A stretch of DNA of 64,000 bases from Exobasidium rhododendri (Eukaryota; Basidiomycota; Exobasidiomycetes; Exobasidiales; Exobasidiaceae), in assembly GCA_026210745.1 (NCBI GenBank), contig CP110630.1, forward strand, positions 3,596,001 to 3,660,000, written 5' to 3'. The notes below the pieces were generated by a model. That model was given only the letters and a program-made list of their open reading frames with translations. It did not search any database and was not told the origin of the DNA. Made by a program: the position numbers and the translations under genes. This document shows, in pieces, positions 1 to 64,000 of the stretch (position 1 is the first letter of the stretch; every line of letters starts with the position of its first letter).

Positions 1-519
1 CCAAACATCGCTGAGAAGCAGACAGACGCAGAGAAAGTACTGGGCAGAAGCTCCAGTGAAGGTGAACAGCAGCACGCGGGAGAAGAAGTGAAAGTCGATA
101 TGAGAAATCAAGAGAAGTGGGATCTGCTTGTGGAGAAGCTGCTTGAGATGGAAGACAAGATGTTTGAGAGTCACGACGCAGACCAGTACTTTCATGCCGA
201 CAGCGAGACCAACAAGAGGAAACAAGGAGAAGCCGGGAACGAGGAGAAGACGGCGACAGAAGCTGCAAGCAAAGAAAACGAGAATGACAGGGTCGAAGCG
301 ATCAAAGCTTTGACACCGACCCCTAGCCTTACACCGTCTGACGATCCACCTAGTCGAACCAAGCAAATGGTCCGAGAGACAGAAAGCTTTGCTCAAAAGG
401 TGGAGCGCTTCTACAAGGCGCAAGAGCTTCAAAAGCACAAGGATCGCGAAGATCGCAAAGGCAAGGAGAAAGCTGCAGCAGCAGCCGCAACAACCGCCAG
501 AGACAGAGCTGAACTATAA
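1..519 (+). CDS. C-terminal part of an unknown charged protein (5' end outside window)
   Basis: The frame is open from base 1 to the stop at 517-519, so this is the last about 172 codons of a gene that begins to the left. The visible protein is hydrophilic and rich in Glu, Lys and Ala. It has a possible coiled-coil stretch near its end (MVRETESFAQKVERFYKAQE) followed by a Lys/Arg/Glu run and an alanine run. A methionine inside the frame is not evidence for a start because the frame continues upstream. The next gene converges from the other strand. I do not recognise a family and give no function. Confidence 0.6.
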   Translation, partial: PNIAEKQTDAEKVLGRSSSEGEQQHAGEEVKVDMRNQEKWDLLVEKLLEMEDKMFESHDADQYFHADSETNKRKQGEAGNEEKTATEAASKENENDRVEAIKALTPTPSLTPSDDPPSRTKQMVRETESFAQKVERFYKAQELQKHKDREDRKGKEKAAAAAATTARDRAEL

Positions 520-700
520 CTCAATGTAATATATACTGCACTACCTTATTAAACCGTTCCTTTTTCCCGTATGATAAGATCTTTCTATTGCAGACCTATC
601 ACGATCCGGCAATGCGTTTGTGTAGGCGAATGTGTGGGCGGGTTGCGTGTGTCTGTATGATAGTGAACGGAAAGGGCGACAGTGACGCGGACGAGATGAA

Positions 701-1124
701 CTACAGGCGAATCCTACTGTATCGCCGATGCACACCCAATTGACATCCACAAAAGCCAACAAAAGCGCCGTAGACGAGGGCGGCAATGTAGCATGTCCTT
801 CCTACTGCTGCACCATCCTCTGGATCCTCCGTCGATCCCATCAATGCTTCCCAATTGTGTGCTGTAGGTGTATGCATATACGCGAGTTCGCCAGGGTCAG
901 ATAGTGCCAAATCCCGCTGCGAAACTGCTCTACCTGGGAGCCGGGCGAACTCACAAAAACCGTAGCCAAAGACGGTCAAAATCAGGATGCCCATGATACT
1001 AAGCACCGTGCAGCAGCCAGCTTTCAAAGAAATAAGGCTCACAGTCAGCCATCCCCTTCTGTACAGTATCGATCCGTCGCCGACACTCACCAAGGCCGAC
1101 TGGCACCAGCGGTCTAGTAGCCAT
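701..1124 (-). CDS. RNase K family protein (V-ATPase accessory subunit)
   Basis: Two exons, complement(701..1020, 1091..1124). The 34-nt first exon starts at 1124 and joins in phase across a 70-nt GTGAGT...AAG intron, giving MATRPLVPVGLAGCCTVLSI. The protein of about 117 aa has two membrane segments, at about residues 12-32 and 85-105. The Cys-rich start of helix 1 (AGCCTVLSIMGILILTVFGY) and the second helix (CYIAALVYGAFVGFCGCQLG) match the RNase kappa family, a small protein found associated with the V-ATPase membrane sector in animals. Its role in fungi is inferred from the family. It is divergent to the MAPKK gene with about 310 bp between starts. The last few codons could change if a further 3' intron exists. 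Confidence 0.75.
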
Positions 1125-1436
1125 TCTGTGGGCGTGAAGTCGAAGGACAGGGGGCGTCGATGGCGTGTAGTGAGTGTCCTGGCGGGATGAGTCGAGCGTC
1201 TAATTCCATTCTATTCAACGACGGGTCAAGGCACGTGTCGAGGCTATGGGGCACTTGTCAGATCTGTAACCCTACAAAGCGACAGATCGAGCAAGCTACC
1301 TAGCGAATAAAGTGTTGGTTGCATTAAAGTGCGAGTCCTGTTGCATTTCATCACAGCGCGCCTGACCGCGACCACAACCAAAAGCAGAAAGGAGAAAGGA
1401 GGGGCGGGCGTCTCGGCTGTCACAAGAGCGAAAAAG

Positions 1437-3570
1437 ATGTCTTCACCGGTACCTTCAGCTTCGGCTGAGGCCCGTATCGAGGAGTTATATAGACAAGATG
1501 TCAATGTGATCCCTCCAAAAGCGGCTAAACGAACAGGCGTGCCTAAATTGCAGTTACCCATGCGTGAGTGACGACGATCTTCTCCGAAATCCCTAAGAGC
1601 TTTCATGCCAATTGACGATTTGGCATGCTATCAGAGTTATCCGCTTCATCATCAGCGTCCTCTTTGTCGTCATCTAATGCCTATTCTCGACCGCCTCCCC
1701 CTAAGCTGAGTCTACAGGCCAGATCGATACCTTCGCACGGCCACGCACCAACACTTCAATTGTCGATTCCAAATAACAACACATTCAATAATCTACATCT
1801 AGAGGCAGATGAAGGCTACGAGGGCTCAGCAGGCACCAGCTCTGTGGCTTTTAAAGCAGATGCCTCTGGTTGGAATGGAAATGTATCGCACCAGAGTATC
1901 TACCCGAATACAGTGCCTTACGGGGGAAGTGGCCAAGCTGCCGATCCATTGGCATTGACCAACGACCTACGAAGAGCGATAGGTGGCCTTTCTGTCGACG
2001 ACAAGAGAAGTGCAGTGGAGGAGGATGTGAGCAGCTCTGGTGAGGTGGGGCCTACCTCAAAATATAGCAGGCTTTACACGCCCTCCTCGTCCAGTACGAC
2101 GGGGGCGGCTAAATCTGGTCTTGAAGTGGGCACCGACACTTTGGTCCTAGGCCCTTCTCCGAGCCAGGAACTAGAGGAAGAATCAGAGCTACAGCTAAAG
2201 GGCAATTTGGAGGTGTTAAACAGGCTGGGAGAAGGTGCGAGCGGAGAAGTGAGGAGTGCGAGGTATCGACCGACTGGCTTGATCATGGCAATGAAGGTGA
2301 GGAAGAACGAGTCATATTCGAATCTATCTACAACGAACACTGGCTCAACAGAATTTTTCCTTCTCTCTTGTAGACGATCAGTACCTCACCAAATCCAGCC
2401 ATTCATCGACAGATCTTGCGAGAGTTGGCTTTCAACAGGTCTTGCCACTCGGACTACATTGTTCGCTACTACGGCGCCTTTCTCGAGAGTGAGGACACCA
2501 GTATCGTCATTTGCATGGAACAGTGTGAAGCAGGCAGTCTTGACGGTATCTACAAGCGCTGCAAATCCAGAAACGGACGAATGGGCGAGAAAATCCTGGC
2601 CAAGATCGCAGAAAGCGGCTTGAAGGGACTGGGCTACCTTCATGAGCGCAAGATCATCCACAGAGGTGCGTTGTGGGTAGAACGTGCACTACTACGTCTT
2701 TCAGATTGATAATCTGAGCTTTACTCTTGAACAGATATCAAGCCTTCCAACATCCTCGTCACACGACAGGGTCAGATCAAGCTGTGCGATTTTGGGGTGT
2801 CGGGTGAGCTGATCAATTCAATGGCCGGCACATTCACTGGCACCAGCTACTACATGGCACCAGAGCGCATTCGTGGTCTCCCATACACCATCACCTCTGA
2901 TGTTTGGTCACTCGGTTTGACGATCTTGGAATTGGCATCGAATCGTTTTCCCTTTCCACCAGAAGGAGAACCAGCCTTGGGCCCGATCGATCTGCTGTCG
3001 TACATAGTAACGATGAAAGTGCCTGAACTTCAAGACGATGCCATTTCGGGGATAAAGTGGACAAAGGCATTCAAGGATTTCCTGGAGAATTGCCTAGAGA
3101 AGGACGGCACAAAGAGGTACGGTCCGATCAAGATGCTCAACCATCCATTCATCAAGAAGTCAATCACTCGCATACCACAACCGAACGTTGCCAAATTTGT
3201 GGCTGACGTTTGGGGTTGGGACTATCCAGAAGAAGCAGAGGAAGAGCAGACGTCACTCCCCTCCAAGCATACGAGAAAGCAGCCGAGCAATGAGATACCG
3301 ATCCTGGTCAACGCAGACGTTCCTGGACTCGGAAGAGTAGCGAGCGTTCGAAAAGCGCCGTCACCACTTCGTCAACAAGGCGGGGGTGCCGGAGATGCTG
3401 CTCGAATAGCGACACTTACGTCTGCCAACATGGCCACTGGACAAGATTCAAACACTCCAATTCCGTCACACAGCCTCCACGTAGATGGCAGGACAGCGAA
3501 CGAAAGAGCCCTTGCCAAGAAGAGGGAAGCCGACGTCGGTCTCGTTGGCAGTCCAGTGGAGGAAATCTAG
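1437..3570 (+). CDS. Ste7/Fuz7-type MAP kinase kinase
   Basis: Exons 1437..1563, 1635..2296, 2374..2665 and 2735..3570 join in phase to a protein of about 638 aa. A Ser/Pro/Thr-rich N-terminal region precedes the kinase domain. Visible motifs are the glycine loop (LGEGASGEVRSARY), the beta-3 lysine (MAMK), the catalytic loop HRDIKPSNILV built across the last intron, DFG in CDFGVSGELINSMAG, the MAPKK activation segment with Ser/Thr phospho-acceptors (SMAGTFTGTSYYMAPERI), and a C-terminal tail. This is the MAPK kinase family of the fungal pheromone and filamentation cascade (Ste7, Fuz7), acting between a MAPKKK and a MAPK. The exact orthology among Ste7, Pbs2 and Mkk types rests on my recognition of the activation loop and was not tested. 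Confidence 0.88.
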
Positions 3571-3819
3571 AGCACTCTCCCATCTCTGTATCTCTACAGC
3601 TAGAATTCCATCGAAGACCCTCTCCTCTTTTTTTCCCAACCCCCACGACCCCCAATAGCACTGCCTTCCTCAATCAATGTATCACCGCCCCGACCTCACC
3701 CACAATACACACTCAGCGAAGAGAATTTCCCAATCCATGAGCTATCAGTAGCTTGATGTAATCGTCGTGCAATTAAAATGGACGAATGATGGGGAAAACA
3801 TGATACAATGTCAGACAGT

Positions 3820-4655
3820 CTACTTCTGAGCAGCAATTCGAGCTTGTAGCTTGAGGTTGTCTTCAAGAGGTCCGTGATTGTTGATGTATTGTAGGTAGCA
3901 CTGGCGATTGATAAAGGAAAAAAGGTCAGTATGCTGAACATCTGGTTGCATGACATTCCTTCTCGTGCAAAGCACTCACTCCATCACGCAAGATTCTGTT
4001 GTCGGCCTTTGCAGAAGCGTATTCTCCCTTTTGCATGTTTGTGAATCCCCACTTCTTACTGATGATGATCTTTTGTCGACCGGCAAACTTGTAACGAGAT
4101 CGTCGGATAGCTTCCAAGACGACTGGTCGATTGCTCTCACGAGATCGGACAGACAACAAGATCTGTCCAATGTCGACTCGAGCCACAGTGTCGTAAGGCT
4201 TTCCGTAAGCACCTCGCATACCAGTTTGCAATCTATCGGCACCTGCACAAGACAACATCTTGTTGATTCGCACGACGTGGAAGGGGTGGACACGGATCCG
4301 CATGTGGAAAGAGTCCTTTCCAGCAGTCTTTGTAATGTACTTGTTGCAACTAATTCGTGCAGCTTCCAAAGCTTCCGAGGTGATCTGTTGATGTTCGTCG
4401 CATACCAAATGAGCACAGAAGGGAAATTCGTCTACGTTTGCCTTCTTTCGTCCCAAGTCAAAGATACGGATCTTGGGGTCGGGTACTGGAAGAGCGAGAA
4501 AGCGTTTTGGTGGCACCAGTAGAGGTCAGTGTTGATTCCTCTTAAGACACAGAGATCGTCAGGATTATCCACTACTCACCACCTCTGTTGTATCTGCTCT
4601 TGGGGAACGGCTTGTTCTTGCAGTACCTGTAGCAACGAGCTGGTCTTCTACCCAT
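3820..4655 (-). CDS. RPL10: 60S ribosomal protein L10 (uL16)
   Basis: Exons complement(3820..3900, 3980..4485, 4580..4655) give 220 aa. The start [20 protein letters not shown] is diagnostic of eukaryotic L10/QM, and the body ([52 protein letters not shown]) is highly conserved. The last exon gives [20 protein letters not shown]. The protein is added late to the 60S subunit and completes the peptidyl-transferase and P-site region. Both introns have GTGAGT donors. The gene converges with the MAPKK gene. Confidence 0.97.
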
Positions 4656-5783
4656 TTTTGCTGATTGTCAAGTAAGGGGGGAGGATGAAGGTCTAACAAG
4701 GTATGCGATCCTCGCTTCGGGCGTTTGTGACTCGTATGACTGAGCTCTCGCCGTCGCCCTTGCGCAACTGATCGGGGCTCTCGAAATATCGCTGCGCTGC
4801 GGCTTAAACACGTGGCGTGCAGTAGGGTATGTTACGGCCGTAAGGTATGAATATTTCTATGGCTTCAACAGATGCTTAGCCCTTGCAGCACTAACGAACG
4901 ACACAAGGAGGTCAAGGAGCTAGCTCTATAGCATGTTTACTGCTAACTCAATTTGTTCCACTGCTGCCTTTATAGTCTCGCCCGCGGTCTTGGCATCACA
5001 TTCACCCAGTCTTTTAGAACTTCTCTTGGTATCTTCTCTCGTTCTTGCCTAGTAAAATGTCACCATAGCCATGCTTGCTTGTTCTTACAACGCTGATGAC
5101 CTCGAACAGGCATCCATTTCATTCTATACAAAAGGAGCGCGGATAGCATGCTCTGATGGTGGAAAGTCTGATAGGTCAAAGGCGCGCCTATGGGCGTACT
5201 TTGCTGGTACACGAAAGATCGCTGCTGCTGCTGCGCCTTTTGAATTGTCGTGGCAAGTCTGCAAGATGGTGCGGGCAGCCAAGGAGACGAGGCACCGTTG
5301 GCGTTTCTATGGGCGACAAAAGGTTGCATTTGGCGCAGGTTGATACCGTAGACCATCACAAATACTCTCCATGGCGCGGAGAAGGGCCTGCTATGCTCAT
5401 AGCGGACGTAAGTCAACCTCACCAGGCAAGTGTGGAGCCCTTTCGTCTCGCCTGGTCCTACTCAGCCTGATCCATAGATAGTACGCCGATGAAATCATAC
5501 ATATAGGTAGTGGAATGCCGATGATTCGTCAGGAAGTTGTCCCTTAGCTACTGCCCTCCCCTCTCCTTGCCCCTCTTTTGCGATCATCGGAGCCGGACTC
5601 CTCCCTTCATTAAATCTCTCTATCGAGTTCGTCACCATTCGGCTGGACTGTCAAGTGAGAACGTCTCCTGAATATCCACAAAAGACGATATCGCTGGGCA
5701 GATTCCGACCCGATCACACCGTCATTCCAGCTTATTTTGCCACCAATAATACCCAATCCACCGTCTGTCACCGGCGATAAGCC
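4656..5783. other. 1.1 kb intergenic region, no supported gene
   Basis: This lies upstream of RPL10 on one side and of the membrane-anchored unknown gene on the other. Overlapping short open frames at about 5060-5470 on both strands have no recognisable domain or conserved-looking composition and no clear splice partner. It contains a GCTGCTGCTGCTGC-like stretch at about 5221-5236. I see no RNA gene. It presumably holds the divergent promoters. Confidence 0.5.
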
Positions 5784-7191
5784 ATGCACCACCATCACGC
5801 TCTAGCTCTGCTTTTGTTCTCGATCATTTTCGCTGGCTTTGCCCTCTTCACCCTTTGTACCTTTGCACCGAAAAGTCATCGTTCGATCAATCCTGCTGAG
5901 GTGGAGAATGTCGCAAACTCTGCGCTGTCTGGTCTTCCAATTCGTCGTCGTGCTCTAGAGGAGGAACCGACTCACTACAGTCCGACAATCGTCCGAAGTG
6001 GTATTCTACTCACTTCAAGAGCAGATAAAGGAACAATGTCAAGTAACATCGACACACCGTTGGAACGCCGATTTCCAATCTCTTTCTTATTCGACTCTCC
6101 GATCGAAAATCAACTTCGACTGCAAGACCCAGCCGAGAGTATTTGTGTCGACTGCGTGAGTACAGTGCGACGTATCTGATTGTCTTGACAGCCGTGATCT
6201 GACGTGAAGCACGCAATCGCAGTCTTCTCCTCACCTCGTCCTTAAAGACCATTACCACAACAGCTGTCGCAACAGCCCTACCATCTTCTCTTTCCTCGAT
6301 CTATGGAACCGTATAGCACGGGCTTTGACATTCTGGAGGAAAGATGTGGCACCTCAAATGACGCAGTATGACTGCTTGCGATACGCGCGGGGCAGGAGGG
6401 TACTTGCTAAGATGGTAGCAACGAGTGGGAGGAAAAGGGTGACGGTGGATAATCTACTCAGCAGTAAGGACAATGATGGTGAATTCCAGCTAGGAAGTGC
6501 GCCCGAAAGTAAGCACATTACACCTGCCAAAGGAGCGATCGGGTTGTCCAGCACTCCTCCACCGACTGATGAGGCTACTTTGGTAATGTCTTCGAAGCCT
6601 CTCCAAATCAGCAGGGCTGGCTCGTCGAGCAATCACAAGGGCATCCAAATCATTTCTAACAGCTACACGACTGGTGCTGAGAGAAGCTTCACAAGGAGAG
6701 ACGTCAGTGAAGCTGCTGATATCACCACATCACCGGAACGAAGTATCCTGCGACTGAGTGGAGACGCCGATCTTCTGGGCAAGCGTGATCTCCAAGAGGG
6801 AAGCAGCCTGAATTACGGCGGAGAACAAGCGAAGAAGAGGGTCATCATAGATTTCGAGAAAGCACAACGCAATGCAGAATTAGCTGGTTTGGCCCCGGGC
6901 TTCATCATAGAAACCGAGTACCCCACCCAACAAAGAAAGGTAGTCCAGCACATTCCTGCACCAGGCCAAAGGACGGTCAAGCTACACCTTGAAGGCGAGG
7001 AGCTGATAGTGGACGATCTATTGGAGGTCATCGGATACGACCCAGCGTCGTCCGCAAGCATTACCTCGATCACTACTCAAGTCCTTGACACACACGATCG
7101 AGCACGGATGGCCCACTTTGCTAATAATCATGGCCGTCCTGACGCTCGCCTCCTGTCCTTCCCTAGCTACCCTCATCGCGACCTAGTCTAA
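5784..7191 (+). CDS. Unknown protein with N-terminal signal anchor
   Basis: Exons 5784..6155 and 6223..7191 join in phase 0 (GTGAGT donor, CGCAG acceptor) to about 446 aa. Residues about 6-28 are a single hydrophobic segment (LALLLFSIIFAGFALFTLCT), predicted as a signal peptide or signal anchor. The rest is soluble and rich in Ser, Arg and Glu. The spliced junction restores a smooth reading (SICVDC then SSPHLVLKDHYHNS), which supports the intron. No enzyme motif was recognised. It lies tandem to and upstream of the GT90 gene, 278 bp apart, but no functional link can be shown. Confidence 0.7.
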
Positions 7192-7469
7192 GGAAACTGC
7201 GTTGTGTGGATGTCTCACAGTTCTCTCGCTTTCTTTTGCCCAGTCTTTGTCGATGTATAGTATTCTAGTGTACTCCAATGACGATTGTGTTCGAGCGGGA
7301 TGGTTTGCAGAAAACGGGACGTGACCCGCGTTGATGCGTGCGTCAACGCCCTTAAAGTTTAATTAGTGGCTGTGGGTGGGCAATCTTGCTCTCTGTCTGT
7401 CCTCGCGAATACCAACGCAAGCAAGGCTTCGTAGCTCTCATCGAAATCAGATCGGACAACTGCGAAAAG

Positions 7470-9496
7470 ATGCCAGCGACGGGCACCGACAGCCGCGTAA
7501 TCGATCATTCTTCCATTATGTATCGACCTCTAGAGGAAGGTAGCAGCAATGGCAACATTGGCAAGCAAAGAGGTATCAGAAGAGGTCATGGCATCATGGT
7601 GACGGCTGTCACTGTCTTTATGGTGGTATCTACTTTCTTCGCTCTCTTGCCAGGAAAATCACATGACAAGCTACTGGACAAAGCGAGATACGCAAGTGCA
7701 TTGGTCTCAACGGCCGGGCTAGCCGGTACGTACGACAAGGCGCTATCCTGGGCAGAGAGGAATGACAGGAGCTGGCCAGATGACAAGTGCAGGCAGGAGT
7801 TCCCATTCTTGTATCCTCAACTAGAAGAAGTAGCTAACTATTGGACGGAGAAAGGTGGTCTTACCAAGAGTGTTGTCGATCGCAATGAAGAGCACATCAT
7901 TCCCAACAAAGGCACAGGCTACACTAGGGTGAGTATGAAGACCTGCGTTTCGTAGATCTTCTTTGCTTATAGCCGGTCTCTACCGTATGCTCCTTCCCTG
8001 CAGGTCATCATTCGGAATGGACAATTGTTCATTCGCTCGTTCAGCGAGGGTCCAGAGACTCGCAATTCGGCTCTGATTCATCATCTTTCTCAAGCTGTTG
8101 CTTCTTGGCCGACATCGTCAACGTTGAGAAAAGGAAAGGGAGGAAAAGTCGGCGATCGCCTTCCTTCGGTAGATCTGATACTGAGTCCAGGCGACAAGGA
8201 CACGTTCAACGATGGAGGTGGATGGGCAGTGACAAAAAAGATTGGGGATACAAGCCAGAACGGGACCTGGCTCATTGTGAGTGCAAATACGTCGGAATGT
8301 CAAATGGTCGGGTGTAGACAAGAATTCTTCCTGACTATTTCACCCGTCGCTAAAGCCTGATTTTGGCTTCGTTGCCTGGCCAGAGGCAGGTGCAGCGTCC
8401 TATGAAGATTTCACAGAGCTAGCCGCTGAAGTTGAAAGAGAGTACCCGTGGGAAAAGAAGCACGATCGAATGGTGAGCTGTTTCCCTGTAGCTTGTGGTG
8501 CTTGCTCTCGGCTATTACTGACGAGTCTTTTCCCAAACCCCCCCAGTTCTGGAGAGGCTTTGCCAATTGGTACTTTCCTCGCAGAGATTTACTAGAACGG
8601 ACATCTTTTGCGACTGATTCAAGGCGTGAAGCGTGGGCAGACGTACACGAAACGACCTTCCACCCAGAGATGGACAAAGGAGACTACTACCCAATCGTCG
8701 CTCTTCCTGAGCACTGCCAGCACAAGTATCTGATACACACGGAAGGGAATAGCTACAGCGGGTGAGTTCAATCATTCATACAAGAAAGAGGGCATGTCCT
8801 TCCTTCCAAGCAGTTCTCCAAAAAGACAAGGAACTGACCTTGACCTACCAGCCGATCCAAATATCTGTTCTCCTGTCGGTCCATCACAGTAGCACACCAC
8901 TTGGAATGGACACAGCATTTCCATCCAGCACTAGATCCCTATCCAGACTCGCCCAATCAGAACTTCATCGAACTTCTTGGCCCAGGTTTCGAGGGCTTAG
9001 AGGAAGCAGCAATGGAATTAAGAAGCAGCGACTCGAAGCGATGGTTTGGCGTGAACAAGCTCACTTCCATTGGCAAGAAGACGCCGCTACAGGTGGCCGA
9101 CAATGCAGCACGAACGCTCCGAGATCGTAAGTGGAAGATTTGTGCTAAAGGAGAGGGAGTGTCTTGCTGATGAGCTGACCCTACATTTGCCCTTCAGGCT
9201 ACCTCACACCGGCCGCGACAATGTGTTACACCAGGGCGGCGTTGCGACATTATGCCGATGCTACCGATCCCCTGTCTTGGGGTGAGCAAGGACCACAGAT
9301 ACTTCCTGGTCAAGGTGTTGCGCCTGGAAGTAGCAAAGGGGCGAAGATGGGTCATTTGAAAGGCGATATTGAAGTGGGAGTCTGGAGGCTTTTGGGAGGT
9401 CCGAACTGGCCACCAGCCCCTGATCCAGTCCCTGCACCCCTTCAAGGACTAAGCACCAAGTTCAACCAGACGATGGAAAACGTCAAAGTGACCTGA
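7470..9496 (+). CDS. CAP10-type glycosyltransferase, GT90 family
   Basis: Six exons: 7470..7928, 8004..8276, 8356..8472, 8547..8761, 8852..9126 and 9198..9496, 545 aa. All junctions keep frame. A short cytosolic N-terminus is followed by one membrane segment at about residues 43-63 (MVTAVTVFMVVSTFFALLPG), as in Golgi type II glycosyltransferases. The lumenal part carries the CAP10 signature: the PDFGFVAWPEAGA region, FWRGFANWYFPRRDLL, and the C-terminal core with HKYLIHTEGNSYSGRSKYLF and LEWTQHFHPALDP. The GT90 family includes Cryptococcus Cap10 and related xylosyl- or galactosyltransferases of glycans. The donor and acceptor here are unknown. Confidence 0.85.
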
Positions 9497-9603
9497 GCGT
9501 CATTGTCATGGTAATTCGTATTTCCGATGAGCAAGAGAGCATTGTAATAATAGTACAGCATGCATAGTAGAACAATAGATGTCATCTTCCTTACCCTTTA
9601 ACG

Positions 9604-11277
9604 CTAGTGGTGACCTTTCTTTCTATCTTTGGGTGATTCGGTTCCTTGTGTGGATCTGCTTTGCTTAAGCTCGATAAGCTTGATGGTTCTTAAATCCGGT
9701 GCGACTCCCTTACTACGGATGTAATTGACGATAGGCCATCGCCCACACTTCACTGCTTCCTTGAGCATCTTGCTGTCGAGGCTAGCTCGATCCAAGAGCC
9801 TCCTCTTCTTGTTAGGGCAGTTCACCACCCTGGGCGGTGTAGCTTCCTCTTTCCCGTTCAGACTCTGATATGCTCCTTTATCCTCTCCTTCCCCACGAAT
9901 ATCCTGCTCGTGCCCCTTTCGCTCCTCATCTGCTCGTTCGAACCACCTCCTCACTCCTTTAATCGCGGTATTCCACTCTTGAATCTTCACTTCATCTCGC
10001 TCCACCATCATCACTAGTCCCTCGAGCCAGCCACTTCGAATCGCTATATTTAGGGCCAAGTCTGCCTTTCGAGAGGGCTCAGCGCCCAGGGAAAGCAAGA
10101 GCTGGACCATGAACTGGCTCTGACTTAAGACCGATTTAGCCAGAGGAAACCCTTCAAAAGAGTGAATGGGCCTCGCAGCAGCAGGACTGTCTGTCGTGGT
10201 GGTGACGTGTAGCGAAGTGATGGCCAGGAAGAGCATCAGAGAAGGCGTCGTAGGACGAGGCCCGCGACCGAATGTTTGCAGAATCCCTGCCAGGTGCCCG
10301 TCCATGCGCGTAGATGGTGTCGTGGGCAACGGACTCGCGGCTGCTATGCTGCTATCGTTGTTCCCTTCCGACATTTTCACTACTTCAACAGATGACATGT
10401 TCTGAAAAATCCTTTTTGGCAATTCGTTGACGATCAAGTGAGAAGGCTTCTTGTACACTTCCCCATGTCCTTGTCCACCTTCTCCATAATAAGCGTCGTG
10501 GCTACACAACTGACCATCTTCATCCCTCCAGAGACCAGAGGCTATATTTATGTTGCCGAATTCAAAGCTTGAGAGGATTCGATCTTCGACGATGTTGAGC
10601 ACTTCCAGGTTACAAATGGGGTAGGTGAGGCAGTAATCCAAAATGAAGTGGTCCGCACTCCTTTGGAAAGAATTACTGAGTGGAAAGGAGAAATCGCTGA
10701 CAGGTAGCACTGGAAGCAATCGACTGGACCACACCAGTTCTGGAAGCGATCCGCCCTCTAGTAGATCATCTGAGGGAACAGATGGAAGTGCAGGCTTGCC
10801 CCTCTTCTGCAGCAAGTCAATCGAAAGATCTTTGTTGTCCTTTGGAATGGGATGAAAGCCATAGCAGTAAGCCTCGTGCCACCTAGCAAGCAAGTAGCCA
10901 GCCTTGACTGACAGAGGGCATCCATCGAAGACTTGGAGAAAGCGACGATTGAGAGTCACAAATGCCGGATTCTTGGCGTATAGATGGATGCTATACAGGA
11001 GCTCCACCGGCAGGTCCATCAGAGAGGTGCGAGGGGAGGCACACCGACGCTTCTGTCTCTTCCCTGTCTGGCTGATGCTACTTGCAGCCCTATCACCTAC
11101 ACTTTCATCCTCTTCCTGTCCTTCACCCTCCTCCGCCTCCAAGACTCGCTTCTTGACATTTGCTTCAGCCGGAAGAATGTCGACCATGCCTGTCGATGGC
11201 GGCGAGGGCCAGGGGACAGGCAGAGGTCTCGCTCGACTTCTCTCGTGAACAAGGAAGACCTCCACTGCTTTCGACAT
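9604..11277 (-). CDS. F-box-like protein, 557 aa
   Basis: A single-exon reading frame from ATG at 11277. After a low-complexity N-terminus with a basic patch (TGKRQKRRCASPRTS), residues about 86-125 (LMDLPVELLYSIHLYAKNPA) resemble the F-box start (L-P-x-E-L-L-x-x-I). The rest contains short helical repeats resembling degenerate ankyrin units (SQSQFMVQLLLSLGAEP, DLALNIAIRSGWLEGLVMMV). Such proteins usually bind Skp1 and act as substrate adaptors of SCF ubiquitin ligases, which is inference here. Its start is only about 127 bp from the divergent PDK-type kinase start, so the promoters must overlap. Confidence 0.75.
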   Translation of the reverse strand: MSKAVEVFLVHERSRARPLPVPWPSPPSTGMVDILPAEANVKKRVLEAEEGEGQEEDESVGDRAASSISQTGKRQKRRCASPRTSLMDLPVELLYSIHLYAKNPAFVTLNRRFLQVFDGCPLSVKAGYLLARWHEAYCYGFHPIPKDNKDLSIDLLQKRGKPALPSVPSDDLLEGGSLPELVWSSRLLPVLPVSDFSFPLSNSFQRSADHFILDYCLTYPICNLEVLNIVEDRILSSFEFGNINIASGLWRDEDGQLCSHDAYYGEGGQGHGEVYKKPSHLIVNELPKRIFQNMSSVEVVKMSEGNNDSSIAAASPLPTTPSTRMDGHLAGILQTFGRGPRPTTPSLMLFLAITSLHVTTTTDSPAAARPIHSFEGFPLAKSVLSQSQFMVQLLLSLGAEPSRKADLALNIAIRSGWLEGLVMMVERDEVKIQEWNTAIKGVRRWFERADEERKGHEQDIRGEGEDKGAYQSLNGKEEATPPRVVNCPNKKRRLLDRASLDSKMLKEAVKCGRWPIVNYIRSKGVAPDLRTIKLIELKQSRSTQGTESPKDRKKGHH

Positions 11278-11404
11278 TTAAAGAATTAAATTAATTTCGC
11301 CTCGAGAAGCAAGAAAAAAGAAAGAGAGTGAGTGTGTGTGTGGTGGACGTGAACGATATCCCTTGCTTCTCACTCAAAGGGGTTGCTATACTCCTCGCAC
11401 CAGC

Positions 11405-13616
11405 ATGTCGAAAAGCAGGAGACTCGCTCGCATCGCTGAGACTGATTGGCTTGCGAAGTTTGCACCGCCAAGACTGTCAGCGTGTCGCCAATGTCGGAGC
11501 CAGTCCACGTCTGCATCTTCTCCGGCATCGCAGCAGATGGACTTAGGTCGACACTTTTATCTGAACAAGATATTGGAGCAGTATGCTGCCAAACCTGCCA
11601 GTAGAACGACTCTGCGACAACTGGTCTTCTTTGGAAAGACTGTGGGAAGAAATCGAGAGAAGATCTTGACGGTGAGTGGCCTATTGCAGGGCTCCTGTGA
11701 GCGTCAGATGATGTACATGTAGACTCACTAAGGAGAGAGCCGTGCAATTCCGGTCGACCAGAGTGCCAACTACGTCAAGCAAGAGCTAGCTGTGAGGATC
11801 GCTCATCGCATCAGAGACTTACAAGCTCTTCCCTTTGCTGTCATGATGAATCGCAATCTTAGCGAACATGTGTACGAAAAGTACTGGAACGCATTTGAGA
11901 CGTGAGTGAATGAAAGGTCCAAAGATAGCAGATGGCGAAGTATGCTTCGACTAATACACTGAGGGCAAGGCACTTTTAGATTTCGAAAGATACCCACCAT
12001 TAGGACCTTGGAAGAGAACGAGGAGTTCTGCATCACCCTGAAGAGGCTTCTCGATGACCAGTGAGCTCAGAAGAGACGTTTGCTGCAGTGTCCCAACCTC
12101 TTATCCACTTCACTCTTCCTATGTGCAGCCTCACCATCATACCCTCTCTCACCATCGGAATCGTCGAATCGTCACATCACCTACCGCCAGAGCAATTAGA
12201 TGGCTTCATGGGAAGGATGCTGCGCAGTAGAATTTGTGAGTTGCCCTTCAAAGGTGTGGATTCTATTCTTTTTCCAACTTGTTGTCCTGACCTTGTCCAT
12301 CTCCTTGCCTTCCTTCGCTCCAAACAGCCCGCCGAGTTCTTGCAGAGCAGCACATCGCCCTGTCCGAGGCGTTGGATGACCCATTCCACTTCTTTAATGA
12401 TTCTTCTTCGTCAATCACCGAAGAGCAAGAGAATGATGGAGAGCACGTTGGCATCATCTACACCAGCCTGAAAGTCTCCAGCGTTGTCGAAAAGAGTGTC
12501 GCTCTTCTGACTCGAATGTTCAAGGAAGAAATCGAAGCTGGAATTAGGGTAGAAGATGCAGCTGTGCTACCGGAAATTGTAGTAGATGGTGCCCTAGAAG
12601 CTCGCTTTGCCTACATTCCAGAGCATCTAGAGTATATCATGTTTGAGTTGCTCAAGAACTCCATGATGGCGGTCATGCGGCAACCACTATCGATGAGAGA
12701 TCCGGTTTGCATCAGAGTCACAATAGTGGAAGGACCACCAGATGAAGATCTCATTATCCGCATCTCGGATTGCGGAGGAGGATTGTCGATATCATCGCAA
12801 TCGAAAGCACATCAGTCTAAGAGGGATGCTAAAAGAAGGCAGGCTCAACGAGTTGCATCCCGAAAGCGGAGAGAGCAACTGGAGGGAGAAACATTAGCGT
12901 TGAATGGTGAAGGCAAAGACGTTGAGAACGATACCACTTCGAAAGCAGTATTCCAGCAAGACGATGAGGTGGCGACAGGCGGCGGCCGACCTTTGATGGG
13001 AATGAATCAAGAGGCTGCCAATGCAACAGCAAATAAAGCAGGAATGAGCGATCCACTCATAGCGTCAGTCACTTCATTTTCAAACATCAGGGGAAGACTC
13101 GAGTTGGAAGAGGTCAGGTTGAAAGCACAGAATGAGACAAGGGGAAGTGGTGGAGAAGAGAGTAAGGCGCTTGATGAAACAACGATGCAAGACAGTCCTG
13201 GTCTGGAAAAGGAAGGAATTTACATGGGGCTTCGAGCTGGCTTGGGTCGACATGAAGAGAGAGCTTCCGGGATTGATAGTTGGGTGAAGATGGAAGCTCT
13301 CCGGAACGTAGGAAGGTTCAAAGGGACCGTAGCAGAACAAGTGTCCTCAACACGACCAAAAGCTGACAAGGGCGGCGCTCCTGAGCATCAGCAGAAAACT
13401 GCACGAGATGCACAAGAGCTTCGTCCCTTGCAAGCATCAGTCTCGCCCAACGATCAAGTAGAGACAGGATTGGGACTGCCAATGACGAAAATATACACCG
13501 ACTTTTTCGGAGGGAGTCTGTCATTGAGAAGCTTGGATGGTCATGGTATGGACGTCTTTGTGAGACTACCGAAATTAGGAACAAACAAAGAAGCTATCGA
13601 GGATATCGTGCTTTGA
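11405..13616 (+). CDS. Mitochondrial pyruvate dehydrogenase/BCKDH-type kinase with long ATP-lid insertion
   Basis: Exons 11405..11671, 11762..11901, 11980..12060, 12129..12235 and 12328..13616, 627 aa. The basic N-terminus suits a mitochondrial presequence. The four-helix part includes QLVFFGKTVGRNREKI and SANYVKQELAVRIAHRIRDL. The GHKL ATPase part shows the N box (EYIMFELLKNSMMAV, about residues 298-312), the G1 box (ISDCGGGLS, about 344-352) and the G2 box with the C-terminal strand (GLGLPMTKIYTDFFGGSLSL, from about 579). The family phosphorylates E1alpha of PDH or branched-chain ketoacid dehydrogenase in the matrix. About 230 residues separate G1 and G2, far more than in typical members. 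Choice between PDK and BCKDK is open. Confidence 0.87.
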
Positions 13617-13685
13617 AATTTGTGGATGGTTGGGAGAAGTAATGTAATTGTACACAACAGCGGGCTCCTCTACACTGATAGTATC

Positions 13686-14906
13686 TTACACACATGCTTT
13701 GCGGTCTCGGGGAACCCAGGGAATCGAGTCCACAGTCTGTGAAAGAGGATCTTCTTTGCCAGGGAGAGCAAGGAGCGCTGCCCGCCTATCGAAGCAGTGC
13801 TGAGGAATGCTCTGGACGGGTGGTTGAATGTACACGTCAATCTGCCTGACTGAATGCGTAGAGATGCGATCAGATTAGTGTCGATCGCTCAGTTATGATG
13901 AGCGAAACATTCTGTTCAAGAAACACTCACTACCTTTTCCTCTCGCCCTGATCTGAAAAGGCCCTTTTAGGCCCAATTCACAGGTGAGTATCCAAGGAAA
14001 GTCGTCGGGCATCACACGTAGTGCAGCGTAATTTTGATGGGCTTGCGAGCCTCGAACGAGTACCTTGAGTGAATGCTTGTACGACTTGTAATCTTGTGCT
14101 TCGAGGATGAACGCGCCACCGGTAGAGAGACAGTCTGCCACTCGAGCAAAGAAACGCCGCAGACCAAAATCGAGGTGATGAATGTGAATCCACTTTGTGA
14201 CTGACATTGCCATGATCAAGTCATAATTCAATCGATCTTCCACTTCTACTTGTGCCATATCAAGCCACTGCATTCTTGTCATATCGCTAGGGCGTTCCTT
14301 GCTCCTGTGTAGTGCCCTGTCGTCGTTGAACACCCATTCGGACTGGAGGAATCGAGCGACAAGCGGAAGTGGGACAGGAAGAGCAACACCCAGTCGAAGC
14401 CGCTGCTTGGGACTGACACCATTGCCCCGTCCCGCGCGTCCACTGCCGAGGATTCTCGGTGTGAAGGAAGAAGTGCATAGTGCTGATTTTACTGCTGCCT
14501 CTTCTCTCGATGTGTGTAAGCCTGATTCCCTCGCATTTCTTGCAGCTAGCAGAATCAGCTCTCTGTCCAAATCCACCGCGACGACCGTCTCAGCCTTTCC
14601 GTGCAGCGAGTTGCATAATTCGAGCGTAAATTGACCACTGTTGCAACCTATGTCTAGCACACGCTTCAGACATCTCCCCTCGTCACTGCCTTCCGCTTCG
14701 TCCTCCTTTAGCCAAGCCAGGATGCATCTCAAACGAGGATCTTGCTGCAGGTACTCTCCTTCTCGCCTGATGGAATAGTACTCTCGATAATTCCCATATT
14801 CTGGTAAAGAAGGCAGTGAAGGAGACGAGGATGCATCCTCCTTTCCTTCATCCCACGGCCGCTTCTTGTGATAGATAAGCCCGGCTCCTACCCCATCGGA
14901 AGCCAT
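13686..14906 (-). CDS. Bin3/MePCE-type RNA 5'-phosphate methyltransferase
   Basis: Exons complement(13686..13849, 13931..14906), about 379 aa. ATG at 14906 is chosen because the frame upstream has no ATG. Near the start is the family signature YGNYREYYSIRR. SAM motif I follows (VLDIGCNSGQFTLEL), then the acidic strand VVAVDLDRELI. Later come NYDLIMAMSVTKWIHIHHLD and LSTGGAFILEAQDYKSYKHS, both typical of Bin3 enzymes that cap the 5' gamma-phosphate of 7SK-like or related small RNAs. The final exon (RQIDVYIQPPVQSIPQ) is accepted on phase and on likeness to the family C-terminus. It converges with the kinase gene, stops 70 bp apart. Confidence 0.85.
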
Positions 14907-15181
14907 ACGACAGATGGACAAGCTCTCAACGTCGAGGGAAGTGCTCTTCTTCTCGTATTTTGCCCCCGCCCTTTATTTTGTTTCGCACGAGAAGCAAAGG
15001 AAGGGCAAAAGAATGAGTAGCGCGACGTAAAGGACTTTTTATCCTTCCAGAGTACTCCCCGTTGATCTCGATATTGGCAGATCGTTGCCTGTTAGTACTG
15101 CGACCACACGTCTAGAGTGCGGCAGCGTCACACTTGCGAGTATAAGGGATGGACACCGAAAAATTACGATTGTAGAGAGTG

Positions 15182-16556
15182 ATGCAAAGAAGTCTGATTG
15201 GACTTACACCGAAGTCACACGTCGCAAGAATCTTCCTGCATTCACCATGGCAGCGTCGAGCCTCTTCATTGAGTCAAAGCAGCAGTAGCAGCGAAAGCAA
15301 CTTGAATGGCAACAACGGCCATGAAGCAGAAGAGCAAACTAGCAATGGCGGAACCCTACCTCACAAGGTCATCAGCAGCATCAAGGGTGATGCCTTCTGT
15401 GAGTCAACTTTGTTTCCTTGCTGCCAGATCGTCTATGCTTAACGTTTCTCTCTTCCCTTTGTCTTCAGTGCACATGCTTGCATCGCCCTTGCGTAGATGC
15501 ACGGTGACTCAGACTGTTCTTCCAAAGGCGCTTATGTTTCAAATGACTTCGCATAGGGGTCCAGCCGGGAATGAACTTCAGCAAGAACTAATAGCAAGCC
15601 AAGTCGAGAAGATTCAAAGAGAGCCCAATTCACTCCTTCGACGCAACTCTCGTCGATGGATACGCAGAGTAGCCAAAAGGTCAAAGCATAAGTCACTACT
15701 CCAATCTCAACGTATGCTCCTGCACAAGATAGTCACATCGCAAACAGATCAAAGTCGAGAACGATTTCAGAGTCAACTGAAGGATGCAAAGAATCAGATC
15801 ACCTCTCTTTTGCACCCGCCGCCGAAAGGACAACTTTTACCGTTTGGAATCACAAGAGAATCCGGTAGCAAAGATCATGCTAGAGGCAAAGGAGTTTGGT
15901 GCTCTTTAAGCAAAAAGATTGTTGCCGAGGTCGCCAACAAGTTACCTCATCGAACTGTGATCACGACGAACCCTGCTCCGAGAGACTTAGTCAAACTTGT
16001 TGGGGAAGATCTGGAACTGAGAGTCTTGGAAGAGATTTGCCTATTGCAAAGGAAGCTCGCGACCACTCCTACTGTTGAGACAATGGAAAGCGGCTGGTTG
16101 ATTCGTAGATTGAGAGGACCAGAAGTTCGAAGCGTTCTCCACCATGGAAGTATTCAGTTGCATTACGGAGCGAATGATTCTTCCCTTGCATGTCTAATCG
16201 TATCGAATGGAGACGCCCGGCTGAAGAAAGATGCTGCTCAGCCACCACTGTACCGTCTGGACAAGTTGATTGCCCTTGAAGAGCGTCAGGAAATATTCAA
16301 GGACGCAATGCGAGAGATAGCCATACTCCTTCGCAAGAAAGCTGTCAGAAAGCACAAGAGGGTAGCACTGGAACAGACGATAAAGTCAACAAATTCCAAT
16401 CCAACGAACTCAACTGATGGTACAGATCTGCAAGAGACTCCACCCTCCATAGCAGGCCAAAAGTACCCCCGCTTGCACGTCATCAAGCGTGACGAACGGA
16501 CAGTCGATCTGAGCATGGCTCTATGGCGGCTTCACTCGTGGTGTGAATCGGGGTAA
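15182..16556 (+). CDS. Unknown mitochondrial protein
   Basis: Exons 15182..15398 and 15469..16556 (GTGAGT donor, CTTCAG acceptor) give about 434 aa. The first about 35 residues are rich in Arg, Ser and Leu and lack acids (MQRSLIGLTPKSHVARIFLH), a likely matrix presequence. A very basic block follows (SLLRRNSRRWIRRVAKRSKH), then a mixed alpha/beta region and a long basic helix near the end (REIAILLRKKAVRKHKRVAL). A mitochondrial RNA or ribosome role is possible from charge alone. I do not recognise a family. It is divergent to the Bin3 gene (275 bp) and convergent with the peptidase gene (49 bp between stops). Confidence 0.7.
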
Positions 16557-16604
16557 AAGAAAGAAAGTAAATCACTTTGGAAGGATGGGTATGAGCAGAC
16601 GTCA

Positions 16605-18156
<1,552 letters not shown>

Positions 18157-18424
18157 GATGCTTCTCTTCGATCTAGGAGTAGTGCGGACAGAATTAGCAG
18201 GTGGAAGAGCAGAAAGTGATGGGGTTGGCTCCCTTATAAGTACAGTAGTAGATGGAGAATCATTAAAGTTATGCTATGCAGTCTAAATCTATTAATCCAT
18301 CAGCTCAACCTCCGCCCTTCTTCTTTAAAGTCGAATCTTGCCTCGACACGCCACGGTCTCACTTAGATTCTCTTCGCACGGGCTGCTAATAAGATCCTTC
18401 CCTTGCACACTCTCCGCTCCTCTC

Positions 18425-19320
18425 ATGGCTGACGGGAAGGCCCAGACGGCCGCAAGGGCAGCATCTCGAGTGAGTCTGAAGATTTCATCATCAAGGAAGA
18501 GATCATTCTGACCCGTCACCCCTGTGTCTCCCTTGACTAGCAATCTGGCGTACTTCTCGTCGAGCAAGCCAAACACTGTCCTCCTCAATCACAAGCAAAG
18601 GGAGATACGATCAACTTCATCTGGAATCAGGAGGGATTGCAATGTCGAATCTGCAAGGCCAAAGATGTATCACGTTCCGAAAGCTTGGAGGTCATGGATC
18701 TTCTTGAGACCAACATGAGGGCACTGTAGGTCATCGTATCATATTTTTTCTTTGCCTTCTCTCAAGTCTTTGTTTGACGTTTTCCTCCATCTCCATCTGT
18801 TAAGATACGAAGCGTCGAGTATGGGCTGGGATCGAAAAGGAAAACGACGGGAGCTGTTCGACAAGGACAGCTACCTTATCCTCTTGCAAGCGAAAGCTGG
18901 CTCATTGGTCGGCTTTGTCAATTGGCGTTTTGATTGCGAAGAATGCGATGAAGACGATGAGATGGCGCGACGAGGGGATGACGTCGTCGAGGTTGTGTAC
19001 CTGTGAGTGCACGAGACGCACCCATGCGGCCTTCAGAGCATGTGGACTAAGGTCCATATCTTCACAGCTACGACCTGCAAATGAGCAAATCCCACCGGGG
19101 ACAGAGGCTGGGCCATCTACTGATGGAGATGCTCGACTCTATTGCTCTCAAATCTCACATGAGGAAAGTCATGCTTACAGTCTTTCTCGTCAACGAGGGT
19201 GCAAGAAGGTTCTACAAGAACCTTGGCTACGTACTTGATCTCATCAGTCCGAGTATAGAGCATGATGGAAGTGACGACGAAGCTGCCGACTACGCTATAC
19301 TGAGCAAGCCAATCAAATAA
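18425..19320 (+). CDS. N-alpha-acetyltransferase 40 (NatD), histone H4/H2A N-acetyltransferase
   Basis: Exons 18425..18469, 18541..18725, 18805..19002 and 19068..19320 give 226 aa, the usual length. The family core is visible: LETNMRALYEASSMGWDRKG, KRRELFDKDSYLIL, GFVNWRFDCEE, then the acetyl-CoA loop in SKSHRGQRLGHLLMEMLD and VFLVNEGARRFYKNLGYV. NatD acetylates the N-terminal serine of histones H4 and H2A. The second intron uses a GTAGGT donor. The start is divergent to the iminopeptidase gene, 268 bp apart. Confidence 0.9.
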
Positions 19321-19863
19321 GGGGAAGCTCTGTACGATGTGCATGTAGGGCCATTGCTCTATTCTTCGCCAAGCGATGCGCTTCAATCAGCATTGCAGCA
19401 GCCGTCGTTAGGAGAGGAGAGGAGGGCCAAGAAAAGTTCGTAATCACTGTGGCCTTGGCGTACACGACACATCCCCTCTTGGAGATCGGCTCTTCAACTC
19501 AGTGCATCGTTTTCCAACACACTCCGACGCATAAGTTGGCAAAAGTTCGAAGCATACATGACCCGTGCGAGAATATCTGCAAGAGCCAAGATTTAGACTT
19601 TGTAATAATTCTTACCAAAATTACTTTACTTATTCTGTCGGATAGTAATCATGTCTAGCTCCATTTCTAGAAACAAGCAGGGAAAAAAGAAATGAAAGAA
19701 AGCGAAGGGATAGTAAATTCTGACTACCACCCGTAGATTGATGACGGTCGTCGGCAACGCAAATTGAGGACTAAAGAGTTCGGCCCAGTCGAGGACGCTT
19801 CTTTCTCTCCCAACACCACCCAGTGCTCCACCCCCTTCTTCCCTCGTCGTCGGTTTCGCGAGG
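19321..19863. other. Intergenic region
   Basis: This is the 3' flank of the NatD gene and the promoter of the AMP-binding-like gene. It is AT-rich around 19600-19730, with poly-A/T runs. No gene, repeat or RNA was recognised. Confidence 0.5.
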
Positions 19864-21837
19864 ATGCCGTTCTCCATTATATTCGATGACACTAGCTTGA
19901 TCTTGACTCTGATCATCATATTGCTGTTGACTTTCACCATCTACATTGGAAAGGGTTACCAACCTCTCGTGCACCCACTCATTCTGTCGCGTCAGTCAGA
20001 CGTATCGCCCATTCGACACAAGGGCCAGTCTGCCATATACCGCAACACGAATGCACCGGCAGGACTAGACTTGGCATCGAAACCTCGAAGGAAGATCAAC
20101 GGTGTTGTCGATGTCCTGCGATATGGTTCGGAAGCTTCAGGATGGTCCAATACAAGGAAGAGAAACTTCTACGGACTACACAGGAGCAATGCTGACATCT
20201 TAGCGAAAGCCGAAAAGTTCGCAAAGGGTATGGCGAGCATTGTCGGTCTCTCCTCTTGCAAGGAACTGGTAGTAGCCGTCTGCGTCGAGTCTGATTCTAT
20301 CAAGAGTCTCGAAGCCACGATCTCGGGAAGCGTGCAAGTGGAAGCCTTTCAGCCGTTGGTCATATCATCAGAGTATGTAGAGAAAGGAGAAACACCGACG
20401 ACCCTACCGTCGACTTGCCTCGCTAAGAGACTACATGCCATCTTCACTACGTCAAAAGCTCACTCAAGTGCTCTACAACTGCCTGGTGTAGACAAGGACA
20501 CGCTGTTGGTTGTGTCCACAAAAGAAGAAGCCGAGTCAATCCGGTCGCTGGTCTCGAATAGGGTGATACTGTTTGACGAAGTATTGAGTCACTCTGCTGA
20601 CACGAGGGAGGAGGAGGAGAAGGAATTCACTGTTGCAAGTGAGGCCGTCCATTCAGTCTACTGGACAGGGTCAACGGGATGGGTTGAAGTGACTAATTCC
20701 AGTCTGACAGCCGCTATCACCGCTCATCTCGCTTTCTATCCAGCCGAGTCGCAACCTTGTTTAGACGATCACATCTATGTAGCTACTACGCTGTCAGAAG
20801 GTGAAGATACGCTCGACAACTCATCCGTACCCCTGGTCGGCAGTCATCATCCTGCCGGTCTAGTTCTGCCTCTCTTGGCACTATATTCTGGCGCCGCATT
20901 CACCACATCGACCCTACGTTCAGGCGCTTCGATACACTTGTATGAGGCCCAGCCAACGCTCATCTACGCATCTTCGTCCAGCGCATTTAGCTTTGCTACA
21001 GCGCTCAGCACCGTCTCTCAGCGATTCATCTTCTCAAAGCCTGCTGCACAGAGCAAACTGGCCTTCTTGCGACACGGCACCTTTACCTCTGATAGTCTGT
21101 GGGATAGATTCGTCTTCGCAAAGGTTCGAGATATGCTCGGCTGTCAGAAGCTTCGCTCGTTGATCATCATCAGCGAAGGTGGCAAGACCTCGCAGGATCT
21201 TTTGGATGATCTTCGAATCCATCTTAGCTGTGCGGTACGGCAGGCTTACCTGCCAATCACAGCTTGTCCTACCTTTGGCAACGAGCTGACAGCTGGAGTT
21301 GAGTCGATGCCATCTGAAGTGACAGCATCAGCTTCTTCTCCGGCTCTCTTCACTGCACCCATCACAGCTACTCACTCGCTGGATCTGCAGACCTTTACAC
21401 TCAACGGACGATTAGCAATGGTTCAAGTGGGCCCACCCAATGTAGGAGTGGAAGTGAAACTGGTCGAGACTGCGTTAGCCAAGAATCTCAACTACCTTGT
21501 AGACGATAGCAAGGCGGAACAGAATGATGGTCGAGCAAACGATCCTTGTGGAGAGGTGAGGGGGGATGATGTAGCCCTTCTTCCTTGACGAACAGAGATA
21601 CTGACGCTCTCTTTTATCTACAGATCTTTGTTCGAGGGTACGGCATTGCGGGCACGAGTGATGCAAAGCAATGGTGTGCTACCGGCGATATTGGCTCGTT
21701 CCGTCCCAATGGCACTCTTGTCATCCTACGAGATTCTAAACAGACTCGCCCAGGTACTGAACCTTCTCTGTCCACGGAGAAAGCAAGAGGGCGAGGGTCG
21801 GTGATGGCCCGAGGCAGTACATTTGTCTCTCTTTTAA
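19864..21837 (+). CDS. Divergent AMP-binding (acyl-CoA synthetase-like) membrane-anchored protein
   Basis: Exon 1 19864..21555, exon 2 21624..21753, and a tentative exon 3 21818..21837 ending in TAA, giving about 613 aa. Residues about 11-29 form a membrane anchor (SLILTLIIILLLTFTIYIG). The fold is recognisable from YWTGSTGWVEV, at the place of the adenylate-forming P-loop, and from WCATGDIGSFRPNGTLVIL, matching the TGD and hinge region. The P-loop lacks the usual Lys (normally GSTGxPKG), so ligase activity is doubtful. Without the tentative last intron, the frame runs straight into the following glycosidase. The family call is moderate and the 3' end is uncertain. Confidence 0.65.
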
Positions 21838-23600
21838 GCATACTTCTGTGCATTGTTGCTTGCTCTTGTCAAGTGGAAGCAAGCACTACACCCATATCTT
21901 CTTCTAAGATGTTCAAGCGAGCCAACTCGCCGATCAACACAACGCTAGTAGAGACAGCCATGTTGGGATTCTTGTCTTCTCCTAGAGCTAGTTGGGAGCA
22001 AGGCACTGCGCAATCATCCGTTCTAGAGTATGCCTCGGGTGATTGGTCCGTCTTTACTTCATCGAATGGGCGCGGTCCGCCTTACCTGCCACAGGCCCTT
22101 CGTGCGGCCGACACGACAGGCCTTTCGAATCAGCTGCTCAGCATGGCCTACTCCTCTGTCCACACGCAAGATTCCGTTGGCAAACTCTGCACCCAAGTGA
22201 CCGGCGACGAAGATGCACTCGACGGCAGCGCTCTCGACTCTGCATCTTGTGCCGAGGCTGTCTTGATTGCTGCCTTTCAAGCTGGTGACATTGCAAACGG
22301 TGCGATTGCCAATCCCAAAGGGATGTGGATCAGTGCGGCCGAAGCTCAATTGTCGTACCTACTCAACAATGTGACAAGAGGTTCTCAAGGTGCCCTCTCC
22401 ATGAGGAGCACTGGCCTGGCGTACTGGAGTGGTGCGTAATGCTGCTCGCTCGCTCTCCTGATTCCCCTTTCTCTGTCCTTGTGTGTAAGCCATTCTTACC
22501 TTTCTCCTCCTTTCCACGGTCTACTTCCCTTCCATGAACTCCTCTCGTTCTACAATAATATTCTGGCAGACGGAATGTACATGGCACCACCCTTCCTTGC
22601 CTTGTACGGTCTAATGACAAGAAATCAAAGTCTAATTCAAGAAGGCTACGATCAACTGAATTAGTGAGTCTTCAGCGTCCGATTCGAGGACAAGGGGTGC
22701 GAGAAAGGTTCTCCGCGTAAGTTTTTGTCAAATTAACGGCTCCTTGTCTCGATCGTGGCATCTTCGTTGCAGCTACATGCAAGCCCTTCGGATAGACAGC
22801 GGGCCTGCTGAAGGACTGCTTCGTCACATTGTCAATGGTACTGTAGCCGATGGGCGTACGACTGACAATGGAGCATGGCTGACGGGAAACGGCTGGGCCT
22901 TGGCTGGCATGGTGAAAGTGATTGCTATCATTTCTCAGAGCGAATTTGCAAATGATATGCAGTCCCAGGTCAATGATCTCATCACATGGACTCAAGATAT
23001 CTTAGATGGCTGCTACAAGTACGCCGATCCCCTCATACGGAACTACGTCAACGATACAAGTAAGTGATGGCCAGAGACGAGACTTGAGCAAGACGCCCTG
23101 CGAATTGCTGGTCAACGTTGTTGGCTGGACTCTCTTACACATGACAATCTCTTTGTTTCTTCCCCTTTTCTCTTTTGCATTCGCTTGCTGCAGCTACATT
23201 CTACGATGCTGCCGGCTCTTCCCTTGTCGCCTACGCTACCTATCGTCTCGCAAGCCTGTCACCTGCCAACCATTCACAGCATGTAGACGCCGCCGAAGCT
23301 ATCTATGAAGCCGTTCAAGACAAGTTGAACCCGTTCGGATACTTCAATTCGGATGTGAACGTAGTGAATGCTTTAACATTCACATCACCAAGTCAGATGT
23401 CGCCTGAAAGTTTGGCCTTTCTTGTCTTGCTAGCCAGTGCAAAGAGGGACCACCAACAGGGAAACGTCACTGGCTTGAGCGGCCCTGCATCAGGCTTCGC
23501 AGGTGGCGCTACCTCTCTCAAGTCCCTTCTCCACGGCTCAGCAAGATGGATCCCTTCGGCCTTCCCCATTTCTGCAATGCTCGCTCTTATCCTTATTTAG
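21804..23600 (+). CDS. Secreted six-hairpin glycosidase (GH88/GH105-like), probable GPI anchor
   Basis: Exons 21804..22431, 22570..22663, 22773..23059 and 23194..23600, 471 aa. The N-terminus has a signal peptide (residues about 7-25, FVSLLSILLCIVACSCQVEA). The body resembles fungal six-hairpin glycosidases: SPRASWEQGTAQSSVLEYAS, DGMYMAPPFLALYG, TDNGAWLTGNGWALAGMVKV and FYDAAGSSLVAYATYRLA. The last about 15 residues are hydrophobic (FPISAMLALILI) after a small-residue region, consistent with GPI attachment. The family acts on unsaturated or other oligosaccharides, but the substrate is not predictable. The ATG lies inside, and in frame with, the preceding AMP-binding-like reading frame. Confidence 0.75.
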
Positions 23601-23815
23601 ATAGATGTGCTCAGCTGTCTCACTTTTCCTTGCTTCTTTGCTCTTCCTTGCTCCGTCGTAGATGCTGTCTTGCTTTCCTTTCTCGCCTCCTCCTCGTCGT
23701 CACCGTCATCACTTTCATAGAATCACATACACATCGTCAGTCATTACCATACCATGCTTTCCGTTTACTCTGACAATGCATTACATCGCCCGTTTCCCGT
23801 AATAGATACACAAGA

Positions 23816-24390
23816 TCAAAACAGATCATCGCTTGCATCGCTGAAGAAGCCCGAGTACGCCAGGACTGTTATGTAGTTTATGAGGAACAAAGTAGGTCAG
23901 TATAGCATCGCAAAAAGGCAACACCAGCCGGACTTGTCAAAGCAAGAATGCTCTTCCATCTGTGTTCTCACTCACTGGTACCGTACACCAGAGCACCTCC
24001 AGCAACACTCATGATTCCCGCTGTTTCAGCAATGACACCTGTATGAGAAAGAGTGATTGGTAGAGCGAATCCCATGACTACGATTCCACTTGTCAGCCAA
24101 TTTCCGAAATCCACATAAGCTGAATTGTAATCCGCTGAAAAGTCATCTGCTCCTGCGCAGCGAGAACAGAGGCTGTTCGGCAGTGGTGCGAAGACGAAGG
24201 TCAGAGCGACGAGTATAGGCAGCCAATTTGAGAAAAGAGCGCAAGAAAGAATCAAGAGCAAGAAGCCAAGAGCCAGGACGAAAGAAAGTAGAATGATGGC
24301 TGTGATGCGAAGACAATATACATTCAGTAACCTTGTAATGGCTCGAGGAATCTTTCATTTGCACGACTCACTCTTAAGTCCTGCGGCCAT
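23816..24390 (-). CDS. VPS55: Vps55-like endosomal sorting protein
   Basis: Exons complement(23816..23865, 23976..24299, 24372..24390), 130 aa, the normal length. The first coding exon is only 19 nt (MAAGLK plus one base). Four membrane segments are visible: TIILLSFVLALGFLLLILSC, LPILVALTFVFAPLPNSLC, WLTSGIVVMGFALPITLSH and IMSVAGGALVYGT. The order and loop DDFSADYNSAYVDFG match the Vps55/LEPROT family, which forms a complex with Vps68 for late endosome to vacuole sorting. The gene is divergent to COG1 (about 206 bp), another membrane-traffic gene. Confidence 0.93.
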
Positions 24391-24596
24391 GTTTGCTGCT
24401 TCACCCTGTGTCCGAGTGGGAGATGAAGACGCTTAATGTAGAGAGAGCTACAAGCGCGATCGAATACAGTCGGTAGGCAGCGCGGTGCACGTCCACCTGA
24501 CGCAGCTACACAGTTAGTAGTAAATCAAAGGGAAGCCCTGATCAACTTTGAGAAGCTTATTCTTCCGTACTCCTGTCGCATCCCTCACAGCATGTC

Positions 24597-27323
24597 ATGT
24601 CTGCTTCACAGTCACCGGTAGTCACACCTCGAAAGGGGAAGCACACTCGATCAAGAGGTACTGCCCTATCACAGTCAGCCTTGTCAGGCCATGACTCACC
24701 TTCGCGATTCGGCACTGGTCAGGCGGCTTTCCCACTTGGTGTCGACCCGCTCACACTGGACCCAGATGAAGCGTTCACTCGAATGAGTGTTCGGGATATT
24801 CAAGCGTTGGAGGCGAGCCTGGAATCGTCTCATGATGCACTTAGTTCGAAGCTTAGATCGTTGGTTTCAGAAAGATACAGGGATATGCTGGGGACAGCTA
24901 ATACGTTGATTGAGATGAGTAGCAGCGCAACGAATCTAGTCAAGAGATTAGATGCGGTGAGGGTGGGAATCGAAAGTGCTGGAGAAGTCGCAGAATTGGG
25001 CGATCAGTCGATTGTGCTACTCTCAGGCGAGCATGCCAATCTGAAAAAGGAGCATGAAGCGAATGAAGACAACGCCGGAACTACAGTTTTCCACTATGCG
25101 GCTGCGACAAAGTTGCTTGCAGAATCACCGGATGACGTCTGGACAGCCATCGATTCGGCTTCCGTGAGCAGCGTTGCATCGGGGAAGAAGGCATTGCTAG
25201 GGCGGGAATTGAGCAATTACAAGGCAGCGACAGCATTACGAGCCGCTTGGATCTACATCCTATGTCAGGAAGCGTGGCGATTCCTCTCTCTAGGAAACGG
25301 AATGGCTACGTCAAAGGATGAGGTGAATGCTGAAGGACTCTTTCCTTACATATCCAAGCAATGGCACACTTTGAGTCCGATGCGGGTCGGTATCGTGAAT
25401 CTCGCTCGGTCAGGTCTTGCTGGCTGGTACTCTATTGAAGGGAGTAGCAATGCAGGTTGGGAAGACGTATCGTCAAGTTACATGGCTACTGTGACCTTCC
25501 TACTCACTATCGCTTTCTTGGAAGAGACGTCACTCACTTCTCTACGAGATCAACTGCTTCAAAGTCGGAGGAGGGCTATAGAAGATCAGCTCTGGCGCGA
25601 AAAGAAGGCCCCTTCCACTACACTCGCCAGACTTATTAGGTGCATGACAGACACATTACTTCATAGTCTCCGAGCATTTGCCATCACTGATATGAACTCT
25701 GGACTGCCTCACCTAGCCAGTATCTTTGCAGATGTCTCGAAGTCTAATCGACGAATAGAGGGGTGCAAGGTTCCATATCCACCTCTCGCCAATCAAGTTC
25801 TGTCGACCTTGCCGTCTTCCGCCATCTTCGTAGAGCATTTGCCAGAGGAAGTGAGACAGTTTGCACCTACTCTTGCCCTTGCAGATGCAGAAGAATGTCA
25901 GCAATCGACATTGAAGGCTCTAGAGGACTGGTGTCGTTCAATTCGAGAGCAAGGCCAGCAACGTGACTTTCTTGACACAATCAATATCCTCGACACGATT
26001 GCCTCGATTGGTGAAGCACAGAGTCAGCTGTGGGAAAGCCTGGATCAATGTCTCGCCCTTGTAGAGAGAGCTTGCAAAGGACAGCCAACAGCCTTTCAAG
26101 ACCTGATCGAGGGAGAATTGAAAAGGCTGGTAGAGTCACTCGATGCTCTGCTGTTGCAGCGTCTAGACAATCTCTGCAATGAACAGGCTGCCGAGCTTCC
26201 CAAGGTCGTCTCCATCTGCACCACATCAGCACTGGAAGTCTTGAAGGGTGGAGAGCGAAAGACAGAAGCGGAGAGACATGCGAGATTGTTAGAAGAGACC
26301 CCGATCAATTTCTTCTTCGAAGGGGACCTTTCCTACGCAGACTGTGCTACTGTCCTGCGTCTTCACACTCCTCTTGTTGAAGGCGTCATTTCTTCTCTGG
26401 AGGAGAAGGCAGCCTCACTCATGGAAGAACTCGAAGCTTACACCAGCTACGTTGAAAGAGGTGCACAGAGAAGGCAAAGGAGAATGCAGAAAAGAAACAG
26501 AGAAGAAGATGGGCGGGCTATCATGAAGCGACAGGAAGAAAAGACAAAGGAGGTGCTTGATTCGTATCAGAAAGCATTTGACTCTGCTCGCATGGCACTG
26601 GTGGAAGGCTTGAAGAGCAAGCTAGAAGGTCTGGGTGTGGAAGCAGCTAGTAGAGACGGCACAAGGTATCTCTTGCTAGGCCGAATAATTTCAGCCCTAT
26701 CGCATAGTGAGACACTGCAAAGCAAAGTAGCGACGTCGGTGTCCAATGCCAGCGACCTGTTTCATCAGGATATGACAACGTTGAGGAAGCAGGTCAATGA
26801 CCATTGGGTCGCTCACGTCGTCAAGGATGCCGTCGCTCGTTACCACTCCAGAAGAGAAGACTTCTTCAACACTGCCCTGGAAGAGCAAGATCGGCCAAGT
26901 TCTGCTCTTGTCGAATCGCTACTGAGGCTGGTAGATGGCATCCACGCTGTCGGATGTAGCTACAACAGTGAATTGACATCTCTCGGGCTACAATTCATTC
27001 ACTCTTTCGTGGACGCCTGGACTGACTCGCTCCAGGCCAAGGACAAAAGCCTTCATACCTTCGACGCCCAGGTACTCCTTGTCCTGTTGAAGCATTCGAG
27101 AGAGTCTCAAGAGGGAGACTCTAGACTCGCAAGATTGGAGGGTATCAGTGGTGGGGCACAACCTGTCGATCAAGGTCAGATCGAAGCAGCCTTATCACGA
27201 CTTCGACTTGCACTGCATCCCCTTAGCCCGCTCTATCTCTCCTCTTTGAGCCCGCTTTACAACCAAAACACGGCAAATAGTATGGCCTCGTTGCCGAATT
27301 TGAGCGCGATAAAGGGTACGTAG
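24597..27323 (+). CDS. COG1: Conserved oligomeric Golgi complex subunit 1
   Basis: A single long exon of 908 aa. The N-terminal helical signature of Cog1 is clear at about residues 58-125 (RMSVRDIQALEASLESSHDA, SERYRDMLGTANTLIEMSSS, NLVKRLDAV). The remainder is alpha-helical with coiled-coil stretches such as the Arg/Lys/Glu run around residues 620-660. Cog1 belongs to lobe A of the COG tether for retrograde vesicles within the Golgi. I chose ATG at 24597. A second ATG five bases upstream at 24592 is in another frame. Confidence 0.85.
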   Translation: MSASQSPVVTPRKGKHTRSRGTALSQSALSGHDSPSRFGTGQAAFPLGVDPLTLDPDEAFTRMSVRDIQALEASLESSHDALSSKLRSLVSERYRDMLGTANTLIEMSSSATNLVKRLDAVRVGIESAGEVAELGDQSIVLLSGEHANLKKEHEANEDNAGTTVFHYAAATKLLAESPDDVWTAIDSASVSSVASGKKALLGRELSNYKAATALRAAWIYILCQEAWRFLSLGNGMATSKDEVNAEGLFPYISKQWHTLSPMRVGIVNLARSGLAGWYSIEGSSNAGWEDVSSSYMATVTFLLTIAFLEETSLTSLRDQLLQSRRRAIEDQLWREKKAPSTTLARLIRCMTDTLLHSLRAFAITDMNSGLPHLASIFADVSKSNRRIEGCKVPYPPLANQVLSTLPSSAIFVEHLPEEVRQFAPTLALADAEECQQSTLKALEDWCRSIREQGQQRDFLDTINILDTIASIGEAQSQLWESLDQCLALVERACKGQPTAFQDLIEGELKRLVESLDALLLQRLDNLCNEQAAELPKVVSICTTSALEVLKGGERKTEAERHARLLEETPINFFFEGDLSYADCATVLRLHTPLVEGVISSLEEKAASLMEELEAYTSYVERGAQRRQRRMQKRNREEDGRAIMKRQEEKTKEVLDSYQKAFDSARMALVEGLKSKLEGLGVEAASRDGTRYLLLGRIISALSHSETLQSKVATSVSNASDLFHQDMTTLRKQVNDHWVAHVVKDAVARYHSRREDFFNTALEEQDRPSSALVESLLRLVDGIHAVGCSYNSELTSLGLQFIHSFVDAWTDSLQAKDKSLHTFDAQVLLVLLKHSRESQEGDSRLARLEGISGGAQPVDQGQIEAALSRLRLALHPLSPLYLSSLSPLYNQNTANSMASLPNLSAIKGT

Positions 27324-27557
27324 AAGATATTTCGAGTCGCCTGCCTCACACAAACATAATGTAAACGTATTCACTTCATGCATTGCAAGCAGTCTCAAAA
27401 GTATGAGATGATCATTGACAATCAGGTATCTAAGGGACCGACAGCGGTACAGAGAGGCGAGAAGAGGGGGGTGTGGGGGTCTTATTTCCGACTTTCTCTC
27501 CCATCACAGCACATTTGACACCTCCCCAAACGAGTTGCGATCTCATATCATTCCCAC

Positions 27558-29569
27558 TCATGCTGGAGTGATGTCCCCCAACTTCTGGCCGACTTTGACC
27601 TTTTGACCTGCTCTGCAAGTAAAGTCAAACTCCTCTGGCGCTTCAAAGATGAGTACAATGGTGCTTCCTAGCAGAAAGCCGCCCATTTCCTCCCCTGAAA
27701 TCAACGGTTGACCTCCGAGGAGTTTGGAAGCGGCACTGTATGATGCTTCGCTGTATGTGCCTGCCAACCTTCTCTGTTGTCGAACGTTCGTTCGTAAGGC
27801 TTTGTCGAAGTTGATCTTGATCGAGCCTACGTTAGTCGCTCCCACCGGGACCATGGAGAAGAATCCATGCCTCCATCGGCCAAGTAAAGCGACTCGTTCG
27901 TTGAGGACAAAAAGATTCGACAGACGCGATGCAACATATGGTGAGACTGAATAGAGCTCGCCTAGCAGACATAATTTGACATGAATCAGCTGACCGCAAT
28001 ACGATCTACTCATTTTCTTCCCACCCCCCATGCCTCTCTCTCTCACCTCTAAAATGGCGTCTTCTTTCTACTACCCAGCTAGTAGGACTGTGGAAGCGAT
28101 GGTAGTCTCCTGGTGCTAGATAGACGACGCAGAAGAACAATTTGTTCCCATCTCCAATGCCGTCGTGACCGGGTGAATGTCGCTGTAAGATCGGTGGCAA
28201 TGCTCCGCTTCCCATGTCATAGGCTACGTTGGCGTACCTCCCGATAATCTCTGGTGAATCTGGTGTTTCCAGACCTGCTTCTTCCTCATCTGTTTCATGC
28301 GAGTCTCGAACGGACTTGTCTTTAGAAGACGACGATGACTCCCCTAATTTAGCAGGCACCCCAGTCGTATTATTGCCGCTCACGACCCAGCTCTTCCACC
28401 ACGAGTAATTGATTACCTTTGTCCATCCCCTGGCCTTCTTTGCTATCTTTTCGTCTCCAATCAGTCGTTCGAGACTATAGCCAATTCCATTGACATTTGC
28501 AAAGTCCTTTTCGTCCATGACTTCATGCTCTTCCTTTCGATTCGTGTCGGGCTTACCACTCGTTTCTATGCCTTGTGGGGACGATGAAAGGCCTAGTAGA
28601 GCATCGAGAGAATATGTGATGCCTTTGACCTGCTCTACCCTTCGGCCTTGTATTGACCCGAGATGCAGTACTGTCCCGTCAGCCGGTGAGACCTGTAAAA
28701 AGAAGAAAAAGAACACAGCAGGACGTTGAGCAGAAGGAAGCCTCCCTCTCTTCTCTGATCGTCACTCACAATCGGGGCATCTTCAACGGGTCTAGCTCCG
28801 TCCTTGAGCTCTCGGTAGAAGAACTCTCCCAAACTTCTGTAGTGCGTGAGATCTGGCTCCTTCATCTCGCTCAAATCGCAGCCAAAGATTCGAGAATATA
28901 ATTTGAACCCAAACGGTCGAAACCAGACTGGCAGCGTGATGTTGTTCGCCCAGCCCCAAGCTCGAGAGATGGCGTTCAAAGGTAGCGCGCCGAGAACATA
29001 GACCTGTGTTGAGCACCTCCCTCTTAGCCTCTACATACTGGCAGCGATTTGACTCTCAATGCCACTCACAGTCCAAGGCCCTTGCATTGTTACAATCTTG
29101 CCATTCTCATCGACCACCTTTCCCCGACTCTCACTCCTATCTTTGTTGTAATTGCGTCGAGCCTGGATACCTACCAGAACAGTCGCACCAAGGAGTACTG
29201 GAATGGGATACCATTTTATTGGGGTGGTCTTCCAAGCATTGCTCATCCGGGCTGCATCATTAAGCGTCGGTGGCATAAGTCTCAACGTTCACGCAGATCT
29301 ACAAATACTGCACACTCACCAGCTAATGTTTTCCCTTCGAATGTCCTCCCTTCTTTATATTCCTGTTGACGAGCATCATGTCTCCTTTGGTGTTCCTCCA
29401 ATCTCGCCCTCGCTGCTCGATTCCCCCTGACGGTGGCAGCTTCCTCTTCGGCTACCTTTGGATCTCTTGACGGGGTGTAGTTGCGATAGAAGAGCAGTGC
29501 CCCGCTCCGCTGAGCTTGCTGTATTCTTTTTGGGATCGACCTTGATGATGTCAGCGGAACTAGTGACAT
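27558..29569 (-). CDS. PSD1: Mitochondrial phosphatidylserine decarboxylase, Psd1 type
   Basis: Exons complement(27558..27961, 28047..28692, 28770..29003, 29070..29251, 29320..29569), 571 aa. A presequence-like start ([20 protein letters not shown]) precedes one membrane segment ([17 protein letters not shown]). Catalytic-domain motifs are [59 protein letters not shown] and the self-cleavage site LGST at about residues 535-538 inside [16 protein letters not shown]. The enzyme makes phosphatidylethanolamine in the inner membrane through a pyruvoyl group formed at that Ser. The stretch between TYSLDALLG and [10 protein letters not shown] is long, about 150 aa and Ser/Glu-rich. Confidence 0.94.
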
Positions 29570-29863
29570 TGCTATGACATGGAACAACGTCTCTCTAGCC
29601 GCTGTCGGGTTCAAGAGAAAGGTCAAGGAGGAGGGGTCAAGGTGGGTAGTTGGTTGTAAGCTAATTCTGACATTTAAGGCTTCTCAGTTGCAGCCGGCCA
29701 TGTGGGATGGATAACCTGTGAGGATGACGCGCTCGATTTATCATCTAAAAAAAAGGTGAAGTCTGGAGAGAAACGACCGCCATTGATCAGCACTGTCACT
29801 GTTGGTGAGCGGAAAAGGAGGTCCAACGACTGCCACACATAGACGAAGGGAGTGTGCGAGGGA

Positions 29864-32800
29864 ATGTCGCGACACAGAGCGGTACGGAATCTCAATCTGG
29901 ATGAAGAGCTCGATGATGATGATGATTTTGGAGGAGAATCAAATCCGTACGACGACATTTCAGAAGAGGATCACCTTCAGCTAGAAGATGCACTCGCTCG
30001 CCTGAGTTCGCTCATTGGTACACCTGGCGATGCATCAGGCTTTACCGAGCGAGAGATGAAGGACGCCCTGTGGGATTCCTACTTTGACGTGGATCAAGCG
30101 CTCAACGGGTTGGTAGAGGAGAGAAGCAAAAGGGAAGCAAAGGAGAAGAAAAAGGCAGGTGAGTCACCCACTTCCTTGTCTCCAGCTTGGCATTCTCGCG
30201 ATTCTCTCTGTTCTTTGCTTCTTCTTCTTCTATAGTGTGTGGCGTCATCGAGTGATGGGCTGGGGGCGAGTGAGGAATAAAATGGAGCATGAGCACTATA
30301 AAGGAGAAAGAGATACAGAGAAAAGAAGAGTCCGCCTTTGCAGCGTTTTTTCCTTTTTGTCTGTGTTCTCCTTTTTCTTTACTGACTCTTCCTTCTCTTC
30401 CACCGATTTGACTATTTTTATGACAAAAGAAGATGGCAATAACGAAGGTGAAGAGGTCACATTGAGTGCCTTGCAGCGCCTGTCGTTGCAAAGAAAGGCT
30501 AGAAATGGTGTTCGTCCAGATGGGAACAGTAACGTGGCCAAGGGGATCAGAGGTTTGCACTTTGGAGGCAGGGCAGGACTAGCCAGAAAGAATCTCGCCA
30601 AGCTTGCACCAGATTTCTTGCCAGGAGCAGAAGAAAGAGATGCTCGCACCGGCTTTGAAGGGCTAGACTTGGGAAGGTCTCCTCCTTTCAAGGGCAGCAA
30701 GCGACCTGCTGAATTGCAGAGCGGAGCAGCGGAAAGTGTTGGCGATGGTGACGGTGCCGCTACATCACGTCCGAGCAAGTTGGCAGCCCTTGCTGCCGCA
30801 AGGTCGAATAGCACGAAACCATCGAGTGCTACCGTTCCTACGCTGGAGTCTCCACTGGAAACTTCCAACAAAGAAGGAAAGCCTCCGTCGAAGCTGCAGC
30901 AGAGAATGCAAGCCAACTTACTTGCGAAACAGCAAAAGAAGCAGAGTACTTCCTCCAGGGAAGACGTAGCTATGAATGCGCAAAGAGAAGAGGAGGAGAA
31001 GCGAATGCAAGCGCTGCTTCTTCCAACAGGCGAGCCGATCTCTTCTCTCTTTCCATCTTCTTCTGAGAGTACGGAGATGAATCCGCATTCGGAGACTAGT
31101 CGATCAAACTTTGGTTCTGTACTACGAGCAGAGAACAGCAAAGATCTTGCTGTGCCAGGAGGATCGCACTTTCTAGCCAGCAGCCATCTCGCATCATTTT
31201 TTACACCGAGTCCAGATGATGTTGTGCTGAAAGCGAGGGAGGGGACCAACCTAGCAAAGACTTGATCACTGTTGATAATTCAACGAGAGAAAGTATGTCG
31301 TGCTCATCAAACTTCTACCTCCTTCGTCCAGAAAACGCTGCCCGACGGCAAGCCAAGTCTGCGTCTAATTCGGCTTCCAATTCCAAGCCAGCCTCAGGCA
31401 CCTCGACGCCGAAAATGACGACAGCAAAGGAACAACCGATCTCCCAGCTTCGCAAAGACATGGAAGGCATGGGACTGTCAAAGCTGTCGACGGCGAGCAG
31501 CGCAGACGGCTCGAATGAGTTCGGCGACGTCAAGGGTCTAGGTAGTGTTCCCGGCACGCCCAAGACAGCGACCTTATCGCATGCCAAGGTCATTGAGGAA
31601 TGGAAAAAGAAGGAAGAGCAGAAGGACGGGAGAAAGGCTGTCAATCTGGTCGTCGTAGGACACGTCGATGCAGGCAAATCGACTTTGATGGGCAAAATAC
31701 TACACGAGCTGGGATCCCTGACTGACAAGGAGCATACGAGTAATGAAAGAGCTAGTGCAAAGATGGGCAAAGGTAGCTTTGCGTATGCTTGGGCTTTGGA
31801 CTCTAATCAGGAAGAAAGGGAGAGAGGTGTGACGATCGATGTAGCTCAAGACTCTTTCGTCACACTTTACAGACAGTTCACTCTCTTGGATGCACCAGGT
31901 CATCGTGACTTTATTCCCAACATGATCAGTGGAGCCTCGCAAGCGGATGTGGCCATCCTTGTCATTGACGCTATCAAAGGTGCCTTTGAAGCTGGTTTCG
32001 GTCCTAATGGTCAGACTCGAGAGCATGCCATCCTTGTCCGAAGTCTAGGCGTGCAACAGCTTGTGGTGGTGGTGAACAAGATCGACGCAATCAATTACGA
32101 TCAAAAAAGGTACATGGAGATCATCGATACGCTTCGTCCATTCCTGACAAGCAGCGGCTTCGATCAGAGTAAAATCACATATGTTCCCTGTGGTGCAACG
32201 ATTGGAGAAAACGTGCTGAAGCGCAACCTCAGTTCCCCCTTGTCGAGCTGGTACCAAGGCCCGACGCTGGTGCAAATCCTGGATCAATTGGAACCTCCTG
32301 CAAGGCAGCTCGACGCCGCACTACGCATGCCCATCACCAACGTCTTCCGAGCTGGACAAGCCGCTATCTCGTCTGGCATCGGTGTCTCTGGTCGAATCAT
32401 CGCGGGTGTCGTCGCGGTTGGTGATCGGGTCAGTGTGATTCCAGGTGATGAAAGTGGTGTGGTGAAAGCCATCGAAAGTGATGAAGAGAATGTAGCATGG
32501 GCGGTGGCGGGCTCCTCTGTCACCCTCTTCCTGTCGAACATCGAGATGAATTTCATCAACATCGGCGCCATCCTTTGCTCTTCCACTTCACCAGTGTCGA
32601 CGACTACATCGATCTTGGCTCAAGTGTTGGTCTTTGAGCCTTCGTTGCCCATCCTGGCTGGCACAACACTGGACTTGTATCATCACTCGTCACATCTCAG
32701 CGTCACCGTGACCGATCTGATCGCCACACTCGACTTCAAGACAGGCTCTATTCTCAGAAAGAAGCCAAGAGTGTTGAGCAAAGGGAGCACTGCGAAGATA

Positions 32801-32920
32801 CAGATAAGCTTTCCCGTGCCCACGGCAATGGAGACCTTCGCTAGCAATCGAGACCTTGGCAGGATCTTGCTTCGTCTGAACGGTGAGACTGTTGCCGGTG
32901 GAATCGTGTTGGAGATCTAG
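29864..32920 (+). CDS. HBS1: Hbs1-like ribosome-rescue GTPase, reading frame broken near 31256
   Basis: Exon 1 29864..30158 encodes the Hbs1 N-terminus (MSRHRAVRNLNLDEELDDDD, then DALWDSYFDVDQALNGLVEE). A 271-nt intron, long for this window, leads to 30430. The linker contains SKLAALAAARS and SKLQQRMQAN and reaches the conserved TPSPDDVVLKAREG. That frame stops at 31265, while the GTPase domain is in the -1 frame (open across 31256-32920). GTPase motifs are GHVDAGKST (G1), DAPGHRDF (G3) and NKID (G4), followed by two beta-barrel domains. Hbs1 works with Dom34 to free stalled ribosomes. The break could be a one-base sequence error, a real mutation or unusual splicing. A 39-nt GTATGT...CAG segment at 31293-31331 could be intron or coding. 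Confidence 0.88.
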
Positions 32921-33782
32921 AGATTACCTTGCGGGGGGCCGTCCCTTCAGAATCACTCCCGATCGCCATATCAGCAGGGAGAAGAAAAGGCAGTCGTTGC
33001 TGTTGCCGCAAATTACACGACATGGGGGAAGGAATGTGGATATGAATGTCGCATATTGTGTGCTCTGGTCGTTTTCTCAGAGCGGGCAAGGACGAGGAGG
33101 GGAACGTGCGCCTTGACCTTATCACTGTTCACGTCACCCATGCGCTTCATTATCGCAGTAATAGCGCATCGCACCTACCGCCACCGCACAGACTTCTTCT
33201 TGACGATCAATCTCGCTCCACCGATCAAGGGGAAAATCTCATTCCCCAAGATGGGAGAGCGACTCCGAGCTTCAGTCATTTGCGAATTGGAGATCTGTAC
33301 ATTCTAGGCACTCAAAATAGCCCTTTCATTTGGAGTGCCAGGTCTGCCATAGGAGAGGAAGTGATTTCCAAACTTGGGTGACGATATTGATCATCTCGCC
33401 AAGGTCGGCCAACAATGACGATCAATCGAGCAGGCTTTCTCAACATTGGCCAAATACTGCCCTGTAAAAATATGCTCGGTTCCCGTGAATAAAATGTCTC
33501 TGCTTGCATTAATAATATATCCATCGTAATCTCATTTGGTATATACGGGCAGAAGAAAGAGAGACTGGAACCTGCCAGCAGTACCATCACGCAAGTCTAC
33601 TTAAGCTATCAATGCAAAGTGGTTCCACTGTCTGCCCGGTTTTCCTCATCTCCTGACTCTTTCCCCTCCCACCCTTTCCCTCCCCTTTCCACCCTTCCAA
33701 ACTCGCTCTCCTCTTCCATTTCCGCTGCTCTCTTCTCCCTCTAATCTGCTTTTTCTCCCGCCTCCTTCTCCTCTCTTGCAAG
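32921..33782. other. Intergenic region with pyrimidine-rich tract
   Basis: No supported gene. Bases about 33640-33780 on the + strand are almost entirely C and T, running up to the start of the peroxygenase gene. Such CT-rich stretches are common in fungal core promoters and 5' leaders. Short open frames at 33046-33590 show no family. Confidence 0.5.
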
Positions 33783-35240
33783 ATGCTCATCCGAGGCGCC
33801 TCTCTCCTCGTTGCGACTCTACTGGCGCTTGCTACCACTGGCAATGCATTCCCTAACATGGCCAAGCTCATGGAACCTCGTACAATGCAAGAAATCAAAT
33901 CCAAATTCAATGCAGCAAATCAAACCGTCCTAACGTCCTCGTTCAGCAGCATGTTTGCCAAAGTCACCGAGCTGAAGGGGAAGAGCTCGGATGCCGCTTC
34001 ATGCAAAGACACCAAATTGACAGACCTTAACACCGAGTCGATTTACAAGACCTACAACTTGTACAGGACAACAACGACGACTTCCTCATCGTCATCGTCG
34101 GGCAGTGGAGGAAACAACAGTTCAACCTACGGCTACTCTCGACACAGCGCCTACGCCAACGATAGCAGAGCCGACACCTCTATTTCAAGTGGCGGCTCAT
34201 CGCAACGATGCCCTTCGACTGACTCTACAACGAGCAGCAGCGGTGATGGCATCCTCGGTGGTGTGTTGGATGCTGCTAAGACCGTCGTCGGCTCTGTGCT
34301 CGGAACCAGTGGCGGCGAAGACGCTGATCATCCTTGGGTAGCTCCTGTAGCTGGTGACAAGAGAGGACCTTGCCCAGGTCTGAATGTGATTGCCAACCAC
34401 GGTTACATTCCTCACAATGGTATCGTCAGTCCACTGGAGCTGGTCATTGGAACGTACGAAGGGCTTCACCTCAGTCCTGATCTAGCTGGATTCTTGGCTG
34501 CCTTGACCATGGTCGGTATGGGCGACCTCACAACGATGACGTTCTCCATCGGAAGTAAAGACGGTCTGGGAGCAGGCCTGAATCATCACGGAATACTGGA
34601 GGGAGACGCAAGTGTAACCCGCAATGATCACTACTACGGGAACAGCTGGGACGCACAATTGGATCTGGTGGAGCAGTTCATCAACGAGACCAACACATAC
34701 GGCAACGGCAACGTCGACGTCACTTCCCTTGGTCAATCCCGCTATCGTGCTTGGGAGCACAGTCGTGAGAACAACCCTTACTTTGACTTCAATCCCTGGC
34801 GAATGATTGTCGCCTATGCAGAATCTGGCTTCGTTCACGAAGTCCTACGAGGAAGTTTCCAGAAGTTTGATGAAGCCATGATCCGATCTTGGTTCGTTGA
34901 AGAAAGATTCCCACCTTGTTGGCTACCAAGAGCCGTACCAATGACCATCCCTGAAGTCTTGGCATGGGCAAGCGTAGTCTTTGTGACCAAGCCAACGGTA
35001 CCAGGCTGGAGTATCGGCAAGAAAGGCGCCTTTGTTCCCTTACCAACATCGGATGGTGCTTATCAAGAGATTAGCGCCTTTTTGAATCCTTCCACAACTG
35101 GTGCAACTGTCTCGACCATCTTTTGCGCTGCAGCAAATGCCGCTTCAGGCTTTTTCCCCAGCCAGATCACAAATCTTCTCGGGTCTGCAGGTCTGCCAAG
35201 CGTCGGTTCGCCTATCTCCTGCCCAGGCTGGACGCAGTAG
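33783..35240 (+). CDS. Secreted heme-thiolate peroxidase (chloroperoxidase/unspecific peroxygenase family)
   Basis: A single exon of 485 aa. Signal peptide residues about 1-22 (LLVATLLALATTGNA). The heme-thiolate motif is GPCPGLNVIANHG with Cys at about residue 197 as proximal ligand. It is followed by YIPHNGIVSPLELVIGTYEG and the acid-base motif EGDASVTRNDHYYG (Glu about 273, Asp about 275). The family uses hydrogen peroxide to oxygenate or halogenate organic substrates outside the cell. The PCP motif lies much further from the N-terminus than in typical members, because about 170 residues including a Ser/Thr/Gly-rich stretch (residues about 95-155) come first. The substrate is unknown. Confidence 0.9.
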   Translation: MLIRGASLLVATLLALATTGNAFPNMAKLMEPRTMQEIKSKFNAANQTVLTSSFSSMFAKVTELKGKSSDAASCKDTKLTDLNTESIYKTYNLYRTTTTTSSSSSSGSGGNNSSTYGYSRHSAYANDSRADTSISSGGSSQRCPSTDSTTSSSGDGILGGVLDAAKTVVGSVLGTSGGEDADHPWVAPVAGDKRGPCPGLNVIANHGYIPHNGIVSPLELVIGTYEGLHLSPDLAGFLAALTMVGMGDLTTMTFSIGSKDGLGAGLNHHGILEGDASVTRNDHYYGNSWDAQLDLVEQFINETNTYGNGNVDVTSLGQSRYRAWEHSRENNPYFDFNPWRMIVAYAESGFVHEVLRGSFQKFDEAMIRSWFVEERFPPCWLPRAVPMTIPEVLAWASVVFVTKPTVPGWSIGKKGAFVPLPTSDGAYQEISAFLNPSTTGATVSTIFCAAANAASGFFPSQITNLLGSAGLPSVGSPISCPGWTQ

Positions 35241-35484
35241 ATGACAGATATCTCACAGTACATTACCGCCTCCCCCGCCTTCTCGCCTTCTCGCCTCCCC
35301 GCCTCCGGTCCCCTTTCCGCTCTCTGTCTGCCTCATGCTCACGCTATACTTTTAATCTTTCTTCAATCACTACTATTTGACCCGTGCTTTGGAGTATCTT
35401 CGGAATCTGCCAGTGACTGACAAATGGTACAAAGAGGTATAAGACCGGTTCCTTGCTCAAAGAAGGAAATTTAAATCGGCTAGA

Positions 35485-35922
35485 ATGGCACAGGAGTGGC
35501 TAGATTGGCAAGACGTCTACACCTCTTCCGACCTGGTGCTTGCTGTCGAACCAAAGTATGCAGCATCAATCTTCTTCGAGGGACAGACTGGCTATCGAGA
35601 GGGAGAGCGCTTCTCTGTGCTGCAGCCAACGTGAGTTGGTAGCGGGTTAGAATGATGCGTCATGCTTAGCTTGAATTGTTTCATGAACGTCTCATTCTCG
35701 GAACAAAGATTTCTGTCAGCGTAGCAGCCACTGATATCGCAGTGATATTTTTCCATTCACGATCCACAAAAGAGCGTATCTCGACGGTGTCAAGTAGGAG
35801 AGGGGGAGCGTATCTGCGACGACCGCCAAGAGATCGACACGCGAGACTATACTTCCGAAAGTGGGTCGACCAACTTCTTCCGCTTCTCTGGGCTTGCGAT
35901 TTGCATCCAGGGCGCGCCCAGT
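35485..35922 (+). pseudogene. Small gene probably interrupted by the transposon
   Basis: ATG at 35485 opens a 49-codon frame (start MAQEWLDWQDVYTSSDLVLA) that ends at a good donor, GTGAGT at 35633. Further right, bases about 35806-35920 are open with a protein-like reading (RICDDRQEIDTRDYTSESGS, then FFRFSGLAICIQG) that reaches the left end of the transposon. Reading on past the right end of the element gives PSILNDSDC and a stop. I could not fix the internal splicing, so the gene model is tentative. No family is recognised. Confidence 0.35.
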
Positions 35923-36065
35923 AGGGGGTTTCACGCGTATTCACGATTGAGGCGAATCGTGTTTGAAACCCGATTCGAGTGAATCACGATTCAACTTTGC
36001 CACGTGTTGGTGGTTTTTGGCTGTAAAAAGTGAATCGTGATTCAGTCCAATCACGATTGGCTCGA
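35923..36065. repeat. Left terminal and subterminal repeats of the transposon
   Basis: After the 16-bp terminal repeat, the next about 130 bp hold several copies of a short motif on both strands: ATTCACGATT near 35938, GAATCACGATTC at 35981-35992, its inverse GAATCGTGATTC at 36032-36043, and AATCACGATT near 36049. The right end has related sequence (CGCGATTGGCTGTAAATCACG, within 40655-40676). Repeated subterminal motifs commonly bind transposase or its Myb-like partner, which is inference here. Confidence 0.7.
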
Positions 36066-36127
36066 ATCAGCTTCAAGAGCCTGTTTGGCACGAAACGCGA
36101 TTCACGTCTTCCTTATTCATCTCCTCT

Positions 36128-36135
36128 ATAAAAAT
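36128..36135 (+). promoter_or_regulatory. TATA-like box for the transposon Myb gene
   Basis: TATAAAAA lies just upstream of the ATG at 36145. The spacing to the ATG is very short (about 10 bp), so either the leader is minimal or a further methionine is used. Confidence 0.35.
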
Positions 36136-36144
36136 TCCTATAAC

Positions 36145-37209
36145 ATGATTCCACCTCACAGTCCACGCCGCAGCGCACATGTTTGGCAAGATGCAGAAGT
36201 AGACTCTTTGGTCAATTGTTTATATACCTCACCTGCCTTGCAAGCTGCTCTCCTCCCAGGACGTAATCCAGAAGGTACACGTATTGGCTCAACAAGCAAG
36301 GCCACACTACTTAGACGTGTATACAGAGAGGTTTGGCCCAACACTTCATCAGCTTATCCAGACCGCATTCGATCCAAGATTACTTCACTTCAAAAGGTTT
36401 ACAAGCAGGAGAGGGATAGACTTGACCAGACAGGACAAGGGTTGCGTCTTGAAGAGCTTACTGCAGGAACAAAGCTGAGAACGCAACGAGAGCATCTTTT
36501 GCTTAAAGTGCCCTGGTGGGAGACATGGCACAAGATGATGGTTGACCGACAAGATGTTGGACCAACAAGCCTCATAACAAGTGCTGGCTATGGAGGAGAT
36601 AGTGACAATGAGATTGACGGCATTGTTGCAAGCAGCAGCAACAGCCAAACACATGCGCCGGCTCTGCAGCATGCACCACCTTTGTCTACCTATGTGGCTG
36701 ATGTAGTGGATGACAGTGACAGCGATACCAACTTGCAGAATGGTCGAGGTCTTTCTGGTCTGGAAAGCTCTATAAATCTTTCTCAGCATGATCCATTAGC
36801 TGAGAGGCTGCAATACAATCATTCATCTTGGCTAGACAACGAGGAGGACATTGGTGATGAGGATGACCAAATGGAAGCCTCAAGAAGTCCCAGCGTGACA
36901 AGAGTGTCTACCAAAAGAAAGACAAGTGGACGCACGCCACGGAAAGATATGTCAGCGCAGGAAATGATGTCAAACACCGTGCATCAAGCCATGGATGGAA
37001 CATACAAACACCAAGCAGAAGTTGAGCGTGAGATCACCAAGAGGCGTGAACTTGAATTGGATTTTGAGAGAAAGAAAATTGAACTTGCACAAGAGGAGAG
37101 ACGTATAGAAAGAGAAGACTTGGCAAGGGAAAGACAAAACATGATGCAAGTTCTATTTGATCTAGCACGAGGGGCCCAACAACAGCACTTTTCTGCACCA
37201 AATCCTTGA
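36145..37209 (+). CDS. Myb/SANT-like DNA-binding protein of the transposon
   Basis: Uninterrupted frame of 354 aa from ATG at 36145. Residues about 10-110 form a trihelix/Myb-SANT-like domain: HVWQDAEVDSLVNCLYTSPA, then RVYREVWPNT, RIRSKITSLQKVYKQERDRL and a tryptophan pair in KVPWWETWHKMM. A Ser/Asp-rich middle follows, then a long charged C-terminal coiled coil (HQAEVEREITKRRELELDFE). PIF/Harbinger elements typically encode such a second protein, which binds element ends and helps bring the transposase to DNA. It converges with the transposase gene, about 15 bp between its stop and the end of the possible transposase extension. Confidence 0.8.
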   Translation: MIPPHSPRRSAHVWQDAEVDSLVNCLYTSPALQAALLPGRNPEGTRIGSTSKATLLRRVYREVWPNTSSAYPDRIRSKITSLQKVYKQERDRLDQTGQGLRLEELTAGTKLRTQREHLLLKVPWWETWHKMMVDRQDVGPTSLITSAGYGGDSDNEIDGIVASSSNSQTHAPALQHAPPLSTYVADVVDDSDSDTNLQNGRGLSGLESSINLSQHDPLAERLQYNHSSWLDNEEDIGDEDDQMEASRSPSVTRVSTKRKTSGRTPRKDMSAQEMMSNTVHQAMDGTYKHQAEVEREITKRRELELDFERKKIELAQEERRIEREDLARERQNMMQVLFDLARGAQQQHFSAPNP

Positions 37210-37223
37210 TCTCAAGATTGTCT

Positions 37224-37502
37224 TTAGCAAGCACGCTCTTTCCTGCGTGAAGACTTGTCAGTGTCTACAAAATCCCAATCATGTGCTTCGAAGAGCGCCA
37301 AGTGCATCTCCTCTCGAAGATCGAGTGCTCTCTGCTTTCTGAGATGATCAAAACTGCTTGATCCTCTCTGTGCCTTCTCAAGATTAGACTGTTCTTCATA
37401 TGCCTGCTGAGCTTGTTGTCGATGCAGGAATAGATCTTTGTCAATAAGAGGGGCAGCGCAAACAGTAGCTGTTTCTAAATCAGCAGCCGCACCTAGACCC
37501 CT
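37224..37502 (-). pseudogene. Possible out-of-frame C-terminal extension of the transposase
   Basis: On the minus strand, 92 codons are open between stops, with a protein-like acidic and Gln-rich reading (LIDKDLFLHRQQAQQAYEEQ, LREEMHLALFEAHDWDF) ending at TAA 37224-37226. It begins right at the GGGG run (37498-37501) where the transposase frame ends in FEGV-stop. One extra G would fuse the two. It may be a lost C-terminus, a sequence error or chance. Confidence 0.4.
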
Positions 37503-38710
37503 TCAAAAAGACTTCCATCCATGTTGTCTGTATTAAGCCATGTCTCAATATTAGCTATTTTATCATGTGCCGATGCAATTGTATGTGCCACAATGCATGC
37601 CATAACCACTTTCGAAAAGTTCATCTCGTCTTGTTCTCTGTATAAATTTCCTCGGTATCCTGTCAATACCTGGAAGCGGTTCTTGAGATAAGCAATTCCA
37701 TGTTCTGCTCTACTACGGATACGAGACTGCTGATAGTTGAATCTTGCAAGGTCTTTGACTCCAAAAGCCTTACTATTTGTATAAGGAGCAAGTGTGAAAG
37801 CGCTATGTCCATATCCCCCATCTGTCCAGATAAATTCACCTTCATCTAGATAGAGACGTGGCTTACGCAACACCTTGCTCCCTGCAGCCCACACCCTTGA
37901 GTCCTGTGCAGAACCTGGAAAGCCAATGACACATTCAATGATACGTAGTGAATGCGGCAACATTACTAATTGAACATTCATTGAGTAGTTGCGTTTGTAG
38001 TTGTAGTACTCGCGGTGATGTTGGCCAGGTTTGAATGCAAGGTTGATGTGTGTACCATCTACCACTGCCCAGCCCTTCTCCCACTCATCAACACCACATC
38101 TGTTGGCCACCCATTTCTTGGCTACTGCTCGCTCCGACTCACTTGCCCACAAGATTGTAGAGGCTGCAAGTTCATTAAGCCCCTCAACAGCCATATTTGT
38201 CCAATTGTGGACGGAACCCTCTGAACAGCCGCATGCAGAAGCAACATCACGAACACTTCCGCCATTTCCTGCCCTGCCTAGCCTGTGCATTGCCACGGCA
38301 AGCCGCTTGTGTAATGTACTGTTGCTACACCTAAGAAAAGGCGTAGTCTTCTTCAGACGTGCAGCAAGGTCATCAAATGCTGCTGGTGTCATGCGCATGA
38401 ATCCTCTGTAGCAATGGTGGTTATGTACTGCAAAGTATCCAACTTTGTCAATCATTCTTTCTGTCTTTGGGACAGTGATACGTTTGCGGAAGTAGCGCTT
38501 TGCCTGTAGGTCATCAATAGTCTGGAGAATAGCTTGTAAAATCTCAACCATTACTTTTTTTTGATACGAAGAAGGCCATGACGTCCCGCCATTGTACTTA
38601 ACGGCAATCTTGTTTTGCAAAAGATATTGAAGCTGTGAAGAAGTGACAAAGTATGACACAAAGCTGTATGCTGCTGATAGCTGTTGTTGCCGGTAACTGT
38701 GGCGCACCAT
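37493..38710 (-). CDS. DDE transposase, PIF/Harbinger (DDE_Tnp_4) type
   Basis: A single frame of 405 aa from ATG at 38710. The helix-turn-helix part (LAVAMHRLGRAGNGGSVRDV, then ACGCSEGSVHNWTNMAV) precedes the RNase H-like core. Catalytic residues are visible: Asp about 218 in AVVDGTHINL, Asp about 297 in FIWTDGGYGHS, and Glu about 336 in SRAEHGIAYLKNRF, together with the conserved GFPGSAQDSRVW. The enzyme cuts and pastes the element. With the triad intact and no internal stop, it looks functional apart from doubt over its C-terminus. Confidence 0.92.
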   Translation of the reverse strand: MVRHSYRQQQLSAAYSFVSYFVTSSQLQYLLQNKIAVKYNGGTSWPSSYQKKVMVEILQAILQTIDDLQAKRYFRKRITVPKTERMIDKVGYFAVHNHHCYRGFMRMTPAAFDDLAARLKKTTPFLRCSNSTLHKRLAVAMHRLGRAGNGGSVRDVASACGCSEGSVHNWTNMAVEGLNELAASTILWASESERAVAKKWVANRCGVDEWEKGWAVVDGTHINLAFKPGQHHREYYNYKRNYSMNVQLVMLPHSLRIIECVIGFPGSAQDSRVWAAGSKVLRKPRLYLDEGEFIWTDGGYGHSAFTLAPYTNSKAFGVKDLARFNYQQSRIRSRAEHGIAYLKNRFQVLTGYRGNLYREQDEMNFSKVVMACIVAHTIASAHDKIANIETWLNTDNMDGSLFEGV

Positions 38711-39082
38711 ACTCCTGTGTGTGGATACAAAGAGAGTGCAACAGAGCTAGAATATATTTCATGTCATTCAATTTTGTCCTACAAAAGATAAAATCCTTAC
38801 AGGCATCCGAATGGATGAAATGAAAAATTCTCTGCCACACGCTTTTTTGGAACAAATCTCTTACAGGCATCCTAGTTATAAACGCTTACTGTGGGTCACT
38901 CTGCCATGCTAGAGATATGTTTGATATCATTTTAAAAAGTTCAGAGGTAGCATATTTTGTGGTTTGAAGCACTTAAGAAAATAATGAAAAGTGTCTTCTA
39001 CACTGTTGCTCGAACATTTGTGTTTTTGCTCGGATCTTTAGACGCAAGAAGAATCTAGCAAAGCGCATTCATCATAATACTA

Positions 39083-40348
39083 TTAGTTCATGTCTTCTTC
39101 ATTCTCAGTTACAACTTCGTTATCATCAGAATCAACATCATCATCTTTGTCGCTGTAGTTGCTTTCATCAATCTGGTCATCTTCATATTGGTAGAGGAAG
39201 TCCCATTCCAAATCACCCTTTGTGTTGATGTCACAGAAGTACTTCCAACGATCTTCACAAGCATTGTACCACGCTGTTTTTTCCTTTGCTGTTGAAGCCG
39301 ACAATGTCTTGAAGCCAAGATGGACAAATCGGAAGAGGCTTGTGTGTGTGAAACTAACAATTGAACCTCGACTATGACCTTTCACCATTGGATCATTGGA
39401 GTGTGCAACAAGAGCAGACGGAAAGAAGCAGATGTCGCCTGCTCTCAATTGTATGCAAGCAAAGGCATCATGAAGGAGGAGTGAGCCTGAGTTCTGGACT
39501 GTTGGATCAAAGTCACCAAAGGGTGTGACGGCACAGAGACTAGTGACCAAGTCACTGGTGTCGCGGTGAGGCTTGCAGACAGTGTAATTTCCTTCCTTGT
39601 TGATAGCCACAGAAGACTGGATGCCCCAAAGAAAGCCGCCACACGGCTTGATGTTTTCAAATTTGCTGTGAGAAGCCACCTTGTAGTAGTCTCTTGCATG
39701 GTGAGGAAAACATCTGTGAAACAATGTTGCAGTACGTTGCTTGAGACGTTTAATTGCTGGCTCTGTGAGGAAATCTTCCCAATCGTTGTAATGTTTCCAA
39801 AATTGACTGTTGTAATACAAGTCATATTCCCCCTCGTTGTTCCTTGGTGTTGCTTGGCCTGGTCCTTCCAATTTGGCATGAGCAGTCGTGAAGTTGCCAC
39901 GGCTTTCTTCCACAGAATGAAAGATATTGTCAGAAAGCTTGCTGGTGGCAGTTGCTATTGCCTTTGCTTCAGTCGTGTCATTTCCTTTCCAGCAGACGGA
40001 AGCAAAGTGTACGTTGTTTTGGTCAACAAGGTGAGTGATGATATGACTGTCGCCCTTGCAAAATACTTGAAGGTAATCATCTGCCTCTTCTTGACGGTAT
40101 GCTTGAACTTGAGTGTTTGTCAATGGTCGTCCTCTCAAGTAACCCTTTTCATAAAGCTTGGTGAAGTCGAAGTTGCATTCGACTACATCAATGGCATCTG
40201 ATCCTGCTTCAGAATTAAACTCTCGCATGTCTCTTCTGAAGCTTCTGAATCCATCACGGATACTTAGACTTGTCATTGCTCTGTGATAGTCGGCCCAGTC
40301 TTCATGAAAGTTGTTGATGGTGAGCGTTGATGATGTGTAAAATGGCAT
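39083..40348 (-). CDS. 2-oxoglutarate/Fe(II) dioxygenase carried by the transposon, probable TET/JBP type
   Basis: A single frame of 421 aa from ATG at 40348. The double-stranded beta-helix signature is visible: HRD at about residues 261-263 (first His and Asp iron ligands, in KPHRDTSDLVTSLCAV), a strand pair GSLLLHDAFACIQLRAGDIC, the distal His about 316 in FFPSALVAHSND, and Arg about 327 in KGHSRGSIVSFTH for 2-oxoglutarate. The layout (GDICFF...H...R-G-S) resembles fungal TET/JBP proteins, which oxidise 5-methylcytosine or thymine in DNA. The tail is highly acidic (DKDDDVDSDDNEVV). Lying between the inverted repeats, it is element cargo. A protein hydroxylase or AlkB-like role is the alternative. 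Confidence 0.7.
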   Translation of the reverse strand: MPFYTSSTLTINNFHEDWADYHRAMTSLSIRDGFRSFRRDMREFNSEAGSDAIDVVECNFDFTKLYEKGYLRGRPLTNTQVQAYRQEEADDYLQVFCKGDSHIITHLVDQNNVHFASVCWKGNDTTEAKAIATATSKLSDNIFHSVEESRGNFTTAHAKLEGPGQATPRNNEGEYDLYYNSQFWKHYNDWEDFLTEPAIKRLKQRTATLFHRCFPHHARDYYKVASHSKFENIKPCGGFLWGIQSSVAINKEGNYTVCKPHRDTSDLVTSLCAVTPFGDFDPTVQNSGSLLLHDAFACIQLRAGDICFFPSALVAHSNDPMVKGHSRGSIVSFTHTSLFRFVHLGFKTLSASTAKEKTAWYNACEDRWKYFCDINTKGDLEWDFLYQYEDDQIDESNYSDKDDDVDSDDNEVVTENEEDMN

Positions 40349-40688
40349 GCGTGCTGCTGCGCAAAGAGAAAAGTCCTATGGTCAGTAAAAAAAAAAATGG
40401 CATGACCTCCCATATTCCTGGCACCTCCCATCGGCCAGCCAATAGTTGCCCTTTACCTCTTGGGCCAGCTTTAGGGAGCCAAGGTGGCAATGGGACCCGG
40501 CAGCTGTCTCCCAGACGCCCCCTCCACCCTTCCCAAGCTCTCTAGCTAACCCAAAAGGCTCAGGACAACAGTCAGCCAGCTTTTACCACTTACCAGGTGT
40601 GGTGATGGTTGTACAAAGTTAAAAAGTGAGATCGGTGGGGTGTTCAAATTTAAACGCGATTGGCTGTAAATCACGTTTCGGGTTGCAA

Positions 40689-40704
40689 ACGCGTGAAACC
40701 CCCT
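40689..40704. repeat. Right terminal inverted repeat of the transposon
   Basis: ACGCGTGAAACCCCCT is the exact inverse of the left end at 35923-35938 and is followed by AGT, the target duplication. Between the dioxygenase start and this end lie about 340 bp of non-coding DNA with an A-run near 40387-40398. Confidence 0.85.
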
Positions 40705-41065
40705 AGTATATTAAATGACTCCGATTGCTGACAAGAGACAGAACGAAAAAGGAAGCAGAAAACACTGTGTAAAGAATGAAAGGCAAAATGATTAGATTAT
40801 ATCGAAACAATTATACAGTGCAGTGCCGTACGCTTTGGAAGAGCTTGTTTGTTGTGTGGGGGACTCCTGGAGCAGTCTAGTTCGAGGAAAAGAAGGGGGA
40901 AAGGAAGGGGGCTGCTTATAATCTACCCTTGAATTCCTTACTCATCTTGCTGATCATCATCTTCTTCCTTTTGATCTGCTTGTCTTTGTCCCCGATTCTT
41001 CCCCTGCACCTTTCTTTTCTACCGCACGCACTCCCGCTCAAAAGAAAAAGGTACCGTAAGCCACG
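40705..41065. other. Right flank of the transposon, non-coding
   Basis: This is the rest of the interrupted locus and the promoter of the next gene. If joined to the left flank, the first codons here would end the interrupted frame. A T/C-rich stretch at about 40955-41035 precedes the next start. No other feature was recognised. Confidence 0.4.
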
Positions 41066-41624
41066 ATGCCATCCTCTAAGGGCAAACCCACCGATCCCAA
41101 GCTCCGCGAGCAGGCTAAGGAAGGCGAGTGCGAAGCAGGCATCGTGGACGCGGAGTACTAGTATGGTCCTGACTGACAATCCCCTCACTTCTCCTGAATT
41201 ATTTGCAGAGGTTAAGCAGATGGAGAAAGGCGGTGGAAAAGGCAGCTGGTCAGCTTGGAAAGCAGGAGAGATGGCCAAGGTATACGAAGCCAAAGGAGGA
41301 TCGTATGAAGGTATGTACACACCACTATAGCGAGAAAGAAAGAGTCAAATCGCTGATGCTCATTCGTCCCTCACTGTCCCATGCCTAGACACTGGCAAGA
41401 ATCCTAATTCATCCGAAAAGGGAGCACCAAAACCCAAAAAGGAAGCTGTAGAGTCCGGAGAGAGAAAGGCGAAGGATGCCCCTGTTGGAGAGAAGAAAGC
41501 GCCAGCAAAGAAAGCTTCTAAGGATGACGGAGGTGAGAAGAAGAAGAAGTCAAGTGCTCAAAAGCCAAAGAAGGAGCCAACGAAGGGAAGTCGAACGCAG
41601 CCAACGAGGACAAAGAAGAAGTAG
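41066..41624 (+). CDS. Small basic conserved fungal protein, GC-AG first intron
   Basis: Exons 41066..41123, 41209..41310 and 41389..41624, 131 aa. The conserved-looking N-terminal half (KPTDPKLREQAKEEVKQMEK, GGGKGSWSAWKAGEMAKVYE) resembles a small uncharacterised family in fungi. The C-terminal half is a lysine-rich tail ending in TRTKKK. The first intron begins GCGAGT instead of GT. No GT donor restores the frame, whereas this GC donor joins KE to EVKQ exactly. Charge suggests nuclear or nucleic-acid contact, but the function is unknown. Confidence 0.72.
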
Positions 41625-42228
41625 GTTTCCTGTCACAGAGGATCTGTAGGTGTGTAGATGTGTATTGTCGTCGGACTTTCTTGGAAAGTCTAATCGGCCT
41701 CATTCGAAGCAAAGAAGATCCGAGCTCTCTCCCTTCCCTAATGTACCACTGCTGCTTTCTGGCTTTGCTAGTTTGCCTGCCTGCTTTCAATGCAACAATT
41801 ATATCACGTTTTCACCTCATGCACTGTCGCTGCTGCTAGGTACCCATCGCTGCTGAGCTCTCCAAGCCCAAAGATAAGCCTGCGCGCGACGAACGTACCG
41901 CGATGTCGACACCTTCGTGCAGTGCAACGCGAACTTGGAACTTCTGTTTCTGAACCCTCGAAACGCAACCGTGCGTCAAAATGGCACCACGCAGGTGACG
42001 TCATGAAATCGAATTTAGTCGAATGTCACATAGGTACCTGCCACAGAGTATCGGGAAGGGGGGGAGGGCTTGTCAGGAGTCACCGCCACGGAACATGCAC
42101 GGATAATTTTGTGCCGCGATGTTCAGATAACCATTAAGCTTTCGGAAAGATATATAAGGCTTCACTTTCATCAGCAACAGACTTTCAGATTTGCCCTCAC
42201 AATCTCTACACACACCCAAATCTTCAAT
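41625..42228. other. Intergenic region with CsbD gene promoter
   Basis: TATATAA at 42151-42157 lies about 75 bp upstream of the CsbD-like ATG. G-rich AGGGG-containing sequence at about 42053-42065 resembles stress-response elements (STRE, AGGGG), which fits a stress gene but is weak evidence. Nothing else was recognised. Confidence 0.45.
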
Positions 42229-42618
42229 ATGTCTTCCTCTAACGAACCCTCCCAACTCAGCGGACAAGCCAAGTCTGTCTACGGAACTGTGGAAGAAGTG
42301 GTGAGTGGTCACACCCGTACCATGTGAGAACATCGACGTGGTACTAATCAAGCTCCTCCTCCTTCTTCTTCTTCGTAGATTGGAAACGTCACTGGATCCG
42401 CCAACTGGCAAGCCAGTGGAAAGAAAGACCATGCCGAGGGTGAAGCCGAGGTAAAGGCGGCACAGGCCAAGGGATACGCTGAAGGTTTGACCGACCAAGT
42501 CGGAGGCTACAAGGACAGCATTGTCGGTGCTGTCACAGGTGACCAAGCCAAGCAAACCGAGGGAAACGTGCGAAACCAAGCCGGTGAAGCAAAGAAGAAC
42601 TTCAATGCACCATCATAG
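42229..42618 (+). CDS. CsbD-like stress-response protein
   Basis: Exons 42229..42300 and 42379..42618, 103 aa. The small hydrophilic, Gln/Lys/Gly-rich protein shows the CsbD-type repeats LSGQAKSVYGTVEEVIGNVT and TGDQAKQTEGNVRNQAGEAK. In bacteria and fungi such proteins are abundant under general stress or in stationary phase. The molecular role is not established. The good TATA box suggests strong expression. Confidence 0.85.
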
Positions 42619-42947
42619 ATTTGTCAATACTCGAGTGGCCACTTGATTTCTTGCCTTGAATAAAATCAGTTTTTCCGATTTCTGCCTGTTCAACGCTGTT
42701 CGAGAGAGGTTTTCCTTCGCTTTGTTGTATGACTCTTATTTCCTTTGATGTTCCGTACATTCTCTTGTTTCCAATGACGAGCTGGACGAGATGAGAGAAG
42801 TGAGGGCGAAACCTCTTGGGCTAAGTCACGTCGAGCGCGTGTCCGGAGACTGCTAGCCCTGACTGAACTCTTAAGCAGTGAATTTTCGACGTACGGTAGA
42901 CGTCCCCCAGAGTAACACTTTCCTCACCACGCTCGCCCCCGCCAACA
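42619..42947. other. Intergenic region
   Basis: This is the 3' flank of the CsbD-like gene and the promoter of the racemase-like gene. No feature was recognised. Confidence 0.4.
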
Positions 42948-43733
42948 ATGACTAACATCCTAGTCATTAATCCGAACTCGAGCGAGTCCATCACGGAAGG
43001 GCTACGAACTTCTCTAGACCTAATCAAACCAGCAGGTGCAACACTCACGTACTTTACAGGTTCGAAAGCATTTCAGTGCCCACCTTCCATCAATGGAGCG
43101 CTTAGCAGCGTAGAATCAGCCATTGGTGTCTTTCGCGAACTGAGTCAAGGCGACGCCTCATCGTCGTCAGCCGCCGGCAACAAAGATGATGGGCACGAAA
43201 GAGCTGGGGAATCTTTGCTACAGACTGCAGACGCCATCCTAATTTGCTGCTTTTCCGATCACTCGCTCGCGGAGATCATACGACAGGAATATCCCATGAA
43301 ACCTTGCATGCACATCCTAGAAAGCGCTGTGAATTTTGCTCTATCACGGACTTCAAAGCCGTTCGGTATCATAACGACCGGCAGTGACATGATTCCAGAC
43401 ATAGATAGGGGAGTGCTTACGTATCTGGGTGGGCTAAGTAATCGTTATGCTGGTACGTTGGCTACCAATCTTGGAGTCCTGGAGCTGCGCGAGGAGAAGA
43501 GCCGAGAAAAGGTGGAGAGCATCTTGCGAGAAAAGATTGTAGAATTGGGTAGGATGGGAGTAGGCGCCATCATCCTCGGTTGCGCTGGTTTTGCAGGAAA
43601 GGAGACCTTTATCCGCGCATGCTTGACTGAGTCAATCGGAAGGAAAGCTGCCAGTCACATCGCCCTGGTTGACGGGGCAAAGGCGGGCATCCATCTTTTG
43701 GCAGGTCTATCTCGTTGCGAACTCAACACATGA
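42948..43733 (+). CDS. Asp/Glu/hydantoin racemase family protein, Dcg1-like
   Basis: A single exon of 261 aa. It opens with the family start MTNILVINPNSSESITEGLR. The two cysteine sites expected for two-base racemases are present (DAILICCFSDHSLAEI and IILGCAGFAGKETF), with FGIITTGSDMIPDI between. Yeast Dcg1 is a relative linked to allantoin and nitrogen catabolism by regulation only. The substrate here is unknown. A Ser/Ala insert (residues about 69-88) sits between the first strands. Confidence 0.85.
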   Translation: MTNILVINPNSSESITEGLRTSLDLIKPAGATLTYFTGSKAFQCPPSINGALSSVESAIGVFRELSQGDASSSSAAGNKDDGHERAGESLLQTADAILICCFSDHSLAEIIRQEYPMKPCMHILESAVNFALSRTSKPFGIITTGSDMIPDIDRGVLTYLGGLSNRYAGTLATNLGVLELREEKSREKVESILREKIVELGRMGVGAIILGCAGFAGKETFIRACLTESIGRKAASHIALVDGAKAGIHLLAGLSRCELNT

Positions 43734-43967
43734 CGACCCGATACTCTGTCGCATTGCGGATTCATACATCCGATGGTGGAAAAGGAATCAGATAACGACA
43801 AAGCTCAAGATAGATTGACACACGAGAATCCGCAAAGCGAATCATTTTGTGGGGGGGGGGACGAGAGGATAAAAAGGAGTAGGGAAAAAGTGGAGACCAA
43901 GACAAAAGGAGAAGAGAGAACAGTACGAAAAGAGGAGAAAGCAACGGTGAGACGACATTGATGAACC

Positions 43968-45048
43968 TTAGATGAAGCCTTGAGCGCGGGCTCGATCGAG
44001 CTCCTCTTCACTTCGTAGGCATCGCTTCTTCCACATTTCTGCATTGGCCTTCTCTTCCTCAATTTCATCCAACATTGCCTGCTTCTCTTCCAACTTTCGA
44101 TGACGGCTTCGACGAGCTGCAAGAGTGTTACTCAGTCGCTTGGCCAAGGAAGGGTTCTTTTCAGCGGCTATTGCTGCTTCTTCGGCAGCAAAGGATGATT
44201 CGGCAATTTCTTTTCGAGAAGTGGCAGAAGGAGTCTTGTACGTTCGTGGTTGAATAGGCGCATCAATGGGAAGTAAATCACTAGTGCCGATGCGACGCTT
44301 GGTGCCTCGGAATGAAGCAGCAGGTTGCTCCGTTCGTTGAAGCTCCAGTACCGAAATTAAAGAAGAAGAAGAAAAAGAGTTCGAAAGGGAAGGCCGAGAC
44401 ACCAACGTCGACGATGGCAATGGACTAGAGATGGCACTTGGCGAAGCAGTCGTTGCTGCCAGTTGTGTAGAATCCATTCTTGCCTTCAAAGTTTCTTTGC
44501 TATGGTTGTTGAGTGCTCGTAATAAAAGCATGGCACTCTCCTCTTCCGGAACCGCCTTTGCACGACAAAAGGCATTTTGAGGGGATCGCTTGGGCGAAGG
44601 TGCATGCTCAGTGGAAGAATAGAGAGCGTGACTATCGAAGTCATCAAACAAAGGAAGTCCAGAAAGATATGGCGCATCGTAGTTGTCCGTCAAGAGAGGA
44701 CTGGTGTCGCACGAAGTATTGTAAAAAGACATGGATGTGGTGAGAGCCGGAGACGGGTCGGTGAGATTGTTCCACTCCGGGCTAGAAAAGTAGTCGTCGG
44801 GCACTCCATTGAAGCTCGTTTCGATGAGCGGTTCATCGTCAAAAGACAGAGTCAAGCTTTCTGTATCGACGGTAGGGACAGTAAGAAAAGAAGTCAATAT
44901 TGCAATCGACCCTCAGAATCAATCAAGAATACTGCTCACCTTGATTACGGTGCTGCTGCTGCTGCAGGGAAAGGGAGGGTGCTGCTGTGGAAGTGCTCAT
45001 CAAAGGAGCACCCCCCGCAGCTTGTTGGGATTGTTGTTGTTCGGTCAT
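43968..45048 (-). CDS. Gcn4/Cpc1-type bZIP transcription factor
   Basis: Exons complement(43968..44860, 44940..45048), 333 aa, from ATG at 45048. No other ATG occurs in frame upstream back to a stop near 45390, although an upstream coding exon cannot be excluded. A Gln-rich N-terminus and acidic patches (LTLSFDDEPLIETSFNGVPD) suit an activation domain. The basic region LAKRLSNTLAARRSRHRKLE is the Gcn4 type (NTxAARRSRxRK) and is followed by a short leucine zipper. The family activates amino-acid biosynthesis genes. The long leader contains several upstream ORFs. Confidence 0.88.
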
Positions 45049-45617
45049 TTGTTGTAGGTACTGCTGTGCAGCTATAGGATGCAAATAGTATGCGGGTGCG
45101 AATAATGATGGATGCCATTTTTGCAATGGTGAGGGTTGAACTGGGTAGTTCAACGGGGGTAGATGTGTTTGATTAAGTTGGTTGTTCAATGTGGAGGATT
45201 TCAGCAGTGAAGACTCAGAAGAGGTCGACGATGATTGATGAAAGAAATCTAGAGAAGTTCTATGATGTCTTTGAAATTTCCCAGTGGGAGATTTACGCGA
45301 GTTGGAATACCATGACGAAGAGTAAAGGTGATGTTCGGGTGTAGGTCTATTCGGAGGTATTGTAAAGGGAAAGGAAGGGTTAGTGACGACTCAGTGCTTG
45401 CTGCTATCGGGCGTGTCTGGCGGCAGTGTCTTGCTGGAGAAGAACGGAGGAGGGCAGAGAGGTTAAGAGGAAGAAGATTATTGAGGAAGGAAGGGAAGAG
45501 AAAAGGAAAACCTTGGCTGAGCACTTTTGATTTACTCTATAAGGCATTCTGTTCGACTCTAAGCAGCGCGGGCAGAGCAGCAGCAGAACGGAAAAGTAGC
45601 AAATTCAGACGAGCCAT
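45049..45617 (-). promoter_or_regulatory. Leader region with upstream ORFs before the bZIP start
   Basis: On the minus strand upstream of ATG 45048, in order: a 26-aa ORF at 45617-45537, a 47-aa ORF at 45547-45404 overlapping it, a 6-aa ORF (MVFQLA) at 45313-45293, and an ORF from 45118 to 44945 that overlaps the main start out of frame. This arrangement resembles GCN4/CPC1/ATF4 leaders under eIF2-dependent reinitiation control. The transcript start is unknown. Confidence 0.5.
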
Positions 45618-46084
45618 TTCTATAAATTTGTATGCAGTTCACAGTGTACTGAACTCTATTGTGGGAAATTAATTTTCAGTAGTATTTGATCTCATCTGAT
45701 CTTTCGGCTTTAACTACAAGCACATGCTTCTCGCCCTGGTCTTTAGACTTGAATACAATTCGCGCTAGCATTGTCGAGTCATACTCGCATGAGAAGATTG
45801 ACAGGGCGGTTGAGACGGATGCCTGGCCGTTGCATGAGGTTGACCTTTGGGTGAAGTGACGGTAGCGGCGCGGGGAGCTGTCGGAATTGAAATCTTCATG
45901 AGAGCAGGCACAATCGAAGAATAGCCCCCCCCCCCCTTTTTTTTGTCCCTCGCCGATGAGACTAGTAAAGAGCAGCAGATCGATAAGCTGGACATGGGAC
46001 CTGTGTATGAAGTCGAGTCATACACACATGAGAGAAACTTCCGAGGTGGGTCTTTCATGTATGCGGCAATGCAAGGGAGGTGTC
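45618..46084. other. Intergenic region with C12-T8 run and a direct repeat
   Basis: It contains a C12 run followed by T8 (45925-45944), and a 22-bp imperfect direct repeat with core GTCGAGTCATAC and CATGAGA at 45773-45794 and 46012-46033. No gene is supported. It lies between the bZIP gene start and the ICT1-like gene stop. Confidence 0.5.
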
Positions 46085-46793
46085 TCAGTAGTCGGCTGAG
46101 ATGCGACCTCTGTCTTTCTTCACCGATCCTCTCCTCTCCTTTGACCTTCTCGTCTTTGCTTTGTCCTTTGCTATCAGACCCTTGACCCTAGAATGCTGTT
46201 CCGCCGACGTCTCCCCAGCAATCCCCTGTGCTAAAATAGTTTGTATATGACTTTGCATCTTGGCAATAGCATCTTCTAAGTTGCCTGATTGAGTCCGTGT
46301 CTTCATGCTACTAGTCAAGAGTGAATGCGTAGAAGCGACATAGTATGATGAATTTTGCGTCAAGTACCGGATGACTTCTTTGGTCATTGTGGGCATGCCT
46401 GCTTGCTCCTTCGAGGCTATGCCTAGGTTTAATCTTACTTCTGCCTTGGTATTGACTAGCCAATGACGAAGAGGAAGGTGATGAGAAGGTGAGTGGACGG
46501 CACATGTGAAGGTATGGACCACGAACCTTACCTTTGTTGACGTTTTGTCCTCCTGGGCCACTGCTTCTGCTGAAATTGGTGGTGATCCAGTCCTTTGGAA
46601 GAGGATTGCGAGACTTTTCTTGGTAAGCTTCAAAGCGTGTCAACCACTTTGATCGCTCTGCTTGCGATTCTCCGTCATCGACATCGTCCGATCGCAGCGC
46701 CGTCGTTGAGAAGAACAGTCGTTTGTGTCTGCGTCCAGCCTGTGAAGTGGTGGCCGCCCATTCTCTCCAGCAGCAGACGATCCGTGCTCTCAT
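46085..46793 (-). CDS. Mitochondrial ICT1-like peptidyl-tRNA hydrolase (GGQ release factor)
   Basis: Exons complement(46085..46455, 46532..46793), 210 aa. A basic presequence (MRARIVCCWREWAATTSQAG) precedes the class I release-factor catalytic motif FSRSSGPGGQNVNKVNTKAE, with GGQ adjacent to the splice site. The C-terminal tail is lysine and arginine rich (AKDKAKTRRSKERRGSVKKD), as in ICT1/ArfB proteins, where it enters the empty mRNA channel. It frees peptides from stalled mitochondrial ribosomes. Codon-recognition domains are absent, which separates it from true RF1. Confidence 0.9.
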
Positions 46794-47032
46794 GGTCCGG
46801 CCACTGAATCTGATCAAATGAAGACAGGGAAGAAGTGTATTGGTAGACGCCCCTTAGCGCACAATAGCAGAAATTAAAAAAATGGAGGGAAAGGGCGCCT
46901 CCACTTCGAGTGGTTACGACGTGATGTTCGATGCGTTCCTCTCTTTCTGATCTGGACACGACCTTCCCTATTGTCCCGCATCTTGCTCATCTCGCCTTGC
47001 ATATATCGTAGTCTGCTCTAAGTACGCTCACG

Positions 47033-48185
47033 ATGCCATCTAAAGTGCCTATCTCCAACATCCCTACACTTTCCCAACTATTTAGCACAGGGCAACTAAA
47101 AGCCTCGAGCTCTCCTGCTTCCCTTCCTTCCTACTCGACACTGTCCGAAAAGATCTCGCTGTACAAGGGGTAAGCATTGCGAAGGATTGCGAGAGTCTGT
47201 CACATCAAAGTTGTTGACCTATAACCAAAACGAAATACCTCAGCGATATCACTGTTTGTGAGTGTGACCATGAGCAATTGGAATCGTCGTGACCCAAGAA
47301 TTTGACTTGAGGAATTTCCTTCACCTAGTGGAAGTTGATGCGATCGTGAATGCTGCCAATGAGACTTTATTAGGTGGCGGCGGAGGTGAGAATTGATCAG
47401 TCTACGGGAAAGGTGTACTTCATTCACCACCATCTCCTTTTGACTGAAGTCGATGGTGCTATCCATCGAGCTGCCGGCCCAGATCTGCTGAAGGAGTGTC
47501 GTACTTTAAAGGTAAGAAGTGAAGCATTATTCACCATGCGTGAACTCTTTGAAGCACTCACAGTCTAAGCTCCAACACCTCTCTCAGGGTGCCAGAACGG
47601 GAGAAGCAAAGACGACGAAAGGATATCAACTACCAGCAAAGCATGTCATACATACCGTAGGACCTATCTGTGAGCATTTGTAAGAACCTTCATATGTGTG
47701 GGTGAAGTCTCTGGAGCATTGTGTTCTGATCTGCGTGTTGGACCAGATTCGAAGTCTAACGTCACCTGGAGTCAAGAGAAACTGGCATCTGCCTATCGAA
47801 ACAGTCTTCTAGAAGCGACGAAAGCAAATGTCACAAGTGTGGTGCGTTCGAAGATTATGGAGACCTGTCTCGCAGTGATTTTTGAGTAGCTTACACCCGT
47901 CATCATCACTTTCAGTCATTCCCTTCTATTTCGACTGGGGTGTATGGCTATCCAATGATGGACGCTACCGACATAGCCATCTCTACTGTGGGAGAGTACC
48001 TTGAGAGCGAGAAAGGAAAAGAGGTGAGAGTGATGGGAGCAGCCGATAGACGAAGTGTGATTGAGACTTGATCTAAAGCCACTTGCCAAATAAATTTCAA
48101 GTTGACTCGGGTCATATTCTGTGTTCATAGCGATAAAGACTATCAAACATACCAGAGCCTCCTTCCGAATCACTTCAAAGCCTGA
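47033..48185 (+). CDS. Macrodomain ADP-ribose hydrolase, MacroD type
   Basis: Eight exons: 47033..47169, 47244..47257, 47329..47385, 47450..47511, 47588..47669, 47747..47841, 47916..48023 and 48102..48185, giving 212 aa. Exon 2 is only 14 nt and supplies DITV of the first strand. Ligand-loop motifs are [40 protein letters not shown] and [17 protein letters not shown]. Family members remove mono-ADP-ribose from proteins or deacetylate O-acetyl-ADP-ribose. All seven introns keep frame. It is divergent to the ICT1-like gene, about 240 bp apart. Confidence 0.9.
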
Positions 48186-48319
48186 GCTGCAAGGCTTCAA
48201 CTCGATGTACATTTGGAATTGGTGGATGGATCTGTATAGTACACTGAAGGGGGGAGTCTATTGGGAGATGTGGGGTGGAAGGAGCGGCGAGTAGCGATAT
48301 CTTACATGGGAAGTGCAGT

Positions 48320-51015
48320 CTACGAACAATGCTCGCTATCATGGCTGGGATTCATGAACCAGTGCTGTAATGGCCAGATCTTAAGAACTGACATGGAAAG
48401 TATGAATATACAAAGCGCATTGACGGAAGCTGAAGGTAGAGAAAGGGGGAAGGGCTCGTGAGCATCGGCGAGCAGCATCATCAACGAGGCAAGTGCCACT
48501 CACATCCAGCATCAAAGGCAGCCGCTAGGACGTAATTTCGTCGAGCGTACCACTGAGGAAATCGTTTCCGCGCAAAGGACTGGGAGAGCCAAGCTGCAGC
48601 AAAGCCACTCATTATGATCTGGAACGGTCGATGTCGTCAGCTACTCCGTCCTTGACTCTCTTTTTCTCCGCGCAAGGCAGCCACTCACATTCGTCGGAAC
48701 TTGAGGAGGAGCTCCAGCACCATGCAACAAGACAGGAAAGTTGATCAATTTCCAGTACGTCCTTGGCCAGCGCTTGTTGAGAAGCCATGGAACTACGGGA
48801 GCGACGAAACCAATGGCAAAACCCCAGTACAACTTTCTATACGCCCCACTGAAGAACTCCGAAGGTCCAATAGCACCCCAAATAATCGAAGCTGAATAAA
48901 ATATCTTGACTTTCCTACCATCCCACTGAGCTGTAGGATCTACTTTTGTCCCGTCAATGAAGCCTCTATAACCGGCATCCGGATTCAAGACCAGTCGGAC
49001 GACTGCCAGATTCACCACGCAACCTATGGCTGTGCCCATCAATTGCGCCAGAAACATGGCCCTTGGAGGGATCTTCATGTAGTGCGCCAATTTCATGTCG
49101 GCCGTCAGATCAAGTGCTTGCGACATGGCCATGTACCCGTAGCACTTGAAAGTGACGTTTGCAATCGCTCTGCCGGGCAACAAGAGTCCTGCTACGAATT
49201 CAGTGATGACGTTCAGTCCTATAGACGTGTCGGATACTGCTTTGATGATGCCGACTGGGATGAGAAACAAAAGACTGATCATGACCGCCAAGAGAAGTCC
49301 CCAAATCGGCAGCTGCAAGGGTGAAAGACCGACAAGAAGAACAGCAGAAGAGAGCGAGATGGCCAGAGTGATCATGTACCAGCGTTTGGGCACAGCAGGG
49401 TACGCTCGCATCAGCTTGTTGTGGACATCTTCATGGTTAGGATATCGCAATGCTTGGTACACTTCTTTCCTATGCCAGAGCAAGACATGACTGATCATAC
49501 TCGTCAGTGTCGCAAAGGCGATGCCGTAGCTGATTGCGACTGAGGAGAGAAAGTGCATGAGTACTAGATTAAAAGCAAGGCACACTGCGCCATCGATGAC
49601 GGAACACACTCACACCAAGGCGTCAGGAGGACCGGCTTTTGCTTGTTGAAGAGATCCCAATCGAGCGTGTGATCCGGCTTCAGCAAGGCTGTAATGTCAA
49701 ACTTGCCATATGTTTTGTTCTGATACAGACCTGCGTCGATGGGCGACGGGAACTTGGTCGCATTCCAAACGTTCGAAAAGTAGAGTAGAGGCATGACCAA
49801 GTACATGGCACCTGCTATACCTATGTAATAGTTGAGAGCTGCCCACCAAGGTTGATAAAGAGGTCCAGAAGTAGCAATGGCATTCCAATCCAGCGAAATG
49901 TTCGGCAGTCCAAATCCTTTGTAGCCTGAAGAGAGCACTCGGAATGCATTGCTTTTGTTGTTCACCAAGCAAAGGACTGCAATGGAGGACAGAGAGGGCA
50001 TGAACAAGGCAGGCAGGAATTGGTAGATCTGCCCAAGGGGAGGAAGGGATGAATTCTATTAGTGTTTTCCGGTCCCAGTCAACGTGACCCGCAACGGACA
50101 ACTCACAAACATGGCGATGAAAGCCATAGCAAAGAATTGAAGTCTCTGCTTGGTGTCGCTGGACTTGCGATCATGCAAAGTGTAGAACATGGAAGTCGTC
50201 ACCAGGGTCGCAGGAAAGATCATCGCCACTGGTTTCACGAGTAGATCGTGTACAAGGCCAGCAAAGCCAAATCCTAGTGTTTGAGTTGTCAGTAGAAGCG
50301 TCAGACTTGCTATGATACCCATATGCTGATTGAAGTAGAGTTCTTGAATGTTGATGATGTCGGACGCATAAGCGCTTGTTGCTCCAGAGGAAGATATAAT
50401 CCCTATCAGGAGATGTTCCTTGATGCTAAAAGGGCCGGGGTTGAGATCAAAGGACCATCGATAGAAGCGGATTCTCCTTTTCGGTAGTACTCTTGCCATC
50501 CATCTGCCCATGGGAAGAGAGACGAGGATGACAAAGTAGGATGAAAATGAGGGTGAGTTGGATTTGTAGAAGAAGAGTTGGCTAATGCCCGCGCCCACGA
50601 TGCAAAAGAATGTTCCGATAATGGCGACTCGAATGGTAAAGGTGGGGAGTGTAGGATCGTCAGTATCGGGAACGACCCTTGAAATTAGGTCGGCAGGGTC
50701 GTCAGAGCCTAGCTTGGCTTTCGTATCGCTATGTCGCCCTCCATGTCGAATCTCTCTTTCTAAATCTGCTTCTTCCTCTTCCGACCCCTCCCTCTCAAAG
50801 TCAAGTGAGTTCCCTCTTGGTCCTCTCAGTCGGAAGGTCTCATCGGCAAAAGCTTCATCGTAGTCGTCCGAGTCGCTATCGCCAGCTCTTGTCGTGCTGG
50901 ACAGGGATGGCTTGCTGCGATGATGGGGTGAAGTATTCTTGCTCTGTGATTGCAGAGGCTGCAACTCATGTGTGTCACCAAAGTCTTCAGCGTCAGAGCT
51001 GACGATGGTGGGCAT
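48320..51015 (-). CDS. OPT-family oligopeptide/metal-siderophore transporter
   Basis: Exons complement(48320..48429, 48504..48618, 48689..49563, 49614..50028, 50107..51015), 807 aa, as usual for the family. An acidic cytosolic N-terminus (residues about 1-115) is followed by about 14-16 membrane segments. Family features are LPTFTIRVAIIGTFFCIVGA, FDLNPGPFSIKEHLLIGI, FGFAGLVHDLLVKPVAMIFP, LLLPGRAIANVTFKCYGYMA and the C-terminal FPQWYARRNYVLAAAFDAG. OPT proteins carry small peptides, glutathione or metal chelates by proton symport. The substrate cannot be set. The third intron (49564-49613) is only 50 nt. Confidence 0.92.
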
Positions 51016-51389
51016 AGCAAGGCGATGAGCTGTTCTCCCCAGGTCACTTGTCAGGAAGGTGAAGCAGCCTCGATTTTCACAAATTGGATAGGGCAGTGCT
51101 CTGAGCTTGTGCTAGTTGGCATCCGAACAAGGGCCTTTCCTGAAAGTAATCGCAATGCCCAAGTGTCTAATATAGTGGAACGCCGCGACGCGAATGTCCT
51201 CCTCTAAATTTAATAGCGCAGGAAGGTGCAGGCGCGAGTCCGTACCCGTACGAATTGGCAACGAAAAGTGTTGTTCTCCACCACGTGAAGAGAGCTCTGG
51301 AGCCACAAAGCGCTTCTTTGTGATAAAGCCAGTAGAGCTTGGAGCTTATTTCGAACGGAATACAACCGCACCCTTTCGAGGAGACCAAT

Positions 51390-52818
51390 ATGCAAAAGTC
51401 AGGCAGGCTACCACAAGCCCCTGCTTCTTTGCTCGTCCAACTACCACCAGATGAACTGCAAAAATTCCAGAATGTAAGAGCTGATATCAGGTCTGTCCAC
51501 TCCGACAGTGAGGTCATTGGAGTCCAAGCGTCAGATTTACAACTCTTGGCGACAAGTATCCAACAACGTCGGGAGAGAGAAGAAAGAGTGTTCACCTGGC
51601 AGCAGCGTCTCATCGATGCCGACGAAGAATTGAGCCAAGACGATCTCAAGAGAGCAGTGCGTGATTTGAGGAGCTAGCAAGAATGCGGTCTATCTTACTT
51701 ACTCGATCACTCTCTTTGACTAACAGCTGACTCAGCTTTCCCTATCTTCCTGGCTTCAAGTACTACAGGAAAGGCATCTAGACAATCGATGTGCATACCC
51801 AACGTGCTCAAGAAGACCAATCAAGGCACACATATCAGCTAGAGATACTATCCTTCCTCTAGACGCACCTCGCTATCGAATTTCACTGGCGACAAGAACC
51901 ATTCAACGAGACGAGAGAGATGATCCGGGTGGTGAGAACGGGTATTGTACCAAAGCATGCTGGAGGAGAGGGGAGTGGGTCTCTCGATGGGTACTGGAAG
52001 GCTCGTCTGCTAGTCGCATGGACCAAGAAAAGAGAGCTTTGGTGGGAGATCAAAGAGAGTTTGGGAGTGTCAGACAGGATTCTAGCAATGGATTGGGCAA
52101 TCAAGTCGACGAGGGTGGCAGATGGGAAAGGTTGATTGAGGAGGATCTTTGGCAGAAGATTGAATTATTGGAAGATCTGGAAGAATCGGGTGAAGTGGAC
52201 AGGCTGTCCGACGACGAGAGTATGCAACATCATTCATCACGAAGACTCGAAAGCCGGGCGGCATTGAAGCATTCAGAAGCCGACGCAAAAGATACAGCCA
52301 AGATTTCGAACATTTCACCAAGTCAAGTTCTACAAAAAGGTCTTGACGACTTCAGCTCGATGCTTGATTCGCTTGCCATTGTTGAGCGTCCCTCCGGCCA
52401 GACGAGTACCGCGTCAGTTATGCCAAGCACAGCCCAGGAGCAGCCAATTTCCAGGGAAAAGACCGGCAGAGTCCGTCTCGTTGACAGGAATGGCAAAGCA
52501 GCGATCGAAGGCGAAGACGTGGAACAGGGAAAGGAAGACGTGGCAGAGATATCCGATGTTGACTCGGACGATATGGACGTCTTGGCGGAATTGAGCATGC
52601 GAACTGGCATGGAGGGGGAACATGACATTGTTTCGACAATACTAGAGTCCAGTCGCGGTCTGCAAAGAATAGACGACGATGGCATTGGCAGCCATAATAA
52701 AGCAGAAGATGGACTGACGGAGGAAGAGCTCAAGCAACTTCAAGAAGAAGACGATCTTTTCGCCTTGGCTTGGCAGGCCAGAGACGAGGAGATCGCTAAG
52801 GGCAGCTGGGTAGAATGA
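51390..52818 (+). CDS. RTR1: RTR1/RPAP2-type RNA polymerase II CTD phosphatase
   Basis: Exons 51390..51656 and 51727..52818, 452 aa. The intron (GTGCGT donor, AACAG acceptor) joins DDLKRA to LTQLSLSSWLQVLQERHLDN. The RTR1-type zinc finger follows: NRCAYPTCSRRP (Cys about 111 and 116), YRISLATRTIQRDE, then GYCTKACWRRGEWVSRWVLE (Cys about 163 and 167). The C-terminal half is acidic and low-complexity. Rtr1/RPAP2 removes phosphate from CTD Ser5 and assists Pol II import. A further upstream exon is possible. It is divergent to the OPT gene. Confidence 0.82.
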
Positions 52819-52977
52819 GAACAGAGAACAACATCAATAGCAACTGTAGCAACATCATCAGTCTCTCCATCGTCTATCAATCTCAAGATCAACAATATTC
52901 TTTCCTTCACTTTCTCTCATAATAATCTTAATCAGCATTTTCTATTTCAATCTTTTTTCAGGGAAAAGGTACACAGA

Positions 52978-54346
<1,369 letters not shown>

Positions 54347-55233
54347 ACTGAAGATTGTAATACGTGGATGTAAATATGGTAGAGTAAGTGAGAGGAGAAA
54401 AGGGAGGAGGGGCCAACTCAAACGCAACAAGAGAGCTCCCTTATAGGTTCAACGTAATCTTCCAGACACTGCACTTTCAGTAGCGGCGCTGACATTGAAA
54501 AGCCTCCCTCTGGCGTCCCGGCGGTCGCGGCTCGCTTGTTGCGGGACCCTCCCTTCCTTGCTCTACCAGATGAAAGGGGGGAGGACTGGTATCACGGCTG
54601 AGCCCCTCAATGTACGTGCTCTGGGCTAGATCTCGGCTTTGTCCCCTCGATTTAGCGGCATCCCAAAAAGGAGAAGCTTTCGTCTCCATTTCAGCTTGGT
54701 CATATACTTTGTGAACGAGTGACTCCTTTGGTCACCATACATACATATATATACACACACGCACACACCAACGCCAACCTAATTTTAATACTCTAATTCG
54801 ACACTAATTCACATGATGCAATCTTAGCGAGTAAACCGGCTTCGAAGGTGAAGAAGAACGCTGAATTTCAGGCATATCTCTCGACAATTTCAAATAGTGA
54901 ACGTGTCTTGCCTGATCCGTGCATCACACCCTCGCTTGCTATGAGAGGATCAGGCTGGAGCCCTGGTGTTCAGATAACGAGATCCGAGGCAGAGTATGCA
55001 ACGAGCTTACATGTTGCACAAAGTGGGCCATTCTAAATCTATTCTGGTCTGCCCGAAAGCGACAGTCTCGTGTCTAGATCATTTTCAGCCCTGCAATCCA
55101 ATCCTCTCTGAGGTCATGTCTCGTGAGTATAAGTAGTCGACGCTGTAAAGACCACGAATAGAAATTTAATTGCTGTTTGGGGAATGGTAGTTTGCGTTTA
55201 ATTACATAGTACATGCCCTTTAAGTTATCCCTT
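54347..55233. other. THI4 upstream region
   Basis: It holds a hairpin-capable inverted repeat GCCTGATCC (54910-54918) and GGATCAGGC (54947-54955) with a 28-nt loop, a second weak TACCAG/CTGGTA pair around 54575-54600, and a CA/TA dinucleotide stretch near 54740-54768. No TPP riboswitch core was found. Short open frames (54477-54689 minus, 54848-55036 plus) are unsupported. Confidence 0.45.
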
Positions 55234-56073
55234 TTACTTAGAGCGTGGCGATGATGATGATGCTGCTGATGATGATGATGATGATGACGACGATGAATGC
55301 ATGGATGGATCGTTAGCCTGCGACTGTGCTACGTGGGTCAGAATGTGGCTATTGTGGCTTGGCGACTTCTCCCTCTCCTCATCAGTGCCATCCAGGATAG
55401 ACTGCAGATGCAAGCCTTCTTCGCCCTGAATCCAGCCTGATCGAAGGGCAAGACGCAAGAGGACGTTGATGGCATGCTGCAGTCGATCTCTTTCCTTCTC
55501 CGCTTCCTCTCTGAAATGCCGTAATGCGACCGCCCTTTGCGCTTGCGGGGAGGAAGGCTCTCCTTGTGGAAGCTCAGTGTCGGTGCCAGTGCTCCCGTCC
55601 TCGCTCTCTCGCACGGCCTCCTGAACTTCTTGCATCTCCTTCACTCTCCGTTCAATCTCATCATAGTTGACCCCCATTTTCTCTGCTAGCGCCTTTGTCA
55701 CCATGGTCAATTCTTCTAGGCCTTCCTCTGTCTGATCTCGCTGCTTTGCTCGACTCCTACTACCTCGATAGCTTTCTCCTACAATAAGAGCAGCAGCCAA
55801 TGCGAACAAGAACCCTTCCGCCAGCGCATTCGATCCATTCGTGACTGCTTTTGCTTCATTCAAAGGTCGAACTTTGGCCTTCTCACCAGAAGAAGAGCCA
55901 GGTGGAGCGAGTAGATTAGAGCGAAGAGCCATCTCTGTTCGATGCATGAACTGCGCCAAGGAGATACATATTGCTCGAAAGCGTTGATGGGACTGCGCTT
56001 GATGCTTGATCTGTGACGCTATAGGCTTGGCCAATGTTCGAATAGCTAGCGTGGCAATCTTGGCCGTCGCCAT
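55234..56073 (-). CDS. OPA3-like mitochondrial protein
   Basis: A single exon of 279 aa from ATG at 56073. The OPA3 signature covers the N-terminal half: KIATLAIRTLAKPIASQIKH, HQRFRAICISLAQFMHRTEM, and LNEAKAVTNGSNALAEGFLF leading into the hydrophobic ALAAALIVGESYR. The C-terminal half is a predicted coiled coil with acidic and Ser-rich sequence, ending in a polyserine tract made by a TCA/TCG repeat. OPA3 proteins are associated with mitochondrial membranes and with shape and lipid phenotypes. The mechanism is unknown. Confidence 0.85.
   Translation of the reverse strand: MATAKIATLAIRTLAKPIASQIKHQAQSHQRFRAICISLAQFMHRTEMALRSNLLAPPGSSSGEKAKVRPLNEAKAVTNGSNALAEGFLFALAAALIVGESYRGSRSRAKQRDQTEEGLEELTMVTKALAEKMGVNYDEIERRVKEMQEVQEAVRESEDGSTGTDTELPQGEPSSPQAQRAVALRHFREEAEKERDRLQHAINVLLRLALRSGWIQGEEGLHLQSILDGTDEEREKSPSHNSHILTHVAQSQANDPSMHSSSSSSSSSSAASSSSPRSK
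55247..55293. repeat. Trinucleotide microsatellite in OPA3-like gene
   Basis: A GAT/GAC/GCT repeat on the + strand encodes serine on the other strand near the C-terminus. Length variation would alter the polyserine tail only. Confidence 0.8.
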
Positions 56074-56331
56074 GCTTGCTCGCTCGTTTCCGGACGACGG
56101 GCCACTGGAGTGCTGAACAGTAGAGGGTACGCGCAAAAAGCTTAAATGCCGCCTCCTCCTTCCCCTCCTCCTCCTCCTACCTCGCGCTGCACAGTAGTGG
56201 CCTGGTTCTGTCCCTATTGCGTTGCGCGACAGATTGCCATGTGGGATGGACTTCGCGGAGAATTATGTATACAACCTTCGCTACACATCACTCCACGTCA
56301 CTGATTTTCCCAACGACCACAAACGCTTGTC

Positions 56332-57041
56332 ATGCACGTCTATTCCTCGCTAGCGGTAGTCTTGACGACTGCTTTGCTCTTCTCGAGCTCAATCCTTGCC
56401 AAGGAGAAGCCCGCATCGCTGCAGGTAGGCATCAAGGCGAGGGTTCCAGAGTCAGAGTGCACTATCAAGACTCAGAATGGAGATCGCTTGAGCATGTGAG
56501 TACTTCAGCAGAGTGAGAGACTAGTAGAGGCATTGATCGAAGTGGTACAAGGGGGAAAAAAGAAGGAAGAAAGGAGAAGAGGAGGGGCTGCTTTGTGATC
56601 TGTGGTGACGCCTGCTTATTGTCAATGCTCCCCTTTTTCTCCACCAGGCATTATACTGGGAAACTGTGGGAAGGCGCCAAGTTCGACTCTTCTCTTGATA
56701 GAGGTGACCCCTTTGAATTTACCATCGGGACTGGCCAAGTCATCAAAGGATGGGATCAAGGATTACTGGATATGTGCATCGGTGAGAAGCGCAAGCTGCA
56801 AATTCCCCCGGAGCTCGGATATGGTGCTCGTGGTGCAGGCGGCTCCATCCCGCCTGATTCTACGCTCGTCTTTGATGGTGAGTAAGAGAACGATGGGGGG
56901 TATCTTTTTGATTTACTGTAATAGTGGAAAGCTAAATTCGCATCTGTCTCGTCGTCCGACGTATCAGTGGAGCTGCTAGGCATCGACGCACCAAGAGCAA
57001 ACGCCCTGAAAGCGTCAAAATTACACAAGGATGAACTTTAA
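56332..57041 (+). CDS. ER-lumenal FKBP-type peptidyl-prolyl isomerase (FKBP2-like)
   Basis: Exons 56332..56495, 56648..56877 and 56968..57041, 155 aa. Signal peptide residues about 1-22 ([17 protein letters not shown]). The FKBP core is complete: [60 protein letters not shown] and STLVFDVELLGI. The protein ends in HKDEL, an ER-retrieval signal. It catalyses proline isomerisation during secretory protein folding and should bind FK506/rapamycin. It is divergent to the OPA3-like gene. Confidence 0.96.
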
Positions 57042-57171
57042 AATCGGGACAGTGTCACTTTACAGCTGCTAAGCACCATTCTGCATGCTGTCACAATACA
57101 ATGAGCAAGTCTATCAAGGAAATAATTGTGCAGGGTGACAGACGGAAACATTTGGAGATTATTGAGTCCGC

Positions 57172-58792
57172 TCAGTCATCATCGACAATAAGCGTCTTGA
57201 CCGAAAACTTGGTGCGGTCAGCAGCGTGCTAAAATAAGAGATTCCACAACGTTACTTCAATTTGAGCTGTCCTTTTTCGATGCGATGGGAAGTAGACTCA
57301 CCTCGACTGCTTCTTTTGCTCTCTCGAGAGGGAATCGGGCAGTGACGATCTGCTTGACATTGATCTTACCCGCTGAAACAAGTCGAATAGCGCCTGGGGT
57401 AAGGATGACAGAAATTGTGTGGGCCAAAGTCCTGCTAAGCAAAGGTAAGGGGGGACACTCACGAGGCCATGTATCTCTGTACCTAAAGAGGAATTTCAAG
57501 TTGATTTCGTTGGTGGAAAGATGCATAAAGGGCACGTTGATGTGCGACTTGCCCACGCCGATGACAAAGACCAGACCTGATGGTTGGGTCGCATCTAGTA
57601 GCGGCGTCAAGGAGAAAGAAGAAGAAGCATGTCCTCCCAAGTCAGCAAAGAGAGCTTTCCTCTCTCCTTTCTTTGTCTTTCGGCTAGACGACACTCACAT
57701 GCGGCAGTAGCAATGCTGCTCTCTTGTCCAGTGCACTCCATAGAGACCGCAGGCATCACCTCGCCATTCTTTCCCGTACCGCCGACACCTGAGCAAGCTT
57801 TAGTGAACTCGTGAATGATTTCTTTTGCAGTGTCGACGGGCTCTTTGCTAAGATCGATCAGGAAAGGAATAACGTCTGGTACTACCTTCTTCGCAAACTC
57901 TAATCGCTCCTCTGAAAGATCGGTGATGAGGATCGGAGAACAGCCGGAAGCACTTGCACACAGTAATTGAACGATGCCGATTGGTCCTGCACCTGTTATC
58001 AAGACTGGTTGACCAAGTCGTAGTTCTGCCTTTGCTGTAGCATGCAAGCAGACACTCAGCGGTTCTAATAATGCTGTTTCAGCGAACGACATCGAGTCTG
58101 GAACTTTGTGAAGCCAGCCAGCAGGATGAATGTGATACCTGGTAAGCGTTCCATGGGCAGGAGGCACGCTGTAGAAGTCGACAGTGGGACAGAGATTATA
58201 CTGGAGCAGGCAAGGGAAAGCCTATCAGGCGCATGACCACGATTGAAATCGCACAAGGTCCTCCTCTCACCTGTCCTGTCAGGCACATATTGCATGTCGC
58301 CTTTCCACAAGGGACGCCAGGCTCTATAGCTACTCGATCACCGACCTTGACGTTCGTGACACCTTCTCCGATGGCCAAGACTTGACCGCCTGATTCATGG
58401 CCAAGGGCTGTCTTATCGGTGATCTTCCAGGGACCGAGGCCAGCGTGCTGCCAGAAATGGACATCTAAAATGGGGAGAGGAAAATCTTCAGCTGAAATTT
58501 CATCTGCATTGCAGTACCTTTTTTTTCTCCCTCACCGGAACCACAAACACTGTGAGCGCAAGTAAGACGTGACATAGTCAGCGTCGACTGTGTGTTTGTG
58601 TGTGCGTGTTCTATATCTAGCGTCGAGGTCGCTCACTCACCCTGTCGCCCTGACATGGACCAGAGCATGACCCGGTCCTGGCTTTTGAGGCGCCTCACTC
58701 CGAATCAATTCAAGCTTGCTCTCATGTGTCGCCATCAAGGTTATATTCTCCTTGAGAGGGGTTGAGGCGTTTAAAGTAGCGCTGGGGGTCAT
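57172..58792 (-). CDS. Zinc-dependent polyol dehydrogenase, L-arabinitol 4-dehydrogenase type
   Basis: Seven exons, complement(57172..57228, 57302..57393, 57463..57594, 57699..58200, 58271..58464, 58536..58549, 58641..58792), 380 aa. Exon 2 is 14 nt and completes GVCGSDVHFWQH with the catalytic zinc Cys. Next are LGHESGGQVLAIGEGV, a structural-zinc-like loop (EPGVPCGKATCNMCLTGQYN), VDFYSVPPAHGTLTRYHIHP, and the NAD site VLITGAGPIGIVQLLCASAS. The PPAHGTLTRYH stretch favours L-arabinitol 4-dehydrogenase over xylitol dehydrogenase in the fungal pentose pathway, though sorbitol dehydrogenase remains possible. Confidence 0.88.
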
Positions 58793-59347
58793 GATGAATG
58801 TTGCTCGATGACCTGGCTCAAAGGGATGTGGCAATCAAGAGCGGAATGAGGCAAGCTGAACGAACACAAGCTAAGCCTGGTTCTTCTGGCCAAGAGTGCA
58901 AGTCGCTCCTTCGTATGTGAGTACCTCATGAATGCTTAAATTTCCAGTCCAACAAGATCCTTTCTATCAATGCACTGTTTTTTTTAGCTCCGGAGAACTC
59001 GACGGAGATTCTGGATTAATAATGAAAGGTCGCAGAGATCTCCGTATTGGTATAGTATTTGTGTAAGAGAAGTTAACTTCACGCGCAGGGATTGACATTT
59101 TCAAGACTTCAGGCGAAACAGGGGTAATGACTGTGAGCATTTGAAGGCACTTGTAGAGAGACTAGAGCGATATACATGAGGCGCAAAGGCACACGACTGA
59201 GAAGACCAACATATTGAACATGGGGAAGTAAATTGCGAAGGTGTTGAAGAGAAAGAAGCAATGTGGTTGGCGTGAGAGATTTGCATGCTAGAATTGTCTT
59301 GATGAAGTATGAGAGAAAGGTCGAGTCCTTGGTGGAAGAGCGCCCCT
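58793..59347. other. Intergenic region
   Basis: This is the promoter of the polyol dehydrogenase gene and the 3' flank of the chitin deacetylase gene, both on the minus strand. A T-run lies near 58979-58987. No gene was recognised. Confidence 0.4.
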
Positions 59348-60763
59348 CTAAAGGACGATGACAAAGGTCAAGAGAGAAGCGACACCAGCTAGTATAGACA
59401 GGGAAGTCGACGACACGGTGAAACTTGCCGACGAAGCGGAAGTGGAAGCCGTTGTGGACTTGCCCGAAACGGATGATGTGGCCGCGGCAGCAGAGGAGGT
59501 GGCGGTAGACGTTGCACTTGCAGTTTCAGTAGCAGCAGAGAGAGGATCATACGTGGCCGACGCAACCTTGATGTCTGTACCAGGCAAGCCTGATGGCATG
59601 ATGTCTCCTGAAACATACGATGCAAAGTTAGGGTACGTGATATCCTCTGGGTATGGATTGGTAATGTTCATGCAAGCTGTGATGGGCACGATGTTCTTGA
59701 AGGCCTTCTGGATACTCGGGTACATTTCAATCATTTCAGCCATGGTGCCGGCATTGATCTCGTGCGTGAGAACCAAGTTTCCGTGTGTACTATAATCTGT
59801 ACCAATTATGGAAGCATAGTTGGCATCAACGCTTGCCTTGGGAAGAGTGCCATAGGGCAATGCTTCCCAGTCCGACGTGTCTGCATCCCAGATATTCGTA
59901 GACATGCCTAGACCAGTTGCAATAGCGCGAACTCGGTCATCCACGTCTCCGTAAGGTGGTCTCCAACATCGAGGCGTCACTCCGGTAACATCCTTGATGG
60001 CTTTGCCCGTGTAGTACAGTTCGGCAAAGACTTCCACGTCGGTCAACTGAGTCATGTATTGGTGGCTCCAAGTGTGGACACAGACGTGATGACCTTCGAC
60101 GATTCCACGCTGTGCTTCTAGAGGCCAGTCCATTACATTACTGCCAATGTAGAAGAGAGAGGCCTTTTGTTTGTTGGTAGCAAGGAAGTCGTAGAAGGCG
60201 TTGTGAGAGCAATTGGGGCCGTCATCAAAAGAGAGACCCCACGTATCAGGTTCAGGACATTGCCAGATGTCATCGGGGATATTCTTGTGCTTTGGCGTAA
60301 CACAACCCTCGAAAGTCCACCAACAGTCAGGATCAGACTTGCTGTAGGTAGGTGTGACATTGGTAAAGTTCCCTATTCCACCGGTACCCTTTTGTAGGAC
60401 ATCCGAAGGAATGATTCCACTGTTCTGAATAGTGGTCCAGACTGATTGAGCGGTAGTGTCACCGGTGACGATGGTGGCAGTCTCCCATACAGTTGGAAAC
60501 TCTTTTATGATAGCAGTGACGGAGTCGAGCGAGTAGGCAGTGCACTCTGTAGTTGCGACTGTGTTGGTAGCAGCGGAAGGTTCATCGGTCGGTGCAGCAG
60601 GCGTGGGCGATCGTTTCACCGGCGTCATTGCACCATGTCCAGCAGGAACAACTTGACGGACTTTGAAGTTGTGAGGCACTCCTCTTCCAATGTGCGCCAT
60701 GACATTGCTAGCAGAGGCCAATAGCACCACAGCCGTCAACGCAGAAGGGACGTTGATGTGCAT
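59348..60763 (-). CDS. GPI-anchored chitin deacetylase (CE4 polysaccharide deacetylase)
   Basis: A single exon of 471 aa. Signal peptide residues about 1-23. The CE4 (NodB) domain shows all metal and catalytic motifs: GLSFDDGPNCSHNA (Asp about 180 and 181), GHHVCVHTWSHQYMTQL (His about 230 and 234) and RCWRPPYGDVDDRVRA (Arg about 268). The C-terminus is Ser/Thr/Ala-rich and ends in a hydrophobic tail (SILAGVASLLTFVIVL), a GPI signal. Such enzymes convert cell-wall chitin to chitosan, which in basidiomycetes affects wall integrity and masking from plant chitinases. Confidence 0.95.
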   Translation of the reverse strand: MHINVPSALTAVVLLASASNVMAHIGRGVPHNFKVRQVVPAGHGAMTPVKRSPTPAAPTDEPSAATNTVATTECTAYSLDSVTAIIKEFPTVWETATIVTGDTTAQSVWTTIQNSGIIPSDVLQKGTGGIGNFTNVTPTYSKSDPDCWWTFEGCVTPKHKNIPDDIWQCPEPDTWGLSFDDGPNCSHNAFYDFLATNKQKASLFYIGSNVMDWPLEAQRGIVEGHHVCVHTWSHQYMTQLTDVEVFAELYYTGKAIKDVTGVTPRCWRPPYGDVDDRVRAIATGLGMSTNIWDADTSDWEALPYGTLPKASVDANYASIIGTDYSTHGNLVLTHEINAGTMAEMIEMYPSIQKAFKNIVPITACMNITNPYPEDITYPNFASYVSGDIMPSGLPGTDIKVASATYDPLSAATETASATSTATSSAAAATSSVSGKSTTASTSASSASFTVSSTSLSILAGVASLLTFVIVL

Positions 60764-62400
60764 ATTGTAGTCCGACTACTCTAGTGAGGTTGCAAGGACA
60801 ATAAGGAAAGTGTAGGAAGGAGCAGTCAAGGAAAGAGAGGGCAAAAAGGAGCGTCGAAGTACAGTCAAAAGCACGGGAGTCTTGGAGGGTGATGAAATGG
60901 ATCAGGAAGGAAAAGAGATCCGAGTGGTGGTGTGAAGAAAAGGAAGAGGAAAGAAAGAGATGGCCACTCGAAATGATGCCACCCCTCTTAATCGATTGCA
61001 TGCAAGATCACAAGTTTTTTTCCAGTGGATGCAGAGCGACAAAGGGGAGGAGACCGTCCTGATAGGAGCACACCGCTCAAGGCAGCTCGTCTGCCTCGAA
61101 CTCAAGTGACCTCACTATTCCCGAAGCTAAGAAGTCTAAATCGTTTCGATTCCAAAGTAAGAAAGTCGAGATATGCGGAGGCCAAATGGGAGGGGTACGT
61201 CAACCAATTTCAATACAAGAACTCGAGCAGGGCGCAATAGTGTTTTCTCTTCACATTTAAACGGAGGGGGTCGCTCTTTCTTTGCCGAGCTGTAGAAGGC
61301 GGGCGGAAACCTGCGCGCGACTGATCCTTGCTATGCATACCAGTATTCCCAAACGCGCGCGAGGACTGGTTTTGGGGCTAGAATGTCGGCTGTAGTCCGG
61401 CGGCTTCACAAGTGTCAACAAAAGGGGGGAGGGAGGGGAATGTAGCAGCTATTTTTGGGTGTCGCGTTCTTGTAGGATTGCTGTCTTAGGTGTGCACTTG
61501 TGCTATAGTGATTTGCTGGTCTGTCTTCAGGAGTATCGCGTGGAAAGGATGCATGGAAAGACCAACTCCTGCAGTTCCAGTCGCTCATTCCGGCGGAACA
61601 TCAGGGTCAACGACCAAATTTGCCGGGGGAAGGGCGCTAAGCACTGCCGTATGGGTCACACTACCTCGCTCAGGGAAGACAGGAATGGTTATGTCGCCGG
61701 CAAAGAAGCCAAGAACGGGCGCTACAGATCTAGTATTGACCCGAAGATCGAGGGCTTTCTTGAGTCGTCATTGGTATTCACCGGGCTTACTGATGCTTGA
61801 CCACAGTCGCTGTCGCAGGACATCAAAGTAGGATAATGCGTTGTACCTTCTGCTGGCTAAGGGAGAAGTTTGGGTGGGGAAAGGGGGAAAAGGGGGAAGC
61901 AGCGGACTGCACAAGTTGTTCTTTGGGCTTTGCGGGGCTGGACTGGTCCTGTCATTGCACTCACTACCCTCCTCTCTGACCCCCTTTTAGCATGAACAGG
62001 GAGCGGGATCAAGCATCGTCTCGTGAGCTGAGATGAATTTTATTCAAGCTCCCCCTCTCCGCATCCGATTGCTCTTTTCCAATGAAAGCAATTTCTAGGC
62101 CCTTCACACCGTCTCCTTTCGACACCCACCGGAGTGTCGTAACGGGGGGCCCAAGATGGGACAATCTTGTATTAATTTTCAATTTCGCGATGCTCCCTCC
62201 GCTTTTTTTTTTACGTGTGATTGAGGACGACGACCGCACTCCTCCTCAAATTGGGATATCAGTCTGCTGAGTAGAAGTGACGAGCTCTCTATATAAGCAT
62301 AACAACGAGAGCTCCTATCCTCTTCGCCCTCTTCCCCATTCCTTCCTTCAATACGTTACATCAGTCAGCCCCTCCCCTCTATCCCAGCCTCCCTCTGAAG
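60764..62400. other. 1.6 kb divergent region between two cell-wall genes
   Basis: It separates the chitin deacetylase start from the CFEM protein start. Overlapping open frames at 61459-61831 have no recognisable domain and no splice partner, so I leave them out. Poly-G/C runs near 61424-61440 and a T9 run near 62204-62212 are present. A TATA box near the right end is listed separately. Confidence 0.5.
62282..62314 (+). promoter_or_regulatory. TATA box inside an 8-bp inverted repeat
   Basis: TATATAA (62290-62296) lies about 105 bp before the CFEM gene ATG and is flanked by GAGCTCTC (62282-62289) and its inverse GAGAGCTC (62307-62314). A CT-rich stretch follows up to the start. It is likely the core promoter of the CFEM gene. 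Confidence 0.55.
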
Positions 62401-63198
62401 ATGCACCTCACCTCTGCCGCTCTGTCCTTTCTCCTCGTCGCGACGCATGCATCATTCTCCCTTGCTGCTACAAGTCCAGCTCCAGGTGTGGATGTGACTG
62501 CCATCCCAGCGTGCTTCTTGAATTGCAGTTCCGTGGCTGCTAAAGAAGTGAGCTGCAAATCTGCCACGGACTTGACGTGTGTTTGTGTGAAGCAGGTGAG
62601 TGTGGTGTTCCTCTGTCGGCCTTTATTAACCATGTCAGGGTCGTGGCATTGACGATCCATCCGCCTACCTCCTCTTTGTTACGGCAGGCGTTTGTCAACA
62701 AGGTGACTCCGTCGCACAGCATACCCTTCAGAAATGAATAAATTGTTAATAATTCGCTACTCCTCCTCCACCTCCCCTAGGCTGGCATTTGCGTCTATGA
62801 GAATTGCCCTGATTTGATCAAGAATGCCACTGCACTACAATCCGGCTTCGCTACATTGGAGGTGAGTGGATCGTTTTAGCTCGAGGAGCGTTTCTTCAAA
62901 GCCCCTCACCGCCCTCATGCTCTCTTCATTTTTACAGACGACATGCAAAGCAAGCGTCTCGAGCTACAACCTCACCGTGCCCACCGCAGCTGAGCTAGAA
63001 GCTCAAATCGCCAACGCCACGTCTACGAACACTACGTCCAACACCACAAGCAGCACCAAGACGTCGGAGGGCACTAGCACGGCTAGCTCGAAAGGCACGT
63101 CGGACTCTGCAGGAAGCATCATGCCTCCATTGGCCCATGTCCTCTCTGCCAGTGTTGTATTAGTTTCCCTCTTGGGCGGAACAGCTCTTCTCTTTTGA
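62401..63198 (+). CDS. GPI-anchored CFEM-domain protein
   Basis: Exons 62401..62595, 62688..62702, 62781..62861 and 62938..63198, 183 aa. Exon 2 is 15 nt (AFVNK). Signal peptide residues about 1-23. The CFEM domain has eight cysteines: IPACFLNCSSVAAKEVSCKS, LTCVCVKQAFVNKAGICVYE, NCPDLI and TTCKA. An Asn/Thr/Ser-rich stalk and a hydrophobic tail (VLSASVVLVSLLGGTALLF) indicate GPI attachment. Fungal CFEM proteins act in heme/iron capture, wall stability or host interaction. The Asp expected for heme binding was not clearly placed. Confidence 0.88.
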
Positions 63199-64000
63199 CG
63201 ACGTGGATGATCTTTTCTCATTCCTATGTATGACACTGTCACAGATACGACTACTACATGTCCACCTGCCTGCGTTTGACACATGTCTGATCCACCCTTA
63301 CGTACAAAACTACATTGCGTTAGACTCGAGAGGTTGCTTGGATGGTAGGAAAGGACCCTTTTTGCAACTCTTCTACCTTTGCTATGTAGAAATCGTCCAG
63401 ACCAAGCTTCTTTTCTTCCCGTCTGATCGGACCCTCAGTCTCCCAGAGATCATGCTTGTGATTTGTCAGCATGAGCGGTGATTTGCCAGCAAATGACATA
63501 TTCGCAGATGCTGGGTGGCTTGCGGGTATTGCCAGATTGGAACGTCGATTGACCGAAGGCCGGTTCACGGACCACAAGATCATCACCATCCGTCGTGCTT
63601 CCAAAGCCTCTAGGGCTCAAAGGCGCATTATAGATCTGATGGGGGTGCGAGGACAGGGACAAGATGCAAGTTTTCAGCCAGTGTTACAAGAGCAACAGAC
63701 GGCCTCGAAGGTCCTTACAGGCAAAGCGACTGCCTGCGAGCACACGAGCAGCGCACCAGCAGTAATGGCAATGATACTTTGCTGCATTTAAGAACAGCCT
63801 GGCGAGGGAGAATTGCTCTTTAAGCGATAGTGGATGTGCAATCACGACCAGCGTGAGATTGATTGTGAGGGAGAAAGGGGACGGGGGGGGGGGGACGAGA
63901 GACATCATCCTATTCTGCAGCGAATTGGATACACCGCCGCGCCTCTTGAGCCACAGATTGAGAAAAGGGACACCACACCAGAGAAAGCTGACAAGATGCA
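63199..64000. other. Right-end region, no supported gene
   Basis: This is the 3' flank of the CFEM gene. A 106-codon open frame at 63471-63791 (+) and minus-strand frames over the same bases show no family and no splice support. A G12 run lies at 63883-63894. A gene entering from the right cannot be excluded. Confidence 0.4.

What the first reader, a model, noticed from the sequence alone, without database searches (positions are those of the whole stretch)
39083..40348. A cut-and-paste transposon carries a TET/JBP-like 2OG-Fe(II) dioxygenase
Seen: a 421-aa frame with HxD (about 261-263), distal His (about 316) and Arg (about 327), lying inside matched inverted repeats with a DDE transposase and a Myb-like protein. 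Known: basidiomycete genomes carry expanded TET/JBP genes linked to a different transposon class (Kyakuja-Dileera-Zisupton). Inference: here the enzyme is cargo of a PIF/Harbinger-type element and may oxidise 5-methylcytosine at its own ends or donor sites to escape silencing. That pairing of enzyme and element type may be undescribed.
Basis: partly seen in the sequence, partly recalled or inferred. Interest (0 to 1): 0.92.

Follow-up and report, generated by a model that had tools for sequence, protein, structure and literature searches.

The report
Harbinger transposon carrying TET-like dioxygenase gene
A recently mobile cut-and-paste transposon in a plant-gall fungus carries, as an original part, an enzyme gene that resembles the enzymes which remove methyl marks from DNA, so it may protect itself from being silenced; similar pairings are already known in other fungi, and the enzyme's target is not proven here.

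Summary
In a 17.65-Mb genome matching Exobasidium rhododendri CBS101457, the 421-aa frame lies in a 4,782-bp element (35923-40704) with a DDE_Tnp_4 transposase, a Myb/SANT-like protein, A-GGGGGTTTCACGCG inverted ends and a 3-bp AGT duplication. Three copies on two contigs carry the gene without one base substitution between them, so it moved as a unit. Five close copies lack it; they form two groups with different breakpoints, both keeping the gene's first codons, so they look like deletions from a gene-bearing form. A decayed relic keeps the gene but lost transposase and Myb. It shows excess synonymous change (P 0.009) and strong CpG-to-TpG decay; the genome encodes a DNMT5-type methylase.

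The TET/JBP label is plausible, not proven. No Pfam TET/JBP profile matches. Naegleria Tet is the best-scoring solved oxygenase in four of five searches with hits, but weakly (E 0.03-0.3); in the fifth, PiuC hydroxylase ties. The pairing is not new as a kind: Kojima 2025 describes TET-bearing Harbingers (PHISTA) in rusts. This one differs: 3-bp ANT duplications instead of TA, a Myb/SANT-like partner, a divergent enzyme, and Ustilaginomycotina.

The parts
35920..35922 (.). Left copy of the 3-bp target duplication (AGT)
   Evidence: Equals 40705-40707. ANT is duplicated in 8 of 8 copies with two exact ends and in both divergent copies; the relic reads ATC / ATT
35923..35937 (+). Left terminal inverted repeat (A-GGGGG-TTTCACGCG)
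36145..37209 (+). Myb/SANT-like second protein of the element (354 aa)
   Evidence: PF13837 E 0.0033, 18.2 bits against a cut-off of 27; 8 close copies (99-100% identity, this one included) plus 2 at 40% in the genome
37493..38710 (-). DDE transposase of PIF/Harbinger type (405 aa in the window; longer open frame in other copies)
   Evidence: PF13359 DDE_Tnp_4 E 2.9e-21; copies; one-base difference near its 3' end
39083..40348 (-). 2OG-Fe(II) dioxygenase, TET-like (421 aa): H261, D263, H316, R327
   Evidence: second 100% copy at C1:6451951
38726..40333 (.). Union of the two segments missing from short copies: S1/S4 lack 38726-40308, S2/S3/S5 lack 38748-40333
   Evidence: Alignment gaps 2804-4386 and 2826-4411, converted to window coordinates by hand; exact to a few bases because of short matches at the junctions
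40690..40704 (-). Right terminal inverted repeat
40705..40707 (.). Right copy of the 3-bp target duplication (AGT)

Best explanation
This is a recently active PIF/Harbinger-type DNA transposon with a Myb/SANT-like partner and a 2OG-Fe(II) dioxygenase as a standing part of the element, not a chance passenger. SHOWN: the element borders, the duplications, several copies, co-mobility of the gene, loss of the gene in two different ways, and decay of an old copy mainly at CpG. INFERRED: the dioxygenase is a divergent TET-like enzyme that oxidises 5-methylcytosine (or another modified base) on element DNA, reducing silencing and CpG-to-TpG mutation caused by the host's DNMT5-type CpG methylation. 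It can probably serve sister copies in trans, because gene-less copies have also spread recently. Confidence: element and cargo status about 0.95; TET-like enzyme acting on DNA about 0.5; anti-silencing role about 0.4. The single figure below is for the whole statement.
For: Three long copies at C1:3631924, C1:6451596 and C3:194190 show 0 base substitutions in about 4,780 aligned bases, only single-base length differences, and each has its own ANT duplication. The two gene-less groups have different breakpoints on both sides and keep the first codons of the dioxygenase (S1/S4 about 13, S2/S3/S5 about 5), so at least one deletion, and most simply two, arose from gene-bearing elements. The relic C1:413687-415835 keeps the gene (94% DNA identity over 1,646 bases) but lacks Myb and transposase. 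Its dioxygenase differs by 63 substitutions, 27 synonymous against 18.8 expected under matched mutation classes, P 0.0094. Transitions away from C or G in the relic: 36 of 120 CpG positions against 36 of 789 other C/G positions (Fisher P 1.5e-15); TCG 18 of 36. CpG observed/expected is 0.57 in the element and 0.82 in the rest of the window. The genome encodes a 2,287-codon frame with C5-methylase, SNF2 and helicase domains, the DNMT5 layout (layout described in PMC7862722, passages). Naegleria Tet is the top PDB hit for profile A2 (E 0.028), for the 53%-identical relative P0002 alone (0.066) and for domain profile A5 (0.064), with HxD and distal His in register (alignment seen).
Against: No match to Pfam TET/JBP profiles. 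The best Pfam hit is the general 2OG-FeII_Oxy_3, E 0.057, below cut-off. The window protein alone hits nothing in the PDB. In profile A4 a non-oxygenase (E 0.13) scores above Tet (0.30), and in profile A3 PiuC hydroxylase (E 0.0039) equals Tet (0.0054). Five of eight closely related copies live without the gene, and one identical set of three gene-less copies spread recently, so the gene is dispensable to a single copy. Gene-bearing copies do not retain significantly more CpG than gene-less ones: 10 against 4 for S1 and 11 against 3 for S2 in shared sequence (sign tests worked by hand, not in a call, give about 0.18 and 0.06). One of the three long copies has a one-base deletion in the dioxygenase, possibly an assembly error in a C run. 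The synonymous-excess test is one of five uncorrected tests.
Confidence: 0.45

Rival explanations
1. The dioxygenase is a protein hydroxylase (PKHD/PiuC-like or prolyl-hydroxylase-like) that modifies the transposase, the Myb partner or a chromatin protein, not DNA.
For: Best Pfam match is the general 2OG-FeII_Oxy_3. Profile A3, the catalytic domain with the subtelomeric relatives included, hits PiuC at E 0.0039, and the subtelomeric relative alone hits NCBIfam PRK05467-type Fe2+-dependent dioxygenases, E 0.00048 but 19.7 bits against a cut-off of 143.
Against: The PiuC signal appears only in the domain profile that includes the 25-28%-identical subtelomeric rows; the full-length profile with those rows (A2) and the queries of the transposon-type proteins alone (A4, A5, P0002) hit Naegleria Tet and no other oxygenase at E up to 10.
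Confidence: 0.3
2. Chance passenger: a host gene caught by the element that does nothing for it and is now being lost.
For: 5 of 8 close copies and both divergent copies lack it. The gene-less S2/S3/S5 set is identical at three sites, so it spreads without the gene.
Against: Excess of synonymous change between relic and intact gene (P 0.0094); three copies without a substitution; a 53%-identical homologue from an unnamed source keeps the four catalytic residues, with 70% identity in the catalytic domain. S2/S3/S5 also carry a stop in their Myb gene, so they are probably parasites of fuller copies and show only that the gene is not needed in cis.
Confidence: 0.15
3. The TET-like enzyme is real but its target is another modified base (6mA, or thymine as in JBP), or it makes a lasting mark rather than removing one.
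For: Kojima 2025 notes that CcTET acts on 6mA and that other activities of transposon TETs cannot be excluded.
Against: The mutation scar of this family is at CpG, which points to 5mC as the pressure.
Confidence: 0.15

Closest known systems
TET-positive Harbinger families of rusts, PHISTA (Kojima 2025, PMC12730594)
   Same: Harbinger-type DDE transposon with a TET-type 2OG dioxygenase inside complete ends, in a basidiomycete plant parasite.
   Different: PHISTA makes TA duplications and its third protein has no Myb/SANT domain. Here the duplication is ANT, the partner is Myb/SANT-like, the host is Ustilaginomycotina, and the enzyme matches no TET/JBP Pfam profile.
Kyakuja/Zisupton/Dileera elements with TET/JBP genes (Agaricomycetes, rusts)
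   Same: Same strategy: a transposon carrying a TET/JBP-like dioxygenase.
   Different: Other transposase class. The two CcTET residues for 6mA recognition reported in that paper (Gly331 at H+5, Asp337 at H+11) read D266 and C272 here by simple counting, without an alignment to CcTET.
Nuwa / canonical PIF-Harbinger elements
   Same: Two element proteins (transposase plus Myb/SANT) and 3-bp duplications, as described in PMC12730594.
   Different: Those are described with two proteins; this one has a third, the dioxygenase. Placement in the transposase tree was not tested.
Naegleria Tet-like dioxygenase (PDB 4lt5, 5cg8)
   Same: Best solved-structure match over the catalytic core.
   Different: Weak E-values; about 80 residues aligned; not known to me as transposon cargo (recalled).

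Membership tests
PIF/Harbinger transposon | DDE_Tnp_4-type transposase | tested here: met
   PF13359 E 2.9e-21, 76.2 bits against 24.8
PIF/Harbinger transposon | Second protein with Myb/SANT domain | tested here: inconclusive
   PF13837 E 0.0033 but below the curated cut-off; the 40%-identical protein of a divergent copy gives no Pfam hit at 0.01
PIF/Harbinger transposon | Inverted ends and 3-bp target duplication | tested here: met
   ANT duplicated in 8 of 8 copies with both exact ends and in 2 of 2 divergent copies; the relic has ATC / ATT
PHISTA (TET-positive Harbinger of rusts) | TA dinucleotide duplication | tested here: not met
   TA flanks the GGGGG core at both ends, but the next base also matches in 10 of 10 copies while varying between copies (A, C or G), which a 3-bp ANT duplication explains and a plain TA does not
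PHISTA (TET-positive Harbinger of rusts) | Third protein without Myb/SANT domain | tested here: inconclusive
   A weak Myb/SANT match is present here
PHISTA (TET-positive Harbinger of rusts) | Transposase groups with the PHISTA clade | not tested
   No Repbase sequences on hand
TET/JBP dioxygenase | HxD...H facial triad and downstream Arg | tested here: met
   H261, D263, H316, R327 invariant in A2; shared with other 2OG oxygenases, so not diagnostic
TET/JBP dioxygenase | Match to a TET/JBP family profile | tested here: not met
   No PF12851 or PF20515 match in Pfam scans; the own-genome scans found none but are uninformative because no control genome rang
TET/JBP dioxygenase | Nearest solved structure is a TET | tested here: inconclusive
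   Best-scoring oxygenase but E 0.028-0.3; PiuC ties; no hit (window protein) or (subtelomeric relative)
TET/JBP dioxygenase | TET fold with its own nucleic-acid-binding loops | not testable with these tools
   Structure prediction switched off
TET/JBP dioxygenase | Oxidises 5mC or thymine in DNA | not testable with these tools
   Needs an assay
PE-type transposon TET (Kojima) | HxE instead of HxD | tested here: not met
   HRD at 261-263; definition

The most novel reading that the evidence does not exclude
A fourth, so far unnamed lineage of transposon-borne TET-like enzymes, captured by a Myb/SANT-type Harbinger in Ustilaginomycotina independently of the rust PHISTA elements. It shares ancestry with a dioxygenase multiplied at the chromosome ends of the same fungus. 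It oxidises 5mC at element copies in trans, so that one gene-bearing copy shields a family of gene-less derivatives from DNMT5-driven silencing and CpG decay.
Probability: 0.25. Interest if true: 0.7.

Novelty: new variant of a known kind. Interest (0 to 1): 0.5.

Why it matters
If the enzyme acts on methylated DNA, a small genome in few pieces (17.65 Mb in 4 contigs) holds one transposon family with gene-bearing copies, two kinds of gene-less derivatives, a decayed relic and a DNMT5-type methylase. That is a compact natural comparison for the open question of whether transposon-borne TET-like enzymes really protect their carriers, and whether they do so in cis or in trans. It would also extend transposon-borne TET-like enzymes to a fourth fungal subphylum and to the Myb/SANT type of Harbinger.

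Tried and rejected
Rejected: that the gene-less copies show a chance passenger (the five close ones carry 5' remnants of the gene; the two divergent copies show no remnant, so for them this is open). Rejected: a TA duplication (a further variable base matches in every copy). Not accepted: a CpG-retention advantage of gene-bearing copies. The pooled 15 against 5 (P 0.041) counts two gene-less lineages against one and is biased; per lineage it is 10 against 4 and 11 against 3.

Led nowhere: the window protein alone and the subtelomeric relative against the PDB: no hit. Viral-contig scans and the genome-contig scan gave no relatives. Phage searches with P0002 and the subtelomeric relative gave only weak hits at 22-42% identity, E 0.007 or worse. 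PHROGs gave phrog_12057 for the window protein (E 0.014), phrog_24024 for P0002 (E 0.00042) and phrog_61, a 2OG-Fe(II) oxygenase family, for the subtelomeric relative (E 5e-6); none was followed. Three protein searches found only P0001 (the relic's frame), P0002 and P0003 (the subtelomeric gene itself). Selection tests on the other genes: transposase L2 against S1 P 0.008, against S2 P 0.47; Myb P 0.18 and 0.47; no correction for five tests.

Kojima 2025 was read as outline and abstract, sections 4, 5, 14, 21, 23 and part 1 of 24, plus passages; its supplements and figures were not read. PMC7862722 and PMC13010171: passages only. The other papers: search listings only. The statement that I found this element nowhere in print rests on those listings, in an open-access library that lacks most subscription journals; the genome paper itself (Li et al. 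2023, seen only as a reference) was not read.

Full report
WHAT IS THERE. The window lies at C1:3596001-3660000 of a 17,647,348-base genome in four contigs. The nearest named protein is from Exobasidium rhododendri CBS101457 on a contig of the same length, 7,127,044. The element spans 35923-40704. From left to right it has an inverted end, a Myb/SANT-like gene (36145-37209, +), a DDE_Tnp_4 transposase (37493-38710, -), the dioxygenase (39083-40348, -) and the other inverted end. The dioxygenase reads inward from the right end, upstream of the transposase and in the same direction.

COPIES. Exact end cores: 18 in the genome, 0 in the reversed control. Sixteen pair into three long copies (about 4.78 kb: window, C1:6451596, C3:194190) and five short copies (about 3.19 kb: C1:55109, C1:3447582, C1:5401119, C1:7104202, C2:2119857); the other two are one end each of two divergent copies (C2:3762627, C3:686041). 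Searches with the end regions found 9 left and 11 right ends, adding one relic at C1:413687-415835. So 4 of 11 recognised copies hold the dioxygenase: three long copies and the relic. The tool states that counts of repeats are lower bounds.

BORDERS. Reading A-GGGGG...CCCCC-T as the element, the flanking three bases are duplicated in 8 of 8 copies with two exact ends: AAT four times, ACT three times, AGT once. Both divergent copies also show it, AGT and AAT; the relic reads ATC on the left and ATT on the right. Because the middle base varies between copies yet matches within each of the ten, a plain TA duplication does not explain the borders.

THE GENE MOVES WITH THE ELEMENT. The long copies differ by 0 substitutions in about 4,780 bases, with one-base length differences only: column 1575 in the window copy and one short copy; column 3907, inside the dioxygenase, in the C3 copy. 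They sit at three sites on two contigs.

THE GENE-LESS COPIES ARE DERIVED. S1/S4 lack alignment columns 2804-4386; S2/S3/S5 lack 2826-4411. Each group keeps a stretch that the other lost (22 columns on one side, 25 on the other), and both keep the start of the dioxygenase (about 13 and 5 codons). So at least one, and most simply both, are deletions from a gene-bearing element. S2/S3/S5 are identical to each other and carry a stop in the Myb gene, so they were probably moved in trans by other copies. For the two divergent copies, which have no remnant of the gene, nothing follows about the ancestral state.

SELECTION AND METHYLATION SCARS. Between the relic and an intact long copy the dioxygenase has 63 substitutions: 27 synonymous, 35 non-synonymous, 1 stop. 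Placing the same mutation classes at random gives 18.8 synonymous, P 0.0094 (the first of five tests, uncorrected, indels ignored). With the long copy as reference, C-to-T change in the relic (both strands) is 36 of 120 in CpG, against 15 of 344 CpA, 6 of 183 CpC and 14 of 258 CpT; TCG is highest at 18 of 36 (which leaves out a few sites beside gaps that one search counts). The reverse direction shows no such bias, 4 of 56 CpG. TCG hypermutation is what Kojima's discussion reports for Pucciniomycotina repeats. A DNMT5-layout methylase (C5-methylase, SNF2, helicase) is at C1:5107844 in a 2,287-codon frame, and a second C5-methylase in several frames, probably split by introns, is at C2:1910300-1911813. 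Methylation of this element was not measured.

WHAT THE ENZYME IS. Pfam gives only the general 2OG-FeII_Oxy_3, below cut-off. Against the PDB: window protein alone, none; subtelomeric relative, none; P0002, Naegleria Tet E 0.066; A2, Naegleria Tet 0.028; A4, an unrelated protein 0.13 then Tet 0.30; A5, Tet 0.064 and nothing else; A3, PiuC 0.0039 and Tet 0.0054. This is a TET-leaning but unproven assignment. Kojima accepted PE-type TETs with HHpred E-values of 1.4 and 19 plus structural similarity, so the weak values do not exclude membership; but I could not run the structural step. I therefore call it TET-like and do not file it as a TET/JBP member.

KNOWN OR NEW. Kojima 2025 already describes TET-positive Harbinger elements, named PHISTA, in six rust species, with TA duplications and no Myb/SANT protein, and lists Pucciniomycotina, Agaricomycotina and Pezizomycotina as the carrier lineages. 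Words beginning Exobasid- and Ustilagin- do not occur in its main text. The present element is a different Harbinger type in a fourth subphylum with a divergent enzyme: a new variant of a known kind.

HOW IT MOST LIKELY WORKS (inference). Host CpG methylation by the DNMT5-type enzyme silences and mutates copies. The cargo enzyme oxidises the mark on element DNA, keeping promoters or ends usable. Loss of the gene in single copies is tolerated because the product acts in trans. The CpG comparison between gene-bearing and gene-less copies leans this way (10 against 4, and 11 against 3) but is not significant per lineage.

Noticed in passing
G000 C1:2929-4113, C1:7119129-7120304, C2:6602-7786, C3:6594-7769 (L007, L008): A distant relative of the transposon dioxygenase (25-28% overall, 36-38% in the core) sits within 8 kb of four contig ends, 99-100% alike between ends, each time beside a frame of about 480-490 aa (87-100% alike) of no Pfam family. 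Possibly a subtelomeric mobile unit with its own 2OG oxygenase.
   Followed up: partly
L050, L051 (C2:3762627, C3:686041): Two divergent Harbinger copies (transposase 59%, Myb 40% identical) share their last 315 bases at 97% with the window family, the match stopping in an A run: an apparent exchange of element ends.
   Followed up: partly
G000 C1:3447582, C1:5401119, C2:2119857: Three identical gene-less copies carry a stop in the Myb gene yet spread recently, suggesting mobilisation in trans.
   Followed up: partly
L052/L062 (C1:5107844) and L053 (C2:1910300): Two cytosine C5-methylases in this genome, one with DNMT5 layout.
   Followed up: partly
window 33783-35240 and 42948-43733: Nearby frames match Peroxidase_2 and Asp/Glu/hydantoin racemase; the element lies between them.
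   Followed up: no
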